A stretch of DNA of 64,000 nucleotides from Fuerstiella sp. GTDB lineage: Bacteria > Planctomycetota > Planctomycetia > Planctomycetales > Planctomycetaceae. Below are positions 1 through 64,000 of this stretch, piece after piece. The notes below the pieces were generated by a model. It saw nothing but the letters and a program-made list of their open reading frames with translations. It was not told the origin of the DNA and searched no databases. The translations under genes were made by a program, and so were the position numbers. The stretch's first letter is position 1. Each line of letters opens with the position of its first letter. Where the stretch lies: positions 1 through 64,000 of the forward strand of contig JALHMY010000017.1 in NCBI GenBank assembly GCA_022843805.1. The letters are read 5' to 3'.

Positions 1-1
1 G

Positions 2-151
2 AAAGGCGAACAGATTGGCCGCATCAAGGCGATGCGGGAAGTTCTCGGTCTGCGTCCGTTCACGGCGGAGGAGTTTGCTGGCTGTGATGCTGCTCAGCTC
101 GCCAGCATGGCCAACGAATTGAAGCAACAGCTTCGAGATCGCAGTTCCTGA
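2..151 (+). CDS. C-terminal end of a truncated-by-window protein, possibly Rpn/DUF4351-like
   Basis: An open frame enters from the left edge and stops with TGA at 149-151; about 49 residues are visible. The segment is helical and ends with a run resembling the tails of Rpn-type (PD-(D/E)XK recombination-promoting nuclease) proteins, which typically end in a 'GR..A...VLGLRP....E...' helix followed by a short 'L..L...L' helix. Only this tail is seen, so the family assignment is a guess from the style of the tail. No start or catalytic domain is in the window. Confidence 0.4.
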   Translation, partial: KGEQIGRIKAMREVLGLRPFTAEEFAGCDAAQLASMANELKQQLRDRSS

Positions 152-366
152 GCGACCAACGTGTCGACTCACAAGTCGTATTCGGAACTCGTGTTCGTGA
201 GAACGCTTCGAAAAGCAGCACGGTTTTTCAAAAGCTGGTCCTCTGCTGCTCGCATCCGCTCACTGAGCTGTTCCAGAGTCTCTGCGGAAAGGCAATGGAG
301 AAACGCACGTTATTCAGTAAACACAGACAGCTCCGTCTGCTGTGTCTTCCAATAGTCCAGCCGGGG

Positions 367-1106
367 CTACCCGGTAAGCTGCCTGCTGAGGAAATCTCGG
401 ATCAGCCTGGCGATTTCCGCTCCATCTTCTTCGAGAGCAAAATGCCCGGTATCAAGCAGCAAGTCGTAAACAATCTTGAGGCCCCCGGCCAGGAAGAATG
501 GCATGCTCATTAAACCAGCGCTCCCGACAAGGACGGTCGCCAGCATGGGCGATATTGAAGCGCCCACGGAGCGTGCTACTGCGGTGACGCCTGCTGCTGC
601 GGATCGTTCATCGGGTCGCACGACGGCCATCGTGTAGGCCTGGCGAGTCGGCACATCCATCTGCGAAATGCTGAATCGCATCAGCAAAAGGCCTATAGCC
701 CAATACACGTCCGGCATCAGCGGGACGAGGATCAGCAACACATTCGACGGCAGATGCGTGAAGATCATCGTATGGGGCTGATGACGCCAATCGTGGCGGC
801 AATGACGAGCAACACAAAACTACCGGTCGAGACGAAGACGACCCCGGCCAAAACCATTAAGATCGCACCAGGGATTAACGTGCGACGACGACCGAGCCTG
901 TCAGCAGTCGTGGTAAGCCAAAGCGAGATTGCTGTGTCGCCAGCCAGAGTGAGACTCAGGAGAAGCCCGACTTCCCATTCCTTCAAACCGACTTCCACCA
1001 GATAAAGCACCAGCACGACGGAGAGCAGACCGTAGGCGAACATCCTTGAACATCGAGTCGCAAACAGCAGCCAGCCGTCTCGTGTCAACTTATCCGCAAT
1101 GCTCAC
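367..1106 (-). pseudogene. Decayed MFS transporter joined to an alpha/beta-hydrolase tail
   Basis: The 1106-765 frame encodes an MFS N-terminus (about 113 aa) with the loop motif 'TTTADRLGRRRT' between membrane segments. It stops, and a second frame (768-367) resumes with C-terminal MFS helices containing 'DVPTRQAYTMAVV' and 'AAAGVTAVARS'. The two parts total about 245 aa against roughly 400 for the family, so the central helices are missing as well as the frame being broken. From about position 453 the sequence changes to 'DTGHFALEEDG..IARLIRDFL', which is the usual C-terminus of alpha/beta-fold hydrolases, not of MFS proteins. The locus is therefore a deletion product with two junctions. 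Function is presumably lost. Confidence 0.7.
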
Positions 1107-1126
1107 CGGAAGGCTCCGTCAGGCTT

Positions 1127-1172
1127 GACGCCACCTGCGACTGAACGCCACCTGCGACTGAACGCCACCTGT
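1127..1172. repeat. 17-bp tandem repeat, about three units
   Basis: Nearly identical units built on 'AACGCCACCTGCGACTG' follow one another directly upstream of the broken MFS gene. The last unit is degenerate. This could be replication slippage; no function is evident. Confidence 0.7.
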
Positions 1173-1177
1173 GAAGG

Positions 1178-1795
1178 AAGAGGACCGTGGTCATGGTTGC
1201 TCTCTGGGATACGGCATAATGGGAAGACGCAATAGAGGGTAGTGGGGTTCGACCATTTTCTCCCCCCCAATTCGCCGGCTGGATTATTGGGAAGTATAGC
1301 GAGCATTGGTAAGGTTTGTAGGGTCGAGTCGATCCTGAGCCGGGGTCGCACATACCGGGGAGCGGCATTACCGTCATGCCCCATTCTGCTTCGCAGACTC
1401 TTATGAGATCGCCAAAACGAAAGACGGCGACTTCATTCTTGTGCAGGTTGAATTGGCAGTCACACGGACGACGCCTTTCGAGCTCACGCATCTGCGTGAG
1501 TCGAAGAACAAGGGGCATACGACGAAGGCTTGCTCGCTGTTGTCAGGGACGAATCGGCGAGGTTGACGATTCAAGGCGACACGGAATCCTCGAATATTGC
1601 AGCACATATATTCTGGCGAATATATGCCGGATCGACCTCAGCATCGTCTTCGGTCAGGCTTACAGCAGCCCTTCAGCCCTTGTTTTGGCGGTGTTTCCGG
1701 TTGCCATTTCGTGCGGGAAGACTTATCATAGCAACAACTCAGTCGGAGGGTTAAAGGCAGGGCATCTCGTTTGACGGGAGGCTCGGCTGGGAAAA
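1178..1795. other. Intergenic region with coding debris and a small hairpin
   Basis: No intact gene is seen. A plus-strand frame of about 60 codons ending at a TGA near 1566 reads plausibly (it contains 'SYEIAKTKDGDFILVQVELAV') but has no convincing start, so it is probably a gene remnant. A perfect 9-bp inverted repeat (CATATATTC/GAATATATG) lies at 1605-1626. Confidence 0.35.
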
Positions 1796-1845
1796 AGCCG
1801 GCGTGGGTGCATACCTTTCGGTTTGCAACCACGTCGGCTTTTTTT
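1796..1845 (+). terminator. Long hairpin plus T-tract upstream of kaiC (copy 1)
   Basis: AGCCGGCGTGG at 1796-1806 pairs with CCACGTCGGCT at 1829-1839 (one G-T pair). An inner stem TGCATACC/GGTTTGCA has one mismatch, and a run of T follows. It has the form of an intrinsic terminator. A related element with the same inner 'GGTTTGCA' arm occurs at 7184-7232. Because it lies about 170 bp before kaiC, it could end upstream transcription or act as an attenuator. Confidence 0.6.
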
Positions 1846-2014
1846 GTTCAATGCGGGAGGTTCACCGCACTGCCAATCCGAAAAATGCTTCTGAGAAGCA
1901 TTTGGAAGTACCAAAACCTGAACGTGTATACCACTTTCAGCGAGAGTGGTGCGTTGTCGCCCTGGCCGGTATTCGGCAGGGCGGTGTCAGTAACCGACCA
2001 GGAAGGATTATCCC

Positions 2015-3766
2015 TTGACCAGGACCGTCACGAAACAGAAAGCGTCTTCTCCAGCGAGTTTGCCAAAATGTGCAACTGGCATTCCGGGGCTGGACGAGAT
2101 CACGGGTGGTGGGCTTCCCAAAGGCAGAACGACCCTGGTCTGCGGCGGGGCTGGCTGCGGCAAAACACTCCTGGGAATCGAGTTCCTTGTTCGGGGAGCC
2201 ACACTGTACGATGAACCAGGCGTGTTTATTGCCTTCGAGGAAACCGCAGAAGAACTGGCTCAAAACGTTTGCTCGCTCGGCTTCGATCTTGATGACCTCA
2301 TCGAGACCAGGAAGCTGGCGGTAGACTATATCTACATTGAGCGTAGCGAGATCGAGGAAACGGGGGAGTACGACCTTGAAGGACTGTTCATTCGCCTGGG
2401 CCATGCGATTGACTCCATAGGGGCGAAGCGGGTTGTACTCGACACTCTGGAGACGCTGTTCAGCGGCCTGTCAAATGTTGCCATCCTGCGATCCGAGTTA
2501 CGCCGTCTTTTTCGCTGGCTCAAGCAAAAGGGCGTCACATCCATTGTCACCGCCGAGCGGGGTGAAGGCTCCCTTACCCGACACGGACTGGAAGAATATG
2601 TCTCCGACTGCGTGCTACTCCTGGATCACCGTGTCGAAGGGCAAATCTCAACCCGCCGCCTGCGGGTTGTCAAGTATCGAGGCTCGGTCCACGCCACCAA
2701 TGAATTCCCGTTCCTGATTGATGAGGGCGGTATCTCTGTCCTGCCGATCACGTCGCTACAGTTGCAGCACAAGGCATCCATTGAGCGAATTTCCAGCGGT
2801 GTTCCGGCCCTGGACGCCATGCTGGGCGGTCAGGGGTTCTTTCGAGGCAGCAGCGTCCTGGTGTCCGGCACGGCGGGCGTTGGGAAGACCAGCCTTTCGT
2901 GTCATGCTGCCGATGCCTGCTGTCAGCGGAATGAACGCTGTCTGTATTTCGCTTTCGAAGAATCAGAAGCCCAGCTGCTTCGCAACATGCGGTCGATTGG
3001 CCTTGATCTCGAGCCGTGGGTGAAGAAAGGGTTACTGCGCTTTCAAGTCGCCCGTCCGACCATGAACGGCCTTGAAATGCATCTGGCAGGTATTCACAAG
3101 CAAGTCGAAGCGTTCCAGCCGCATTTAGTGATTGTTGATCCCATTACGAGCTTCCTTTCGTCAGGGACCGACAGCGAAGCAAGTTCCATGATGGTGCGGT
3201 TGGTTGATTACCTGAAGTCACGTCAGATTACGGCTTTCCTCACGAATTTGAACCACGCCGGAAGCGTCCTGGAGCAGACGAATGTGGCGATTTCTTCCCT
3301 GATCGACACCTGGTTGCTTCTGCGGGACATCGAACTGAACGGTGAGCGCAATCGGGGACTGTACATTCTAAAGTCTCGTGGAATGGCCCACAGCAATCAG
3401 ATTCGAGAATTTCTGCTGACTGAGAAAGGCGTCCAGCTCACCGACGTTTACCTGGGTCCGGAAGGCGTTCTCACTGGTTCAGCAAGACTTTCCCAGGAAG
3501 CAAAGGCCACGGCGACGGCAGTGCAGCGCAGCCTGGAGATCGAAAGGAAGCGGGGAGAGCTGGCACGAAGGCAACAAGGGCTGGAGGCTCAGATCGCCGT
3601 TCTACAGCTGCAATTTCAAACCGACAGGGAAGGAATGGAACAGGACATTACCAATGAACAGGCGTATTTGGAAAGACTGGAACAGAGCCGTCACGAAATG
3701 GCGATGAGTCGCAAGGCCGTTTCCAATGGAAATGAGGCACATCCGAAGAAGAAGGGTCACAAATGA
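2015..3766 (+). CDS. kaiC: KaiC-like double-domain ATPase
   Basis: This 583-aa protein has two RecA-type KaiC domains. Domain 1 has Walker A GGAGCGKT and the Glu pair in 'AFEET'. Domain 2 has GTAGVGKT, 'AFEES' and Walker B 'LVIVDP'. By family it should be a hexameric ATPase with autokinase activity. The positions equivalent to the cyanobacterial Ser431/Thr432 phosphosites read Ser427-Ser428 ('AISSLIDT'). After about residue 487 there is a charged coiled-coil tail not found in the 519-aa cyanobacterial protein. The start is TTG with GGAAGG eight bases upstream; no better ATG precedes the first conserved block. Its stop overlaps the following kaiB start (ATGA), so the genes are translationally coupled. 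No kaiA is seen. Confidence 0.9.
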
Positions 3767-4092
3767 CGACGCAGACTAAAGCGAGCGATCACGGGGTTGA
3801 AACTAAAGAGCCGAAGTTGTGGCAACTGCGACTCTACGTCGCCGGGCAATCTCCAAAGTCTGTCACGGCCTTCGCCAACCTCAGGCGGCTCTGCGAGGAA
3901 CACTTAGCCGGTGAATTTGAGATCGAAGTGATTGACCTTATCGAGAATCCTCGACTGGCAAAGGATGACCAGATCGTTGCCATTCCGACCCTGGTCAGGA
4001 AGTTGCCGGAGCCGATCCGGAAAATCATCGGCGACCTGTCCGATACGGAACGAACCCTGGTCGGCCTGCAACTCCGTTCCTCCATGAAGTGA
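3763..4092 (+). CDS. kaiB: KaiB-like protein, first copy
   Basis: A 109-aa protein of the thioredoxin-like KaiB family. The core '[12 protein letters not shown]' strand, the '[18 protein letters not shown]' strand-helix and '[14 protein letters not shown]' with the conserved Pro-Thr are all present. KaiB proteins bind KaiC and in cyanobacteria swap fold to do so. The first 20 or so residues are an extra N-terminal extension. The gene starts inside the kaiC stop codon (ATGA) and is followed 31 bp later by a second, different kaiB, so it belongs to a kaiC-kaiB-kaiB-kinase operon. Confidence 0.9.
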
Positions 4093-4123
4093 CGCAGGGG
4101 ACAATGAAGAAAACGAGCCACGC

Positions 4124-4450
4124 ATGATGATGCAGACAACGACCGAAGTGTTCGAGGAGCGGGTGGCGTATCACTCACAGGAACGCTACGTCCTGTGCCT
4201 GTATGTTGCTGGTTTAACGCCACGTTCGACGCTGGCGATAGAAACCATCCGGGCGATCTGCGAACGCTACTTGTCAGGCCGTTATGAACTGACGATCATC
4301 GACCTCTATTTGCAGCCGGAGATGGCCCGAAAGGCGCAGATTGTGGTCGCCCCCACACTGGTAAAGCAATCTCCGTCGCCAATTCGGTTGTTCATAGGAG
4401 ATATGACGGATGAGACAAGAATTCTTCAGGGGTTGCGAATCGCTTCCTGA
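4124..4450 (+). CDS. kaiB: KaiB-like protein, second copy
   Basis: A 108-aa KaiB-family protein with 'LCLYVAGLTPRS', 'YELTIIDLYLQPEMARKAQ' and 'VVAPTLVKQSPSPIRLFIGD'. It is clearly diverged from the first copy but has the same length and layout, so the pair is an old duplication, not a recent one. Paired kaiB genes beside a kaiC and a PAS kinase are a recurring arrangement in non-cyanobacterial Kai clusters. A second start (ATG at 4127) follows the first immediately, so the exact start is uncertain by one codon. Confidence 0.88.
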   Translation: MMMQTTTEVFEERVAYHSQERYVLCLYVAGLTPRSTLAIETIRAICERYLSGRYELTIIDLYLQPEMARKAQIVVAPTLVKQSPSPIRLFIGDMTDETRILQGLRIAS

Positions 4451-4476
4451 ACCGACCTCTGTCAGAGAAAGCCTCC

Positions 4477-6510
4477 ATGCCAATCACGCCAAACACTAAC
4501 GGCGAACTGCTTGCGGAAATCGAACGGTTGCGCATGCGACTTGAAGAAGCCGAGGCGGTCGTTGAGGCCATTCGGAACGGCATCGTTGATGCGGTCGTCG
4601 TTAATGCCGCTTCCGAGGAGTGCGTTTACACTCTGGACGGGGCCGAGCGTCCGTACCGACTGCTGGTCGAAGCGATGGAACAAGGTGTCGCGGTCCTGAA
4701 TTCGGAGGGAGTGGTTCTTTACTGCAACCCGTGCCTTGCTGAACTGCTCAGAAGGTCCGTGCAACAGATAACAGGATGCACCATCGACAGCTTTGGAGCA
4801 GAAGCCGACCAGACCAGGATCGCGGGACTATGGAGGCATGTCGAAAACAAATCGGCCCACGACGAGATTCTGCTGCGCCGCCATGACGGGACCACGTTCC
4901 CCGCAGCCGTGACTGTCAGTATGCTGCCGTTCCACAACTTCTGTCTCCTGATCTCCGACCTTACCCAGCAACAGCACTACGACGAATTGATCGTGTCTAA
5001 AGCGGCGCTGCTGGACTCCGAGATTCGATATCGACGGCTGTTCGAGACGGCCAAAGACGGCATTCTGATCCTCGACACAGAGAGCGGAAGAATCACGGAC
5101 GCCAACCCGTTCATGGGCGAACTGCTGGGGTACTCACACGAGCATTTCTTTGGTAAGGAACTGTGGGAGATCGGCCTGTTCAGCGACAAAGCGGCCAACG
5201 AAGCCGCCGTGCGAACACTTCAGGACAAGGGATACATTCGTTACGAACACTTGCCGCTGGAAACCAGCGAGGGGCTTCGGGTCGAGGTCGAAGTGGTCGC
5301 CAACGCTTACCGGGAGGACCACCACAAAGTCATTCAGTGCAACATCCGTGACATTACGGAACGCAGCCGTCTGGAAAAACAGACGCAGGAACAGGCGTCG
5401 GCGCTGGCTAAGTTAGACCATCGCAAGGACGAGTTCCTGGCAATGCTGAGTCACGAACTCAGGAACCCGCTGGCCGCAATCACCAATGCCGTGCAACTGC
5501 TGAGTCTTCAGAAGCATGAAGACCCCCTCCAGACTCAGGCCCGAACCATCATCCAGCGTCAGATGGGCCAGCTGATCCGGCTGGTTGATGATTTAATGGA
5601 AGTCTCTCGAATTACATCCGGCAGAATTCATCTTCAAAAAGCGCGGACTGGACTGAACGGCATCGTGGAACGTGCCGTGGAAACGACCCGTTCGCTGATG
5701 GATCAGCATCAGCACGAACTCACGGTGTCGTTATCGCCGCAGCCACTTTGGCTCAATGCCGACGCATCAAGAATGGAACAGATGGTCGTCAACCTGCTTA
5801 CCAATGCTGCTAAGTTCACGACCAAAGGAGGACACATCTCAATTGCCGTTCAGCGGGAAGGTGATGAGGCGGTGCTGCGAGTGAAGGATACGGGCGTTGG
5901 CATCGCCGCCGAACTGCTGCCCCACATCTTTGAACTGTTCACGCAGGCAGAACGATCCCTGGACCGCTCGCAGGGTGGATTGGGCATCGGCCTAAGTCTG
6001 GTGCAACGACTGGTCGAAATGCACGAGGGTCGAGTCGAGGTTTCAAGCGTATTGAGTCAGGGCAGTGAATTTGTAGTTTATCTGCCGATGATGCTGAATC
6101 CCGCAACGCAAATACCATCATCGCTTGAAGTCACCGCCGATCCAGTTGGTCCATCCCTGCGTGTTCTTGTCGTCGATGACAATGTTGACGCGGCTCAGAC
6201 CCTGGGGCTGCTGCTGAAGGCGACAGGTCATGATGCACGAATGGCTTATGATGGGGTCAGCGCCGTAAAAGTCGCTCTCGAATTCCTGCCGAACGTGGTG
6301 CTATTGGACATCGGTTTGCCAGGACTCGACGGTTACGAAGTTGCGAAGCGACTGAGGCAGGACTCATCTCTGGATGGTGTCGTACTGGTCGCAGTGACCG
6401 GTTACGGGCAGGCAACGGATAAGCTGCGTTCGCAGGACGCCGGATTTAATCACCATCTGATCAAACCCGCCGACTTTGCCAGGGTGCAACAGCTTTTGGC
6501 AACTTTGTAG
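4477..6510 (+). CDS. PAS hybrid histidine kinase of the Kai cluster
   Basis: This 677-aa protein is cytoplasmic, with no membrane segment. In order it has an N-terminal coiled coil 'LLAEIERLRMRLEEAEAV', two PAS domains (about 65-170 and 185-300), a HisKA domain with His326 in 'MLSHELRNPLA', a HATPase domain (N box 'NLLTNAAKF', G boxes 'DTGVG' and 'GLGIGLSL'), and a C-terminal receiver with acceptor Asp611 in 'VVLLDIGLPGLDG'. It starts 26 bp after the second kaiB. The context makes it the likely signalling output or input partner of KaiC/KaiB, comparable in role to SasA, though it lacks the KaiB-like sensor of SasA. Its final phosphotransfer target is not in the window. Confidence 0.9.
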   Translation: MPITPNTNGELLAEIERLRMRLEEAEAVVEAIRNGIVDAVVVNAASEECVYTLDGAERPYRLLVEAMEQGVAVLNSEGVVLYCNPCLAELLRRSVQQITGCTIDSFGAEADQTRIAGLWRHVENKSAHDEILLRRHDGTTFPAAVTVSMLPFHNFCLLISDLTQQQHYDELIVSKAALLDSEIRYRRLFETAKDGILILDTESGRITDANPFMGELLGYSHEHFFGKELWEIGLFSDKAANEAAVRTLQDKGYIRYEHLPLETSEGLRVEVEVVANAYREDHHKVIQCNIRDITERSRLEKQTQEQASALAKLDHRKDEFLAMLSHELRNPLAAITNAVQLLSLQKHEDPLQTQARTIIQRQMGQLIRLVDDLMEVSRITSGRIHLQKARTGLNGIVERAVETTRSLMDQHQHELTVSLSPQPLWLNADASRMEQMVVNLLTNAAKFTTKGGHISIAVQREGDEAVLRVKDTGVGIAAELLPHIFELFTQAERSLDRSQGGLGIGLSLVQRLVEMHEGRVEVSSVLSQGSEFVVYLPMMLNPATQIPSSLEVTADPVGPSLRVLVVDDNVDAAQTLGLLLKATGHDARMAYDGVSAVKVALEFLPNVVLLDIGLPGLDGYEVAKRLRQDSSLDGVVLVAVTGYGQATDKLRSQDAGFNHHLIKPADFARVQQLLATL

Positions 6511-6642
6511 ATGAAGGCAAGCCGATCCGAACGCTGCTCTATTGACCCCAACGCCAGTTCCTCGTGCCTTCCAGCGTCCTCGACCATTGACGCCGTATAG
6601 CAGGGCCGTTGGTTCGATATCAGTCGTAATGGAGCAGGCCGC

Positions 6643-6822
6643 ATGTTGGCGAGCATGGCGAGCTTCTACACTGAGCAGCAATCAATCGACATGAAAGGTG
6701 GCGTGAATCGGCGGGTCGAAGAAGGTCTGTTCCCGCAGAAGGCTCCTTACGGTTATCGAGATTTCCGAGTTGACAAACGTTTTCTTGCAGAGGTTCTTCG
6801 ACAAGATGCCCATCGGGAGTGA
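6643..6822 (+). pseudogene. Serine recombinase (resolvase) fragment
   Basis: A 59-codon open stretch reads 'MASFYTEQQSIDMKGGVNRR' followed by 'EEGLFPQKAPYGYR'. This is the linker and start of the recombinase domain in large serine recombinases (the usual form is '...Q..S.....G...R...G....APYGYR'). The catalytic N-terminal Ser domain and the zinc and coiled-coil parts are absent. It is a remnant of a mobile element downstream of the Kai operon and cannot be active. Confidence 0.7.
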
Positions 6823-7183
6823 TGACGTGCGGGAGTGGTTCCCGCGACAAGTGCTTCGCCCGAACCGGGTGGCAGCAGAGTTCTCAACATTCTGACGGTC
6901 GTCATCTTTCGCCTCCCCTGAGAGCCACAGATTGATCGCTGACCGCAGGAATTATCAGGATTGCGAATTTGTGTCGTCGATCCCGGTTCGTACAGAATCT
7001 TCGTTCGAATGAAAATTGATGCGAGTATCAGACAAACCCATACGACAGCGGGAGTAGCCCTTGCCATCCAGGTGAGACGTGTTATTGTAAAGTCGGGCGA
7101 ATGAGGTCAGTGACTTCGTTTGTCACCTTCGGAAGACTAATTTAAGCGTAACTCGACGTAAATTGAGAGACGCGTTAACAGTG

Positions 7184-7232
7184 AGCCGATGCAGTTGCAG
7201 ACCGACAGGTTTGCAGCCGCATCGGCTTTTTT
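7184..7232 (+). terminator. Long hairpin plus T-tract upstream of oleate hydratase (copy 2)
   Basis: AGCCGATGC at 7184-7192 pairs perfectly with GCATCGGCT at 7219-7227. An inner stem GCAGACC/GGTTTGC is present, and six T follow. It shares layout and the inner arm with the hairpin at 1796-1845. It ends 48 bp before the oleate hydratase start, so it is either a terminator of upstream transcription or a 5' leader attenuator. Confidence 0.6.
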
Positions 7233-7279
7233 CATTTCGAAAACGCCATGAAAAAAAAGATCGAAGATAAGGATAAAGA

Positions 7280-8854
7280 ATGATGTCGAACGATACAAAA
7301 GCGTTCATGATTGGCAGCGGAATTGGCTCGCTCGCTGCCGCGGCTTTTATGATTCGCGATGGAGAGATGTCTGGCAGTAACATCACGATTTTCGAAGCAT
7401 TGCCTTTGCTGGGTGGAAGCCTGGATGGCGGTGGAAGTCCCGACACCGGTTACACCATGCGTGGTGGTCGCATGCTGACGACGGATAATTACGAGTGCAC
7501 CTGGGAACTGTTCAAGTCGATCCCTTCTTTGGAACACCCAGGTAAGTCGGTCTTTGACGAGACAGTTGAATTCAATGAAGTCATGAAGTCCTGTTCGAAA
7601 GCACGCCTGATTGATCGGAATCGCTCCATCATCGATGTGAAATCGATGGGCTTTAGTATGGCCGACCGAACTGAGTTACTGGAACTCGCTGCGGCGAGCG
7701 AAGACAAGCTCGGCTCCACCCGAATTACAGACTGGCTGTCGCCGGAATTCTTTACGACGAACTTCTGGTATATGTGGTCAACGACGTTTGCCTTTCAGCC
7801 GTGGCACAGCGCGGTCGAATTCAAACGCTACCTGCATCGGTTTATGAAAGAGTTCTCTCGGATCGAGACGCTCGCTGGCGTCAAACGCACCGTTTATAAC
7901 CAATACGATTCCCTCGTCAGACCACTCGTCAGCTGGCTCAAGGCGCAGCAGGTGCAGTTTCGAAAGGGATGCACCGTCACTGATATCGTTTTGGGAACTG
8001 GTGATACGATTCTGGTCACGGAGCTGAAGACGACTGAATCTGGAACGACCGGATCGATCCAAATCCGACCCGAGGATCTGGTTCTGTTCCAGAACGGTAC
8101 AATGACGGATGCTTCAACGTTTGGCTCGATGACCATGGCGCCGGAGAAACTGACAAAAGCTGACAGCAACGGATGGTCGTTATGGGAGAAGCTTGCGACA
8201 GGTCGTCCTGAGTTCGGCAATCCGGCGGCATTCAATTCCAGCATTCCTGAATCGAACTGGCCATCGTTTACGGTGACACTCAGGGACACGGTGTTCTTCG
8301 ACAAAATGGAGGCAATGTCCGGTAATAAAGCCGGCACCGGCGGGCTCGTCACCTTCAAAGACTCCGACTGGTACATGTCGATTGTCCTTGCTCACCAGCC
8401 ACACTACGCGAGCCAGCCTGATGGCGTGCAGGTGTTTTGGGGATACGCACTTCACGGTGATCGAGTCGGCAATTTTGTGCCCAGGCCGATGGCAGATTGC
8501 AATGGCGAAGAGATTCTTCGCGAGCTATGCGGTCATCTGAACTTCGATCAGGAAATGACATTTGGCAACGCTAATTGTATCCCTTGCCGCATGCCGTATA
8601 TCACCAGTCAGTTTATGCCTCGGGCGAAATCGGACCGACCTTTGCCCGTCCCGAAGAACTCGAAGAACCTGGCCTTCGTCAGCCAGTATGTTGAAATCGC
8701 GGATGACGTTGTGTTTACGGTCGAGTATTCCGTGCGAGTCGCTCAAATGGTTGTTTATCAGCTTCTTGAACTCAACCACGAACTTCCCGCAATCAGTCGG
8801 CATGACGAATCTGTCAAAGTGAAATTCGATGCCGTGCTCAAAGCATTTGCATGA
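7280..8854 (+). CDS. ohyA: Oleate hydratase (FAD-dependent, MCRA family)
   Basis: A 524-aa protein that should add water to the cis-9 double bond of oleate to give 10-hydroxystearate, using FAD as a structural or redox-neutral cofactor. Visible signs are the N-terminal nucleotide-binding glycines 'IGSGIGSLAAAAF', 'FEALPLLGGSLDGGG', 'YTMRGGRML', and the family blocks 'WYMWSTTFAFQPWHSAVEF' and 'GNANCIPCRMPYITSQF'. Most studied enzymes have RGGRE where this one has RGGRM (Met65), which marks a distinct subgroup. No signal peptide is seen. It starts at ATG with 'AAGGATAAAG' upstream. A UbiB-type kinase follows after 41 bp, suggesting an operon related to lipid or membrane stress. Confidence 0.9.
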   Translation: MMSNDTKAFMIGSGIGSLAAAAFMIRDGEMSGSNITIFEALPLLGGSLDGGGSPDTGYTMRGGRMLTTDNYECTWELFKSIPSLEHPGKSVFDETVEFNEVMKSCSKARLIDRNRSIIDVKSMGFSMADRTELLELAAASEDKLGSTRITDWLSPEFFTTNFWYMWSTTFAFQPWHSAVEFKRYLHRFMKEFSRIETLAGVKRTVYNQYDSLVRPLVSWLKAQQVQFRKGCTVTDIVLGTGDTILVTELKTTESGTTGSIQIRPEDLVLFQNGTMTDASTFGSMTMAPEKLTKADSNGWSLWEKLATGRPEFGNPAAFNSSIPESNWPSFTVTLRDTVFFDKMEAMSGNKAGTGGLVTFKDSDWYMSIVLAHQPHYASQPDGVQVFWGYALHGDRVGNFVPRPMADCNGEEILRELCGHLNFDQEMTFGNANCIPCRMPYITSQFMPRAKSDRPLPVPKNSKNLAFVSQYVEIADDVVFTVEYSVRVAQMVVYQLLELNHELPAISRHDESVKVKFDAVLKAFA

Positions 8855-8895
8855 GCCAGATGTCGTGCCGTTTATACAATCGATAAGGAACCGCT

Positions 8896-10566
8896 ATGGA
8901 TCTGATGGGTGTTCCTCAATTCGTGCGCAATGCTGATCGATTTCGCCATGTGGTGACTGTTCTCGCCAAAAACGGATTGGCCGACTGGCTGTCCACAGTG
9001 CCAATGCCATGGCTCGATCGGCTCTTTCGAGCGAACGCCACAGAGACACTGACGACGGAACAGCGTATTCGTATCACGATGACGGAACTCGGGACGACGT
9101 TTATCAAGCTGGGACAGGTGTTGAGCACCCGACCTGACCTGGTTGGAAAGAAACTGGCCGACGAGTTGGCTCAGTTACGAGCTGACACGCCAGCTGATGA
9201 CTCTGCTGTTGCCATCGGGTTGATCGAATCCGAGTTACAGGGAAAGATTGATTCACTCTTTGCTGACTTCGAAGCCAGCGCGTTTGCTTCTGCATCGATC
9301 GGTCAGGTCCATCGGGCGACAACTCACGACGGGCAGGCCGTCGTTGTTAAAGTTCAGCATGCCGGGATCGAAGAGGTCATCGTCAATGACCTCGAGATCA
9401 TGGGCGTATTGGCGGACATCGCAGAACAGCAGTCGGCTCGGCTGAAACAGTATCGCCCCGTGCAGACGATCCGTGAATTCCGGAAGACGCTCCTGCAGGA
9501 ACTCGATTTCGGTCGCGAGTTGCGAAATATGCAGCGTTTCCGAAAGACCTTTGCCAATGACACAGGCATTCGATTCGCCGAGCCACACTCAAACCTGAGC
9601 TCACGTCGCGTACTGACGATGGAGCGATTTAAGGGGATCAGCCTTTCAGAGAAGTCAAAGCTTGAAGGTTCCGGTTTGGATCTCAGCGAGATTGCAGCAC
9701 GCGGCGCGAACTTATTCATTGAGATGATATTCCGCGACGGGTTTTACCACGCCGATCCGCATCCTGGCAATCTGATGATCTTAAACAGTCAGGTCGCAAC
9801 GGATGGCGGCGAAGTGGCAGAGATCGGTATCCTCGATTGCGGCATGGTCGGACGCATCGACCACGAACTGCGTGATGATCTCGAGCTGGGCTTGATCGCA
9901 GTAACCCGTCATGACGCAGCAAAGGTCACAGAGGCTGTGGCGAGGATCGGCAACGTTCCCATCGACTACGACAGATCTGCCCTGAAGGAAGCGATCCAGG
10001 ATCTTCTTGACGATTACTCGAATCAGTCGCTGGAGGATTTCGACCTGGGCGGGTGTCTTAACGAAGTTGTCAGGATCATACAGGAAAGCAAAATCTATCT
10101 GCCTGCAAAGGTCGCGATGCTTATCAGGGTGCTGATCATGCTGGAAGGGACCGCACATCAACTCAGCCCGCACTTCAGCGTCGCAGAACTCATTCAGCCC
10201 TATGCAAAGAAGGCAATGAGAAATCGCTGCACTCCCAGGAAGATACTCAGCCGCCTGAGGGCGAACGCCCAGGACTGGGAGCACCTTATCACGATCCTCC
10301 CCAGAGACACCGCCGATATTCTGCGCAATCTCAAGCGAGGTAAGTTCGATGTTCATTTGCAGCATCGGCGTCTTGAACCCGTCGTAAATCGTTTGGTCAT
10401 GGGGATTCTCACTGCCGCTTTGTTCATGGGATCCGCGTCATTGTGCAGCAACCATGTACTTCCGACGATATTCGGTTTCTCTGTTCCCGGATTTCTCGGA
10501 TGCGGCCTCGCACTCATGATAGGATTCCGAATCACCCTCGCAATCCGGCGTTCGGGACGGAAGTGA
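8896..10566 (+). CDS. ABC1/UbiB-family atypical kinase, membrane-anchored
   Basis: A 556-aa member of the ABC1/ADCK/UbiB family. Characteristic pieces are the KxGQ motif (Lys71-Leu-Gly-Gln74, 'FIKLGQVLSTRPDL'), 'ASASIGQVHRATTHDG' in place of a glycine-rich loop, 'VVVKVQHAG' with the ATP-binding Lys, 'FYHADPHPGNL' and 'LDCGMVGR'. Two hydrophobic helices at the C-terminus anchor it in the membrane, as in UbiB. Family members support ubiquinone or other isoprenoid-lipid biosynthesis by an ATPase activity. Placed directly behind oleate hydratase it may serve lipid homeostasis rather than quinone synthesis, but that is inference. Confidence 0.88.
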   Translation: MDLMGVPQFVRNADRFRHVVTVLAKNGLADWLSTVPMPWLDRLFRANATETLTTEQRIRITMTELGTTFIKLGQVLSTRPDLVGKKLADELAQLRADTPADDSAVAIGLIESELQGKIDSLFADFEASAFASASIGQVHRATTHDGQAVVVKVQHAGIEEVIVNDLEIMGVLADIAEQQSARLKQYRPVQTIREFRKTLLQELDFGRELRNMQRFRKTFANDTGIRFAEPHSNLSSRRVLTMERFKGISLSEKSKLEGSGLDLSEIAARGANLFIEMIFRDGFYHADPHPGNLMILNSQVATDGGEVAEIGILDCGMVGRIDHELRDDLELGLIAVTRHDAAKVTEAVARIGNVPIDYDRSALKEAIQDLLDDYSNQSLEDFDLGGCLNEVVRIIQESKIYLPAKVAMLIRVLIMLEGTAHQLSPHFSVAELIQPYAKKAMRNRCTPRKILSRLRANAQDWEHLITILPRDTADILRNLKRGKFDVHLQHRRLEPVVNRLVMGILTAALFMGSASLCSNHVLPTIFGFSVPGFLGCGLALMIGFRITLAIRRSGRK

Positions 10567-10589
10567 GATGACGTGGATATTGAACCGAA

Positions 10590-10619
10590 CAGGCTTCGCC
10601 GCCTGCCTGGTGTTTTTTT
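10590..10619 (+). terminator. Possible terminator after the UbiB-type gene
   Basis: A short stem CAGGC/GCCTG with a six-base loop is followed within seven bases by eight T. The stem is only 5 bp, so this is a weak call, but it lies 24 bp after a stop codon in the right orientation. Confidence 0.4.
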
Positions 10620-10821
10620 TGTTGTTGATGTCACTTCTATTTCTTCTCCATTTAGGATTGTTGAACCTGACCAGGTAAACTGGCTGCTGTTGAATGAGCC
10701 CAACGCGCCAGCCGATTTTCAGGATCTGTCAGCGACAAGTGCTTTCCCGGAAACATGTTTTTCAGGGACAGGCGCGGGGGCGGCCTTCAGTAGATTTTCG
10801 TTTTCCTTTAACGGCTCCACC

Positions 10822-11295
10822 TTACGAGCCTGTTGCTCTAAGGTTTACAGAGTCTGCGTCTAAACTATCAACCAGTACCGACGGTTCCGGACTTTTCAGG
10901 ACCGCCGCATGCTCACGAAGAACTTTGCTCGCGGTGTCCTGTGCATCATTGATGGAATCGATGTATCCAATCGTGATCACAAAGTCTTCGCGGCGGCTGG
11001 GATTCGTCGTGAAGTTTCGAATGTTGCTTTTGTAAACCGTGGCGTTTGGAACCTGGACGAGGTTTCCCTCCAATGTCATCAGAATGGTCGTCCGCACATT
11101 CAATTGCTGGACGTACCCAGTCACGCTCGCGACGTTGATCAAATCTCCGGTGTCGAATGGGCGTTGCAAACTAAGAAAAATGCTTGCGAGAAAATTCTCC
11201 GTGATGTCACGAAATGCAATCCCCACCGCCAAACCAATCAAGCCTGTTCCTCCGACAACGAACAATGCTAATTGCGTCAACCCAGACACCCGCAA
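10822..11295 (-). pseudogene. Truncated MscS-type mechanosensitive channel
   Basis: The 157-aa frame covers the MscS pore helix and upper beta domain ('GGTGLIGLAVGIAFRDITEN', 'LQRPFDTGDLINV', 'EGNLVQVPNATVYKSNIRNF'). The earlier membrane helices are missing. After 'VNLRATGS' the frame stops, although MscS should continue for another 60 or more residues. A short stretch in another frame further left ('PLKENENLLKAAPAPVPEK') looks like an MscS tail, so an internal deletion is likely. It lacks the N-terminal helices needed for a channel and is probably non-functional. Confidence 0.75.
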
Positions 11296-11843
11296 GACGA
11301 TATCGTCACAATCTTCCGTAAGTGACCAATGGCTTGCTTGAAACGGGGGTTCTGGTAAGCAGTGGGAACGTGTGTTTCTGAATCGACTTCAGTAACCCCA
11401 TTGATTTCAATAACTCGCGTCGTTCTTGAGTCGAGGGTGCCGATGAAGTCTACAAAGACGAAGAGGCCGCTTACGGCCGAATTATCTCTTTACTTCTGTC
11501 GCGGACCTTCACTTCTCCTCCACCGGCGGTCAGTCTGAAAGAGCTTCGAAAAGAAAACCGACTGTCGCAGGCTGAGATCGCATACACCGCCATTTGCAAA
11601 ATGATTTCCAGGATTTGGTCGGGAGTGCAGCACACGTTCAGCGCCCACGATGGTGTTCATGTTGCTCTTGCAATAGGACAACGCCTCAGGCTGCGCTCGG
11701 TTGCATCGCGAATTGTTCCTCGTGATCGCGTCCAGGGTTGCGTTCACTCATTTTGACCCAAAGCGGCGGTGAGAAACCAGCATACGGGCCAGGGCTGGGG
11801 CAACGTCTGATTCGGCGAATCCCTTGCCCCTTTCCTGCAACCG
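11296..11843. other. Gene debris between MscS and sulfatase remnants
   Basis: On the minus strand (about 11480-11285) a stop-bounded frame of about 65 codons contains 'GLFVFVDFIGTLDSRTTRVI' and looks like real protein that I do not recognise. It runs into the MscS remnant in a different frame. On the plus strand near 11530-11600 'SLKELRKENRLSQAEIAY' resembles the start of an XRE helix-turn-helix, with no complete gene around it. No intact gene is present. Confidence 0.4.
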
Positions 11844-12440
11844 TCATTTCAAGTCCACAGTCACCTTTTCCACTTTGCCGGTGAAAGCGTACGGTGCCTT
11901 GTACTCGTGGCTCACGGGGGTGCCGGTGTTCCGGCCGATAAGTAAGCCGTACCCGGTCACTGCGCTGTACTGCCCGGCGACCTTGACGCCCTTCATCTCC
12001 CCGACTTGCTTGCCGTCCACTGACAAAGTGACGTTGCCGGTGGAATAGTCCGGCATCAGATGCTTTTCGATTGGCGTGAAATGAACGCTGAGTGTGTGCC
12101 GCCCTGCCGGTACCACCGCTGCGGACGACACCGCGAAATGGTCCAGCTTCAGGTAGTTGTGGACGTAATGGAACTTCCCCTCCTTGAGGAACAGCGTCCA
12201 GCCGCCGAACTCGCCGCCACTACAGGCGAGCACGCCCTCTGCACCTTTCTCCGGGATAGTGACGTGTGCCGTGATCGTGTGCTCGACACCCAGAATCTGC
12301 GGTGCGGCCAACGGATGTAGGATTGACGTGCCAGAGTAATAGGTGTATTGCTTCCTCGGAATCGCCGCGACCGGCCGGGTCGGGTCAGCGACGCGCTGAT
12401 GCCGGCGGTCATCGAGCGGAAATCGCGACTTGCCACGCAC
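11844..12440 (-). pseudogene. C-terminal domain of an arylsulfatase, severed from its catalytic part
   Basis: From about residue 35 on, the frame is a beta-rich domain typical of the C-terminus of large arylsulfatases: 'ITAHVTIPEKGAEGVLACSG', 'GGWTLFLKEGKFHYVHNYL', 'PAGRHTLSVHF', 'GNVTLSVDGKQVGEM' and a final 'TGKVEKVTVDLK'. The catalytic sulfatase domain with the formylglycine motif CxPxR is absent upstream, and the first 35 residues do not fit any sulfatase. It is the 3' remnant of a sulfatase gene, a family that planctomycetes carry in great numbers. Confidence 0.75.
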
Positions 12441-13007
12441 GCTTCAATCCGCGTTCCAATTCCGAACTGCCGCTCAGGACCATCAAGCAGTTGTTCGCTG
12501 GGTGCAATCGTCTCGCGGTCTCGACTGTTCCGGCGATATCGCCAGGTGCTGGTGGCGGCAAGAAAATCTCGTGACACCACCCCGAAGCGGAGCAGTTGCG
12601 GTCATCCAGAGGGTGACTCGCGGCTGTGTCAGCATTCTTTCACCCCATGTACCTTTTCCCATCGCTTAAACTCAGGTTTGACGCTGGGTGTTGACGAAGG
12701 TCGTGGTGTTTCTCCCTCTCCACGCCATTCGCCCGATTCTGGATGCACCCTATGATTCGTTTTGATTGCAGATATTAAAGCCAGTAAATCATCGGAAATG
12801 AGGAAAGACTCTCATTTCGAGAAGACAACAGTGAGCGTGACTCAAAATGATAAGGCTGAAATCTCATGGAAATTCTGCTCAAATCCCATGGCTTCTGCCC
12901 CCTGCTTTTCCAAAACTCCACCCGAAGTGGCTTCAACGATCCCGGTGGGAATTGATGTGGACAACCTGATTCGGGATCAATTCATCAACACGTGGAGGGA
13001 AAGAGGT
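12441..13007. other. Intergenic, no gene seen
   Basis: Both strands have only short overlapping frames without protein-like composition. The last 20 bases hold the purine-rich ribosome binding region (GGAGGGAAAGAGG) of the PEP-CTERM gene. A GATCCCG/CGGGATC inverted pair lies at about 12940-12980. Confidence 0.5.
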
Positions 13008-13760
13008 ATGAAGTTAAACGTTCTATGGATTGCGGGCTTGATGCTCGCAGCGACGGCGGGGCAAACGCATGCAGCCATGGTCTTGTACTCCGCGTCGGAT
13101 GTCGGGGCTTCCGCTGCTGGACCGTGGGTGAATTCAGCTGCTGCTGAGGCGAACTTCCTGGGGACGCTTGGGGTTGCAAACACAATCACCTTCGAAGACC
13201 AGGTTGCCGGGTTTTACAAAACATTTGCAGCGGCTCCGGGTGTTACTGTGAATCTGGCCGACACGACCCGGAACTTTGGGAATAGAGCTTCAGGTATTTC
13301 CTCGGACACATATGGCAACCTGTGGGGGTTCAATGTTACATCGGGAGGGAGGAAATGGCTGGGGTTTCCGGAATCCTCTGCTACATTCACATTCGATACA
13401 GCGATCGACGCATTTGGCTTCTACCTTACTGGAACCCAGACCATTTTTAGCAAGAATATCACTGTTTCATTCAATGACGGGACGTTTCGAACATTGAACG
13501 CGCCAATCAATAACGCGAGTGGTGGCGCTTCCTACTTCGGTTTCACCAACGCGGGGAAGTTCATAAACGCCATCACCATTGATTCCGGCCCCCGTGGGGA
13601 TGACGGTGGCGATCTTTGGGGCATCGACAATATTACGTATGGTACGGTTCGGACAGCTTCTGCCGTCCCCGAACCAGCCTCTCTCGCCATGTGGGGCCTC
13701 GGAGCAATCGGTTTGGTGTTCGCCCGTCGGAAACGTCAGCAGATGAAGCTGGCAGCGTAA
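13008..13760 (+). CDS. PEP-CTERM sorted secreted protein
   Basis: A 250-aa exported protein. The start at 13008 was chosen because it directly follows GGAGGGAAAGAGG and gives a clean signal peptide ('MKLNVLWIAGLMLAATAGQ', cleavage near THA-A); a longer open frame upstream to 12762 is not protein-like. The mature part is an all-beta domain rich in Gly, Asn and aromatic residues. The C-terminus has the sorting signal 'VPEPASLAMWGLGAIGLVFA' followed by 'RRKR', so the protein should be processed by an exosortase-type system and placed at the cell surface or matrix. No exosortase is in the window. The ligand is unknown. Confidence 0.88.
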   Translation: MKLNVLWIAGLMLAATAGQTHAAMVLYSASDVGASAAGPWVNSAAAEANFLGTLGVANTITFEDQVAGFYKTFAAAPGVTVNLADTTRNFGNRASGISSDTYGNLWGFNVTSGGRKWLGFPESSATFTFDTAIDAFGFYLTGTQTIFSKNITVSFNDGTFRTLNAPINNASGGASYFGFTNAGKFINAITIDSGPRGDDGGDLWGIDNITYGTVRTASAVPEPASLAMWGLGAIGLVFARRKRQQMKLAA

Positions 13761-13792
13761 GCGAAGCAGCACGACAATACTCCAAAGAAACG

Positions 13793-13824
13793 AGCCCCGA
13801 GGAAATGCCCGGGGCTTCATTTTT
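13793..13824 (+). terminator. Terminator of the PEP-CTERM gene
   Basis: AGCCCCG/CGGGGCT form a 7-bp stem followed by TTCATTTTT, 33 bp after the stop codon. Confidence 0.8.
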
Positions 13825-13889
13825 CGCATCACAGTCGCGAATCCTGCTTTCAGTTTCGGCCTGATTGCTCGCCCTGTGTCCTGCGTCCG

Positions 13890-14612
13890 GACACCCCGAC
13901 CGTTCCAGCTGATTCCCCGCTGGCCTGGTTCACGGTAGCTGCCATGTCTGGCCTGCCTGACCTCACCTGATTCACCGGTTCCGAGGTGTCCCAAGTGATC
14001 ATGAAAGTCGTCGACTGTCAGCGCTAATGGCGATTCATTGAAGCATCTCGCCATTATCGTGTCGGCAACATCTTGAGCCATTTTGCGCACCAATTCATGG
14101 TAACTCAACGGCCTGAAAGAGCATCGATCAATGATCGGTGAGATATCGGATCGTTCGGCCAGCTGCTACCACGCTTTTGATTGCTCCCGGCCGACATGTC
14201 GTCGGTATGAATCCGTCAGGTACGTTTGAAGCTGAGCAAAACGGACAATCTGCAGCAATTGGTGAACTGGCACCGAGCGATTATCAACCCATTCCTGAAA
14301 TCCATGCCCCACTGTGACGGAGAGCATTCGCAAAATATGTGGCTCGCAGAAGTCACGGAGGACACCACACTTCAGGCCATTAAGATGAACGTCCGAAAAC
14401 TCCACGTCCCGATGGCTCTTCGCGAGTCGTTCAAGTTGAGTGAACGCAACTCCTGTTGCTTGATAGAAAGCTTCAGAATCGCCGTACGTCCGCGGACATT
14501 GAAATCCTGTCTGCAGTGACCAGGACAAAGCCGGTTCGGTGTATGCGAATTCCGGGGAGGATTCCACCACTTTTTCGTCGGGTTGTCGTAAGGCATGCGA
14601 TCGTAACCACAA
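13890..14612 (-). pseudogene. Possible decayed gene with an in-frame TAG
   Basis: One minus-strand frame runs from 14612, is broken only by a TAG at 14166-14168, and continues in the same frame with 'RPLSYHELVRKMAQDVADTI' to about 13900. The composition on both sides of the stop is protein-like, but I recognise no family. It could be a hypothetical gene with a nonsense mutation or just a fortunate open frame. Confidence 0.25.
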
Positions 14613-14638
14613 AGTTCACTGGCCGGAGTGGCTTATAA

Positions 14639-14705
14639 TGGTGTCGCATTCGGGGAAAGCCCCCGCGCCGCCGCTGCTGCGATGTAGCCGGTCTTATCGT
14701 CAAGC
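14639..14705 (-). pseudogene. Fragment of a third DUF1254 gene
   Basis: The minus strand reads 'DDKTGYIAAAAARGLSPNAT', closely matching 'DEKTRHIAAAAAWGLFPEWD' of the complete gene at 15676-16851. DNA identity over about 60 bp is obvious by eye (compare 16141-16200). It is a small scar of a further copy in this tandem family. Confidence 0.65.
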
Positions 14706-14796
14706 GGACCTCAGCTTTGATTTCACAAACCGCATGGCCCGCGGCAGGGGTTCAATTGGATTGGTTCGGCATGATTTGCGAGATCATGACGATTGG

Positions 14797-15675
14797 TTAC
14801 TTGATTACCGAATCCTTGCTCACATTTTTTAGATATTCCATCGCACTCTTCTTTGACTTCGGAACGTAGATTCGAAGCAGTGCGGTGAATGGCGTTGGTG
14901 TCTCGATGTTGTTCGGGCTGCCAGGAGAATTGAACCGAATCGTGTAGGAACCGTCTTTGTTAGGGATTGCTTCCGAATTCGAAATGGCTGCCTTGTCCTT
15001 GGCCAGCCAGCCATCACTGTTGTAGGTGGTGATCGACCAGAAACCGCCTCGGTCGTAATCGATTTCCGGCGGCGTGAACGTGATGCTCGATGGCAAGCAC
15101 TTGCCTTCTTTGATCTCAGTTTGGTTCGCGATCGGAGCGTACGCCGCATGTTCGACGGAGAGACCACTCCATCCATAGGCGGTGGCATAGAGATGATCTT
15201 GTGGGTTGGTCTGATACGGCCCACCTTGAGACTTACTGGTGTCCGGTAGCTTCCCGGCCTGGACGTCCTTGATCAGCGCCATGCGGATCGCCTCCATCTT
15301 CGACTGATCGATGACGATGTTGGGAGTCGCATACGGAACGGCTGACTTCGCTACGATTTTCGCCATCTGCTGGAGTTTGCGAGCGGCTTCTATTCCACCT
15401 TCTGAATCCGGAAGCGTTCGGATCCGCATGTTGAGGTAGACGTAGTTGCCGTAAGTCAGGTTGTCGGGCGTGACAGTGAGGCTCTTGCCGGGATACACGA
15501 CATCGACAATGTAGTTCTGCTGATCGATCACCTCGATGATGTGATAGGTTTTGCTGGGCGGTACAGAAAACGTCGCTCCGTCCCGGACATCGACGACGGC
15601 GCTGGAATAAATGACATCCTGATTTTCCCGGATGACTTGTTGAGTCTTGACGTTATTGATACCACTCTGGTGCGC
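14797..15675 (-). pseudogene. Second DUF1254/DUF1214 copy, 5' end fused in frame to its upstream neighbour
   Basis: The frame is open from directly after the TGA at 15676-15678 to the stop at 14797 and encodes a DUF1254 N-terminal domain and a DUF1214 C-terminal domain ('GGFWSITTYNSDGWLAKD', 'TPTPFTALLRIYVPKSKKSA'). Residues right after the TGA ('AHQSGINNVKTQQVIRENQD') align with the interior of the DUF1254 domain of the first copy, so the natural N-terminus lies upstream of the TGA. It has no ATG and no signal peptide; the only in-frame start is a GTG at 15531 inside the domain. It is either a dead gene or the second half of a read-through product. Confidence 0.65.
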
Positions 15676-16851
15676 TCACTCATTGATACCGGCTTTGGCA
15701 AGGCTTCGCTTGATATTAAAATCGGTCTCCGAGACTTTGTAAGCGTAGTCTGTTACTCCGAAATCCGCCGGTGAGGCGAACCGGGAAGTTTGTTTCCCCA
15801 CGCTCCCGATGGGCTCAGCCTTGGGTAGCGTGTAGGTGCCATCCAGAACGGACGCTCCGGGACGATAGACCCGCATGAGGAAGTTCCAGCCTTCGGTCAC
15901 GTCCAGTCGGTTCGGAACGTCACCGCAAAGTTCCTTCGATCCGAAATACACGGTGAACGTGCCGTCGGGATTCAGCTTCACGTTCGAGGAATTGACCAGA
16001 CTGTTCTCGCTCTTGATGAAACCGTCGTTCCCGTAAATCAAAATGGACCAGAACGCTTTGTTATCCGGCACCTTGTAGGTGGCCTTGTGGCCAATCTTGG
16101 GATCGTGGCCCCCGCTGTAGTTCAGGTAGGTAGCGTCCCATTCGGGGAAAAGTCCCCATGCCGCCGCAGCCGCGATGTGACGAGTCTTTTCGTCAACCTT
16201 GCCGCGCGGTCCCTGCATCCCTTTCCAACTGCTGTATTTCGCTGAATCCTTTTCGTACTGAGTCGTCAAGGTCTTCAGCGACTGGCGGTCCCACTTGAAC
16301 TCGGGCAGCGGATCGGCGTTGTCAGCCTTGATGACGAATTGATCCTGCAACTTGTTGACCAACGTGACTTCGTCCGCGTCTTTCGGATTGAACACCTGGA
16401 TGCGGATTCCGATTCCCAGGTATTTGGTGTCCTTCGGCAATTCGTGCGTGCCCGCGGTGTAAATAACGAACGGGCAGTAGTGATCGTTGTCCACGAGATA
16501 CACCGAGGCGTAACGGTCTTTGGGCAGTTCGGGGACGGTGATGGTAGCGCCTTTGGAGGTGTCGATAACGCCCATGGAGTAGAGGGTGTCGCGGTTCATC
16601 CGTACGACGTTCTGCTTGTCGAGCGGCGTGGGGCTGCGGAAGTGATAGAAGCGATTGATGCCCCCCGCCATTTTCACGATCTCGCCGAACTGCCGATCGG
16701 TTTCCGCGCGGATGTAGGTCTCCGGCGTCACCTTCACGGGCTCGGTTTCCTGTGCACGCAGGTCCGATGCGGTCGACCAGCCAAGCAACGTCCCCATGGC
16801 CACGAGGGCCAGCGAGAACAAGACGGAACGCTTTAACATTCTGCACCTCAT
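15676..16851 (-). CDS. Secreted DUF1254/DUF1214 protein
   Basis: A 391-aa exported protein with a signal peptide ('LKRSVLFSLALVAMGTLLG', cleavage near LRAQ-E). DUF1254 occupies about 45-180 ('FYHFRSPTPLDKQNVVRMNR', 'DTLYSMGVIDTSKGATITVP') and DUF1214 about 255-355 ('AFWSILIYGNDGFIKSENSL', 'EGWNFLMRVYRPG'). These paired domains are widespread in secreted bacterial proteins, but their activity is not established. The last 35 residues ('DFGVTDYAYKVSETDFNIKR' onward) look like the beginning of another DUF1254 domain, so the C-terminus is a fusion joint cut by a TGA. A second ATG four codons in (16839) is an alternative start. Confidence 0.85.
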   Translation of the reverse strand: MRCRMLKRSVLFSLALVAMGTLLGWSTASDLRAQETEPVKVTPETYIRAETDRQFGEIVKMAGGINRFYHFRSPTPLDKQNVVRMNRDTLYSMGVIDTSKGATITVPELPKDRYASVYLVDNDHYCPFVIYTAGTHELPKDTKYLGIGIRIQVFNPKDADEVTLVNKLQDQFVIKADNADPLPEFKWDRQSLKTLTTQYEKDSAKYSSWKGMQGPRGKVDEKTRHIAAAAAWGLFPEWDATYLNYSGGHDPKIGHKATYKVPDNKAFWSILIYGNDGFIKSENSLVNSSNVKLNPDGTFTVYFGSKELCGDVPNRLDVTEGWNFLMRVYRPGASVLDGTYTLPKAEPIGSVGKQTSRFASPADFGVTDYAYKVSETDFNIKRSLAKAGINE

Positions 16852-17326
16852 ATCTGAATATCTGATGAACGCGGAGACTTAGGAGCACCTCGCTGCTCCT
16901 TGCGCCAGCGCGGTGGTTGAGTGCCCGCGAAGTAACCGATTCGCGTGGTGTGCGCGAATCGTGATCCCACGATCAAGACAGCACATGCACGAAGTTGATT
17001 TCGAGGGAGATTTTACGCTTTTGAGCGTCGAAAGCCAGGATTGCCGGCACTCGAAGTACGGATAGCCCTGTAGGCTCGGGATTCGTTTGAAGAGTTGAAC
17101 GTGTTGCGGCGATGGTCGCTCCCGTGCGTTCGAGATGAGACCAGAAACTCGCCGAGGCGGGCTCAAACCAGATTATCTGGCGAAAGTGGCGACGGGATTT
17201 GAACCGCGTAAAACCTCACGCGATAAATAATTGCGTCAACCAGAGGTATGCACTCCATAATCTAGTTGCCACGTTTGAACCTGAAAATCTCGGCAAATCA
17301 GCCCAAATCGCAAGGTTTTGAAATCA
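16852..17326. other. Intergenic left flank of the integrative element
   Basis: No credible gene. Around 17186-17208 the minus strand carries a T-arm-like stretch (the plus strand reads 'GCGACGGGATTTGAACC'), resembling the 3' part of a tRNA but without the rest of a cloverleaf. It may be an older attachment-site scar. Confidence 0.4.
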
Positions 17327-17368
17327 AATCGGGCTGACAGGATTTGAACCTGCGACCTCTTGACCCCC
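17327..17368 (-). repeat. Left attachment site: 42-bp copy of the tRNA-Pro 3' part
   Basis: These 42 bases are identical to 30403-30444, which is the 3' part of tRNA-Pro(GGG) from the discriminator base through the T-arm and variable loop to the anticodon loop. The identity ends exactly within the anticodon loop run of C. Both copies are in the same orientation. This is what tRNA-targeting tyrosine recombinases leave behind. Confidence 0.88.
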
Positions 17369-17495
17369 GGGAACCCAATTGAGTCGAATCGATTCAGTGA
17401 AAACTCAATGTTTCGTCGCCGATTACGTATCTTTATGCGTCTCTCGTCCAGTATCACACGGTTTCAAAAACACTCGTGAAATAGTGAAAAAAAAA

Positions 17496-17534
17496 TCATT
17501 TCGTGGAAAACGGCCCGATTCTTCCACGAAATGA
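17496..17534 (-). terminator. Hairpin with A/T tract at the left end of the element
   Basis: Perfect 13-bp arms (TCATTTCGTGGAA / TTCCACGAAATGA) enclose a 13-base loop, and nine A precede the left arm, which is a T-tract when read on the minus strand. This fits an intrinsic terminator for leftward transcription leaving the element. An att-proximal protein-binding site is an alternative. Confidence 0.5.
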
Positions 17535-17713
17535 AATCGATTCACCCTGTCTTGCTGATTCGGGAATGGGGCCAGAAAGGAACTACCATGAGTGTCTCTA
17601 CGTCACTGACACCATGAATGGCCGGATCCAGAAGTTTGCGGTGGGGTAGGCCGGGCCTTATTCTGGGGGCGGGGAAGCATAGCAAAAACGCAGAGCGATC
17701 AATGGTCGCGTCC

Positions 17714-17755
17714 GGGTATACCGTGCAGGAGGCTTGCCTCCTGCACGGTATACCC
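17714..17755. repeat. Perfect 20-bp inverted repeat with 2-base centre
   Basis: Arms beginning GGGTATACCGTGCAGG at 17714-17733 are matched exactly by the complement at 17736-17755, with TT between. It can form a near-loopless cruciform. No T-tract follows, so it is not a typical terminator. It may be a palindromic repeat element (REP or MITE-like) or a binding site. Confidence 0.75.
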
Positions 17756-17817
17756 AATAACCATCGCTGTCAACGCATGTTCCAAACTCATTCATATCAT
17801 TGGTTTATGTCATTTTG

Positions 17818-17871
17818 TGTCAAGTTTTTTTGCAAAAAAACTTGACATTCACCCCCTGATATTCGATATTC
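17818..17871 (+). promoter_or_regulatory. Promoter and palindromic operator of the abiE-like pair
   Basis: A perfect 30-bp palindrome (TGTCAAGTTTTTTTG and its complement, 17818-17847) ends in TTGACA at 17842-17847. A possible -10 GATATT lies at 17865-17870 after a 17-base gap. The antitoxin ATG is at 17890. The palindrome covers the -35 box, as expected for autorepression; AbiEi-type antitoxins are known to repress their own operon through inverted repeats. Confidence 0.7.
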
Positions 17872-17889
17872 AGGATGGGAGATACATTT

Positions 17890-18597
17890 ATGGCAACCAC
17901 GACTGACGTCATTCGCAGGCAAATAAAAAAGGGCGGAGATCGCATTTGGCGACTCTCGGATTTCCCGGATCGCCCCGGTGCGGCCGTCGCACAGGCATTG
18001 TCCCGACTGGTCAAAGCAGGGCTCTTGTGCCGAGCAGGAAAAGGGCTGTATTACCGGCCCCGGGCCACAGCCTTCGGTCCGAGCATTCCCAGCTCCGCTC
18101 AAATGCAGGCCGCACTTGGGAAGCATGTGAAGGTATTTCCGTCCGGCACCGCCGCCGGAAGCTTCCTTGGCCTTTCGACACAAATGCCAGCAAAGCGTGT
18201 GGTATCGACGACACGCCAGAGCGTTCCTCGGCAGTTGATCGGCAAAGATACCATTGTTCACACGCGTCGGCCCGAGAAGTGGAAACATCTCGCCGACACG
18301 GAAGCATGCTTCCTCGAATTGCTCCGGGATCGGGCGAGCACCAGTGAACTCAGCCCCGAAGAGACTGTGGCCCGCTGCACGGCCTACCTCTTGAAGCCCG
18401 GCGTCTTTCATAAGCTGCGGCCAGTGGTCACGCACGAGCCGCCGCGGGTTCGTGCGATGTTCGGGGCACTATGTGCGGATGCCGGGATCGTCGCCAGTAA
18501 ACTCGTGTCCTTGCACAAGAGCCTGAACCCGCTTTCGCGATTTGATTTTGGGGTGTTTAAAGTGCTGCGCTCTGCCAAACATTGGCAATCGAAATAG
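17890..18597 (+). CDS. AbiEi-like antitoxin (DUF6088-type winged helix)
   Basis: A 235-aa protein with an N-terminal winged helix: 'VIRRQIKKGGDRIWRLSDF' then 'AVAQALSRLVKAGLLCRAGK' ending 'GLYYRP'. This is the pattern of AbiEi/DUF6088 antitoxins of type IV toxin-antitoxin systems, which repress their operon and neutralise the toxin without binding it. The C-terminal part ('FPSGTAAGSFLGLSTQMPAK', 'VVSTTRQSVPRQL') matches the antitoxin domain style. Start 17890 was preferred over an in-frame ATG at 17875 because GGGAGA lies eight bases upstream of it. The toxin gene follows after 9 bp. Confidence 0.82.
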   Translation: MATTTDVIRRQIKKGGDRIWRLSDFPDRPGAAVAQALSRLVKAGLLCRAGKGLYYRPRATAFGPSIPSSAQMQAALGKHVKVFPSGTAAGSFLGLSTQMPAKRVVSTTRQSVPRQLIGKDTIVHTRRPEKWKHLADTEACFLELLRDRASTSELSPEETVARCTAYLLKPGVFHKLRPVVTHEPPRVRAMFGALCADAGIVASKLVSLHKSLNPLSRFDFGVFKVLRSAKHWQSK

Positions 18598-18606
18598 GAG
18601 GGTTAG

Positions 18607-19557
18607 TTGAAGCTTTGTGAACATCCGGATTTTGATCAGCTCATCGTGAGAACGGCACAGCACTTCGCGTCGCAGGGATTCCGGGAAGAGTTTATCGAGA
18701 AAGACTATTATGCGATGGGCGTCCTACGGGCCGTCGCATCGCATGCGTTCGACCGAGTGATTTTTAAGGGCGGCACGAGCCTGTCCAAGGCGTGGGGCCT
18801 GATCGATCGATTCTCAGAAGACATCGATTTGTTCTTCGATACCGCGATGCTTGGGCACAATCCCACGCGAGGCCAAAAGGACCGGGCCTTGAAGGGCATT
18901 CGCGATGCCGTCGCAACCGCGACCGGCATGCCAGCGGAAGGCAAATTCTCCAAAGCCGGGTTTCGGCGTTCGGAGTATTTCAGCTACACCCCGAAATTCG
19001 CAGCGTCCATGCAGCCGAAGATCCTGCTGGAGATCTCAACAGCCAGTGGGCGAGAGCCGAAAGAGACCGTGCCGCTTCGGTCCTATGTGTCACAGTTTCT
19101 TGTCGACCAAAGGATCACTCTGGGGGCCGAAGACGAAGGGCCGTTCGATGTTCAGGTGCTGCATTTCCGCCGGACGTTCGTTGAAAAACTCTTCGCCATT
19201 CATGGCTATGTCCACCGGCAGGTGACCGAGCAGCGGCCCATCGGCAGCTACGCACGGCACTATTATGACCTCCATCAATTGTCGCTGCGTGAAGAGGTGG
19301 GACAGTTGCTGGCATCCGCCGAATACGTCACGATCAAGGACGACTATGATCGCATCTGCTCCGAATCCTATCCGGACGTGTATGTGCGTCCCGAAGGACT
19401 CACCTTCCGAGATAGCCCAGCATTGTTTCCGGATGCAGCACTGGAGACGAGCCTGAGACTGCAGTACGAAACCCAATGCAAAGTATTGTGTTTCAAGGAC
19501 TACCCGTCGTGGGATGCGGTCCGTAAAGTGCTTGCTGCCATGCGAGATCGATTGTAA
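18607..19557 (+). CDS. AbiEii-like nucleotidyltransferase toxin
   Basis: A 316-aa protein of the AbiEii/AbiGii (DUF1814) toxin family. The nucleotidyltransferase motifs are present: 'VIFKGGTSLSKAWGLIDRFS' with Lys54-Gly-Gly-Thr-Ser, then Ser70-Glu-Asp-Ile-Asp74, the metal-binding acidic pair. Characterised relatives transfer nucleotides to targets such as tRNA acceptor stems and cause growth arrest in phage defence. The start is TTG preceded by AGGAGG at four bases. With the preceding antitoxin it forms a complete two-gene unit. The distal part ('YARHYYDLHQL') also fits the family. The specific target is unknown. Confidence 0.87.
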   Translation: MKLCEHPDFDQLIVRTAQHFASQGFREEFIEKDYYAMGVLRAVASHAFDRVIFKGGTSLSKAWGLIDRFSEDIDLFFDTAMLGHNPTRGQKDRALKGIRDAVATATGMPAEGKFSKAGFRRSEYFSYTPKFAASMQPKILLEISTASGREPKETVPLRSYVSQFLVDQRITLGAEDEGPFDVQVLHFRRTFVEKLFAIHGYVHRQVTEQRPIGSYARHYYDLHQLSLREEVGQLLASAEYVTIKDDYDRICSESYPDVYVRPEGLTFRDSPALFPDAALETSLRLQYETQCKVLCFKDYPSWDAVRKVLAAMRDRL

Positions 19558-19689
19558 GCGGCTAGCCTGAGAGTGGCCAGCCCAGATCGGGGTGATGCCA
19601 GAAACCTTCTTTTACGATTTGGTAGCACACGCACGCTACGGTCAACCGATGACAAAAAGGCACTGCATGCGGGTTCCCATTTGATACAC

Positions 19690-20162
19690 TGAGAGCGAAA
19701 GTAGGATTCACGCTCATTGAGATGGCGATCGTGTTGGTGATTGTGGCCCTTATCGCACCTCATCCTGAGAGTGGGCCATCGGAAAAACCACTTGTACCGC
19801 ACACTGGCGATAACCCGCGAAGAGAAAAACGGCGGATGCAATATCAAGCCGTACAACGGTTTCATCGACAAGGTCTCTCGCAGCGTGCGATTGCGACTCG
19901 TGTCAATCCTGACCGCAGCACGGTGCGACGATTCATCCATTCAACAGAATTCCCGGAACGGCCTGTGAGCCGCCGGAGATCCGTGGTTTTTGCAAAAAGT
20001 CTGAAATCCGACGAGGCTGCCGTCAAAGCCGCCTTGAAATATCCATGGAGCAACGGTCCCGTTGAAGGACACATCAACCGACTAAAAACTATAAAACGAC
20101 AGATGTACGGTCGCGCACACTTTGACTTGCTGCGCCGACGTGTCTTGCGATCAGCGTCATAA
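19690..20162 (+). pseudogene. Internally deleted ISL3-type transposase preceded by a prepilin fragment
   Basis: Bases 19690-19760 encode 'GFTLIEMAIVLVIVALIA', a type IV prepilin-like methylation motif and helix. The frame then becomes an ISL3-type transposase: a helix-turn-helix piece 'FHRQGLSQRAIATRVNPDRS' and a C-terminal piece 'YPWSNGPVEGHINRLKTIKR' with the conserved 'GHINRLK..KRQMYGRA'. The roughly 250 catalytic residues that belong between these parts are missing. No inverted terminal repeats were found by eye. It marks a chimeric, inactive insertion. Confidence 0.72.
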
Positions 20163-20404
20163 TTCACCAAAAGTGCGGAAGAATCGTCAAAGTCCCCTTC
20201 GGAAAACGACGCTCTATCCTGCTGAGTCACGAGGGCGCCCCGGCTGCTTGCTGTGGCTTGACCGCCCTGCAATACAAATCCCACATCGGAATTGGCTGCC
20301 GATGTCCGACGACAAACCAATTCCGACGTCGCCAGCAGCCGCGAACTCCACCGCATGCGCAGACTTTACGCCTTAAGCCGCTACGATGTTCGCTTGTTCG
20401 AGGA

Positions 20405-21763
20405 CTACTCGGGAGCTCGAACGCTGCTGGCCGTTGCTTTGACAGCCCACTGAACGTTACCGGAGACATCTCGCAGTCCGACTGCGTCGATCTGATTGTA
20501 GCCAGGAAAGTTCGCCGAATCGAGGTAAACTTTCACTCGGTGAGTCTTGAGCGGTTGTTTGAAGGGCAGTACTGCCGGCACCGTGAATCCCACAGGCGGA
20601 GTGCGCAGTGTGTGGCCGGTCCACAGTTCTACTTCAAGTCCCGCAGAGTCAAAGGCATTGACTTTGTTCACAGCACCGCCGTTGGACGTTTCGTAGACGA
20701 GCACCTCTTTTGCCGTAACAGGCTCCGCATATTCCAGCAGCAGCCATTCCGGTTGATCGTCGGCAGTCGCTGAAGCCCACGCAGTCCTGGCGTGTTCGTG
20801 CCGATTCGCAGTGTCGGGCAAGCCTGTTGCCTGCTGAGCACCGTAGGCCGGCAGGGAGTTTGCCGAGAACGACGTGTCGATGGTGACTACGGACTCTTCC
20901 AGCCCGGCAAGCATCTGAACTTCACGCGAAGACAGCGCGCGGTCGTATATCCGAAGTTCGTCGATTGCGCCGTTCAGGGGGAACCAAAGAAATCTGTTTG
21001 GGTCTGAAGGCAAGCCGGCCGGTCCGTTGATGCCGATAAAGACGTCACATTCATTCGCTTTCCTGAGATCGATACGGGTACGTGTCGAATGGACAAGAAC
21101 TCCGTTGAAGTAGAGTCTGCCTCCTTCGTCGCCGACAACGGTCGCGACGTGGTGCCATCGTCCGACGGCCTGTTCCGGCGGGAAAGCCAATCCGGCTTCT
21201 ATCTGGCTGAAGCTGTTGGAGAGCAGAGTCACCAGGCGGCGATTGCCGATTTCGCCAAGCGTGATCAACGAAAAGCCTGTCCGATCACCATGCTTTGCCA
21301 CCAACACCTGATGGGCCTTAGGAACAGTCTGCCCCGAGGACGTCTCACCCGTCTGACCGGCATCGTCGTTCACGTAGAACCAACAGGCGATCGTTGCTGA
21401 GTCATCGAATTTCAGAGATTCCGAATTGGCGATGGTAAGGAATCCACGATCCTGGTCGCCGAGCAGTTGAACGGCCTGACCGAGTTTACCTTCGCCATAT
21501 GCCACCACTCCGTGCGGCGTTCCGTGGTTCTTCAACCCGCTTTCGTCCTCAGAGTTTCCATTGAAGGGAAGGTACGCGACAAGCCCCTTTTTAAGATCCA
21601 CCTGCACATCCGCTGATTCAGGGGGCTGTCCTGATGATTGCTCCGAGGCGGTCTCGGACCTGGTCGCCTGAGGTGCGGCACCGCATAGAACTGGCAACAT
21701 CAGGACAACCAGTCGGCCGGACAAAATCGAAATTCGGCGGCAATGACCTTTGACATCATTCAT
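20405..21763 (-). CDS. Secreted LamG and discoidin-like domain protein
   Basis: A 452-aa protein with an N-terminal hydrophobic segment ('SGRLVVLMLPVLCGAA') acting as signal peptide. A LamG/concanavalin-like domain spans about 60-300: 'LVAYLPFNGNSEDESGLKNH', 'WHHVATVVGDEGGRLYFNG', 'AIDELRIYDRALSSREV'. After about residue 315 there is a discoidin-like beta domain ('ARTAWASATADDQPEWLLLE'). Such proteins bind carbohydrate or matrix at the planctomycete surface; no catalytic domain is visible. GGAGG lies six bases before the ATG. It is single, between the transposase remnant and a divergent secreted-protein gene. Confidence 0.8.
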   Translation of the reverse strand: MNDVKGHCRRISILSGRLVVLMLPVLCGAAPQATRSETASEQSSGQPPESADVQVDLKKGLVAYLPFNGNSEDESGLKNHGTPHGVVAYGEGKLGQAVQLLGDQDRGFLTIANSESLKFDDSATIACWFYVNDDAGQTGETSSGQTVPKAHQVLVAKHGDRTGFSLITLGEIGNRRLVTLLSNSFSQIEAGLAFPPEQAVGRWHHVATVVGDEGGRLYFNGVLVHSTRTRIDLRKANECDVFIGINGPAGLPSDPNRFLWFPLNGAIDELRIYDRALSSREVQMLAGLEESVVTIDTSFSANSLPAYGAQQATGLPDTANRHEHARTAWASATADDQPEWLLLEYAEPVTAKEVLVYETSNGGAVNKVNAFDSAGLEVELWTGHTLRTPPVGFTVPAVLPFKQPLKTHRVKVYLDSANFPGYNQIDAVGLRDVSGNVQWAVKATASSVRAPE

Positions 21764-22023
21764 CGCGTCCTCCGTCTACCCCATAAGGCATGAGATTCAG
21801 TACCCTCCGCTCACAGCCGCGTGTTCCCCTGCGATGGCGGTCTTGCTTAACGGGTAATAGTGTCGCGGCCGGTTCGACAATGTCAAGCTGGTCGCTCTGA
21901 ACCAGGACCGCGGCAGAATCCCGACTCCACGGGTTGACATCCTGCTTAATGCGGCGGACAATTGTTAACGCTCGCGAGATCTCGACTCCTCACATCACAC
22001 TCGATACTGACCGGAGTTATGAA

Positions 22024-23598
22024 ATGAAGTACATTCGGACGACGATACTGCTGGTTACCGTCATCGAATGCGGTGTGACTACGGCAGGCACGGCCGTGCA
22101 AGTCAACCCGCTCGCCGGGCTGGTGACGTGGACCATTAATGCCATTGATGATTTCACGCTCCAGCAAGCTGATGTGCATCCGCCTCGTCCGCGGCCTGTC
22201 GTTCAGGTACCAGCGGCGAAGAGATTCGAGGACAAACTGGCTTTTGTTGCAGGGATTCAGGCACCCGAGGAGTCACTCGAAACAAGAGTGAACGCTCGCG
22301 GCAAGCGTCTGGAAGCTTATTCCGCCGCTTTTGCCGACTGGGCGGCTCGCGTCTGCGACCTTTCGAGCGAAGAACGAGTCGCATTGAATGAATCGCTGGC
22401 GCAGCAGCAGGCGAAGCTTCAGGAACGCTGGCAACGGAATACACATCGGCACAAAACTCAGATGTCGGACTACGCTCCCGTGTCCTTCACATCGATCGGC
22501 GGTGCGGGAAATTACCTCAGCCGAAAACAACTCGAACCGCTGCTCAGGGAAGCTCTCACGGATGATCATCGTGAAGTTCTGATGGCTGCGTTTGACAAAC
22601 GTCTGGATGAAATCCGCTCGGCGATGCTGGATGACGCCGTGCGGATGATCGACAATGAATTGTTTCTGTCGGTTAATCAGCGGCAGCACCTGACGATGAA
22701 GCTTCGCAGCAGTCTTGAAAACGTAGAAGACGGCGTTTTCACATTCAACCCCCGAGAGTATTACCTGCCACACTCATCGCTGATTCATGCCTTGCACGTG
22801 CTCCCCGATTCGGATTTGACTGACGTTCAGTGGCAACGCCTCAACGACGTTTTCAACAACTCCGCATCCGACGACCGTCCCTTGATGTTCTCGCTGATGG
22901 CCCCTGAATCCTGGCCGGAGCAGGTGGACGCCGCTTCCGCGGGGATAAAATCCATGTATATCCGCTCGGCAAGAATGCGCATAGAGTGGCTGGCGGAAAC
23001 GCTTAATCTTTCACCGGAGCAGGAGCAGCATTTGACGATCGCCGCAACCGGAGCCTCCATACAGTGTGCGGCGGCATGGAAGCAGCGGGCCAACGAACAA
23101 TTAAAGCAATGGAAGGACCAGCAAGGCGGGCAGATTGCGGGCAGATTCCTGCAGTTTAGCATACGAGTTCCGTCAGACGATGAATTTGATCGCAATCAGC
23201 TGTGGCAGCATTCGTTAAGCAAACTTGGGGCTGCCGACGCGATTCGCATCCGCGAAGAATTTCATCAGTCGGTGAGAGAAAGGTACCTTGTCGCCATGCT
23301 GGACAAGGAACTCTGGCTCACGGAGGAACAGCGAGAACCGTTGGCAGCAATGGTCGCCTCAACATTGTCGACTTTCGGTCAGAACGAGACAGACAGCTAT
23401 AAAGAGATTCGGTTGCTGACGATCCCTCTGGCCGGAATTGCCAACGATAAGCTGGCAGACCTGCTGACAGAAGCTCAGCAGACAGCCTGGAAGACGCTGC
23501 AGAGTCAGTTTCAAATCATCGGCGATGTCGTCGTGATGAAAATGCAGAACGGCCATCCGGCGGAATTCGTGCTGCCTCCGAAACCACAGAGCCGGTGA
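22024..23598 (+). CDS. Secreted protein of unknown function
   Basis: A 524-aa protein with a signal peptide ('MKYIRTTILLVTVIECGVTT', cleavage near TAG). The start at 22024 follows CCGGAG at seven bases; a longer frame to 21934 lacks such a site. The mature part is helical, with repeated segments of the form 'L.L..EQ...L' ('FLSVNQRQHLTMKL', 'NLSPEQEQHLTIAA', 'WLTEEQREPLAAMV'). These resemble the repeated helical units of planctomycete proteins of unknown role. I cannot assign a function. It is followed 38 bp later by another unknown gene in the same direction. Confidence 0.7.
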   Translation: MKYIRTTILLVTVIECGVTTAGTAVQVNPLAGLVTWTINAIDDFTLQQADVHPPRPRPVVQVPAAKRFEDKLAFVAGIQAPEESLETRVNARGKRLEAYSAAFADWAARVCDLSSEERVALNESLAQQQAKLQERWQRNTHRHKTQMSDYAPVSFTSIGGAGNYLSRKQLEPLLREALTDDHREVLMAAFDKRLDEIRSAMLDDAVRMIDNELFLSVNQRQHLTMKLRSSLENVEDGVFTFNPREYYLPHSSLIHALHVLPDSDLTDVQWQRLNDVFNNSASDDRPLMFSLMAPESWPEQVDAASAGIKSMYIRSARMRIEWLAETLNLSPEQEQHLTIAATGASIQCAAAWKQRANEQLKQWKDQQGGQIAGRFLQFSIRVPSDDEFDRNQLWQHSLSKLGAADAIRIREEFHQSVRERYLVAMLDKELWLTEEQREPLAAMVASTLSTFGQNETDSYKEIRLLTIPLAGIANDKLADLLTEAQQTAWKTLQSQFQIIGDVVVMKMQNGHPAEFVLPPKPQSR

Positions 23599-23636
23599 TT
23601 GACACATCCATCAGTATCAGCCGGGCGTGATATACT

Positions 23637-24866
23637 GTGGTTCATCGGGAAGTGGAAATTACGGCACCGGATCCGGCTCATTCGATTCGGATCCGTCATC
23701 GGGAAACGGTCGGCGAGCATGCTGTTACTGTGCAGACGAATTTTTCTGTCACTGTCAAAGGCGATCGGAACGCGGACAAGCGATCTCTGTTGCTGCTGGC
23801 AATGACGGTGGCTGATGGGAAATTGCGGCTCTCGCAACTAATCCCGCCCGCTGGGGTTGATCAGGCTCGGCCAGTGTTTTTGAAAACGTATGAAGTCATG
23901 GAAGAATCGGGAACCATGGCGGAAAACATGGTTCAGGTTCTTGTTCGTCTGGAACACAAGCCGACGAAGAACGGAAACTTCGGGCCGGGATTTGGAAACG
24001 GCCTGTTCTCGAGAATCGTCGCGGACTTCGGGAAAAAGCTCGATGGAACGATGATTAACGGCTATGCCAATACTCTGACGTTCGGCAATCGTCCGGGAGA
24101 AGAGCCAGCTGCCGAAGGGCCGATTCCGCTCGTGGGTGCCTTTTCGGCGTTTATTCAGTCAACCTGCTCAGAAGATCATTCGATTTCGAAGGGCATTCAG
24201 CAGGATGCCCGTCAGGCTGGAATCATTGCCGGAACTCGGCAACCGATGGTCCCGGAACTGCCGCAGATCGACGCAACGATTCTTCCGACGGTTCCCGATC
24301 TGGACGATTCAACCTTCAGCAGTACCCATCGAGACGGGATTTATCAGACATACCAGATCGATTCGGAATATCGTGAAACCACAATGGTTGTTCAGATGCC
24401 GATTGCGCGGCCTGCTGACTCTATTTATGTGTCGCCTCGCCAGAGTCCGGGGGCTCCGACTCCTGATACTCCGACTCCGACTCCAACAACTCCAGCCAAT
24501 AACAATGATCATTCGGCATTTGTCCGGCTCGGGCCTTCTCAGTTTCAGCGGATCGTCCGGATTGTGGCGGAGCGGCACGGAAAACCGCCGAAGCTTCCGA
24601 CTCCGCTTCCTGCGTTCATTGATGGCGACGGTCTGAAGAATGTTCTGCTGAGTCAGATCACACTTGGCTGCGAGCCCACACGAACACCTGACGGGGAAGC
24701 GAAAAACTACGTGCTGAGAGCTGAATTTCATTATGGCGTTTCAGGAATTCCGAAGAAGATCAAATTCGGGATTCCAGATTACGAAGAGACTCCAAGTCTC
24801 GGAGCCGGCGAACAGTACAATTTTGAACTGTCGAGCATCTTCAGTTCTCAACATGCGATCGGATGA
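23637..24866 (+). CDS. Hypothetical protein with Pro/Thr linker
   Basis: A 409-aa frame, apparently cytoplasmic or lacking its N-terminus, since it has no signal peptide and its GTG start has no ribosome binding site. Two globular parts (about 30-270 and 300-405) are joined by a Pro-Thr linker 'SPGAPTPDTPTPTPTTPAN' encoded by imperfect ACTCCG repeats. The N-terminal part has 'LAMTVADGKLRLSQLIPPAG' and 'MVQVLVRLEHKPTKNGNFGP'. I recognise no family. It may form an operon with the preceding secreted protein (38-bp gap). The start is uncertain because a TGA lies just upstream of 23631. Confidence 0.55.
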   Translation: MVHREVEITAPDPAHSIRIRHRETVGEHAVTVQTNFSVTVKGDRNADKRSLLLLAMTVADGKLRLSQLIPPAGVDQARPVFLKTYEVMEESGTMAENMVQVLVRLEHKPTKNGNFGPGFGNGLFSRIVADFGKKLDGTMINGYANTLTFGNRPGEEPAAEGPIPLVGAFSAFIQSTCSEDHSISKGIQQDARQAGIIAGTRQPMVPELPQIDATILPTVPDLDDSTFSSTHRDGIYQTYQIDSEYRETTMVVQMPIARPADSIYVSPRQSPGAPTPDTPTPTPTTPANNNDHSAFVRLGPSQFQRIVRIVAERHGKPPKLPTPLPAFIDGDGLKNVLLSQITLGCEPTRTPDGEAKNYVLRAEFHYGVSGIPKKIKFGIPDYEETPSLGAGEQYNFELSSIFSSQHAIG

Positions 24867-25112
24867 GCTACAACCATTCAGTCTGTACTGAAGAGTGTAG
24901 AGATGAGGATTTTTTGGCAGATTTCTAGGTTTTGATAACAGTTGTGGCAGTATATGCGTCTTTGCGGATCGGGAATCTGTTCTTGACCTTTTATGAACAG
25001 ATTTTCGTTTCCGTCAACCTTGACAGCTCTGAACTTTGGGTTCACGCTGGACCGTGTTTGCCGATGATTTTTTCACTCGGCTGCTCAGCTTTTGGAAGGA
25101 GTTTGCGACGGT

Positions 25113-26054
25113 ATGCGTCTCTCAGCACTATCACTTTTTGCTGGCTGCGGAGGCAGTGATCTTGGCCTTAAATCAGCAGGCGTGGAAGTAATCTGGGCCA
25201 ATGAAAAAAACGAGTCGGCCTGCGATTTCTACTCCCACGTCACTGGTTCATCACGTATTGAACATTGCGATATCACGCGACTTGAGAAATTTCCAAAAGC
25301 AGATTTGCTTGTCGGTTGTTATCCGTGCCAAGGCTATAGCCAAGGCGGTCGTCGCAAGTCCGACGCTTCCATCAACTTCCTTTATCGTCAATTTGATCGC
25401 GCACTTCGCCAAGTCAAGCCACGCGGGTTCATCGTGGAGAATGTTGACGGGATGCGATTTTCTCAGAATTCTTCACTTTTAGTGAACCAGATCACGAGAT
25501 TTCGGAGTGCAGGCTATCGGGTGAAATGGAATGTATTGAACGCTCAAGATTTCGGAGTCGCCCAAACACGCCGGAGACTTTTCATCGTTGGTGTTCGAAC
25601 CAATGAGTCAGGAGTATTTGAGTTTCCATCCCCAACCCATGGAGTCTGCGGAAATCCGCATCTATGCCAACGGGATGCAATTCATCGCTTTCGAAAGCAA
25701 ACGAACGGCACATATAATCAGGACGAATTCCATTGGTATTATCTGTCACGAAATCGACGACGAGAATGGCATGAGGCAGCAGCCACGGTTGTTGCAAAAG
25801 ATCGGCATGTTGCCCTGCATCCAGACAGCCCTCCATTGAGGAGGTTAAGCACCGACAAATGGGAGTTTATTGGTGATATGCAGAATGCGAGACGCCTTTC
25901 CTACCTGGAATGCGCTGCTCTTCAAGGATTCCCAGACCCCAAAGTCTTCTGTCGGCAAACACTCAGGTTAAGGTACCGGGCTATTGGCAATGCCGTGCCT
26001 CCGCCGTTATTTGCAGCGGTGACAAGACAAATGCTGCTTACGCTCGATTCATAG
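25113..26054 (+). CDS. C5-cytosine DNA methyltransferase
   Basis: A 313-aa Dcm-type enzyme. Motif I 'LSLFAGCGGSDLGL' (SAM binding), motif IV 'GCYPCQGYSQGG' with nucleophile Cys72, motif VI Glu109-Asn-Val, motif VIII 'QTRRRLFIVG', motif IX 'RRLSYLECAALQGFPD' and motif X 'YRAIGNAVPPPL' are all in order. The region between VIII and IX (target recognition) is short, about 80 residues. ATG at 25113 was chosen because the conserved motif I begins seven residues later and GGAAGGAG lies upstream. Its 3' end overlaps by 17 bp the end of a convergent nuclease-like gene. Local base composition is AT-rich relative to the flanks, suggesting acquisition. Confidence 0.92.
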   Translation: MRLSALSLFAGCGGSDLGLKSAGVEVIWANEKNESACDFYSHVTGSSRIEHCDITRLEKFPKADLLVGCYPCQGYSQGGRRKSDASINFLYRQFDRALRQVKPRGFIVENVDGMRFSQNSSLLVNQITRFRSAGYRVKWNVLNAQDFGVAQTRRRLFIVGVRTNESGVFEFPSPTHGVCGNPHLCQRDAIHRFRKQTNGTYNQDEFHWYYLSRNRRREWHEAAATVVAKDRHVALHPDSPPLRRLSTDKWEFIGDMQNARRLSYLECAALQGFPDPKVFCRQTLRLRYRAIGNAVPPPLFAAVTRQMLLTLDS

Positions 26055-27021
26055 TTCTAATTTTTTGAGTCATTGTTCCCATAAACTTTTCTTCGCAAGT
26101 CAAGCATTCAGGATGGCTATGCGCGAGTAACACTAACCGAATCCGATCAAAAAAGAGAACCTTCGCTTCATTCTGCTTCATATAAAGCTGAGTCAAGGAC
26201 GCCACATGTTGACTTGTCGCAAAAGCGAATAGTGGCTGAGGCGTTGTAATGCGGTCAAAGAAAGTACGAAGCCAACCCATGTCCAATTCTTTGTGCTTTC
26301 GCGAATCATCATCTACGTCGTGCTTTCCGCACCCACATTGCCCCACGATGGTCAAGGCTCCAGGTCGCCCGTCCAAAAGCGGTCGTCTAATCACTAAATC
26401 AATTCTCGCGTCTTTTGCCTTAGAAATTTGATGTTGCATAAGGGACGCGTTGTTTATAACCCACTCATCTTCACCGAAAAAACACTTAGACTTCATTAGG
26501 GAAATCCTCGCATGAATTCCCTGAGTTGTCGACTCAAAGTCACTTTCGCTTGGCCATCCGCATCTGTAGCCGAACGAGCCTGCTCCACAAAATGCAATGA
26601 GAAGTTTTGTGGCGACTCGTTCAAAGTGGCGTATTAACCTTTGAAATCCTTTCTCTGGATACATGACGGCAGCGCAGGTCGCAAGGCAGAACTCATATAG
26701 TCCAGGCTTGGCTTGTCGGTTCCTGTACGTCAGCCCGGAACCAGATACTTCAAATGGATACAGTTCACCTAACAGTCGTTGTCGCTCGGCGATTACTTCC
26801 AGTGCCTCTCCGCTGAGTTTCGCCTCTCCCAACAACTCTTTTTGCCAAATTGGCGTTTGGAATGGTGATTCGTCTGTTTCAGAATCTCCAATGTCATAAG
26901 CCTCTCCAGAAATTCGTTCGTCCAAAGTACACATAGAGACGGAAGTGACTCCGTCCTTGAAGGCAAGCAATTCCGCCTGATCTGCACTAAAAGAACCCCG
27001 TTGCGTCAGCTCAATTGTCAT
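26038..27021 (-). CDS. Putative nuclease partner of the methyltransferase
   Basis: A 327-aa protein of no family I can name with certainty. Its centre has 'ARIDLVIRRPLLDGR' then 'LTIVGQCGCGKHD' (Asp208, Gln228, Lys233), a spacing like the D-x(n)-(E/Q)xK core of PD-(D/E)XK nucleases and reminiscent of the 'GQC..GK' strand of some restriction-like proteins. Downstream 'PLFAFATSQHVASLTQLYMK' and 'KVLFFDRIRLVLLAH' look like further core strands and helices. It is convergent with the methyltransferase, and its ATG overlaps the stop of the ParB-like gene (ATGA), so the two minus-strand genes are coupled. The restriction role is inferred from context and this motif only. Confidence 0.6.
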   Translation of the reverse strand: MTIELTQRGSFSADQAELLAFKDGVTSVSMCTLDERISGEAYDIGDSETDESPFQTPIWQKELLGEAKLSGEALEVIAERQRLLGELYPFEVSGSGLTYRNRQAKPGLYEFCLATCAAVMYPEKGFQRLIRHFERVATKLLIAFCGAGSFGYRCGWPSESDFESTTQGIHARISLMKSKCFFGEDEWVINNASLMQHQISKAKDARIDLVIRRPLLDGRPGALTIVGQCGCGKHDVDDDSRKHKELDMGWLRTFFDRITTPQPLFAFATSQHVASLTQLYMKQNEAKVLFFDRIRLVLLAHSHPECLTCEEKFMGTMTQKIRTMNRA

Positions 27022-28199
27022 TTTGAATCGTCCATTTCAGTTCTCTTTCGGCGCCGTGACGAAGATTGGAGCAATTCTTGTAGTCGTTCTGTACGTTCAA
27101 CAATCTGATCAGATTGGTCACGCAATTCCCTCAGCGTTTCCTTCGTAATTCCAGTAAACCCACTGGCTATCGCGACGGATTTGGCAAGGGCCACATCTGC
27201 CTTCTTTAACAGTTCGGAAACCCGGTTTTCAGGAGGCTCGATTTGTTCCAAGGCTGCTTCAACAGAATCGCCGGTTCGAAGTGCGGACAATGAATCGTCA
27301 TTCGACAAAGCGACGGCTAGTTGGCCAATTCTTCTGGAATCGTCGATAGCTGCGTTTCGTCCTGAAGCACCAAAAAGGAACTGCAAAAGCTGACCAGCTT
27401 TTTTCAAAGAGGCTTCGGGGATAGGGTTTGCAGACACTTGGAATTCGGATGGAAGGCCCACAAATGATCGCACGCTCTTGTATCCAAGACTTGTATAAAC
27501 CCAACTGAACGGAAACTCTTGAAATGAACCGCGACCCTTACGCAGGCTGACTGCCGGGTCATAGGCATTTGTTTCAATCACCTGATTCACAAAATAGTAT
27601 CCCTCAACGATTCGTTCAACAAAACGCTGATCATCTCCAATCATGGTTCGGATATCTTCAATGGAAAGATTGCTTTGGATGAGTGTATTTGCTACCCATG
27701 CAGCCTTTGCGTATGAATCCCATTGTGCCCCCCCAACGATGTGCCGAATTCCTAAATACGGCAAGAGCTTTTCGCGATGTTCTGTATTGCTCCAATCGTA
27801 TACCTGTACCGGGATCTTTGAATCTTCCGTAAAGTTCTTTCCTCTATACTTGACTGAAAGCGATTTGTGCTTCGCGGCACGTTCATCTGCGGCAAGAATT
27901 AGACAGGCTGTTAGCCGCCTGTTTCCTTCCAAGATTGTCACTTCTTTCCCATGAGATTTGTTGATGGCACCAACTAAGGGCTCGGAGTCGAAATACCCGT
28001 TTGAGGAAATTGAACAGAGCACATCAGTTATTCCGTGCTGTAGAACAATTTCGTCGAGAGTTTGAATCTCTCTAAGTTGTGCTGTACGAGTCGTGCCTTT
28101 AGTGCTGAGTCGTCCGCCAAATCTCGGGTTACCATCGTCCAGGTGCAAAGCAGCAACTGACAAACGCTGAAGGCTGCCATCGGACTTGATCTTTGCCAT
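27018..28199 (-). CDS. ParB/Srx-like domain protein of the restriction-like module
   Basis: A 393-aa protein. An N-terminal ParB/sulfiredoxin-type domain is indicated by 'LSVAALHLDDGNPRFGGR', the 'ISSNGYFDSEPLVGAIN' stretch and 'VTILEGNRRLTACLILA' (Glu91-Gly-Asn-Arg-Arg95), the signature associated with nucleotide binding in this fold. The rest is helical and ends in a charged coiled coil and 'SSRRRKR'. ATG 28199 begins the conserved part; a TTG at 28286 is in frame but adds poorly conserved residues. It overlaps the nuclease-like gene by four bases. ParB/DUF262-fold proteins act as regulators or NTPase modules in several restriction systems; here the role is inference. Confidence 0.7.
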   Translation of the reverse strand: MAKIKSDGSLQRLSVAALHLDDGNPRFGGRLSTKGTTRTAQLREIQTLDEIVLQHGITDVLCSISSNGYFDSEPLVGAINKSHGKEVTILEGNRRLTACLILAADERAAKHKSLSVKYRGKNFTEDSKIPVQVYDWSNTEHREKLLPYLGIRHIVGGAQWDSYAKAAWVANTLIQSNLSIEDIRTMIGDDQRFVERIVEGYYFVNQVIETNAYDPAVSLRKGRGSFQEFPFSWVYTSLGYKSVRSFVGLPSEFQVSANPIPEASLKKAGQLLQFLFGASGRNAAIDDSRRIGQLAVALSNDDSLSALRTGDSVEAALEQIEPPENRVSELLKKADVALAKSVAIASGFTGITKETLRELRDQSDQIVERTERLQELLQSSSRRRKRTEMDDSK

Positions 28200-28608
28200 T
28201 TGAATACTCGGCTTTGCACACACAACTGGTAAAATATTTGCTCGGATGATATCTGCGACGATTTGGTACGCAATCGACGAGAACAACTCAATGATTTAAA
28301 GTCAGCGGGATTCTGGAAAGAGCCAGCATTGGGAGAATCCATCGCTTATGGCTCTTCGAAGTACGTAATGGAATGCAGCGACGCGAGCGAGACCGCTTCG
28401 GGGCCACTCCCTCACTCACTAACTGGGACACCGAACAAAAGTGTGCTTCTCGTTTTGAGGGAAAACCACCAATTTGCTGCAGTTGGGACATGAAAGCTTC
28501 GACTTCTGAAATGGCGGGATAGGCTCTGCAGGCCGACAAGCCGGTTCATCTGGCCAGCTTCCCGCTTCTTCAATCCCAGATGATCACTTTCCAGATGGAT
28601 TGAGCGTA
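28200..28608. other. Intergenic between the ParB-like gene and the integrase
   Basis: Divergent promoter region. On the minus strand at about 28430-28560 a frame reads 'KLSCPNCSKLVVFPQNEKHT' followed by 'FVRCPS', like half a zinc ribbon, but it has no start codon and stops early. No excisionase gene is seen. Confidence 0.4.
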
Positions 28609-29745
28609 ATGGCCGGCAAACGCCCAAAGGTCAAGGTACACGTCACGAAGTACAAAAAAGAAAAAAACCTCGTGATGAGGTACGTTGACCCCGTTTCCGG
28701 TAAACAGATTCGCCGGTCGACGGGTACAACCAATCGTTCTGAAGCTTCGAAAATTGCCGGCCGGTGGGAAGATGAATTGAACACCGGAAAGTTCAAACCG
28801 TCCGAAGATCTGACCTGGGCAGAATTTCGTGAGCGGTTTGAGGATCAGGCAATTCGTGACATGTCCGATGGATACTTTTCGGCATTTCACTCAGCGTTCA
28901 AGCGGTTCGAAGAGTCCACGGGAATTCAGTTGTTGAAGGACCTTCCCGAAGTATTTGATTCTTTCGATCTCAGTCTTCGGCGAAGCGGGCTGTCCTCCAG
29001 CACAGTCCGGACGTATCTCAAACATCTCCGAGTAGCGATCAACTGGGGAGTTGAGAAAGGCTATTTGAGCGAGTCGCCAAAGGTTCGCCTTCCTGATGCC
29101 CCGGACGAAATGAAGGGACGGCCGCTGACAGATTCAGAGTTCCAAGCAATTCTCAATGCTGTACCGGGTTATGTTGGGGAACTACTTGCCCCCGGCTGGG
29201 AACGATATCTTCGCGGTTTGTGGCTTTCAGGACTGCGCCGTGAAGAGTCGTTGATTCTGTCGTGGGATCAGCATTCCCCGTTCTCGATCGACATGACGGG
29301 GCTTTATCCGCGGTTCAGAATCTCTGCCAAGGCCCAGAAGAGCCGGAAGTCTCAACTGCTGCCAATGACGCCTGATTTTGCTGAATGGTTACTGGGGGAG
29401 GTCCAGAAGCCTGACAGAAACGGGCTGGTGTTCAGTCCGTTTGGAACTTCCGGGGCTCGCCTGACGGGTTCTGAGGTCGGAAGGTACGTCTCGGCCATCG
29501 GCAAAGCCGCTGAAGTGGAAGTTAAGCCAGGATCCGGGAAATTCGCCAGCTGCCACGACTTTCGGAGGTCGTTTGGAACTCGCTGGTCGCGCCGAGTGAT
29601 GCCGGCCGAATTGAAACTGCTCATGCGGCATGCCAGCATTGAGACGACGATGAAATACTATGTGGGCATTGAGGCGGATGACATCGCGACCGGGTTGTGG
29701 GCAAGATTCAGTCCGATAGAGAGTAGAGCTCTTTCCAACCCTTAA
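28609..29745 (+). CDS. int: Tyrosine recombinase (integrase of the tRNA-Pro element)
   Basis: A 378-aa site-specific recombinase. An N-terminal arm-binding part ('YKKEKNLVMRYVDPVSGKQI') is followed by a core-binding helical domain (about 70-165) and a catalytic domain. Catalytic residues are visible as Arg in 'WLSGLRREESL', the H-x-x-R box in 'CHDFRRSFGTRW', His in 'LLMRHASIETT' and Tyr in 'MKYYVG'. ATG 28609 was chosen over an in-frame TTG at 28600. The gene points towards the tRNA-Pro attachment site about 0.7 kb away. It presumably made, and could reverse, the insertion bounded by the 42-bp repeat. Confidence 0.9.
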   Translation: MAGKRPKVKVHVTKYKKEKNLVMRYVDPVSGKQIRRSTGTTNRSEASKIAGRWEDELNTGKFKPSEDLTWAEFRERFEDQAIRDMSDGYFSAFHSAFKRFEESTGIQLLKDLPEVFDSFDLSLRRSGLSSSTVRTYLKHLRVAINWGVEKGYLSESPKVRLPDAPDEMKGRPLTDSEFQAILNAVPGYVGELLAPGWERYLRGLWLSGLRREESLILSWDQHSPFSIDMTGLYPRFRISAKAQKSRKSQLLPMTPDFAEWLLGEVQKPDRNGLVFSPFGTSGARLTGSEVGRYVSAIGKAAEVEVKPGSGKFASCHDFRRSFGTRWSRRVMPAELKLLMRHASIETTMKYYVGIEADDIATGLWARFSPIESRALSNP

Positions 29746-29793
29746 AGATACCCTTGCATTCTTACATCTATTCAATTGTCCGTCGCAACCGAT

Positions 29794-30336
29794 CTAAACG
29801 GAGTCCGAGCGAATTTCGACTTCTAAATCCCTGACATACTTGCCCAACTGCCTCACTGCACTTTCAAACGATCCCTGCGAACTGGTGCCGATAAGCGATT
29901 CAATCGAGCCCGATGGACCAGGCGGAAAAATCTTCAGCAAAGTAATTGTTGCTATGCAACCTGATTTCACAGCGTCCCATTGCTCACAGGTTGGATAAAT
30001 GCTTCGCCCCTGCCACGTCCCATGCTGTGACAAAATGCCACTGTTGCAAGGATTTTTACCGTTTACCACAAAACCAAACGGCTGCTGATCGATCGCGTTA
30101 CCATTTTGATCCTCTGAATCTGGACGGAGAAGATTTGCAACGTAATAAACGGTGCCGTCTGGACCTCCAGATGCAGTCAACAGAACCTCTGAAGAACACT
30201 TTTCAAGCAACGCTGGCGAAATCCCTGGGAGTCCTTCGGCGGAATTGATCACTCGATATTCGCCCGCAGGGCACAAACTGCTGTAACAATCGATCTCAGT
30301 TTGGGTAAGCGATACCAAATTCCACTTTCGCGCCAT
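29794..30336 (-). CDS. Hypothetical protein inside the element
   Basis: A 180-aa protein of unknown family between the integrase and the tRNA, convergent with the integrase. It has a compact beta-rich look with several Cys ('LCPAGEYRVIN', 'CSSEVLLTASGG', 'NPCNSGILSQHGTWQGRSIY'). There is no signal peptide or membrane segment. It is entirely within the mobile element, next to attR, where cargo genes often sit. No function can be proposed. Confidence 0.6.
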   Translation of the reverse strand: MARKWNLVSLTQTEIDCYSSLCPAGEYRVINSAEGLPGISPALLEKCSSEVLLTASGGPDGTVYYVANLLRPDSEDQNGNAIDQQPFGFVVNGKNPCNSGILSQHGTWQGRSIYPTCEQWDAVKSGCIATITLLKIFPPGPSGSIESLIGTSSQGSFESAVRQLGKYVRDLEVEIRSDSV

Positions 30337-30404
30337 TTACTCTCATTTCTAATGAAACATCGCCCCAGCATCCCAGGGAAGTACGGTTTCAGGTACGGTT
30401 TTAA

Positions 30405-30479
30405 TCGGGCTGACAGGATTTGAACCTGCGACCTCTTGACCCCCAGTCAAGCGCGCTAGCCAAGCTGCGCTACAGCCCG
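30405..30479 (-). tRNA. tRNA-Pro (anticodon GGG)
   Basis: Read on the minus strand, the 75-nt gene folds completely. The acceptor stem is CGGGCTG/CAGCCCG with discriminator A. The D-arm is GCGC/GCGC, the anticodon stem CTTGA/TCAAG with loop CTGGGGG (anticodon GGG), and the T-arm carries TTCAAAT. CCA is not encoded. Its 3' 40 bases are duplicated at 17327-17368, so this is the attachment site of the integrative element and its 3' half was probably supplied by the element. Confidence 0.95.
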
Positions 30480-30705
30480 TTCTGTGAACATGGTATCCAG
30501 ATACCTTCTGCGTCACGCAACGGATCATGGCGTCTGCGGACTCGAACGTCAACCCACAGGACGCTTTTCTGTGCGGACGATCAATACGATTCGTAATCGC
30601 CCTGCATACACCCTGCGTAACGCTGCCAGGCGTCCTGATCAGGGAAAAATGTGCATTTCACTGGAAGGGAGGTGAAGAGTAAATGCCGGATTGCTCCGCT
30701 CGCGG

Positions 30706-33516
30706 TTATGAGGGAGGCATGACGGCCGAGGCAGGAAGCTTTGGCACTTCAGGCGATTCTCCGGCTGCCGGTTGCGTCGCTGCCGGAGCTGGTTCTACAG
30801 AGCGCATTAACGGTTGTGTGGGGAAAGGAGGAAGGTCATTGACGGCTACTCCTGAAACTAAGCCGTCACGACCCAGTGGTAGTCCCGCACCGCCCGGACG
30901 AAACGACTCCACATTTAACTGAAATGACCCCGCATCGATCGTCTCTGCCGGAAAAACTCCGGCAGACATCCAGCCGGCGTCCACCCATTCCCGGTCGCTC
31001 AGCTCCACCGCTGTATTCTCTTCCCCGTCAGCTCGACTCTGCCAGTATTGCTTCCATTGCTGCATATCGAGCCGCCGGGAATTGTAATCAAGTGCCGCGG
31101 TGTCAATTTGCCACATCAGCGAGAAGCGACTGTACAGGTTGGTGAACCCATTCCAGATCAGGGCCGATTCAATGTTCTCAAGGTAGGAGTTTCCAGTCGA
31201 AAAGATCAGACGCCCTCCGGGCTGAGCAGAGGCGAAAACGCACGCATCACTGCGAACTGTCAGCATTGGCAGAATTCGCTGAGCACCACGGCCGGTGAGT
31301 TCGTCACTGTCTCGCATGTGAAGCAGCGAGCCCGTCAGGATGACCGTAACGTGCTCCATGGCCAGTTCCAGATTTCCGCGAGTCTGCAGCATCGTGGCGC
31401 TGCCGAGGTCCTGGAGCATGCTGCCTGCCAGAGCAAACGCTGAATTCTGTATTCGAATTTTCCCCTGCGGCTGTCCAGCAATACGAAACCCATCTGCGGC
31501 ACCGCGACAGATGACTCGATTGAGTCCGATAAACGTCTCCGACGAAACGGCTTCTTCCGGTGCCGATGCTCCATCCACCAGATCGAACACCGATGTCGAC
31601 TGGCCCGTGCGATTGCGGCAGTCGAGCGACACGTTTTCCAGCTGAACGCGGTTCGCGCCATCCAGCCGAAACATGCTCCAGCGGTCCGATGCTGGTTCTT
31701 CGCGAGTGACCATGCGCAAATCGATGTCCCGGACAGTCAGAGTTCCCCGCCGGAGCGTAAACATTTCGGTTCGTGATGACGCTCCACTGGCCGCACCGTC
31801 AAATTCCAGCGTCGGCCTGAACCCCTCAGCCGCCCGAATGATCAGATTCATTCCGACAATTCTGACGGGTGGCTGCGACAAAATATCTTCCGGATAACCA
31901 TTGTATTTCAGCAAAATGACGTCGCCTGATCGAGCATCGGCAACCGCTCCCTGCAGAGTTCGGTACGAACGTCTGGTTCCATCTTCCGTTTGCAGCACGA
32001 ACGGTCCGGTATCTGCAGCTGCGGCGACCTGCGGACTACTCGAATGACTGGCGGAGATCTGCAGCACCGCAGGACTGATAACACCAAAAGAAGCACCAGG
32101 CAATGGCATCGGGAAGGGCATCACGTAACTGCCGGATGCATCCGCTGACGTCAATGGCGGCGTTGTTGAATTTGTCGCCGTTTCACCGGTGTTCAATCCG
32201 GGCGGCGGGACCGGAACGGTGCCTGCCTCTGAGCTATCCGTATTTGCTTTTCCGGCAGCAACAAACGGATCTTCCATGATCAGCGAGCCGAGTTCTTCTT
32301 CTGTGGTGTCAGGTATTGATGTGACCACAGTACCGCGGGAAGGAAACCTGTCCAGAAACACGGCTGTCAGACAGATTGCCGCCACGGATGCAAACACCCA
32401 AACCGCGCCCATGGGTTGCCTGGGCAGCAGAGGATCCTTCTTCTTCCAGATAATGCCTTCTGCCGGAATGCTCTGCAGACCCATCAAATGGGCAATGTGC
32501 AGCAAATCAGACAACAAAAGCGCAGGTGCCTGGTAGCGATGATCCGGGTTGTTCGCCATCATCTTTCTCATGACGGCGGATAGCTCGGGAGAAATTGATG
32601 CGTTGATCGACCGCGGATTCGGCGGAGATTTGCCCTGATGGTCCAGCAGTTTCTGAAGCGCTGTCCCTTCCGGGTATGGCGGATGTCCGGTGAGCATATG
32701 GTACATGGTACATCCGAGCGAATAGATGTCGCTGCGGATATCCGCATTGCGAGGATCGCGCGCCTGCTCCGGAGCAATGTAGTCAAACGTGCCAAGCGTG
32801 GTGCCAGCGACAGTAATGTCGCCGATACTGTCAGTGACATCACGGCGAGCAAGGCCGAGGTCAACGACTTTGACTCGACCAGACTCCGTCAGCATGATGT
32901 TAGACGGCTTAATGTCGCGATGAACAATTCCCGCGGCGGCGATATGATTCAGAGCCAGTGAAACCTGAATGGCGTAGTTGATCGTCTCTTCCGGAGTAAG
33001 CCTGCCGCTCTCCTGAATCAGGTCCTTGATGGTTTTACCATCGGCAAGTTCGTACGCAATAAAATGCAGACCGTCCTGAGTTCCGGCGTAGTAAACACGA
33101 GCGATGTTATCGTGGTTCAAATGAGCACACGCCCGACCTTCATTGCGAAATCTCGCTACGAGTGACGAGTCGTGGGAGGACGCAGGATGCAGGATCTTCA
33201 GTGCCACATCGCGGGCGAGTTCCAGGTCCGTCGCGCGAAACACGGCCCCCATGCCTCCCGATCCCAGCCGTTCGCGGATTTCAAAATGAGCCAGACGGAT
33301 TCCCGACTCTTCCCCGGTCGCAACTCCGCCGGCAGGGAACAATCTCTGACGGAGTAACTCCAGCTGAGGAGGCGTTTCCGAGACAACTTCTGAGTTTTTT
33401 TTGTCGGGACTGCTGATGACCGTGTTTTCATCGTCCGCCACCAGCGGGCGTTCCGACAAGGGGACATCAACGGTTGCCATCCGCGGCTCGGCTGCTGAGT
33501 CGAAAAGCTGAGTCAT
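30706..33516 (-). CDS. Membrane Ser/Thr protein kinase with beta-helix domain
   Basis: A 936-aa protein. The Hanks-type kinase domain (about 77-345) has the glycine loop 'LGSGGMGAVFRA', Lys107, 'HRDIKPSN' (Asp201), 'DLG' in place of DFG (Asp219), and 'YIAPEQ'. One membrane helix follows at about 371-388. The outer part has a Pro/Thr-rich linker and then a right-handed beta-helix-like region from about 525 ('YRTLQGAVADARSGDVILLK') to 800. The layout puts the kinase in the cytoplasm and a sensor or ligand-binding domain outside. It is monocistronic. Planctomycetes have many such kinases; the substrate and signal are unknown. ATG at 33480 is an alternative start. Confidence 0.88.
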   Translation of the reverse strand: MTQLFDSAAEPRMATVDVPLSERPLVADDENTVISSPDKKNSEVVSETPPQLELLRQRLFPAGGVATGEESGIRLAHFEIRERLGSGGMGAVFRATDLELARDVALKILHPASSHDSSLVARFRNEGRACAHLNHDNIARVYYAGTQDGLHFIAYELADGKTIKDLIQESGRLTPEETINYAIQVSLALNHIAAAGIVHRDIKPSNIMLTESGRVKVVDLGLARRDVTDSIGDITVAGTTLGTFDYIAPEQARDPRNADIRSDIYSLGCTMYHMLTGHPPYPEGTALQKLLDHQGKSPPNPRSINASISPELSAVMRKMMANNPDHRYQAPALLLSDLLHIAHLMGLQSIPAEGIIWKKKDPLLPRQPMGAVWVFASVAAICLTAVFLDRFPSRGTVVTSIPDTTEEELGSLIMEDPFVAAGKANTDSSEAGTVPVPPPGLNTGETATNSTTPPLTSADASGSYVMPFPMPLPGASFGVISPAVLQISASHSSSPQVAAAADTGPFVLQTEDGTRRSYRTLQGAVADARSGDVILLKYNGYPEDILSQPPVRIVGMNLIIRAAEGFRPTLEFDGAASGASSRTEMFTLRRGTLTVRDIDLRMVTREEPASDRWSMFRLDGANRVQLENVSLDCRNRTGQSTSVFDLVDGASAPEEAVSSETFIGLNRVICRGAADGFRIAGQPQGKIRIQNSAFALAGSMLQDLGSATMLQTRGNLELAMEHVTVILTGSLLHMRDSDELTGRGAQRILPMLTVRSDACVFASAQPGGRLIFSTGNSYLENIESALIWNGFTNLYSRFSLMWQIDTAALDYNSRRLDMQQWKQYWQSRADGEENTAVELSDREWVDAGWMSAGVFPAETIDAGSFQLNVESFRPGGAGLPLGRDGLVSGVAVNDLPPFPTQPLMRSVEPAPAATQPAAGESPEVPKLPASAVMPPS

Positions 33517-33853
33517 GACGGTCTCGCGGGGGACAACAAAGCACTTCCAATGCTCTTACGCCGGGAATATATGCCGACACAAACAGTTGCCGACAGGAAT
33601 CTGGCGAGGAATGACCGTCGGGCAACCCTCATTACTTCACGCCTGCCCGGCGTATTTTACCCTGTCGGCTATCACACCCATCCAGTATTCCAGTCAGATC
33701 TTATGCCTCCGGAGTGCCCGAGTCAAAGAGGCTTCAGGACATATGTACAGTAATCTGAGGAGAAATCTGTCTTGAATCCCGCATAGACCGTGTGACTGGC
33801 TCTTCGATTCCTGATCGCCACAAAATTCACCCGACGTTTGGGGGAGCGGCAAC
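33517..33853. other. Intergenic, no gene seen
   Basis: Lies between the kinase start and the end of the next minus-strand gene. It contains the presumed promoter of the kinase. Small open frames here lack ribosome binding sites and protein-like composition. Confidence 0.5.
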
Positions 33854-35203
33854 TCAGAGGACACAATCGGATGGATTTTCCGATGCATCGAACTGAAAAA
33901 CGACGAGCACGAAGGGCAAGTCACCAGCAATGGCAGTCCCCGAATTTTGCTGTGCGGTCGCTGGTTGCGGGGATCGTGCGGTCACGCCACTGGATGACGA
34001 CTTTTTCGAATCCGCGTTCTGACCGGCTGCCGCGATACGACTGCCTGCAGGAGTTTTGGAACGAAGTTCTGGATTGATGTCGGGTGAGTTCGGGACGTTT
34101 GGGGAGGCCAAATCCTGGTCGAGTCCAGGGTGCCCAAGTCTGGAAATGGCCAGCATTTCCTGCTCAGCGATCACATTCTGCTCGTTCTGTGAAGCGTTGG
34201 CTGGCACGGCCAGAAAGACTTCTCCGAAATGCAGTTCGGATCGCGTCGGGCTCTGCATGGAATGCAGCACCGCATCAATCAGTTGCTGTCGGTCCATATC
34301 GGCGACTCGATCCGGATCCCATTCGGCAGACCGAACGAGACTTGAATGGCGCACTCCTGCGAGCAGAGCATTGACGTTTGACGGAGCTGCCGTCAGCAGC
34401 ACACCAAACCCATCGGAATGAGAAAAACGATTGGTCTCCTGGGAAACGGACATTGGCGAAACCATCATTTTCAGTCCAGCCTCATCCAGAATCGCTCTGA
34501 TTTGATCGCGAACATCCTGACTGTCTGCCGACGCGATTTTCACTGCAAAGATACGCAGCTGTTCACTGTCGACGAGAAGCTGTTCGGCTTCAGTTCCCAC
34601 GGTAAGTTCATCGCCTGTTAGAACACCTGCGGAAGCGGAAGTCCCCAGAGGCAAGCTGCGACTGGCCAGCGTTGGTGTTGCATCAGGCCTCTGCAGCATT
34701 AAGACCACCAGCATCGCAAGAGCAAGCGTCGACAGACAAACAGTGGCTCGAGTTGTGGCCGACGAACGCATGTGCCGATGTACCGTCCCAAATGCGAAAG
34801 CGTCCGCATTCTCCCGGCAGATTGTCACTTTCACCCCATCGTGAATTGAGCCAGGTTCTTCCGTGCCGGATGTCGCCGGGCCGCCGTCTGCAGGTGATTG
34901 CTTTTGAATTTCCTGAATGCGTCGCCGCACTTCCACTGCAAATTCACTCCCCGTCGGTTTAACAGGGAGCATTTTCAGCAGACCACGCAATTCAACGGTC
35001 TGCTGAGTAAAAGCCTCAATACGTGACGACAGTTCGGGCTGTTGCCGATACGCCGTCAGCAGTGCCCGCTCTTTCGAACTCAGCATATTCCTGGGAGACT
35101 TATCATCCGATGTCGCACTGGCATCAAGTTCCTGCGAGCACAGAATAAGCGCATGCTGCAAATCATTGACGAAAGGGGATGAAGACTGCTGATCGGCCGA
35201 CAT
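33854..35203 (-). CDS. Membrane protein resembling anti-sigma factors
   Basis: A 449-aa protein. The N-terminal cytoplasmic part (1-145) has a helical segment 'LSSKERALLTAYRQQPELSS' and 'GLLKMLPVKPTGSEFAVEVR' similar in style to planctomycete anti-sigma factors, in which a short conserved helix precedes 'F...V..RI'. One membrane helix is at about 151-170. The outer part (175-449) is weakly conserved and Ser/Pro-rich near the end. No sigma factor gene lies next to it, so the assignment is tentative. A motif TTTTTGCGGGAACAAAGCGGG lies 70-100 bases upstream of the start and recurs before sufR. Confidence 0.5.
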   Translation of the reverse strand: MSADQQSSSPFVNDLQHALILCSQELDASATSDDKSPRNMLSSKERALLTAYRQQPELSSRIEAFTQQTVELRGLLKMLPVKPTGSEFAVEVRRRIQEIQKQSPADGGPATSGTEEPGSIHDGVKVTICRENADAFAFGTVHRHMRSSATTRATVCLSTLALAMLVVLMLQRPDATPTLASRSLPLGTSASAGVLTGDELTVGTEAEQLLVDSEQLRIFAVKIASADSQDVRDQIRAILDEAGLKMMVSPMSVSQETNRFSHSDGFGVLLTAAPSNVNALLAGVRHSSLVRSAEWDPDRVADMDRQQLIDAVLHSMQSPTRSELHFGEVFLAVPANASQNEQNVIAEQEMLAISRLGHPGLDQDLASPNVPNSPDINPELRSKTPAGSRIAAAGQNADSKKSSSSGVTARSPQPATAQQNSGTAIAGDLPFVLVVFQFDASENPSDCVL

Positions 35204-35423
35204 TTTGGTGGGCTTGGAAAGTAGAGGAAACTAAAGGCGGCGGGCATTATTGGAATCAGTTCCCCTGGGAGCGATCGGTTGCCCGCTTTGTTCCCGCAAA
35301 AATTGTCCACAATGAAAAATCCGTGAAATGACCGTCGAATAATACACCAATATGTATTCATTTGAATACACGTTTGTGGAGGGGACGTCACGGAGGGAAC
35401 AAGAATTTTTCCAGTCAGTCAGC

Positions 35424-36287
35424 TCATCGGTTGATCCGGATTACTCTGTGGAAATGCAATTCCACTTCCCGGTCGAGCACTCGGCGAAGCCCTTCCACAA
35501 GGCAGTTCGGTTCATGATCTGATTCTCCCTGCAGCTTAACGGACTGCAGACTGGTACCAGGCGGCACACTGAAGGAGCTCTGGTGAATGATCTGATTTCC
35601 AGCATCAAGTTCGGGCACGATAAAGTGGATTGTGGCGCCGAAGCAGAGCATATGATGCTGAAAAGCGTCTTCGTAGGGTCTAAAACCGGGGAAAGGAGGC
35701 AGAAGACCGTGATGCAGATTGATGATGCGTCCGCCAGCAAATTTCCAGCAAATGTCAGCGGGTAACACTCTCATGTATCGAGCGAGAACGACATAATCAA
35801 TTTGGTGGGAGTCGATAATGCTTTCGAACTGACTGTAATCAGGGTTTCCGGAGGAATCTCCGATGTTGAACCAGGGAACGTCAAACTGTTCGGCGACACT
35901 GCGACAGGAGTTTCTGTTTCCGAGCATTACGGCCGCTTCGGCTCGAAGTCGGCGGTCTCGAATTGCTCGGAGGATGGCGAGAGGTGGTTCGTGCCGAAAT
36001 GTCGTGCAGATTGCCAGTCGTGGCGGACGAGCGTATTCATCGCGAGCCCAGACGCGGATTTTAAGTCCCCGAAGCGTGCCGATTTGCTGCAGATGATCGC
36101 GGAGTTCAGCCACGGAAACGGTTTCCACCGGCCAGTCGATGCGGGTCATCATCGCAAACAGCTGTTCTGAATCTCGGTCATACATCTGAATTTCGTAGAT
36201 GTTTGCACCGGCGGCAGTGACATAGTGAACGATCGGATCCGCCAGACCTTTGTTATCAGGACCGACGGCCGTGATAATTACCTGCAT
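35424..36287 (-). CDS. purU: Formyltetrahydrofolate deformylase
   Basis: A 287-aa enzyme that should hydrolyse 10-formyl-THF to formate and THF, balancing one-carbon pools. An N-terminal ACT domain (about 1-85: 'VIITAVGPDNKGLADPIVHY') is joined to a formyltransferase-type domain (about 90-285) with 'GRIINLHHGLLPPFPGFRPY' (Asn and His of the active site) and 'IHFIVPELDAGNQI' (Asp). The long open frame begins at 36368, but the ACT domain begins exactly at ATG 36287, so that start is used. Its 5' side faces a plus-strand exported protein across about 225 bp. Confidence 0.82.
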   Translation of the reverse strand: MQVIITAVGPDNKGLADPIVHYVTAAGANIYEIQMYDRDSEQLFAMMTRIDWPVETVSVAELRDHLQQIGTLRGLKIRVWARDEYARPPRLAICTTFRHEPPLAILRAIRDRRLRAEAAVMLGNRNSCRSVAEQFDVPWFNIGDSSGNPDYSQFESIIDSHQIDYVVLARYMRVLPADICWKFAGGRIINLHHGLLPPFPGFRPYEDAFQHHMLCFGATIHFIVPELDAGNQIIHQSSFSVPPGTSLQSVKLQGESDHEPNCLVEGLRRVLDREVELHFHRVIRINR

Positions 36288-36512
36288 GATTGTTTTCCGG
36301 ACAGAAGGGCAGTCAAAGCTGAGCCGCCAGGGCCCGTTGTTTTGAACATTACCAGCATAATTGGCCAATTCGGCATATCCCCTAAGGTCACCTAAGGTGA
36401 TTCTCCATTAAAAAACAGAGTGGTCAGGGGCAAATTTTGCCTGAGTCGCAGGTTGTACGCAGTCGATACAAATTCACAAGTCACGTTGCCTTGTGATCAG
36501 GAATGTTTACCG

Positions 36513-36947
36513 ATGAATGCTCGCGTCTTTTTACTGGTGCTGATGACCGGAATGTTCATGGCACTCTGGAATAGTGATCAGGCTGCCATGCAGGCGGCAC
36601 TGGCTCGTCGTGCTCAGGCTTCGGCATCAGCCATTGCGAGCCGGAACTCCGGCGTTCAGCCGGTGCTGAGCGGCCGTTCAGATGCAATGCGAACCGTTGC
36701 CCAGGCTCATGAACTTGCAGATGCTGCAGAATCTGCCGTTTCAGCAGTGGTTCCGCTGCCGGTGGATTTGCCTGTTGGCGACTATCAGGCAGTTAGTCAG
36801 ACAGGGCAGACTGTTCGCATATCGATTGATGCAAACTCACAAAATTCGGGACATGCTGTGCAGATTCGCGACATGTATCTGAGTGAAACGCCGGGCGGTG
36901 TCCGCTGGTATATTGTCCGAGTGAATTCACAGCAATCAGTTCACTGA
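36513..36947 (+). CDS. Small exported hypothetical protein
   Basis: A 144-aa protein with an N-terminal signal or anchor ('MNARVFLLVLMTGMFMALWN'), an Ala/Ser-rich middle and a C-terminal beta-rich part ('TVRISIDANSQNSGHAVQIR', 'MYLSETPGGVRWYIVRV'). No family is recognised. The ATG at 36513 was chosen because the hydrophobic segment starts there; the open frame extends upstream without a hydrophobic start. The stop is directly followed by the tandem repeat region. Confidence 0.55.
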   Translation: MNARVFLLVLMTGMFMALWNSDQAAMQAALARRAQASASAIASRNSGVQPVLSGRSDAMRTVAQAHELADAAESAVSAVVPLPVDLPVGDYQAVSQTGQTVRISIDANSQNSGHAVQIRDMYLSETPGGVRWYIVRVNSQQSVH

Positions 36948-36948
36948 T

Positions 36949-37569
36949 GCCGTCAGGCCGGGGGAGGGCTCGCCGCGCGTTGTACTCAGCGCCGTCCCAA
37001 TCACGCCCGCGACCCGCAGTTGGACCGGCCCCCTCCCGAGCTTGCTTCGCTCGCTCGACCTCCCCCAACTTCGTTGGGAGAGGAGGTTAAAGCTGCGAGA
37101 GGAGGTTAAAGCTGCGAGAGGAGGTTAAAGTTGGGGAGGAGGTTAACTAAACCTCCCCTCCCGCGGAGCGAAGCGGAGTGGGAGGGGTCGGCCGTCAGGC
37201 CGGGGGAGGGCTCGCCGCGCGTTGCACTCAGCGCCGTCCCAATCACGCCCGCGTCCCGCAGTTGAACCGGCCCCCTCCCGAGCTTGCTTCGCTCGCTCGA
37301 CCTCCCCCAACTTCGTTGGGAGAGGAGGTTAAAGCTGGGAGAGGAGGTTAAAGTTGGGGAGGAGGTTAACTAAACCTCCCCTCCCGCGGAGCGAAGCGGA
37401 GTGGGAGGGGTCGGCCGAAGGCCGGGGGAGGGCCCGCCGCGTGTTGCACTCAGCGCCGTCCCAATCACGCCCGCGACCCGCAGTTGAACCGGTCCCCTCC
37501 CGAGCTTGCTTCGCTCGCTCGACCTCCCCCAACTTCGTTGGGAGAGGAGGTTAAAGCTGGGAGAGGAGA
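36949..37569. repeat. GC-rich tandem repeat, three units of about 223-242 bp
   Basis: Units begin at 36949, 37191 and 37414 with 'GCCGTCAGGCCGGGGGAGGG' or a close variant, and are more than 90 percent alike by eye. Each contains small hairpins such as CCCAACTTCGTTGGG and the inverted purine/pyrimidine arms CCTCCCCTCCCGC and GTGGGAGGGG. The first unit carries an extra 19-bp sub-repeat (GAGAGGAGGTTAAAGCTGC). Open frames across the repeat are artefacts. The third unit lacks the last third. Confidence 0.9.
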
Positions 37570-37695
37570 TAAATGCAAGAACCTAAATTCCGCTGCGAAG
37601 CGTACTGACGACCTTATTTCGTTCGAAGTTTGGGTGGTTAAAAAAACGGAGACGGCTGGGAAGCTCGTCAGCGGAATCCTCGACAGGGCAGCAGA

Positions 37696-38418
37696 TCAGG
37701 ACCTGGAATCCGGCACGACTGGCAGGCGACAGATTACGCCGATACCGATTCCGGCGAGTGCTGTGATGGTAATTCGGAGCCACAGCGGCAGGGCGAGTCT
37801 GGTCAGCGACACGATGAGGCAGCACACCACGACAGTGAGAGCCCACCATTTGGTGCGAGCGGACACTGCGTGATTCTGTTCCCAGTCTCGCAGTAGTCGG
37901 CCAAACAGCCAGGACGACTGCAATCGAGCATGCAGTTGAGGAGAACTGCGAACCAGCAGATAGCTGGCCAGAAGCAGAAATGGTGTGGCGGGGAGTCCCG
38001 GAAGGAGTACGCCCACCATTGCCAGAAGAATAAAGATGCCTGCCAGAAAAACTGCGATCGGTCGTCGGATGCCCTGGTAACAATCCGAACGGTGACGCAC
38101 CGGAAGATCAGGCACCGGGAAACTCGGAATCACAACGGCCGGCCGCTCAGAAGAACGCGCGGCGGCGGGAGCGCCCATGGTTTCCGTCGGATCGTTATCC
38201 GGAAGCTCAGAACCTTCTGCACTGTTCACCCCCGGCACTTCCGTGCTGTGCAGATGTCGCCTTCGCTGGCCGTCGCTTCCTGAGTCGGCCATCAGCATCA
38301 GGCTCATGTGAGCCGGGTTGCCGGCGTCGTGATCGAGGCGGAAAGAGTCGCGACTCCCGAAACGGGAGCCGCGACTGTGGGAGATGCTGGTGTCGTGATA
38401 AAATTCCGTTTCTTTCAC
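37696..38418 (-). CDS. DUF454 (YbaN-type) inner membrane protein
   Basis: A 240-aa protein. The first 115 residues are polar and probably disordered; the DUF454 domain follows with 'GVLLPGLPATPFLLLASYLL' and 'SSPQLHARLQSSWLFGRLLR', the family signature, and about three membrane helices. YbaN-type proteins are small inner-membrane proteins of unknown function. The long N-terminal extension is unusual, as relatives are usually 120-150 aa. It faces the Flp-like pilin gene with a 56-bp gap in the same direction. Confidence 0.8.
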   Translation of the reverse strand: MKETEFYHDTSISHSRGSRFGSRDSFRLDHDAGNPAHMSLMLMADSGSDGQRRRHLHSTEVPGVNSAEGSELPDNDPTETMGAPAAARSSERPAVVIPSFPVPDLPVRHRSDCYQGIRRPIAVFLAGIFILLAMVGVLLPGLPATPFLLLASYLLVRSSPQLHARLQSSWLFGRLLRDWEQNHAVSARTKWWALTVVVCCLIVSLTRLALPLWLRITITALAGIGIGVICRLPVVPDSRS

Positions 38419-38474
38419 GTTTCACTCTTTCTTTAGAGCGACAGATATTCTCGGCCGTCTGTTGTCGGCCGACT

Positions 38475-38750
38475 TCAGTATCCAGCGACTTCCGGAATGC
38501 CTTTGCTGTCTGTAATGTAGTAACCATCACTCGGACCGGTCGTGTGATCCGAGTTCTGATCTGCGTTTCCGTACATATTGGTTGCCTGATATGCATTCGC
38601 AATATCATTCAACTCATTATTGACTGCATGTGATATCGCTGCCAGACCGGCGATTGATCCAAGCACCAGGATCGTACCGATCAGCACGACTTCCGAGGAC
38701 AGGATCATTCCGTTCTGATCCTTCAACAGATTTTTGAGCAGTTCCCGCAT
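38475..38750 (-). CDS. Flp-type pilin-like small protein
   Basis: A 91-aa protein with a short charged N-terminus ('MRELLKNLLKDQNG') followed by one long hydrophobic helix 'ILSSEVVLIGTILVLGSIAG' and a polar tail with Tyr and Asn ('NDIANAYQATNMYGNADQ'). This is the layout of Flp/Fap pilins of Tad systems, though the usual Gly-x(4)-Glu cleavage motif is only roughly represented by 'GMILSSEVV'. The open frame extends to 38864, but the pilin-like start is 38750. No tad genes accompany it. The DUF454 gene lies 56 bp downstream. Confidence 0.6.
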   Translation of the reverse strand: MRELLKNLLKDQNGMILSSEVVLIGTILVLGSIAGLAAISHAVNNELNDIANAYQATNMYGNADQNSDHTTGPSDGYYITDSKGIPEVAGY

Positions 38751-39045
38751 CTTCAGACACTCCAGCCGTAGCAAATCCACAGGAGCAATCAGGGAGTTAG
38801 TTCGGGCAAAGGTGCCTGAACTTCTGCAACACAATTGTTCCGTCACGATGCATCCTGACAACACATGTGTTGCCGTTTCGCAACTCTACAACATCCTGCC
38901 CATTGTGTGGAGAAACTTTGGCAAACACGCTTTGAGGCCAACGGGTTATCCGGAATTCAACTGGCTGTAACGAATTTTCCTGAAATTCGTTTTCGAGGGT
39001 AACGGGAGAACTGTGCCCTCCGGGGGTTGAACTGTAAACTGATTT

Positions 39046-39091
39046 AGAACCCCTGACACAACGCGGCCACGGAGGTTTTGTTAGGGGTTCT
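39046..39091 (+). promoter_or_regulatory. Hairpin in the leader of the zinc-motif protein gene
   Basis: AGAACCCCT at 39046-39054 pairs with AGGGGTTCT at 39083-39091, extended inward by four weaker pairs. It ends 36 bases before the ATG and has no T-tract, so it is either a dyad binding site or a leader hairpin rather than a terminator. Confidence 0.45.
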
Positions 39092-39126
39092 TAAGGCGAG
39101 GCGGAACGCGAACAGAAATTCACGAG

Positions 39127-39750
39127 ATGTCTGACCCGTTACGGAGAATTACAGTGATACTGCCGGCTGGAATGCATTTCTTACCAATTCCTGATTTGTT
39201 CTGGTCCGCGTATCTCGAGCAGCCTTTTGAACACTGTATCGATTGTGGATGCCTCTTGAAAAATTCGGCTGTTTACGTCATTCAAAAACGATTCGTTGCT
39301 GGCGAAGCCGTGTTTGAAATGGCCATCTGTGACGTCTGTCGCCAGCGTCTTACGGATAGCTATTCACAGGAAACAAAAGAAGCTCTGAGCCGGAAGATGA
39401 CTGAGTATTTTCAGAGAAACGCGGCACTTCTGAGTAATCCTTCAACGGCAGCATCGTCGGCTGAGGAACTTCTCGACCGTACAATGAATTATTGCCTGAT
39501 GTGCGGAATTGCCAGAAAGGACTGTCGAAAATATTCACTGGCCGGGCTCTTTCGTGCAGATCAGATCATTGTCTATTGTGGTTCCGGTGGTCAAAGTCCC
39601 GTTTTGATTTGCGAGACATGCGAAGAAGGGCTCGCCGGTCTGATTTCGAAGAAGACGCGGGACGCATGGGATCGTTTTGTGGAAGAGCATTTCGATGGTC
39701 CCCCGGGAATCGATCTGGACATCCCGACCGAACATCCAATTGCGTTTTAA
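39127..39750 (+). CDS. Cytoplasmic protein with two pairs of CxxC motifs
   Basis: A 207-aa protein of unknown family. Two similar halves each carry a pair of CxxC motifs: 'CIDCG' with 'ICDVCRQRL', and 'CLMCG' with 'ICETCEEGL', probably binding two zinc ions. In the first half a strand 'VYVIQKRFVAGEAVFEMAI' separates the pairs, which looks like a treble-clef or zinc-ribbon repeat. No signal peptide is present. It is followed 54 bp later by birA. Function unknown. Confidence 0.7.
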   Translation: MSDPLRRITVILPAGMHFLPIPDLFWSAYLEQPFEHCIDCGCLLKNSAVYVIQKRFVAGEAVFEMAICDVCRQRLTDSYSQETKEALSRKMTEYFQRNAALLSNPSTAASSAEELLDRTMNYCLMCGIARKDCRKYSLAGLFRADQIIVYCGSGGQSPVLICETCEEGLAGLISKKTRDAWDRFVEEHFDGPPGIDLDIPTEHPIAF

Positions 39751-39804
39751 TTTTGTCAACAGACCCTTGTGAACTCTATCGATTGAATTCCAGACAGGAA
39801 GCGG

Positions 39805-40626
39805 ATGAGTCGTTCGCCTGCACAACTTTTTGATCTGGACGCTGTTCTGCGGACAACAATGATCCGGCACGTTGAGTATCATGCGGTGCTGGAATCAACC
39901 AATACGACTGCGCTGGAACTGCTGAGCCCGCTGCTCGACAACAGTCCTTCGCTGGTCCTCACTGCCGAACAGACGGCGGGACGAGGTCAAAAGGGAAATG
40001 TCTGGTGGTCCAGCGGCGGGGCGCTCACCTGTTCGATCGTCATCGACCCTGTCACTCTGCCTCTCTCACCGGAGCAGCGAGCACTGTTGTCGCTGGTGTC
40101 CGGACTGGCTGTCCGGGACGCGGTTTCTGAGTTTGTCACGGATCGCACGGTGGCGGTGAAATGGCCGAACGATGTGTATGTTGGGAACCACAAGATCTGC
40201 GGGATCCTCGCCGAGCAGCATTCCGTGGATGGTCGTCAGGGGCTGATTATTGGCATCGGAATCAACGTCAATAACTCGCTTCAGCAGGCCCCCGTGGAAA
40301 TTAGAATGCGAGCCACTTCGATGTTCGATTTGCTGAATCGATCATTTGATGTGACAGCCGTACTGATCAGCGTGCTTACGCATCTGGAACGGCGATTCAA
40401 ACAGGCGGGACAGCAGCTTGTCAGTTTCCTCGCAGAGGCCAATCACCGACATTTGCTCAATGGTCAGCAAGTCATTGTGAAAGTCGGAGAGTCACTGGTG
40501 ACTGGACAATGTATGGGAATCGATGATAAGGGAAATCTTGTGATCCGCGACAAAGGACAGGTTCATCGCCTGTCGAGCGGTGTTGTGGTCAACTGGCACA
40601 CAATTGCTGTTCAGCCCTTTTATTGA
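39805..40626 (+). CDS. birA: Biotin-[acetyl-CoA carboxylase] ligase
   Basis: A 273-aa biotin protein ligase, catalysing ATP-dependent attachment of biotin to the carboxyl-carrier subunit of acetyl-CoA carboxylase. The biotin-AMP loop is 'AEQTAGRGQKGNVWWS', the catalytic Lys is in 'VAVKWPNDVYVGNHKICGIL', and 'GIGINVN' follows. The C-terminal SH3-like domain is present ('VKVGESLVTGQCMGIDDKGN'). There is no N-terminal winged helix, so it is a class I enzyme without repressor function. It converges with the DJ-1-like gene across 33 bp. Confidence 0.92.
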   Translation: MSRSPAQLFDLDAVLRTTMIRHVEYHAVLESTNTTALELLSPLLDNSPSLVLTAEQTAGRGQKGNVWWSSGGALTCSIVIDPVTLPLSPEQRALLSLVSGLAVRDAVSEFVTDRTVAVKWPNDVYVGNHKICGILAEQHSVDGRQGLIIGIGINVNNSLQQAPVEIRMRATSMFDLLNRSFDVTAVLISVLTHLERRFKQAGQQLVSFLAEANHRHLLNGQQVIVKVGESLVTGQCMGIDDKGNLVIRDKGQVHRLSSGVVVNWHTIAVQPFY

Positions 40627-40659
40627 GTTCCGCCGTTGTTATGAATTCTGGAATGAGTG

Positions 40660-41208
40660 TTAACTGGTGCGGACTCCATAGAAGCCGAGAATACCTCGGC
40701 AGAAATCCGGCAGGTCGTCCGGGCGGCGGCTGCTGACGAAATGTCGGTCAACAACGACAGAAGCATCTTCAAACAGTCCGCCTGCATTGATCAGATCATC
40801 CCGAATTCCGGGCGAACCCGTTACGCGAACGCCGCGGTAAATGTTTGCCGATACTGGAATCCATCCTCCATGGCAGATGGCGGCAACCAGTTTGCCTGCG
40901 GAGGCAAATTCCCTGGTTATCCGCAGAACTTCCGGATCTCGGCGGAGCTTGTCGGGCATCCAGCCGCCCGCACAGATCAGTCCATCGAAAGGTTCAGTCT
41001 GCAGTCCGGCGATGGCAACTTCTGACTGACATGGGTATCCGTTTTTCCCGATGTATTTCTTTCCTGCCTCCTGTCCGGCCACGGTAAAGCTGGCTCCGGC
41101 TTCCATCAGCCGCAGCTTTGGATACCACAATTCCAGATCTTCATAATCGTCACCTGTAAAGCACAGAAAAGAACGACCTGGCAGCGAACGACCGACTGTT
41201 ACCGACAT
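40660..41208 (-). CDS. DJ-1/PfpI family protein
   Basis: A 182-aa member of the class I glutamine-amidotransferase-like fold. It has the nucleophile elbow 'AAICHGGWIPVSA' (Cys112-His113) and an acidic residue at Glu24 in 'DDYEDLELWYPKLRL', as in PfpI-type proteases or deglycases. 'DGLICAGGWMPDKLR' is the typical preceding strand. The long frame starts at 41274, but the ATG at 41208 has AGAGGGG eight bases before it and fits the family N-terminus. The exact activity (protease, chaperone, deglycase) cannot be told from sequence. Confidence 0.85.
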   Translation of the reverse strand: MSVTVGRSLPGRSFLCFTGDDYEDLELWYPKLRLMEAGASFTVAGQEAGKKYIGKNGYPCQSEVAIAGLQTEPFDGLICAGGWMPDKLRRDPEVLRITREFASAGKLVAAICHGGWIPVSANIYRGVRVTGSPGIRDDLINAGGLFEDASVVVDRHFVSSRRPDDLPDFCRGILGFYGVRTS

Positions 41209-41484
41209 TGGCGGACCCCTCTGATGATGGAAACCAGGAAACCTGCGGATTAACGTGTGTCGTTCTTCAGCCATGTCAGACTTATCAGGGTGTACAGTTT
41301 TGCTGAACCGGTCACGGCCGACATAGAATCTGACGGGGCACTATTTCTGAAGAATCTTCTCACGCGAAAATCGATTCTGTCCCAGGATCGTACCTGACCG
41401 GGACCCACAAAGAGAAGTCTGGTAATGCTCGGTTTGTTTCATAAAGAGTCCCTAATCACCCGACACAGCAGATGAGCATTGTGC

Positions 41485-42726
41485 ATGAACAGCAGTTCGA
41501 CAACACCGGCCGTCTTCGCGATCGCCACCATGGATACCAAGGCAGACGAGATTCTTTGGGTCGCATCCTGTCTGCGATCAGTCGGAATCAGTGTATGCGT
41601 CGTCGATGTCAGCACTCAGAATATGACTTCCGGGCAGGCAGATGTCCTTTCTGAGTCGGTACTTGCAGCCAGTGGAACGACGTTTCAGGAGTTACAGCAA
41701 CTGGATCGTGGCGGAGCGGTAACGTGCATGACGAATGCTCTCAGGATCTGGCTGTTGCAGCAGTTTTCGAAAGGAATCGTTCAGGGTGTCATCGGTATTG
41801 GTGGAAGCGGCGGCACCGCAATCATCAGTGGTGCCATGCGTTCGCTGCCGGTGGGATTGCCAAAACTGATGGTGTCGACCGTTGCCAGCGGAAATACCAG
41901 TCCGTATGTCGACTGCAGTGACATCTGCCTGATGCCGTCGGTTGTTGATGTGGCGGGGTTGAATTCCGTTTCCTGTCGGATTCTCGGAAACGCAGCACAT
42001 GCCATGGCAGGAATGGTTCGCTGGGACCTGCCTGCAAATGCGACGAAGCCTGCAATCGGACTGACCATGTTTGGTGTAACGACAACCTGTGTTACGCGAG
42101 TGAGGCAGAAACTGGAGCAGCAGGGTTTTGACTGCCTGGTGTTTCATGCGACCGGAACCGGGGGGCGTTCAATGGAGAAGCTGGTGGAATCCGGACTGAT
42201 TCAGGGAGTGCTTGATATCACGACCACAGAGGTTGCGGACGAAATTGCCGGGGGAGTGTTTCCCTGCGGAGCTGATCGATTCGACGCGATTCTGAAAAAG
42301 CAGATCCCGTTCGTCCTGAGCGTCGGAGCACTGGATATGGTCAATTTTGGTGCGAGAGAAACAGTTCCGGAGCATTATCGTGATCGAAAACTCCACGTGC
42401 ACAACGCGCATGTCACGCTGATGAGAACGACAGCTGAAGAGAATCGAAGGGCGGCCGAATGGATTGCGAAAAAACTGAACAGGTCAGAATCTCCGGTATC
42501 TGTCGTGTTTCCGGAGCATGGTGTTTCCGCGATCGACCGCGCCGGTCAGCCATTTTTTGACCCGGAGGCCGACGGCGTGTTGTTTTCGTCGCTGCAGGCA
42601 TCTCTGCATCAGACGGCATCCCGACGATTGCTCCGTCTGCCCATGCATATCAACGACGACGCCTTTGCGGACGCACTGACGGCCGAGTTTCTTCGCCAGA
42701 CACAATTGCTTAAGGGAGGACAATAA
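41485..42726 (+). CDS. UPF0261 (Tm-1-like ATP-binding) protein
   Basis: A 413-aa protein of the UPF0261 family, related to the tomato Tm-1 resistance protein N-terminal region. Visible conserved blocks are '[20 protein letters not shown]', '[20 protein letters not shown]', '[20 protein letters not shown]' and '[14 protein letters not shown]'. Family members pair with the PEP-hydrolase-like protein encoded immediately downstream; plant homologues have both parts fused. Here the stop and next start overlap (TAATG), supporting a functional pair. The reaction is not established. Confidence 0.87.
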
Positions 42727-43556
42727 TGACAGAAACACGTCAATCCATTCTGGAGCGTTTTTATCGAAAAGTTGAACAGGGTCACCTCATTATTGGTGGC
42801 GGCGCGGGAACCGGCATCAGTGCTAAATGTGAGGAAGCCGGAGGGATTGATCTGATCGTCATTTACAATTCCGGCCGTTTTCGCATGGCTGGGCGAGGAT
42901 CTCTGGCGGGGCTGATGCCCTATGGAAATGCCAATCAGATTGTCCGCGAAATGGCGTTCGAAGTGCTGACTGCAGTTCGCCACACGCCGGTTCTTGCCGG
43001 AGTTTGTGCCACAGATCCGTTTATGCTGCGGACAAATTTTCTTCAGGAACTGAAGGTCCTGGGATTCGCGGGGATACAGAATTTCCCAACGGTAGGGCTC
43101 ATTGATGGAATTTTCAGGGAGAATCTGGAAGAAACGGGGATGGGTTTCGGCCTTGAAATTGAGTGCATTGCGGAGGCACACCAGCTGGACATGCTGACAA
43201 CGCCGTATGCATTTGATCCGGACCAGGCAAAGGAACTGACGCGTGCCGGAGCCGACATTATTGTTGCGCATATGGGACTGACGACGAATGGAACGATCGG
43301 GGCGGCGACGGCGCTCTCACTGGAAGAATGCGTGGATCGAGTCGCAGGGATTGCCGATGCGGCACATTCGGTTCGACGTAACACCATTGTTCTGTGTCAT
43401 GGCGGGCCCATCGCGATGCCATCAGATGCCGCATTTGTAATGCGGGAGGTGCCTCAGATTCACGGTTTCTATGGAGCCAGTTCGATGGAGCGACTGCCAG
43501 CGGAAATCGCGATCACTCAGCAGGTACAGGACTTTGTTCAGTTGCGACGAACTTGA
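42726..43556 (+). CDS. Phosphoenolpyruvate hydrolase-like TIM-barrel protein
   Basis: A 276-aa protein of the PEP_hydrolase (TIM-barrel signal transduction) family, the second half of the Tm-1-like pair. Blocks include '[20 protein letters not shown]', '[20 protein letters not shown]', '[13 protein letters not shown]', '[19 protein letters not shown]' and '[18 protein letters not shown]'. Its start overlaps the UPF0261 stop by one base and has AGGAGG nearby, so translation is coupled. The name comes from a fungal enzyme of the family; the bacterial substrate is unknown. Confidence 0.87.
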
Positions 43557-44245
43557 ACTCCGCAAAGTCTGTTTCTGCAGAAACTGCAATTCGCTGAATG
43601 AGTTCAGCTGTCGTTTTGTCGGCGGACGGATCCTTTTTGCCGACAGGCTCCCGTCCCTCCGGTTGAAAATGCCGAACACATCCGGATCGCAAAAAAACCG
43701 ATCGCTTCCCGTGGTCATCCCTCTGGACAGTACTCCCGCGGCTCCGATATCAACCCGCCCCGCCGACCGACGTTGAGATCCCTGAGCCCTCTGCTCAGAG
43801 TTGTCAACTTCGATCGGCAGTCAGCGACGAGTTGTTATGGAGGACAATTCGTCTGATGAAAAAAATGGTGTGATCATGATTCTGAGGCGGAACACTGTCC
43901 ATGAGTTTGTCTGGTGTCTGCGGGTTTCGGCGATTACTGCCGAATTGACAACAGATCAGCGGCATGGGCTGTCTTCAGAATTGCTGATCGTTTAACAGGA
44001 ACAATCGAACAACGCTGCAGGATGTGGTCCTGACTCAGTTTTTTTGCATGGTGATCAGATTGGCTGTCCAGCTGGACATCAATGTTGAGCCCGGTTTCCG
44101 GAATCTCGGCAGATGGTGTCAGCTTTTTGACAAACTGATGCATTGTGACGATTTTTCTGTGTCGTGAGGGTCGCGGAAGCCGATCACTGTTGATACGACA
44201 GAACATCGGTTTCGAAGGCGCTTGCTGTTCGTCATGGAGGATTGA
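43557..44245. other. Intergenic before the sigma factor
   Basis: No gene I can support. A 53-codon plus-strand frame from an ATG at 43837 sits behind TTATGGAGG but has no recognisable features. The last 20 bases include the strong GGAGG of the sigma factor gene. A long leader here could carry regulation, but no obvious structure was found. Confidence 0.4.
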
Positions 44246-45022
44246 ATGGCTACCAAGGTCAGTGAAGACGTTTCTGAGGTCTGGGTAGAGTACAAAAAAG
44301 ACCAGACCAACCAGGAACTAAGGAACCGACTCATGGAGCGGTACCTTCCGCTGGTCAGATACAACGCAGAGCGTGTCTGGTCCAAGCTGCCGGAAGGCGT
44401 GGATTTAAACGACCTGATGTCCGCGGGTGTCTTTGGACTTATGGATGCTATCGAAGCATTCGATATGGACCGCGGAGTCAAGTTCGAGACGTACTGCGTG
44501 CCTCGTATTCGCGGTGCAATGCTGGACGAATTGCGGACTATGGACTGGGTTCCACGGCTGGTTCGCAGCAAAGCCAGCAAAATGGAAGCCGCTCGCAAGG
44601 CCGTGGAAGCCAGAGTTGGACGCCCACCCACAGACGTTGAAATTGCCGTTCAAATGGGTCTGCCCATTCACGAATTCGAACGTTTGAAGAGTGAAGCAAG
44701 TGCCGTCAATCTGGTCAGTCTGGACAAGAAATGGTACGAGACTGACAGTTATAAAGATGTCCGGGAAGTAGACGTCGTTCAGGATGGTAAAGGTGAAGAC
44801 CCAACGGATGGCATTCAGAAACTGGATGTCATGAAGCTGGTGACAAAAGGCCTGAACCGCAATGAGCGTCTGATCATCATCCTGTATTACTACGAAGAAC
44901 TGACAATGAAGGAAATCGGCAATACTCTGGGATTGTCCGAATCCCGGGTTAGCCAGATGCATTCCAGTATTGTCGTGCGTCTGAAGGAACAGCTGGGCCG
45001 ACGCCGCCCGGAATTTGACTAA
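44246..45022 (+). CDS. fliA: FliA/WhiG-type RNA polymerase sigma factor
   Basis: A 258-aa sigma-70 family group 3 factor. Region 2 has 'YLPLVRYNAERVWSKLPEGV' and 'DLNDLMSAGVFGLMDAIEAF', then 'FETYCVPRIRGAMLDELRTM' with the FliA-like 'DWVPRLVRSK'. Region 3 is 'VGRPPTDVEIAVQMGLPIHE', and region 4 has the helix-turn-helix 'LTMKEIGNTLGLSESRVSQM'. It should direct RNA polymerase to motility- or development-type promoters. GGAGG lies eight bases before the ATG. No flagellar genes are beside it. A terminator follows at 45065. Confidence 0.9.
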   Translation: MATKVSEDVSEVWVEYKKDQTNQELRNRLMERYLPLVRYNAERVWSKLPEGVDLNDLMSAGVFGLMDAIEAFDMDRGVKFETYCVPRIRGAMLDELRTMDWVPRLVRSKASKMEAARKAVEARVGRPPTDVEIAVQMGLPIHEFERLKSEASAVNLVSLDKKWYETDSYKDVREVDVVQDGKGEDPTDGIQKLDVMKLVTKGLNRNERLIIILYYYEELTMKEIGNTLGLSESRVSQMHSSIVVRLKEQLGRRRPEFD

Positions 45023-45064
45023 CAGTTTGAGTATTCTCTGTTCTGATTATTGACTTATCTGTTC

Positions 45065-45106
45065 AGGAAGCCCGGTTTCAAAGCGAACCCGGGCTTCCTT
45101 CTTTTT
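45065..45106 (+). terminator. Terminator of the sigma factor gene
   Basis: AGGAAGCCCGG/CCGGGCTTCCT is a perfect 11-bp stem followed by TCTTTTT, 43 bp after the sigma factor stop. It overlaps the 3' end of the convergent gene at 45078. Confidence 0.88.
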
Positions 45107-45584
45107 CCGTTACATGCATGGGTTTTCCATTTTCGTCAACGGCTTCCCAGCTCTTCAGACTGCGACGCAGAGTACGCTCACGCAGCTCTTTTTCCTTCAC
45201 AAGGTGATAAAAGTGCACCTCAAGGAATTCATAAAGCTGAATCTCTGTATGTACCGAAGCCAGTTCGTGGATGCGCCGCATGTACAAGTCGAGTTTTTCG
45301 GTGGTGGCCGTATCTGTTGACACCGGGTCGAATGGTACCTTCATCACGACACGCAGCAGCATCGGTGTGCCTTTGTGCATCTTGCGACGCCCGCCTTCGA
45401 CTCGGGGTGCCGATCCTTTGAACTCTGCCACAATCGCCTTCTGCAATGGCATAAATGGCATCAGGTGGAGATTCCAGTAAAGGAAAAGCAAACCCGTTGC
45501 AGTAATTCCCATCGCAAACATGGCAGCGACCAGCATTCGGCCGGAAACTCGCCTGACACCACCACTTTTTACTTCGTCCGACAT
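45078..45584 (-). CDS. Single-pass membrane hypothetical protein
   Basis: A 168-aa protein with one membrane helix ('MLVAAMFAMGITATGLLFLY', about 17-39) and an outer or inner soluble part with 'AIVAEFKGSAPRVEGGRRKM', 'TPMLLRVVMKVPFDPVSTDT' and a helical C-terminus. No known family. Its end overlaps the sigma factor terminator, so its last residues ('KEGSPGSL') are encoded by the hairpin stem. The gene is transcribed towards the sigma factor. Confidence 0.65.
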   Translation of the reverse strand: MSDEVKSGGVRRVSGRMLVAAMFAMGITATGLLFLYWNLHLMPFMPLQKAIVAEFKGSAPRVEGGRRKMHKGTPMLLRVVMKVPFDPVSTDTATTEKLDLYMRRIHELASVHTEIQLYEFLEVHFYHLVKEKELRERTLRRSLKSWEAVDENGKPMHVTEKEGSPGSL

Positions 45585-45726
45585 AGTACTGCTTATCTGC
45601 GATCGTCAGTTCACTGGGAAATCACTGGAAGTTTAATCCGTCCATCACCACCTGTCGCATTGTAGACCATTCCCTTCGTGGCGTCCCGCGAGTTCTTCGA
45701 GTCAGATTCTGCACCCAATAATCTGA

Positions 45727-47061
45727 TCAGTTGCCGCTCTTCTGTTGTTCTGATTTGTTGACACTGCCTGGCAATTTTTTCGGGGCTTCTGCATCCATTT
45801 GATCGTCGTTCGGAACGTTTTCCTTTTCCCCGGATTCACTGTCCGGCGACGAGCTTTCAGTCATCGATTCCGGATCCGATTCAGCGGTTGCCGATGTCTC
45901 TGCAGGAGGACCCTCCGAAACGAATTCTGCGGACACAGACACCTGGAACTCCCCGGCGAATGGCTGGCTTCCGTCACCGAGCCTCCGACCCCTGATTAAA
46001 AAGGCTGAGGTGCGAGTGGGTAAAAGAAAATACAGTCGACCTTGTTCATCTTCCCGAGCACATCGAACAATGCGATCTTTGGCGACTGCTTCAAGAACAT
46101 ATCCCAGAGCATCGACGGTCGTATTGAGTCCAATTTCATCGCGATATCGCTGAGCCTCCAGGAATACTCGCTCACCAGATTCCTGCTGCTGCTTGTCTCG
46201 AAAGTAGGCCGCAATACCTGACTGCAATTCCCGCGACCGCGCCTGCATGATCGCTGGCTTATGCATTCCTGCCCATCTGATCAGTGCCTCGTTTGCGCGA
46301 GGATCGATCATAAACCATGCCTGCCCGGACTCGGCCTTTAATCGAACCTGAAGGCTTTCTTCTTCGGCAGTGAACAGACATGTCATCAAAGCGCTGGAAA
46401 ATGTCTCCGGATGTTTTTTCAGAATCGACCTGAGGGCAATCTGATCATCAGGGGCCAGGCCAGTTGACGACCAGGGAAGCGCGTCGGGTGGGAGACGAGG
46501 ATCCGTCAACTGTGCTGCTGCGAGCTGGCCATTCAGTTCCGGAAGTTTGTTTACCAGAATGGCCGCCAGAAAAGCGATTAGTCCAAGGAAGCAGACAACA
46601 GGCACCCCGATCATCAAAACTCGCTGCCGATTCTTTTTCATTTTCCGACGTCTGATCGTTCTGCCGGACTTGCCGGTCTCACCCGCTGCTGTTGATGGTC
46701 CCACGGCGGACATCATGACATCAATTGGCGAGTCCGGCGCTGATGCGACAGGAGAGACGACGGGCAATACACTGTTCGACGATCCCGTGCCGTACCGTCC
46801 GGTCTGCAGAGAAACTGTGGTGACGTCGGCGAGCGGCCGGACGCCGGATGACGTCTCGGAATTTCCGGTGGCTTCCGGCCGGATATGATCCGGAGATCCA
46901 TCGGTCGGCGGAGGCACGCGATCCGCAGAGTTTTTCGGAGGAATCACGTTGGGAACGATGACGCGCGCGGCACACCTGGGACACCGCCCCTGCCTGCCTG
47001 CGAACTGGTCGGCAACTCGCACTGCTGCCGAACAAGAAGGACACTGAAACTCAATCGCCAT
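45727..47061 (-). CDS. Zinc-ribbon membrane protein, planctomycete type
   Basis: A 444-aa protein. The N-terminal zinc ribbon (Cys7, Cys10, Cys27, Cys30: 'CPSCSAAVRVADQFAGRQGR') is of the kind that precedes many planctomycete membrane proteins. A low-complexity linker leads to a membrane helix at about 148-170. The C-terminal soluble part (175-400) has 'SSALMTCLFTAEEESLQVRL' and 'YVLEAVAKDRIVRCAREDEQ', then an acidic Ser/Glu-rich tail. Function unknown. It is the first gene of a short minus-strand group whose other member is unrelated. Confidence 0.68.
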   Translation of the reverse strand: MAIEFQCPSCSAAVRVADQFAGRQGRCPRCAARVIVPNVIPPKNSADRVPPPTDGSPDHIRPEATGNSETSSGVRPLADVTTVSLQTGRYGTGSSNSVLPVVSPVASAPDSPIDVMMSAVGPSTAAGETGKSGRTIRRRKMKKNRQRVLMIGVPVVCFLGLIAFLAAILVNKLPELNGQLAAAQLTDPRLPPDALPWSSTGLAPDDQIALRSILKKHPETFSSALMTCLFTAEEESLQVRLKAESGQAWFMIDPRANEALIRWAGMHKPAIMQARSRELQSGIAAYFRDKQQQESGERVFLEAQRYRDEIGLNTTVDALGYVLEAVAKDRIVRCAREDEQGRLYFLLPTRTSAFLIRGRRLGDGSQPFAGEFQVSVSAEFVSEGPPAETSATAESDPESMTESSSPDSESGEKENVPNDDQMDAEAPKKLPGSVNKSEQQKSGN

Positions 47062-47269
47062 GACGGGCCTCTGGGCACAGCATTCAGGAATGTCATCATT
47101 GAATGTGTGAACGACCGTCTGCCCCGATACAGGGAGACAGACATCCGTTTATAATTCCCGTTTCGAAGCGGGAAGGCAACTCTGAAGTGATCAGCCGGAA
47201 AGACAATGAAAACAAAGTCCGGCCGATGGCTGGCAATTACAGCGTTTTACTGAAGAAGAGTCGAGGGAT

Positions 47270-48349
47270 TCAGAAGTTCTTAGCCGGGTTCATGATGTTT
47301 GCGGCGCGATATTCGCAGAATCGCATTTGCAGACGATCATACTCCGCTTCTGTCAGAGGTTTGCCGGCCGAGATTTGAAATGGTTTCAGTTCATCTGAAG
47401 CAAGATTCTCATGAAGGCGCACGCCAGGAATTGACTGGGAGATTTGTCGCAAAACAGAGAGTGGCGATTCACAAAGTCCTTCATAGGTGATTTCAATGAT
47501 TCTCTCAGAACCAATCGACTGCAACTGTCCATCTAACTCCTGTTCAATCTGCAGGACCTGACGGCTGACATCATCGACATAGGCCAGCGGGTCTGTCGAT
47601 TCTGACTGGGTTGCGGCATGCAATCCCCAGCCAACTTTCTTATCGCCCTGAACCTGCTCGCGTGCATTGATCAGCGATTGAGCCACCATTAGGGGATTTC
47701 GCCGAATAACGACAAAAAAGGAATTGGGAATAGCTCGAGCGAGCAGATCGAGACAGCTCGTATTTCGGTTATTCTTGTTCAGTAATGGTTTCCGAAATGA
47801 GGAACACCAGTGATCGAAGAAACGACGCATCTCAGCCATTTCCTGCGCCGTCAGGTCCGTGCGAGGAACATATCGGTCGTCTCCCAGCCAGCGATTCCAA
47901 ATACAGAATCCGTCGTTGGGACCGTCCAGCCCGGCTGTCTGTCCGTAATAATTTCGAAAATCCGCACGACTGCGCCGAAACAATCGCCCAAAAAGGCTGG
48001 TCGCAGAAACTGGTGACCGAGGAAACATGGCGGTGAGATTTGTAATGCAGCTGACGTCCAGGTATCTGGCGAGAGTCTGATATGCGAGAGTCGTGCCGCT
48101 GCGTGGAGCACCGACCACCAGAATCACCGGAAACTCTCCGGCCTGACTCACGGAGCTGTTTTCTTCCTCCATTTTTCGTTCGCGACGGCTCAGCAGGGCA
48201 TCCGCCGGGCGGGAAATGATACGCAATGCCTCATGAATCAATGCGGAATAAGCCGCCTGTTTTCCAGACAGCAGCATGCGAAACACCAATCCGACAGGAT
48301 TTTTGAAATTGCCTGAAGGCGCGATACGTGAAGTCATGTGCTGTTCCAT
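47270..48349 (-). CDS. Sulfotransferase family protein
   Basis: A 359-aa protein with the PAPS-binding loop 'ILVVGAPRSGTTLAYQTLAR' (Gly80-Thr87) and the second motif region 'NSFFVVIRRNPLMVAQSLIN' (3'-phosphate site). It should transfer sulfate from PAPS to a carbohydrate, lipid or small molecule; the acceptor cannot be deduced. No signal peptide or clear membrane segment is present. Planctomycetes encode many sulfotransferases and sulfatases. ATG at 48337 is an alternative start. Confidence 0.85.
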   Translation of the reverse strand: MEQHMTSRIAPSGNFKNPVGLVFRMLLSGKQAAYSALIHEALRIISRPADALLSRRERKMEEENSSVSQAGEFPVILVVGAPRSGTTLAYQTLARYLDVSCITNLTAMFPRSPVSATSLFGRLFRRSRADFRNYYGQTAGLDGPNDGFCIWNRWLGDDRYVPRTDLTAQEMAEMRRFFDHWCSSFRKPLLNKNNRNTSCLDLLARAIPNSFFVVIRRNPLMVAQSLINAREQVQGDKKVGWGLHAATQSESTDPLAYVDDVSRQVLQIEQELDGQLQSIGSERIIEITYEGLCESPLSVLRQISQSIPGVRLHENLASDELKPFQISAGKPLTEAEYDRLQMRFCEYRAANIMNPAKNF

Positions 48350-48786
48350 GGCCGGATAAACTCTGACGGCTCAGGTATTCAGGCTCGACCGGAGAGTGAC
48401 AAATGAGCTGATTGAACCTGTGTTGCAGAAATGCTGCCAGATAATGAGACTGATTCTGCAACGTTACCTGTTTTCCCGAACACGGCGTGAAAAAAATGCG
48501 GCAAGTGACGAGCTGCTCGCATGAGCATCGCCAAAATAACAGTGGCGCTATTTCGATGTGAATGTTGCAGAAATTCAACTGTTTCGAAAATGCAACAGAT
48601 TCCGCAACTGCACCGGTAAGGAATGGAAATTTCCTGCGACTGTCGGACTCGGTTACGAGCCAGGGTGGCAGGAATGCCCGATTCCTGAGATGCTGAAGCG
48701 AAAGTAGTCGGCAAATACGTGCCTCCGCCCCCTGACGTCCGGCATGTATCGAACGCACGTCACTTCTCAAGGGTTCTGACCTTTTC
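48350..48786. other. Divergent promoter region, no gene seen
   Basis: Separates the minus-strand sulfotransferase from the plus-strand kinase. A 179-aa minus-strand frame overlapping the sulfotransferase start has no protein-like features. Confidence 0.5.
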
Positions 48787-50982
48787 GTGTCTGATTCCAG
48801 CCTAACACAGATTCAGAATGATGATGATCGTGAGCGATCGAGAAAGCTCAGTCAGCAGGGAAATCGTGCGCCGGCAGAAATTGAGGGGTATTCGATCGTC
48901 CGTCGGCTTGGAACAGGGGCGTATGGTTCAGTCTGGCTGGCAAGAGAAGATCGCACTGGCAGAATGGTGGCCGTCAAGTTTTATCCGCATCGTCGCGGAC
49001 TCAACTGGTCAATGCTGAGTCGCGAGGTGGAGAAGCTGGCGGCTGTCTATACGTCTCGAAATATCGTTCGCCTGCTTGATGTGGGCTGGAATGCGGAACC
49101 GCCTTATTTCGTTATGGAGTTTGTGGAAAACGGATCGCTTGGCAACTATCTGGCTGCCGGTCGATTATCCGTTGATGAATCAGTACGAATCAGTCGGGAG
49201 GTTTGCAGCGCTCTGATTGATGCTCATGGTGCCGGAGTGCTGCATTGTGATTTAAAGCCGGACAATGTCTTGCTGGACGGCCAGCTGCATGCGCGTATCT
49301 GCGATTTTGGGCAGGCACGAATGTCGCATGAACAAAGTCCCTCGCTGGGAACATTGTACTACATGGCGCCCGAGCAGGCGGATCTTGACGCGCTGCCCGA
49401 TGCTCGATGGGATGTTTATGCAGTTGGCGCAATGTTTTATCATATGCTGACCGGACAACCGCCATATCGTAATGAACAGAATCAGAAAAAACTTGAGGAC
49501 GCTGAGTCGCTTGCTGAGCGTCTTCGGGTTTATCGATCAATTATTCAGTCGTCAGTATCTCCATCCCTTCACCGAAGTATCAAAGGTGTGGATACAAGGC
49601 TGGCCGATATCATCGATCGATGCCTCGCTGTGAACCCGCAGGATCGATTGCCGAATGCTCAGGCGATTCGAGACGAGCTGGATGCACGTGATCGCCAGCG
49701 ATCCCGCAGACCCCTTCTGATGCTGGGAGTGGTTGGCCCCGTTCTGCTGATGGCGGCGACCGTTCCAATTTTTGTGGCGGCTCTGCGCAACAATCTTGAT
49801 GAGACGGAAGAGAAACTTACGGCTCGTGCTCTGGAGAGCGATGCGTTGTCAGCCCGACTACAGGCGGCCGCGCTGCAGGATGAGCTGCAGGATCGGCTGG
49901 AGGAACTTAAGAATGTTCTTTCGGATGGCCAGGTGACGGCCGCAATTGAAGAACTGATGCAAAGGCCAGCGGATGCCGTGGTTCAGGAAATGTTTGAAAA
50001 ACATGCAGAACCGTTTGCAGAGCGGCCTCGGTGGATGCAGTTACTGGACAAAGCTCGTGAACGTTCAGACATGGCCAATAAGTCCCGGGGCCGTAGTCTC
50101 GATACCAGCTGGTTTCTTACCGACGCGGAAGGCACACAACTTTGGCGCAGGCAATTCAGCAGCGACACACTGGGAGTAAATTTTCGGTGGCGAGATTACT
50201 TTCACGGACTGAACCGCGAATTTTCTGCAGATGACAGCCCTGAAGGCATTCTGCCGATTCAGGCACCGCACGTCAGTCTGGCATTTCGAAGCGATGCCAC
50301 AGGCAAGTATATGGTTGCGTTGTCGGTGCCGGTCCGCGATCGAAATGATCAGGTCATCGGAGTCTTCGCTCGTACGGCTCATCTCGGGGATTTGCAGTCA
50401 CGTCTTGGACAGAGAATGCAGGGGGCTCCGGCGGATACGGTTCGGCGAATTATTGCACTGGCAGACTCTCGTGACTGGCAGCTGCTCGACCACCCCTATC
50501 TGACAGAATCAGTACTTGGCCAGTCACCTGCTCAGGTGGCCCGGATTTTTTCTCAGCTGCATATCGATCCGGAAACTGTTGCAAAAATTGAAGCGGATCA
50601 GCAGAGGGATGCAAGCGGGATTGGCGACATCCGATTGCGTCAATACCGGGATCCTGTAGGAAGACTTCAGGATCCGGCCGCACGAGAGTATCAGGGGTCA
50701 TGGATGGCCGCGATGTCTCGTGTCAGTAACGTGGGGAATCCATGGATGGTCATTGTTCAGGAAGAGCAGGCTGCGGCACTTGGACCAATTGATCAGATGG
50801 CAGAGCGGGCCACTCGACACGCATGGTTCGCGGTACTGGCTGCGATGTCATTAATGGCCGTGGTCTGGACCATTGTCTGGAGAGCGTTTAATCGCACGCC
50901 ACTTTATACCCACACGACCACGCCCGCAGGACCAGAACATCAGAGCGACTCCGATCCGGAACGAGTACTCGACCCGCCCTGA
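48787..50982 (+). CDS. Transmembrane Ser/Thr kinase with extracytoplasmic Cache-like domain
   Basis: A 731-aa protein starting at GTG. The kinase domain (about 35-300) has 'LGTGAYGSVW', Lys64, 'LHCDLKPDNVLL' (Asp155; Cys replaces the usual Arg of HRD), 'CDFGQARM' and 'YYMAPEQ'. A membrane helix lies at about 317-336. A coiled segment leads to an outer domain (about 400-670) with a double-Cache look ('TSWFLTDAEGTQLWRRQF', 'VSLAFRSDATGKYMVALSVP', 'QVIGVFARTAHLGDLQSRL'). A second helix at about 682-702 returns to the cytoplasm. It is a non-RD kinase that probably senses a small ligand outside. The substrate is unknown. Confidence 0.87.
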   Translation: MSDSSLTQIQNDDDRERSRKLSQQGNRAPAEIEGYSIVRRLGTGAYGSVWLAREDRTGRMVAVKFYPHRRGLNWSMLSREVEKLAAVYTSRNIVRLLDVGWNAEPPYFVMEFVENGSLGNYLAAGRLSVDESVRISREVCSALIDAHGAGVLHCDLKPDNVLLDGQLHARICDFGQARMSHEQSPSLGTLYYMAPEQADLDALPDARWDVYAVGAMFYHMLTGQPPYRNEQNQKKLEDAESLAERLRVYRSIIQSSVSPSLHRSIKGVDTRLADIIDRCLAVNPQDRLPNAQAIRDELDARDRQRSRRPLLMLGVVGPVLLMAATVPIFVAALRNNLDETEEKLTARALESDALSARLQAAALQDELQDRLEELKNVLSDGQVTAAIEELMQRPADAVVQEMFEKHAEPFAERPRWMQLLDKARERSDMANKSRGRSLDTSWFLTDAEGTQLWRRQFSSDTLGVNFRWRDYFHGLNREFSADDSPEGILPIQAPHVSLAFRSDATGKYMVALSVPVRDRNDQVIGVFARTAHLGDLQSRLGQRMQGAPADTVRRIIALADSRDWQLLDHPYLTESVLGQSPAQVARIFSQLHIDPETVAKIEADQQRDASGIGDIRLRQYRDPVGRLQDPAAREYQGSWMAAMSRVSNVGNPWMVIVQEEQAAALGPIDQMAERATRHAWFAVLAAMSLMAVVWTIVWRAFNRTPLYTHTTTPAGPEHQSDSDPERVLDPP

Positions 50983-51023
50983 GTCCCGCCGGAAGCCCTG
51001 TAACTCAAGCCACTCAGCAACTT

Positions 51024-51491
51024 TCAGAAAATTCCGAGCTGATCTTTGGCGTCGTCGGTCATGCGATCGGGGGTCCATGGCGGCGACATGGTCAGAGTAA
51101 TTTTGGCCTCATCCACGTCGTTCAGACGTTCGAGAGCCATTTTTGCCTGCTGAACGATCTGGGGTCCGGCCGGACAGGCTGGGCTGGTCAAAGTCATTTC
51201 CACCGCAACTCTGCGATCATTTTCCGCATCCTGAGCTACGGAATAAACGAGTCCCAGATCAACAATATTCACCATCAGTTCCGGGTCAATGACCTGCTTC
51301 AGCGCGGCAAGCAAATCGAGCTCACTTGAACGTTTGTCAGAGACCGCAGGAGTCTCAGCCGCAGGTTGTGCGTCGGATGCATCCACAGATGCCGCAGTCT
51401 GTGTTTCGACGGCATCACCTGTGTGTGCTGCAACAGCCGCTGGTGCCGAAGAAGAAACTTCTGTTTCGCCTGCTGGTTCGATTTCAGACAT
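51024..51491 (-). CDS. sufT: MIP18/DUF59 Fe-S assembly factor
   Basis: A 155-aa protein. The first 55 residues are Ala/Glu/Thr-rich and disordered. The rest is a MIP18/DUF59 domain: 'LLAALKQVIDPELMVNIVDL', 'VAVEMTLTSPACPAGPQIVQ' with the conserved Cys, and 'KITLTMSPPWTPDRM'. SufT-type proteins help mature Fe-S enzymes. It is the last gene of the suf operon on this strand, 92 bp after the Rieske protein gene. The frame begins with TTG-ATG; the ATG at 51491 is used. Confidence 0.85.
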   Translation of the reverse strand: MSEIEPAGETEVSSSAPAAVAAHTGDAVETQTAASVDASDAQPAAETPAVSDKRSSELDLLAALKQVIDPELMVNIVDLGLVYSVAQDAENDRRVAVEMTLTSPACPAGPQIVQQAKMALERLNDVDEAKITLTMSPPWTPDRMTDDAKDQLGIF

Positions 51492-51583
51492 CAAATTGAT
51501 CCGGACATGGAAAGACGTTTTCGGGGAGCACTCTGACGTTTAATCAGAATGTTTATTGGTGACGAACGCGACCGAGCGCCGAG

Positions 51584-51886
51584 TCAGGTCAAACCAGCCC
51601 AAATGAACTGTTCACGTATTTCAACTTTAAACACTCGAATCGGGCGAGTTGCCGGCATGCAAAGCGCCTTGCCACTCTTTAAATCGAACTTCGCTCCATG
51701 TCGAGGACAAACAATTGCACAGTCGGTAATCACACCATTCGTCAATGGCTGTCCGTCATGAGAACAAACATCTTCAATGACAAAATACTGTTCTTCAATG
51801 CGAATCACCAGTGCTGGGATATCGTCGACAAAAACCGATTTTCGTTCTCCCGATTTCAGCTCACTGGTACTGATGATTTGTTCCAT
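51584..51886 (-). CDS. Rieske-type [2Fe-2S] ferredoxin
   Basis: A 100-aa protein with both Rieske cluster boxes: Cys41-Ser-His43 and Cys60-Pro-Arg-His63 in 'VCPRHGAKFDL'. Its size and lack of a membrane anchor fit the soluble dioxygenase-type Rieske ferredoxins often found inside suf operons. It lies 78 bp after sufD. Likely an electron carrier in or next to Fe-S cluster assembly. Confidence 0.9.
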   Translation of the reverse strand: MEQIISTSELKSGERKSVFVDDIPALVIRIEEQYFVIEDVCSHDGQPLTNGVITDCAIVCPRHGAKFDLKSGKALCMPATRPIRVFKVEIREQFIWAGLT

Positions 51887-51964
51887 TTGAAGTTAAATTA
51901 TGCTTCTGATGAGGTCAGATGAAAAAGATCAGAGTGGGAACGTACGATTTGAGGCCAGTTGTTT

Positions 51965-53299
51965 TCAGACTGCGGCCAGAGCTTCAATTCCAAGTTTCCC
52001 CTGTACTGTACGGCTAAGCGTTTCACGAACAATTTCCACCGGAATGCGATCGTAGACCTGCTGGAAAAAGCCTTCCACGATCATGTGCATCGCTTCCTTT
52101 TCTGAAATCCCGCGACTCTGAGCATAAAAAATCTGCTCTTCATCAACTCTTCCAGTTGTCGCGCCGTGAGTGCAGCGAACATCGTCTGCTTCGATTTCCA
52201 GTCCCGGGATACTGTCGCAGCGGGCATTTTCGCTGAGCATCAGTGCGTCGCTTCTCTGATATCCATCAGTCTGCTGAGCGGCAGCATCCACCTTAATCAT
52301 GCCACGCCAGATAACTCGGGATTCATCCCGCAGTACTTCCTTGTAGAGCAGATCGCTGTGTGTTCCCTGAGCCTTATGATGCTGCTGCGTGTAGTATGAG
52401 ATCTTTTGATGATCACTGGCAAATGTTACACCGTTGACTTCTGCCGTTGCCGCCCGGCCAGTCAGGTTAATGTCCTGATGGATGTGCGACAGTCGACTGC
52501 CGAGCCCTACCACAGTCCACTGCAGAGATGCGTTGTTGTCGACATTTCCAGCCTGATGAGCGAGATGCCAGGTTCTCTGATTCCAGTTTTGTAACTGAAC
52601 GTAGCGAAGACCCGCATTTTTCCCAACAATCAGCTCCACGCAGCCGACATGCAGACCTGCCATGTCGTTGTTGATTGACGATGTTTCCTCAAGCAGCGTC
52701 GCGCGTGCATCGTCTTCCAGAATAACAAGCGTATGCCCAAACTCCGCGATTCCGTCACGACTGTGAGCAATCAGGCTGTGTAACGGCAGTTCCACTTCCA
52801 CGCCACGCGGCACATAAAGCAGAGTACCACTTGTCCAGAACGCCGCATGCCATGCAGCAAAACGGTCGGCATCGGGACGCACAGCCTTCTTTAAAAACGA
52901 TGGTTCAAGCAATTCACGATGCTGAATGAGCAGCGTCAGCAGGTCTCCGAAAAGTACGCCCTGGGCGGCAAGCTGGGACGACAGGTGGCTGTGAGTGGTC
53001 TGCCCATCCACATGAGCAATACTGCCGCCATACTCCGTCTGATTTGCCAGAAGAGTGCTGATTTCAGTGGTCTGCGCCTTTACCGAGGATGGACGAAACC
53101 GGGCTGCATTGAAGACTCGCAGATCTACTCGTTTAAATTCTTCCGGATCAAGCTCGCTTTGCAGCAGCGACTGGTAGATTTCAAAAGCCTCTCGACGAGC
53201 ATCGCTGATCCATACCGGCTCCACACGCTCCGCCAGAAACTGTTCGAAGACGTCGCGGCTGTAGCCAATTCTATTAATATCAATGGCGGCAGTAGTCAT
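51965..53299 (-). CDS. sufD: Fe-S cluster assembly protein SufD
   Basis: A 444-aa SufBD-family protein. The N-terminal helical part is 'VFEQFLAERVEPVWISDARR', the beta-helix core holds 'DALMLSENARCDSIPGLEIE', and 'ADDVRCTHGATTGRVDEEQI' contains the conserved His of SufD. With SufB and SufC it forms the scaffold complex for de novo cluster assembly in the cytoplasm. The open frame starts at 53341, but the ATG at 53299 begins the family-like N-terminus. It follows sufB by 80 bp. Confidence 0.9.
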   Translation of the reverse strand: MTTAAIDINRIGYSRDVFEQFLAERVEPVWISDARREAFEIYQSLLQSELDPEEFKRVDLRVFNAARFRPSSVKAQTTEISTLLANQTEYGGSIAHVDGQTTHSHLSSQLAAQGVLFGDLLTLLIQHRELLEPSFLKKAVRPDADRFAAWHAAFWTSGTLLYVPRGVEVELPLHSLIAHSRDGIAEFGHTLVILEDDARATLLEETSSINNDMAGLHVGCVELIVGKNAGLRYVQLQNWNQRTWHLAHQAGNVDNNASLQWTVVGLGSRLSHIHQDINLTGRAATAEVNGVTFASDHQKISYYTQQHHKAQGTHSDLLYKEVLRDESRVIWRGMIKVDAAAQQTDGYQRSDALMLSENARCDSIPGLEIEADDVRCTHGATTGRVDEEQIFYAQSRGISEKEAMHMIVEGFFQQVYDRIPVEIVRETLSRTVQGKLGIEALAAV

Positions 53300-53379
53300 G
53301 AAAATCATTGCCAGAAAACAAAAACGGAGAAAACAGATCACTCAGCCACAGACGATCGGAGACAGCCACCGCTGATCAA

Positions 53380-54795
53380 TCAGCCCACGGAGCCTTCCAT
53401 CTGCAGTTCGATCAGTCGATTCATTTCCACTGCATATTCCATTGGCAGTTCCTTGACGAGCGGTTCGATGAACCCCGTCACGATCATGGCACTTGCTTCC
53501 GCTTCCGATAAACCTCGGCTCATCAGATAGAAAAGCTGTTCTTCAGCAATTCGACTGACGCTGGCTTCGTGTTCAATGGCTACGTCACGTTCTTCAACTT
53601 CGATATAGGGATACGTGTCGCTTCGACTGTCGGCATCGAGTATCAATGCGTCGCACACAACATTGCTTTTGCAATGGTGAGCACCGTCCTCAATCTTTAC
53701 CAGTCCACGATAGCTGCTGCGGCCGCCGTCCTTGCTGATACTCTTGCTGATGATGCGGCTGCTGGTATGCGGAGCACAGTGTACCATTTTGGCTCCCGCA
53801 TCCTGATGCTGTCCCTTGCCTGCAAAGGCAATCGACAGAGTTTCACCTCGAGCCCCCGGCTCCATCAGATAAATGGCCGGGTACTTCATGGTCAGCCTGG
53901 ATCCCAGGTTGCCATCCACCCACTCCATCAGAGAATCGCCATAAGCCATCGCTCGTTTCGTCACGAGATTATAAACATTGGCGGACCAGTTCTGGATGGT
54001 TGTATAACGGAACCGTCCACCACGCTTTACAATAATCTCCACCACCGCACTGTGAAGACTGTCACTGCTGTAGGTCGGAGCCGTGCAGCCTTCGACATAA
54101 TGGGCAGATGCCCCTTCATCAACAATGATCAGGGTGCGTTCAAACTGCCCCATGTTCTGACTGTTGATTCGAAAATATGCCTGAAGCGGGAATTCAATTT
54201 TGACTCCCGGCGGCACATAAATGAACGACCCGCCCGACCAAACAGCACTGTTGAGCGCCGCGAATTTGTTGTCTTCCGGGGGGATGATCGTGGCAAAATA
54301 CTCACGAAACAGCTCGGGATGATCTCGCAATGCCGAGTCGGTATCGGTAAACAGAACACCCTGAGCGGCCAGATCTTCCTTCAGACTGCCGTAAACCACT
54401 TCTGACTCATACTGAGCCTTCACTCCGGACAGATACTTCTTTTCCGCTTCAGGAATTCCCAGTCGATCGTAAGTTCTGCGGATGTCATCGGGAACATCAT
54501 CCCAGCTGTGTCCCTGTTCCTTGGCCGCCTTCATGTAATAGAAGATGTCATTGAAATCCAGGTGACTCATGTCGCCACCCCAGTTGGGCATGGGGCGGGA
54601 TTCAAAGATCTCAAGCGATCGAAGTCGGAAATCCAGCATCCATGCCGGTTCCTTCTTCATCTCAGAGATTTGTGCGACGATCTCACGATCCAGACCTTTG
54701 CGGCTTTTGAACGCATAGTTATCTGTGGAATCGTGAAAACCGTACTGATATTCGCCAAGCTCAACGTCTGACCTGACCGGCGATTCCGTAGACAT
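53380..54795 (-). CDS. sufB: Fe-S cluster assembly protein SufB
   Basis: A 471-aa SufB. Typical blocks are '[20 protein letters not shown]', '[20 protein letters not shown]', '[20 protein letters not shown]', '[20 protein letters not shown]', '[20 protein letters not shown]' with the scaffold Cys, and '[20 protein letters not shown]'. Full length for the family. ATG 54795 is chosen over a frame start four codons upstream. It lies 129 bp downstream of sufC, and sufD follows. Confidence 0.94.
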
Positions 54796-54924
54796 ATTGC
54801 ACCACAACCTGTTTTATTTAGAGATACGAAGAATATCGATCAAACAGAACTTAGGTTTCGATGTCGATACTGTTTCGCGATTGAGTAGTTGAAAAACCTG
54901 TTAGCCCGTCTGTTTCAGAATACA

Positions 54925-55737
54925 TCATGTCGTGACGGCGGCTACCGTCTGAGCATTATCAGCGGCCGCTTCAGGATGCCGTTCCCGCACTGTCGCATAT
55001 CCGTTGGCATGAAGTTCGTGTGCGAGCGACGCATCTCCCGTTTCAACGATCCTTCCGCCCAGCATGACATGTGTAAACTGCGGGCGATTGAATTCGAGCA
55101 GCCGCTCATGGTGAGTAATAATCAGAACACCCATCTGCGGACCCGACAAACGAGCCAGTCCTTCACTGACGACTCGAACTGCATCGCTGTCCAGACCGCT
55201 GTCGGTTTCATCCAGAATGGCGAATCTCGGCTGCAGCATCGCCATCTGCAGGATCTCCATCCTCTTCTTTTCACCACCGGAGAAGCCATCGTTCAGATAG
55301 CGGCGAGCAAACTCCGTGTCCATATTCAGGGCTTCCATCCGTTCGCGAATTTCGCGACGGAACTCCCTCATTGGAACAAGACCTTCGCCCTCTTTACGAT
55401 CCGGATTTCGAATGTTACTCACAGCATGTCGGATGAAGTCGGCTACCTTGACGCCGGGGATCACGACCGGATACTGGAACGCCAGAAACATTCCCAGCCT
55501 GGCACGCTCATCTGCACCCAGCTCTGTGATCTCAACTCCGTCGATGTCGATCGAACCACTGGTCACGAAGTAATTTGGATGACCGGCCAGGGCATAAGCC
55601 AGGGTACTCTTCCCTGACCCATTCGGACCCATTAAGGCATGCACTTCGCCCTGTCGAATCTCCATATTCACGCCCTTCAGAATGGGCGTCTCGCCGACAG
55701 AAACATGCAAATCGGTAATCTTCAGCAAACTACTCAT
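54925..55737 (-). CDS. sufC: Fe-S cluster assembly ATPase SufC
   Basis: A 270-aa ABC-type ATPase. Walker A 'GPNGSGKST' (37-45), the Q-loop region 'LGMFLAFQYPVVIPGVKVAD', the SufC-specific signature 'NDGFSGGEKKRMEILQMAML' and Walker B 'RFAILDETDSGLD' are present. It powers rearrangement of the SufB-SufD scaffold. First gene of the minus-strand operon sufC-sufB-sufD-Rieske-sufT. No sufS or sufE gene is in the window. Confidence 0.94.
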   Translation of the reverse strand: MSSLLKITDLHVSVGETPILKGVNMEIRQGEVHALMGPNGSGKSTLAYALAGHPNYFVTSGSIDIDGVEITELGADERARLGMFLAFQYPVVIPGVKVADFIRHAVSNIRNPDRKEGEGLVPMREFRREIRERMEALNMDTEFARRYLNDGFSGGEKKRMEILQMAMLQPRFAILDETDSGLDSDAVRVVSEGLARLSGPQMGVLIITHHERLLEFNRPQFTHVMLGGRIVETGDASLAHELHANGYATVRERHPEAAADNAQTVAAVTT

Positions 55738-56000
55738 AGCGGCTGCACTTCCTCACATTCAAATTCCTGACCTGAGCCACGCTCCTGTCAGTCATACAAA
55801 ATAAAGGCCCTCGAATAACCACATCGCTGCATCTGACTCAACAGAAACACAGCAGAGAAATGCAGTTAACTGCAGGGCAATTTCTACCAGATTCAGTCAG
55901 TGGACCACCGTGAACCGCACGCTGGCCCTATAAAAACGACGATCGATCACCAGCCGGTGGCAACAGCTGGCTCGCGGACAACACTCCGCAGGATCTTCCG

Positions 56001-56537
56001 TCAGACATTCAGCGCCGAGTATCCGGAATGATGCGGGACCGGCAGGTCAGTGTCCCCGCGGGTCACTCGCCGAGCCTTGATCTTATCCTGAATCCTCATC
56101 AGCCCTTCCAGCAATGCTTCCGGCCGAGGCGGACATCCGGGCACATAGACGTCCACCGGAACCACCAGATCCACACCCTTAACCACGTGATAACCATGCT
56201 TGAAGTACGGGCCACCTCCCACAGTGCAGGCACCCATCGCAATCACATACTTCGGATCCGGCATCTGTTCATACAGACGACGTACTCGGCTTGCCATCTT
56301 GAACGTTACCGTTCCGGCCACGATCATCAGGTCAGCCTGACGCGGCGTCGCCCGAAAAGCACCCGCACCGAACCGATCAATATCGTATTTGCTGGCACCG
56401 GTCGCCATCATCTCGATCGCACAGCACGCCAGACCGAATGTCATCGGCCAGATACTGGATTGCTGACCCCAGTTCAGAGCCTGCTCCATTGTCGTGGTGA
56501 TAACATTTTCCTCGAATCGACCCTCAATCCATGTCAT
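56001..56537 (-). CDS. nuoB: NADH-quinone oxidoreductase subunit B
   Basis: A 178-aa subunit of respiratory complex I that carries the terminal [4Fe-4S] cluster N2. The ligands are visible: tandem Cys38-Cys39 in '[12 protein letters not shown]', Cys104 in '[12 protein letters not shown]' and Cys135 in '[15 protein letters not shown]'. The ATG at 56537 matches the family N-terminus; 12 extra codons upstream are not needed. Other nuo genes are not adjacent, so it is separate from a nuo operon here. Confidence 0.93.
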
Positions 56538-56745
56538 GTCGCTCGAACCCTCATAAGAACTGCGGAAATACACTGACTGAACCCGACAATGCCACTTGAA
56601 CGGGAAGTGCAGCGGAAGACTCTATCAGTACACACCGCCGTTTCAATCTTACTCGAATGTTTCCCTGATTTTGGATTTATCCAGACCATCACGCTGTGCC
56701 AGGTCACCTCACTCTGCTGACACCAGCGTCGATCCTGACAGCCAC

Positions 56746-57372
56746 CTAATGAGAAGATACCTGAAATTCGCAGCAACCATGCCCGTCCCGACAGCGCGAA
56801 CGGAATTCCACCGGTGAACCAAGTACCTGCTCCAGCACCTGTCTTTCCACCTGACAGATTGTTTCATCAACCTCCGCCAGCATAGGAAACGGACAGGATG
56901 TCTCCCTCAGAATATGCAACCCGCCGGAATGATCACTTTCAACATTGAACCCACTGGCCTTCATTTCTCCGGCAAGCTGATCCATCCGATCACCAACCGA
57001 CGCACCAGACGTCAGCTGCTTCGTCAGACGCTCCGCCAGTACATTCTGAACTCGCGAAATCAGTTCCGACCGAACCTGAGCATCCGGATGGCCAATGATC
57101 GCCTCCCAGAAAATTACCGCAAGTTCCCGGTAATTCTCTCCCAGTGAATGCAGACCTTCTGCAGTAACCCTGTACTCATTCCTTGGACGACCACGCGTCT
57201 GACTGCGAAGAGCTGAGATGATCAAACCGGCTGACTCCAGCCGTGCGATTCGCTGCCGAACCGCCGTTCGAGTCACCCCCAGCTTCTTACACAAATCCAA
57301 AACGTCCGCACCGTCCGACCGATGCAGATGCTCAAGTATCTCGCGGTCTCTTGCATCAAGTGATGACAGCAT
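56746..57372 (-). CDS. sufR: SufR-like Fe-S sensing repressor
   Basis: A 208-aa DeoR/ArsR-type winged-helix protein. The DNA-binding part (about 8-70) is 'REILEHLHRSDGADVLDLCK', 'LGVTRTAVRQRIARLESAGL' and 'QTRGRPRNEYRVTAEGL'. The C-terminal part has cysteines at 160, 173, 194, 200 and 201 ('CPFPMLAEVDETICQVERQV', 'RCRDGHGCCEF'), the pattern used by SufR to hold an Fe-S cluster. It should repress the suf operon when clusters are plentiful. It lies two genes upstream of sufC. The long frame begins at 57528, but that N-terminus is encoded by a repeat; ATG 57372 is used. Confidence 0.85.
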   Translation of the reverse strand: MLSSLDARDREILEHLHRSDGADVLDLCKKLGVTRTAVRQRIARLESAGLIISALRSQTRGRPRNEYRVTAEGLHSLGENYRELAVIFWEAIIGHPDAQVRSELISRVQNVLAERLTKQLTSGASVGDRMDQLAGEMKASGFNVESDHSGGLHILRETSCPFPMLAEVDETICQVERQVLEQVLGSPVEFRSRCRDGHGCCEFQVSSH

Positions 57373-57381
57373 CTGCTCACA

Positions 57382-57441
57382 CTTCCCGCTTGTTCCCGCA
57401 AAAAAACGGTTCCCGCAAAAAAAAACGGTTCCCGCCAAAAA
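57382..57441. repeat. Short tandem repeat just upstream of sufR
   Basis: Three units of the form GTTCCCGCAAAAAAACG, with A-tracts of 7, 9 and 5 bases, lie between two copies of ACTTCCCG. On the coding strand of sufR this is repeated GCGGGAAC with T-tracts, ending about 10 bases before the start codon. It could be a set of regulator or sigma-factor sites, and the homopolymer tracts could slip. Confidence 0.75.
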
Positions 57442-57984
57442 CCCACTTCCCGATAAGAACCAGGAAACGAGTTTGTCAAACCGATGTTCATCTACACCGG
57501 ATATTAGCGAGCAAACTACTTTTGGCAATTTAAGGTGCCAAAAATGTCCGTATTGAGATCACGTCTCAAAAAACAGAGAAAAACAGGCGTCTCAGACATG
57601 CAACAGCGATTTCTCCGGGTTTCCAGACCATACCTGCCTGGGTTTTTCTCCCAATGCTGGTAAACGCGCCTTTCCCCGTGAACCTGTCCAAATCCTGTCA
57701 TTTTTCTATGCACAAACACGCCGCATTGCGCGTTCACTGCTGTATGCATTTCGCAACATGCCAACCTCAAATGTTGCGTTGTGTCATCAAAGATTTCTCG
57801 TCAGTGCCAAATCTTCACTGGCAGGCCTGTCGAACTAAGTTGAATCCGGAAAGGCATTTAAGTTCATGTTACTGGCGTTGCTGACAAATCGTCTTTACAG
57901 CGGTTCACGTTTTGCAAAGGTCAGAAACATCCCCTCTTTGCATCGAAGCATCGAGTCAACCTTTTGCCAGGGACAAGGACTTCA
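57442..57984. other. Intergenic, no gene seen
   Basis: Divergent region between sufR and the STAS-domain gene. Only short frames without protein-like content. AAGGA at 57975-57979 is the ribosome binding site for the STAS gene. Confidence 0.5.
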
Positions 57985-58467
57985 ATGAGTTCTCGCAAAC
58001 GCCAGCGTCTGAGTATTCACACCATCGACAATTCCGCGATTGTCTCGCTTCAGGATATGGAGATCTGGGACGGTGCCGACCTGGCGCTGTTGAGAGAAGC
58101 CCTGACCGGACTGATTGAAAAGGATGGTTTCCGGTCTCTCGGCGTCGATCTTTCAAGCGTCAAGTACATTCCCAGCGGTTTTTTCGGCATGCTGTTTGAA
58201 TGGTACGACGCAGGCCTTCAGATTCGCCTGTATTCGCCACAGGAAAACGTGGCGCAAATGCTGTGGTTCCGAATGTTCTTCGCCCACGAAGAAAATAACG
58301 CATATCGACTTTGCGACGATGCCGTCCGAAATAACTCTCCGGGACAGCAAGTGGAATACCATAAACGGGTCTTCATGTGCGAAGACGAGGCGAGTGAACA
58401 GGACGATGTGGCCGACCTGATCAAATCCGTGCGGTATGGCGTTCGAACTCCCGAAAAAATTCGGTGA
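57985..58467 (+). CDS. STAS-like domain protein
   Basis: A 160-aa protein. Residues about 8-110 look like a STAS (anti-sigma factor antagonist) domain: 'IHTIDNSAIVSLQDMEIWDG', 'FRSLGVDLSSVKYIPSGFFG' with a Ser at the phosphorylation loop, and 'GLQIRLYSPQENVAQML'. A polar tail of about 50 residues follows. It is alone and cytoplasmic. STAS proteins bind anti-sigma or kinase partners; none is adjacent. AAGGA precedes the ATG by five bases. Confidence 0.68.
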   Translation: MSSRKRQRLSIHTIDNSAIVSLQDMEIWDGADLALLREALTGLIEKDGFRSLGVDLSSVKYIPSGFFGMLFEWYDAGLQIRLYSPQENVAQMLWFRMFFAHEENNAYRLCDDAVRNNSPGQQVEYHKRVFMCEDEASEQDDVADLIKSVRYGVRTPEKIR

Positions 58468-58622
58468 GCTTACAACTTCGGTGATCGAAAAAACAGGGGG
58501 CTCACAAAACCGACGATTTTCGTTTCGAAGGCCCGTCACCCGTCATGCCTGATCTGTTGCTGGTACGGCAGAGGTTCAGTTCTGGTGCACTGTCAAGCAT
58601 TGAATTTCGCATTGAATTTTTG

Positions 58623-58680
58623 GGTAGTGGACCTTGCTAAAGGTCCTGCAGCCAGGGGATCTTTAGCAAGATCCACTACC
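58623..58680. repeat. Imperfect inverted repeat, MITE-like
   Basis: Arms of about 24 bp starting GGTAGTGGACCTTGCTAAAG and ending CTTTAGCAAGATCCACTACC match with two or three mismatches around a short centre. It stands alone in a 300-bp gap, far from T-tracts, and has the form of the small palindromic repeats dispersed in planctomycete genomes. Confidence 0.7.
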
Positions 58681-58765
58681 TCCAACCCGAACTCTTTATC
58701 CTGACAGAGCACTAGCCCGCTCTCACGGCCATTCCTTCAGCGCATTCGATTTCACTCACCAGGTC

Positions 58766-59104
58766 TCAGTTCCCGGTCAGCTCATCTGGCTTCACAATTG
58801 GCGTCAGATTCTCTCCAGCTTTGTCGGCCGAATCGGTGTCTGCATTACCGCCAGCTTCCGCCATCTGCTGAGCCTGCCGACTGAGCCGATAAAACGACAC
58901 ACCAAATCCCGTGAATACCGTCGCGGGCATGGCCAGCATAAACAAAATGCTGTACATGTATGCACGTGGTCTGCGGGCGTCGGTTTCATTCGCGGCCTTG
59001 CAGGATGGACAGGCCTGAGCTGTGTTCATCAAGCCGGGAAGAAATCCGGCTGCCAGGAGAACGAACAGTAGTGTGGCGAATTGCCGTTTCAAGTTTGCCT
59101 TCAT
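58766..59104 (-). CDS. Small exported membrane protein near cytochrome oxidase genes
   Basis: A 112-aa protein: a signal-like N-terminal helix ('FATLLFVLLAAGFLPGLM'), a CPSC motif ('ACPSCKAANETDARRP'), a second membrane helix ('YMYSILFMLAMPATVFTGFG') and a polar tail. The CxxC after the first helix could bind metal or form a disulfide outside. GGAG lies eight bases before the ATG at 59104; a much longer overlapping frame to 59611 is not real. It lies 53 bp after the SCO-DUF420 gene and probably belongs to the same transcript. Confidence 0.65.
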   Translation of the reverse strand: MKANLKRQFATLLFVLLAAGFLPGLMNTAQACPSCKAANETDARRPRAYMYSILFMLAMPATVFTGFGVSFYRLSRQAQQMAEAGGNADTDSADKAGENLTPIVKPDELTGN

Positions 59105-59157
59105 CCTTCGCTCCCTAATCCTCATGCCATCAGCGACGTCGCCCGTTTGGAAAACAC

Positions 59158-60639
59158 CTATGTCTGGGCAACGGTACGCCATGGCCACTGATACAACATC
59201 AGATAGATTACAACACCTGTGACTGAAACAAACAACCAGATGGGAAAAGTTATTACGGCCAGCCGACGATGAGCCTGCCAGTCCTGCCGAAAGGCATGCT
59301 GAAATACTCGAATAGCCAAAAATGGCACGAAGACAGCAAGAATCACATGCGGAAATAAAATGGCCTTGTAAACCAGAGATGCCGTTTCCGAACCGACAAA
59401 TCTTCTGCCTCGCTCTCCTGTGTATTCGCCCAACGCATAGTGATATGTTAAGTAGCAAGCCAGAAAAGCAACAGAAACCACAAACGCGCTGATCATCAGA
59501 TTCCGGTGAGTCTGTCGTTTGCCGGCACGAATCGCCGCAAATCCCGAAAGAAGCAATATCGTGCTGAGACTGTTGAGCCCCGCATTTACGCTGGGCAGTT
59601 TTTTTGCCCACTCTGGCAGCAGCTCTTCAATTCTATCATTGAGTACCTGCGGGATTTCTGACGGATGCCGGGCATTTATCGTCTCCGGATCAGCGGGCTC
59701 AGAACCTGGAGCAACGGACTCAGCCTCGGGCAACTGATCGCCCGCATCCTCTGGCTGTTTTTCATTTTTCGGCTGTTCGTTGCCATTTTTCGTATGGGAT
59801 GGCGGCTCAGCCGGATCCGATTTCGGTTCTGTATCCTGACTTGACGGTACAACTTTTAACTGAAGTCCGAGTTCACCTGCTGGCTGGTCAGAACTATTTG
59901 TGATCGTAAAGCTGAGAGACGGGCCAGGCTTCGGAAATTCTGCCTTGCCCTGAAGGATCTGTCGAAGCTTCGCCATATCATCCGGGTTGGTTGCAAGGAA
60001 CGTGGCCACCGGGATGGAATCTTCGTTGACCAGGACCACTCGGTTAGTGTGTGCCACTTCAAAGCCGGGCTTTCGCTCCTCGCCGAGATTCGGTGCGACG
60101 TACAGCGTAAAGCCTCGGCGAATCAGATCATGAATCTGCAGTTCATCGCCCGTCAGGAATTTCCATCGTTTCGGATCAGCAGAAAAGATCTCTGAATATT
60201 TCTGCAGGACTTCGGCTGTGTCATAGCTGGAATCAACTGAGAAAGTGACGAACTTCACATCGGGATTGCTCGTCGATAGCCGCCGATGCAGTTCCATAAC
60301 CTCTCGGGTGATCATAGGGCACGTGGTCCGACAGCGAGTGAACACAAAACTGGCAACCCACGGATGGCCCTTCAGACTATCGCGACTAACCGTACCTCCC
60401 TCGCATTCGGGAAATTCAAAGTCTGGCAGCTCCTTTGCAGGAAAGCCTATTTTCACCGATGATTCTGAGCCGGAACCTGCATCATTCGCACCTGGGTTCT
60501 GACTTTCATCGTCATTCCGGACAGTACGAGCGGATCCAGCGAGCAGCCCGGCCGCGATCAGCACTGCAGTCCAGAGCACACCTCCCACAAGCAGATTGAG
60601 AGTTGAGATTCCTCGTCGAGCTGTTCGTGGTGTTTTCAC
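59158..60639 (-). CDS. SCO1/SenC copper chaperone fused to DUF420
   Basis: A 493-aa fusion. The N-terminal membrane helix is 'LNLLVGGVLWTAVLIAAGLL'. A SCO thioredoxin-like domain (about 64-235) has Cys103 and Cys107 in 'FTRCRTTCPMITREV' and His197 in 'VAHTNRVVLVNED', the Cu ligands. An acidic Pro/Glu linker (about 260-330) leads to a DUF420 domain with four helices (about 345-490). SCO delivers copper to the CuA site of cytochrome c oxidase, and DUF420 proteins sit in oxidase loci, so the fusion serves oxidase assembly, consistent with the coxIII and coxIV genes nearby. Confidence 0.87.
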   Translation of the reverse strand: MKTPRTARRGISTLNLLVGGVLWTAVLIAAGLLAGSARTVRNDDESQNPGANDAGSGSESSVKIGFPAKELPDFEFPECEGGTVSRDSLKGHPWVASFVFTRCRTTCPMITREVMELHRRLSTSNPDVKFVTFSVDSSYDTAEVLQKYSEIFSADPKRWKFLTGDELQIHDLIRRGFTLYVAPNLGEERKPGFEVAHTNRVVLVNEDSIPVATFLATNPDDMAKLRQILQGKAEFPKPGPSLSFTITNSSDQPAGELGLQLKVVPSSQDTEPKSDPAEPPSHTKNGNEQPKNEKQPEDAGDQLPEAESVAPGSEPADPETINARHPSEIPQVLNDRIEELLPEWAKKLPSVNAGLNSLSTILLLSGFAAIRAGKRQTHRNLMISAFVVSVAFLACYLTYHYALGEYTGERGRRFVGSETASLVYKAILFPHVILAVFVPFLAIRVFQHAFRQDWQAHRRLAVITFPIWLFVSVTGVVIYLMLYQWPWRTVAQT

Positions 60640-60829
60640 CTCTGGCTCACCCTGTTATCAATCGGAAGCGGACATCTCGCAGGAGAAGGAAGACCTTCCA
60701 GTCCTGCCGCGTTTCCAAACAAATATGCCGGACCAGCACCATTCTACGCACACCATCCCAGGAATACACGAGGGCTTTCGCTGAGTTCCGTAAGCAGACC
60801 CCTGTCATCTCAACCTCGGGAAAACGACT

Positions 60830-61681
60830 TCATACGACATTAGAGACAGCAGGTCGCGACGTTAGTCGAACGCAAATCAGGAAAAACATCAGTGAGCAGC
60901 CTAACGTAACTACAATGCAAAGAATCATTGAGGGCAATTCAGGAGAGCTCGGCAGAGTTTCAGCATAGAGAAGTCTTCGAAGTCCCGCGACTCCATATGT
61001 CAGAGGGTTACATCGAATCAACCAGGAGAGCCATCCGGCCTTTTCCCCCGGAAAAAATGCACCGGAAAGCAGCCACATTGGCATTAGCAGAATACTCATG
61101 ATTGCATGAAAGCCCTGTGTTGAATTCATGGGCCATGCGATGAGAAAACCGAGGGCGGTGAGTTCTACGGCGATCAGTGTCAGAAACAGGCCTGCTGACA
61201 ACAGACGCATCAATGTCCAGTCCGGATCGAAATCCGGAGCGAGCCCCACCGCGCTCAGCAAGGGGCCGATAACGAGGAATAGTCCGGCCTGAATCAGAGC
61301 CAGAGTTGTTCCGCCCAGCAACTTCCCGGCGACAATTGCCGCACGTGATACCGGAGCCACCAGAACTCCCTGAAGAAAACCCTCCCGGCGATCTTCAATA
61401 ATTGAAATCGTCGAGAATATTGCGGTAAACAGAACAATCAGAACGGCGATGCCCGGAAAGAAGTATTCCTGATACGTCAGCGGACGCTGCAACCCAATGG
61501 CCCATGAGGGTGACTGAAAGGAACTTCGGAGTCCGGCACCAAAGAGGATCCAGAAAATGACTGGCTGCCCGATCGCTCCAATCACACGCGTTCGCTGCCT
61601 GAAGAATCGAATCAGTTCTCTTTTCGCCAGTGCGACGGACGCGGACATCAGCAATCCCGTGTTTCCGTGGTTCATGCTCAT
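60830..61681 (-). CDS. ABC-2 type transporter permease
   Basis: A 283-aa membrane protein with six predicted helices, typical of ABC-2 exporters. It has the family segment 'FFPGIAVLIVLFTAIFSTIS' and 'IIEDRREGFLQGVLVAPVSR', the coupling region. Its start overlaps the ATPase stop by four bases (ATGA). Substrate unknown; in oxidase clusters such pairs may serve copper or heme-related export, which is only a guess. Confidence 0.87.
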   Translation of the reverse strand: MSMNHGNTGLLMSASVALAKRELIRFFRQRTRVIGAIGQPVIFWILFGAGLRSSFQSPSWAIGLQRPLTYQEYFFPGIAVLIVLFTAIFSTISIIEDRREGFLQGVLVAPVSRAAIVAGKLLGGTTLALIQAGLFLVIGPLLSAVGLAPDFDPDWTLMRLLSAGLFLTLIAVELTALGFLIAWPMNSTQGFHAIMSILLMPMWLLSGAFFPGEKAGWLSWLIRCNPLTYGVAGLRRLLYAETLPSSPELPSMILCIVVTLGCSLMFFLICVRLTSRPAVSNVV

Positions 61682-62616
61682 GCTTTGTTTTCCTGTTCCG
61701 TCAGTGATCGGCCTGTTCTTGCAAGAAAGACATCTTCAAGTGACGGTTTGGAAATCTGCACGGATTGAATCTCCGAACCAAGTGCCCCGGTAATTTCAGA
61801 CAGCACCTCCACAGCATTCGCGACGCGAAACACAAGCTCGTTTCCGGCCAGGATCGGTTCCGATCCAATCAGACGGACGAGCCGATCGCGAACCTCCTGA
61901 GGATCGCGGCATCGAATTCCAATCCGATCTCCCTTCAGAGATGTCTTCAAATCGTCAGGGGTCCCTCCGTCCACAACACGCCCCTGATCCAGTAACAGAA
62001 GCTGACTGCATTGTTCGGCCTCTTCCATCAGGTGCGTAGCCATCACAATTGTCGTTCCGCCTTCCTGCTGCTGCTCCCGAAGAATCTGAAAGAACTCCAT
62101 ACGAGATCGAAGGTCGAGTCCCGTCGTGGGCTCATCAAGAAACATGACTCTCGGGTTGTGCAGAAATCCTCGTGCCAGCTCAACGCGACGTTTCATTCCG
62201 CCGGACAAGGTCCCCACAATTTGTTTGTCGCTTCCTTTAACCTGAAATCGCTCCAGCAGCATGGAACTTCGTTTCCTGCATTCGGTTTGACTCAATCCGT
62301 AAATCGCGGCATGGCAAAGCAGGTTTTCCATGACGGTCAGGCGAATATCCAGCGCGGGCGACTGAAAAGTCACGCCGATACAACGACGAACGTCCGCCTG
62401 TTGTGCAGGCAGTCGAAAGCCGCAGATCGAGATGCGGCCCTGCTGAAGCGGCAGCAGCGTGCTCAGCAGCCGGAACAGTGTCGTTTTTCCTGATCCGTTC
62501 GGCCCAAGTAATCCCAGAAAATCGCCGGAAGACACGGAAAAGCTGACGTGACTCAGCGCAGCAATGGTCTGATATGAATGAGTCACATCATCAACGATAA
62601 TTGATTGATCGGTCAT
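61678..62616 (-). CDS. ABC-2 type transporter ATPase
   Basis: A 312-aa ATPase with Walker A 'GLLGPNGSGKTTLFRLL' (38-45), signature 'GTLSGGMKRRVELARGFLHN', Walker B 'RVMFLDEPTTGLDLR' and the His switch 'VMATHLMEEAEQCS'. The C-terminal extension after residue 225 fits drug/NodI-type exporters. It is coupled to the permease by an ATGA overlap. Terminator 62642-62680 separates it from the coxIV gene upstream. Confidence 0.9.
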   Translation of the reverse strand: MTDQSIIVDDVTHSYQTIAALSHVSFSVSSGDFLGLLGPNGSGKTTLFRLLSTLLPLQQGRISICGFRLPAQQADVRRCIGVTFQSPALDIRLTVMENLLCHAAIYGLSQTECRKRSSMLLERFQVKGSDKQIVGTLSGGMKRRVELARGFLHNPRVMFLDEPTTGLDLRSRMEFFQILREQQQEGGTTIVMATHLMEEAEQCSQLLLLDQGRVVDGGTPDDLKTSLKGDRIGIRCRDPQEVRDRLVRLIGSEPILAGNELVFRVANAVEVLSEITGALGSEIQSVQISKPSLEDVFLARTGRSLTEQENKA

Positions 62617-62641
62617 CGACTTTTCGCTGAGTCATGTAACA

Positions 62642-62680
62642 AAGAAAAACGCTCTCGGGGTGGGTATCCCTCGAGAGCGT
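62642..62680 (-). terminator. Terminator of the cytochrome oxidase operon
   Basis: On the minus strand ACGCTCTCG/CGAGAGCGT (9 bp) is followed by TTTTTCTTT. It lies about 90 bp after the subunit IV stop and before the ABC transporter genes. Confidence 0.85.
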
Positions 62681-62771
62681 AACAGTACACATTTGATTAA
62701 GCTGATAAAGAATCTGATTCCGTATTTCGCTGGATTCCGTATTTCGCCGGATACAGTCGTTCCTGATCATG

Positions 62772-63212
62772 TCAGTGATCAGCAGCTTTCTCCGTTGACG
62801 ACTCCGCGTTTTCAGGAGCGCCGGGCAGTTCCGTGTGAGCTGCAGCCCCTTCTGCGTGCTGATGCTCATTGTGCCAGGCAGCGAACTCCTCGCCCCACTG
62901 TCCGCGCTGCGGAGCCGTACTTGTGTAATAGGGCACTCCAACATCCGGCATCAAAGCGAGCGGCAATCCAATTGCCAGAATTGTTGTGGGGGCCAGCAAT
63001 ACATACTTCCAGTTGCCTTCGAACTTCAGGTGCATGAAAAACATCATCACACACAATGCTTTGGCCACTGCGACAGCGAATACCAGTACGATCGTCGCGA
63101 GACGACTTAACGGCAGAACGTCGAACACAACGGACAGCGCTGTACAGCCGCAGAGCACGAAGAAAATAGAGAGATAGTTGACATGATGAGTGTCATGCGT
63201 GTCATGGGACAT
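62772..63212 (-). CDS. ctaF: Cytochrome c oxidase subunit IV
   Basis: A 146-aa prokaryotic subunit IV (COX4_pro type) with three helices: 'YLSIFFVLCGCTALSVVFDV', 'IVLVFAVAVAKALCVMMFFM' with 'HLKFE', and 'YVLLAPTTILAIGLPLALMP'. The N-terminus is His-rich ('MSHDTHDTHH'). The C-terminal 45 residues are an extra charged tail. It lies 28 bp downstream of the subunit III gene in the same operon. Confidence 0.88.
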   Translation of the reverse strand: MSHDTHDTHHVNYLSIFFVLCGCTALSVVFDVLPLSRLATIVLVFAVAVAKALCVMMFFMHLKFEGNWKYVLLAPTTILAIGLPLALMPDVGVPYYTSTAPQRGQWGEEFAAWHNEHQHAEGAAAHTELPGAPENAESSTEKAADH

Positions 63213-63240
63213 GCGTGTTTTATCCAGATCAAACGTTTGT

Positions 63241-64000
63241 TCAAAAGTTCATAATATACAACATCGGAAACAGAAAGATCCAGACCAGGTCAACAAAGTG
63301 CCAGTAGAGGCCACTGTTTTCCACCCAGTCCGTCCATTTCTCATTCAGGTTGCTTCCCTGCCGAATAGCAGCAGCAAACAGGATCATTCCCACGATTACG
63401 TGAATCGCATGGAAACCGGTCATCAGGAAGTAGGTTGAAGCGAACAGGTTCCCGAACAGAATTGGGTGCGGTTCAAATACGCCTTTTGACACCGCAGCTC
63501 CAAACTCGCCATCAGCCTTCAGTACATTGAGCTCGGTTTTCACCTCGGCAAGGGTGAGTGGAGGAAAAGATTCTCCTTCCTTCATCGCCGCTCTGGCATC
63601 CGTGTACTCCTGCCCGGAAGCGGGGTGCTTCAGTGAAATATTTGCCACCATATGGTCGTGCAGATTCATATAGGCGCGGTACAGTTTGATATCGCCCGCG
63701 ACTGAAGCCTTCATGCTTTCAACTGCATCTTTGTCAGCCCCGTCAGCGCCCCCGTCCGCGACAGCTTCAATCTGAGTCGCCAGCGTCTTAATGTCATTGG
63801 GCTGCGCCGTGACAACAGCCCCGCTGCTGACATACTCGGCAAATCGTTTTCGAACGACCGCCTCGAGTTCCCGATCTGCTTTATGAATCGCCTGAGTCGG
63901 CGTCTCGGGGATATGTCCGGGAAGAATGTCGTGAGCAAACTTACCGTAGTACTCGACCGATTTAATTCCAAGGAACACAAAGGCCAGTGCCAGTGTAACC
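63241..64000 (-). CDS. ctaE: Cytochrome c oxidase subunit III (5' part outside window)
   Basis: The frame is open to the right edge; about 252 residues are visible. The C-terminal helices are typical: '[20 protein letters not shown]', then '[20 protein letters not shown]' with the conserved 'YWHFVD'. Between '[12 protein letters not shown]' and 'FGNLFAST' there is a hydrophilic insert of about 140 residues containing '[20 protein letters not shown]', much longer than the loop usually seen there. The protein is part of the proton-pumping terminal oxidase in the membrane. Confidence 0.9.

Follow-up and report, generated by a model that had tools for sequence, protein, structure and literature searches.

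Among the Kai systems described so far, KaiBC of Rhodobacter sphaeroides (KaiC structures 8DBA and 8FWI, KaiB structure 8FWJ) is the closest in sequence to the KaiC and KaiB proteins considered here. As described in the text of PMC10076222, its KaiC has paired serine phosphosites and a C-terminal coiled-coil tail, itself senses ATP/ADP, and forms with KaiB an hourglass driven by ATP/ADP; fold switching of this KaiB needs prolines P58, P65, and P67, according to the text of PMC11551320. In R. palustris, a proto-circadian timekeeper is encoded by kaiC, one kaiB as described, and a PAS histidine kinase; its KaiC is ~50 residues longer at the C-terminus, and a growth benefit in 24-h cycles depends on kaiC (text of PMC4794148). 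The output of the cyanobacterial system passes through a histidine kinase, SasA, whose front has a KaiB-like thioredoxin fold. Outside cyanobacteria, SasA homologues are without the KaiB-like domain, and from a survey it was concluded that Kai output in other bacteria and in archaea must take another route (text of PMC5520375). Finally, in the Ramlibacter-type KaiC-'Nt_HK' pairs, the gene after kaiC encodes a histidine kinase whose N-terminal segment is conserved (text of PMC3164672), and there is no kaiB.

The window, the whole stretch of 64,000 nucleotides of Fuerstiella sp. DNA that was analysed, contains on its forward strand kaiC (2015..3766, 583 amino acids), a first kaiB (3763..4092, 109 amino acids), a second kaiB (4124..4450, 108 amino acids), and a hybrid histidine kinase gene (4477..6510, 677 amino acids). 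These are the four ORFs that the first-pass annotation had called a kaiC-kaiB-kaiB-PAS hybrid kinase cluster, and Pfam and NCBIfam searches concur. It had also described the genes as coupled or nearly so and lacking kaiA; kaiC and the first kaiB indeed overlap by 4 nt, gaps of 31 and 26 nt follow the first and the second kaiB, respectively, and the ORF list and a Pfam domain search of the cluster contain no kaiA. Genome-wide, the KaiB matches are the two cluster copies; a KaiC with both domains occurs once, and two weaker matches elsewhere cover the KaiC domain in part. Promoter and terminator scans of the DNA stayed near the level of shuffled sequence (counts of 5 vs. 2.3 and 8 vs. 6.1), and a PHROGs comparison yielded nothing further.

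Judged from its sequence, the KaiC is of the KaiC2 type (PF06745, E 1.4e-104; PRK09302, 739.7 bits with a cut-off of 408), with two RecA-like domains, CI and CII, that carry the Walker A motifs and EE pairs defining this type. Its nearest solved structure is that of R. sphaeroides KaiC (phmmer, 8DBA, E 3e-197). The putative phosphosites Ser427-Ser428 (codons at 3293..3298, forward strand) align with Ser413-Ser414 of that protein, and chain 8FWI, its S413E/S414E mutant, has Glu-Glu in the same columns. The alignment extends to residue 554, into a C-terminal tail (residues 487-583; 3473..3763, forward strand) that corresponds to the coiled coil of the R. sphaeroides dodecamer and provides a C-terminal extension of the ~50-residue kind; a coiled coil is predicted here from this alignment and from a weak heptad periodicity that 47 of 2000 shuffles matched. 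Among 83 loci compared, Ser-Ser occupies the phosphosites in 76, the EE pair is kept in CI of all 83 and in CII of 82, along with the Walker A motifs, and every tail runs 94-117 residues past the REFLL..QL stretch. The Ser pair and the tail, both noted earlier, are thus no oddity but the rule in the group. The proposed TTG start held up: AGGAAGG, a Shine-Dalgarno-like sequence (2000..2006, forward strand), lies 8 nt upstream, and the aligned codon in seven near relatives is TTG in two, ATG in one, ATC in one, and ATT in three.

Both kaiB products contain the KaiB domain of Pfam (PF07689, E 3.9e-28 and 1.4e-21; 97.4 and 76.5 bits, cut-off 27), and both score under the cut-off of 110 for the NCBIfam KaiB equivalog (95.8 and 74.5 bits). 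At least two kaiB genes occur in 74 of the best 80 of 505 KaiC loci, a set biased toward the window KaiC's own kind because it was ranked by similarity to that protein. The presence of two copies, noted at first, is thus the norm. In a tree, the first and second copies of these loci fall into two clades with zero mixing (74 vs. 74), the first of which (KaiB-alpha) also holds the R. sphaeroides and cyanobacterial KaiB proteins. The two KaiB proteins of the window, one in KaiB-alpha and one in the second clade, KaiB-beta, are on this evidence old paralogues, and a local kaiB duplication is ruled out because the clades are unmixed. Membership of the two proteins in old clades is invisible from the letters of the window alone. 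The prolines associated with fold switching are present in both (Pro75, Pro82, and Pro84 in the first; Pro77, Pro84, and Pro86 in the second) and are kept in 74, 74, and 74 of 74 first copies and in 74, 74, and 69 of 74 second copies. No description of the two clades was met in the running text of open-access papers.

The kinase has the parts of a hybrid histidine kinase: a first PAS domain (PF08448, residues 65-165; 4669..4971), a second PAS domain (PF13426, residues 194-295; 5056..5361), HisKA (PF00512, residues 317-382) with phospho-acceptor His326 in the motif SHELRNPL (codon at 5452..5454), HATPase_c, and a receiver (PF00072, residues 563-673) with phospho-acceptor Asp611 in the motif LLDIGLPG (codon at 6307..6309), all on the forward strand. 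Ahead of these stands a segment of ~61 residues, here called the head (residues 10-70; 4504..4686, forward strand), which was delimited from alignment, loci, genome draws, and models and is predicted to comprise a long helix, a β hairpin, and the cap helix of the first PAS. Ile32, Gly35, Asp38, Tyr60, and Arg61 (window kinase numbering) are near-invariant. Searches of the head against Pfam, NCBIfam, and PDB sequences gave chance-level best E values of 0.0066, 0.0067, and 0.16, with no match spanning it. The idea of a degenerate KaiB or SasA domain found no support, the head scoring 0.1 (a percent-scale probability) against the KaiB profile, without an alignment; likewise, Pfam found no KaiB match in the window kinase, and thus no N-terminal KaiB-like domain of the SasA type. 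The head is apparently undescribed: no account of it was met in the running text of open-access papers. The letters of the window alone do not reveal that, in the protein encoded beside the kai genes, it is these ~61 residues at the front that stay constant.

The head is found almost solely beside kai genes. It begins the protein encoded after kaiB in 75 of the best 80 of 505 loci; four of the remaining five run off the contig edge, leaving one headless exception (L113). In draws of 977 genomes from four phyla (scoring in the large draws covered the best 21-34 first-look candidates of each genome), the head matched 44 times, 41 of them within 3 kb of KaiB and 38 within 700 bp. The three without a recognised KaiB alongside were two partial, weak matches (G211 and G424, the latter adjoining a KaiB fragment) and one of full length (G306:C29). 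With the four centre genomes set aside, KaiB was present in 34 of 36 head genomes (Fisher 1.9e-38, relatedness ignored), and a run that scored all candidates in 20 whole genomes with kai loci found the head in 19, with exactly one copy in 16. The head goes with gene order as well: among 77 loci with a distinct KaiB above 60 bits (from 88 locus ids, as short stretches around search-returned matches), the head accompanied 34 of 39 with kaiC before kaiB but none of 28 with the reverse order. Five kaiC-kaiB loci in the draws were headless, a receiver-first protein replacing the head protein in three; in locus L192, a response regulator stands where the head protein would be expected. On plasmids (nine of 18 KaiB-bearing records examined), the kinases of all six kaiC-kaiB loci examined bear the head, that of R. 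sphaeroides included, and in four kaiB-less plasmid loci the kinase adjoining kaiC is without it, its N-terminus looking receiver-like by eye. No KaiC-KaiB or KaiB-head fusion occurs among the ORFs of 114 loci. The long stop-to-stop ORFs of L015, L016, and L018 are merely extended frames.

The cluster thus shares with R. sphaeroides KaiBC a KaiC2-type KaiC, Ser-Ser sites, a C-terminal tail, the order kaiC-kaiB-kinase in an operon without KaiA, and a kinase that starts with the head, and differs in having two KaiB proteins and a HisKA hybrid with a receiver rather than one KaiB and an HWE kinase. Neither 'operon' nor 'histidine kinase' occurs in the main text of PMC10076222, and no mention of the operon kinase was met there. 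Gene order and a PAS histidine kinase are shared with R. palustris, although the window has two kaiB genes. With SasA, the kinase shares the expectation that its N-terminus reads KaiC; the fronts differ, a predicted helix and hairpin without KaiB profile similarity standing in place of the KaiB-like fold.

We read the cluster, with a probability of roughly 0.5, as a KaiA-free KaiC2-KaiB energy or time module driven by ATP/ADP and read by its own head-bearing kinase. By homology to R. sphaeroides, KaiC would be a hexamer, or a dodecamer held via the tail, and would autophosphorylate at Ser428/Ser427 when ATP is high; fold-switched first KaiB would bind the ADP-bound CI ring and accelerate ATP hydrolysis, and after a drop in ATP/ADP it would hold KaiC dephosphorylated. 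The kinase may dock on KaiC or the KaiC-KaiB complex through its head, so that the Kai state would control autophosphorylation of His326 and phosphotransfer to Asp611. The head would thereby be a functional stand-in for the KaiB-like domain of SasA, to which it is unrelated. For the second KaiB, competition with the first or tuning of it is the most likely role. More tentatively, and at somewhat short of even odds, we propose that the head is a domain dedicated to Kai docking, equivalent to the SasA front though unrelated to KaiB, through which bacterial and archaeal KaiC2-KaiB modules drive exchangeable outputs (phosphorelay or cyclic-di-GMP), and that with the ancient second KaiB it constitutes a separate, non-cyanobacterial output pathway.

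The first-pass annotation had suggested an hourglass timer or a stress switch; a KaiA-free hourglass fits the likeness to R. sphaeroides, and sequence cannot separate timer from energy or stress switch. A switch with no timekeeping at all is a real possibility, as loci occur in many lineages that are non-phototrophic by record titles, such as Bacteroidota and methanotrophic archaea, although the kaiC-dependent growth benefit of R. palustris in 24-h cycles speaks for timing.

The head might instead be an ordinary signalling helix and PAS dimer cap, an ancestral kinase front that travelled with the operon and touches no Kai protein. Linkage within an operon can arise from co-inheritance alone, and the distances of head, KaiC, and the KaiB proteins correlate at 0.60-0.78, as expected for an operon inherited whole. 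Two single-chain structure models show the long N-terminal helix leading into the PAS domain (the hairpin being the least certain part of both, pLDDT blocks 57-72), and the 50 Foldseek matches listed for the head-PAS model are PAS/LOV-type proteins, some with N-terminal helices. Against this, conservation is higher in the head than in the remainder of the PAS that follows (mean pairwise identity 0.51-0.54 by segment vs. 0.39 and 0.23); the head also includes a hairpin and is retained while the rear is exchanged among HisKA, HisKA_2, HisKA_3, HWE, GGDEF/EAL, HD, and PAS-only forms; moreover, three matches apart, the genomes drawn had no head outside kai loci, though PAS kinases are common. We regard this explanation as unlikely.

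Also rather unlikely is a reversed signal, in which the PAS kinase is the sensor (of redox, light, or a ligand) and acts through the head on KaiC/KaiB as an input or entrainment route. PAS domains have sensory roles, and of 73 head proteins examined, 12 stop after PAS, at 226-231 residues, with no enzyme in the same chain; most rears are enzymes, however (HATPase in 52 of 74, GGDEF in 6 of 74), and therefore suit an output role, and R. sphaeroides KaiC senses energy status without help, as noted above. That the second KaiB specifically links KaiC to the head is improbable: its gene directly precedes the head gene in most loci and it forms its own clade, yet an obligatory partnership is disfavoured because single-KaiB loci also bear the head (14 of 40 head-bearing genomes have one KaiB and 24 at least two; R. 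sphaeroides has one), and the partial distance correlation with the head is 0.05 for KaiB-beta, against 0.39 for KaiB-alpha and 0.28 for KaiC (non-independent pairs).

The cluster itself is the planctomycete version of a clock-like set of genes (kaiC, two kaiB, and a sensor kinase) that is widespread, and the head is the new part. It addresses the question of the output route of non-cyanobacterial Kai systems, since it is linked with KaiC2 loci across four phyla and the operon kinase of the KaiBC system studied best has it too, and it is a good candidate for the reader of a timer without cyanobacterial wiring. The output question is thereby reduced to a single assay of binding and kinase activity, for which other laboratories have already purified proteins, and the second KaiB clade poses the further testable question of why two KaiB proteins are kept in most such systems.

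The kai cluster comprises four genes in one direction on the + strand, each protein backed by Pfam and NCBIfam: kaiC (2015-3766, TTG start), a first kaiB (3763-4092), a second kaiB (4124-4450) and the gene for a hybrid histidine kinase of 677 aa (4477-6510). kaiC and the first kaiB overlap by 4 nt and the subsequent gaps are 31 and 26 nt, which bears out the coupled or nearly coupled arrangement described in the first-pass annotation. The KaiB matches of the host genome (9.2 Mb, 172 contigs) are these two, and it encodes one two-domain KaiC, with two further, weaker and partial KaiC-domain matches outside the cluster. KaiB occurs in one of four genomes of the host genus, that of the window, and the nearest loci belong to uncultured Schlesneria MAGs (KaiC identity 80-87 percent). 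At the aligned position, the kaiC start codons of seven near relatives (L035-L040, L046) are TTG, TTG, ATG, ATC, ATT, ATT and ATT, most preceded by an AAGGA-like stretch; a weak or non-AUG start may thus characterise kaiC in this lineage. The gene upstream of kaiC, on the - strand at 367-1106, may be frameshifted, since it is split into overlapping ORFs at 765-1106 and 367-768 that resemble, by eye, the halves of one MFS transporter. Elsewhere, a possible mobile restriction-like island (25092-29745) comprises genes for a C-5 cytosine methylase (PF00145) and a phage-type integrase (PF00589), together with two convergent ORFs (26038-27021 and 27018-28286) that have no Pfam match. An AbiEii-type nucleotidyltransferase (PF08843, E 8.1e-35) lies at 18607-19557, and adjacent genes at 41479-43556 encode a UPF0261 protein and a PEP-hydrolase-like protein.

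Among solved structures, the best match to the window KaiC was Rhodobacter sphaeroides KaiC (8DBA, E 3e-197), aligned over residues 16-554 including the C-terminal tail, while cyanobacterial KaiC matched much more poorly (about E 1e-102). The assignment of Ser427-Ser428 to the phosphosites held, as these residues align with the Glu-Glu positions of the S413E/S414E chain. Of the other residues assigned to an allosteric network in R. sphaeroides KaiC (PMC10076222), Trp433, Tyr450, Leu452 and Arg464 are identical in the window protein, and Ile463 takes the place of Val449. Across 83 loci (the window, its 80 closest relatives among 505 by KaiC similarity, and two plasmid loci), the phosphosite pair is SS in 76, SA in three, TS in two, and SM and ST in one each. 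The C-terminal tail, noted as an extra coiled coil, is present but no oddity, since all 83 carry 94-117 residues beyond the REFLL..QL stretch. Tails of this kind have been assigned chiefly to the KaiC2 subgroup, and R. sphaeroides KaiC, which shares the tail and the Ser-Ser sites, has been described as a dodecamer with KaiA-independent self-phosphorylation, reset by ATP/ADP (PMC10076222).

Two kaiB copies are likewise confirmed here but not unusual: of the 80 closest loci, whose named organisms include Spirosoma, Mucilaginibacter, Geomonas, Larkinella and Candidatus Methanoperedens, 72 have two, one has three, one has four and six have one, two of these six (L039, L088) stopping at a contig edge. 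Tandem arrays follow kaiC in L041 (four) and L060 (three). A FastTree phylogeny built from 179 KaiB sequences placed every second copy of the two-copy loci (74) in one clade (KaiB-beta, support 0.963) containing no first copy, while the 74 first copies (KaiB-alpha) grouped with single copies and with R. sphaeroides and cyanobacterial KaiB. The pair is therefore old and extends over both bacteria and archaea. Among the diagnostic differences, the second copy has Leu in place of Ile54, Tyr/Phe/His in place of Leu60 and mostly Arg in place of Lys87 (Leu in the window). The three prolines reported to be needed for fold switching of R. sphaeroides KaiB (PMC11551320) are preserved in both clades, and the second KaiB should therefore still be fold-switch competent.

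The protein encoded after the kaiB genes begins with a common segment, the head (residues 10-70 of the window kinase, up to and including the cap helix of the first PAS domain), in 75 of the 80 loci. Its consensus (alignment A1 of 42) is xLxxExxxLRxRLxEAEETLxAIRxGEVDALVVxGxxGxQVFTLxGAExPYRxLxExMxEG, and no match better than chance was found in Pfam, NCBIfam or PDB sequences. Four of the five headless loci (L039, L088, L092, L097) break off no more than about 1 kb from kaiC, and L113 is the true exception; in L085 the head gene lies on the kaiC side, 2.9 kb from KaiB. The window protein and a betaproteobacterial one were modelled with AlphaFold, and the two models concur in a helix (6-33; 2-34) and a hairpin (39-44/47-52; 40-45/48-53), the latter the lowest-confidence region of both, followed by PAS. 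Mean pairwise identity is 0.51 in the helix, 0.51 in the hairpin and 0.54 in the PAS cap, and falls to 0.39 and 0.23 in the remaining PAS. L054, from a Betaproteobacteria MAG, has a single kaiB followed by two copies of the head segment, separated by about 0.3 kb.

Four phylum-wide draws (977 genomes, KaiB counted above the Pfam cut-off) contained KaiB in 83 genomes and the head in 40 (44 matches), 38 of these 40 genomes also having KaiB (Fisher 1.2e-42, or 1.9e-38 minus four centre genomes, genomes being treated regardless of relatedness). Of the 44 matches, 41 share a contig with a KaiB at a distance of at most 3 kb, 38 of them at most 700 bp away and most near 50 bp. A partial match (E 5.9e-5) away from KaiB comes from a genome without KaiB (G211), another partial one (G424, E 4.1e-6) adjoins a 33.5-bit KaiB fragment, and one not near KaiB (G306:C29) is a full-length second copy. 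When every candidate was scored in 20 whole genomes with kai loci, 19 had the head, with one copy in 16, two in G306 and G309, and three in G310; the genome of L113 (G307) had none. Three genomes of the archaeal draw (G891:C8, G917:C1, G902:C1) each have a kai locus with two head proteins around it, and in two of these genomes the head proteins are encoded on opposite strands.

The head accompanies one gene order of the kai loci. The draws supplied 77 KaiB loci, and it was found in 34 of the 39 with kaiC before kaiB, none of the 28 with kaiB before kaiC, and two of the 10 whose stretch holds no KaiC. Of the five kaiC-kaiB loci that lack it, four were inspected: L192 is followed by a response regulator, and L226, L229 and L230 by a receiver-first protein, perhaps an alternative reader. 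All six plasmid kaiC-kaiB loci examined (two from R. sphaeroides, which thus shares the head with the window, and one each from Falsirhodobacter, Rhizobium BG4, Sinorhizobium B11 and Pararhizobium) carry it (54.9-88.3 bits). Among plasmid loci, it was absent from the Aquisphaera kinase next to kaiB-kaiC, the Hymenobacter PAS protein next to a lone KaiB, and the kinases adjoining kaiC in four kaiB-less loci (at most -1.6 bits for these four kinases). In 14 of the 40 genomes with the head there is just one KaiB, so a second copy is not required by the head.

Clusters of kaiC, kaiB and a kinase and the hourglass idea (PMC3164672, PMC4794148, PMC10076222), as well as a PAS protein or kinase encoded within the kaiBC operon of R. 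sphaeroides (PMC6627678, PMC5520375), have already been published; in the main text of open-access papers, we found no description of the head as a Kai-specific segment or of two KaiB clades. The head is constant and the rear of the protein is not. Excluding four cut-off proteins, the rears of 74 head proteins contain HATPase_c (52), HisKA (47), HisKA_2 (four), HisKA_3 (three), HWE (one), receiver (24), GGDEF (six), EAL (six) and HD (one) domains, and 12 of 73 end after PAS at 226-231 residues. Partial distance correlations of the head over 71 loci (0.39 with KaiB-alpha, 0.28 with KaiC and 0.05 with KaiB-beta) are weak but consistent with a head that might dock on KaiC or on KaiC-KaiB-alpha. 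Because the rears are enzymatic, a role of the head protein as an output of the Kai system would be favoured over one as an input.
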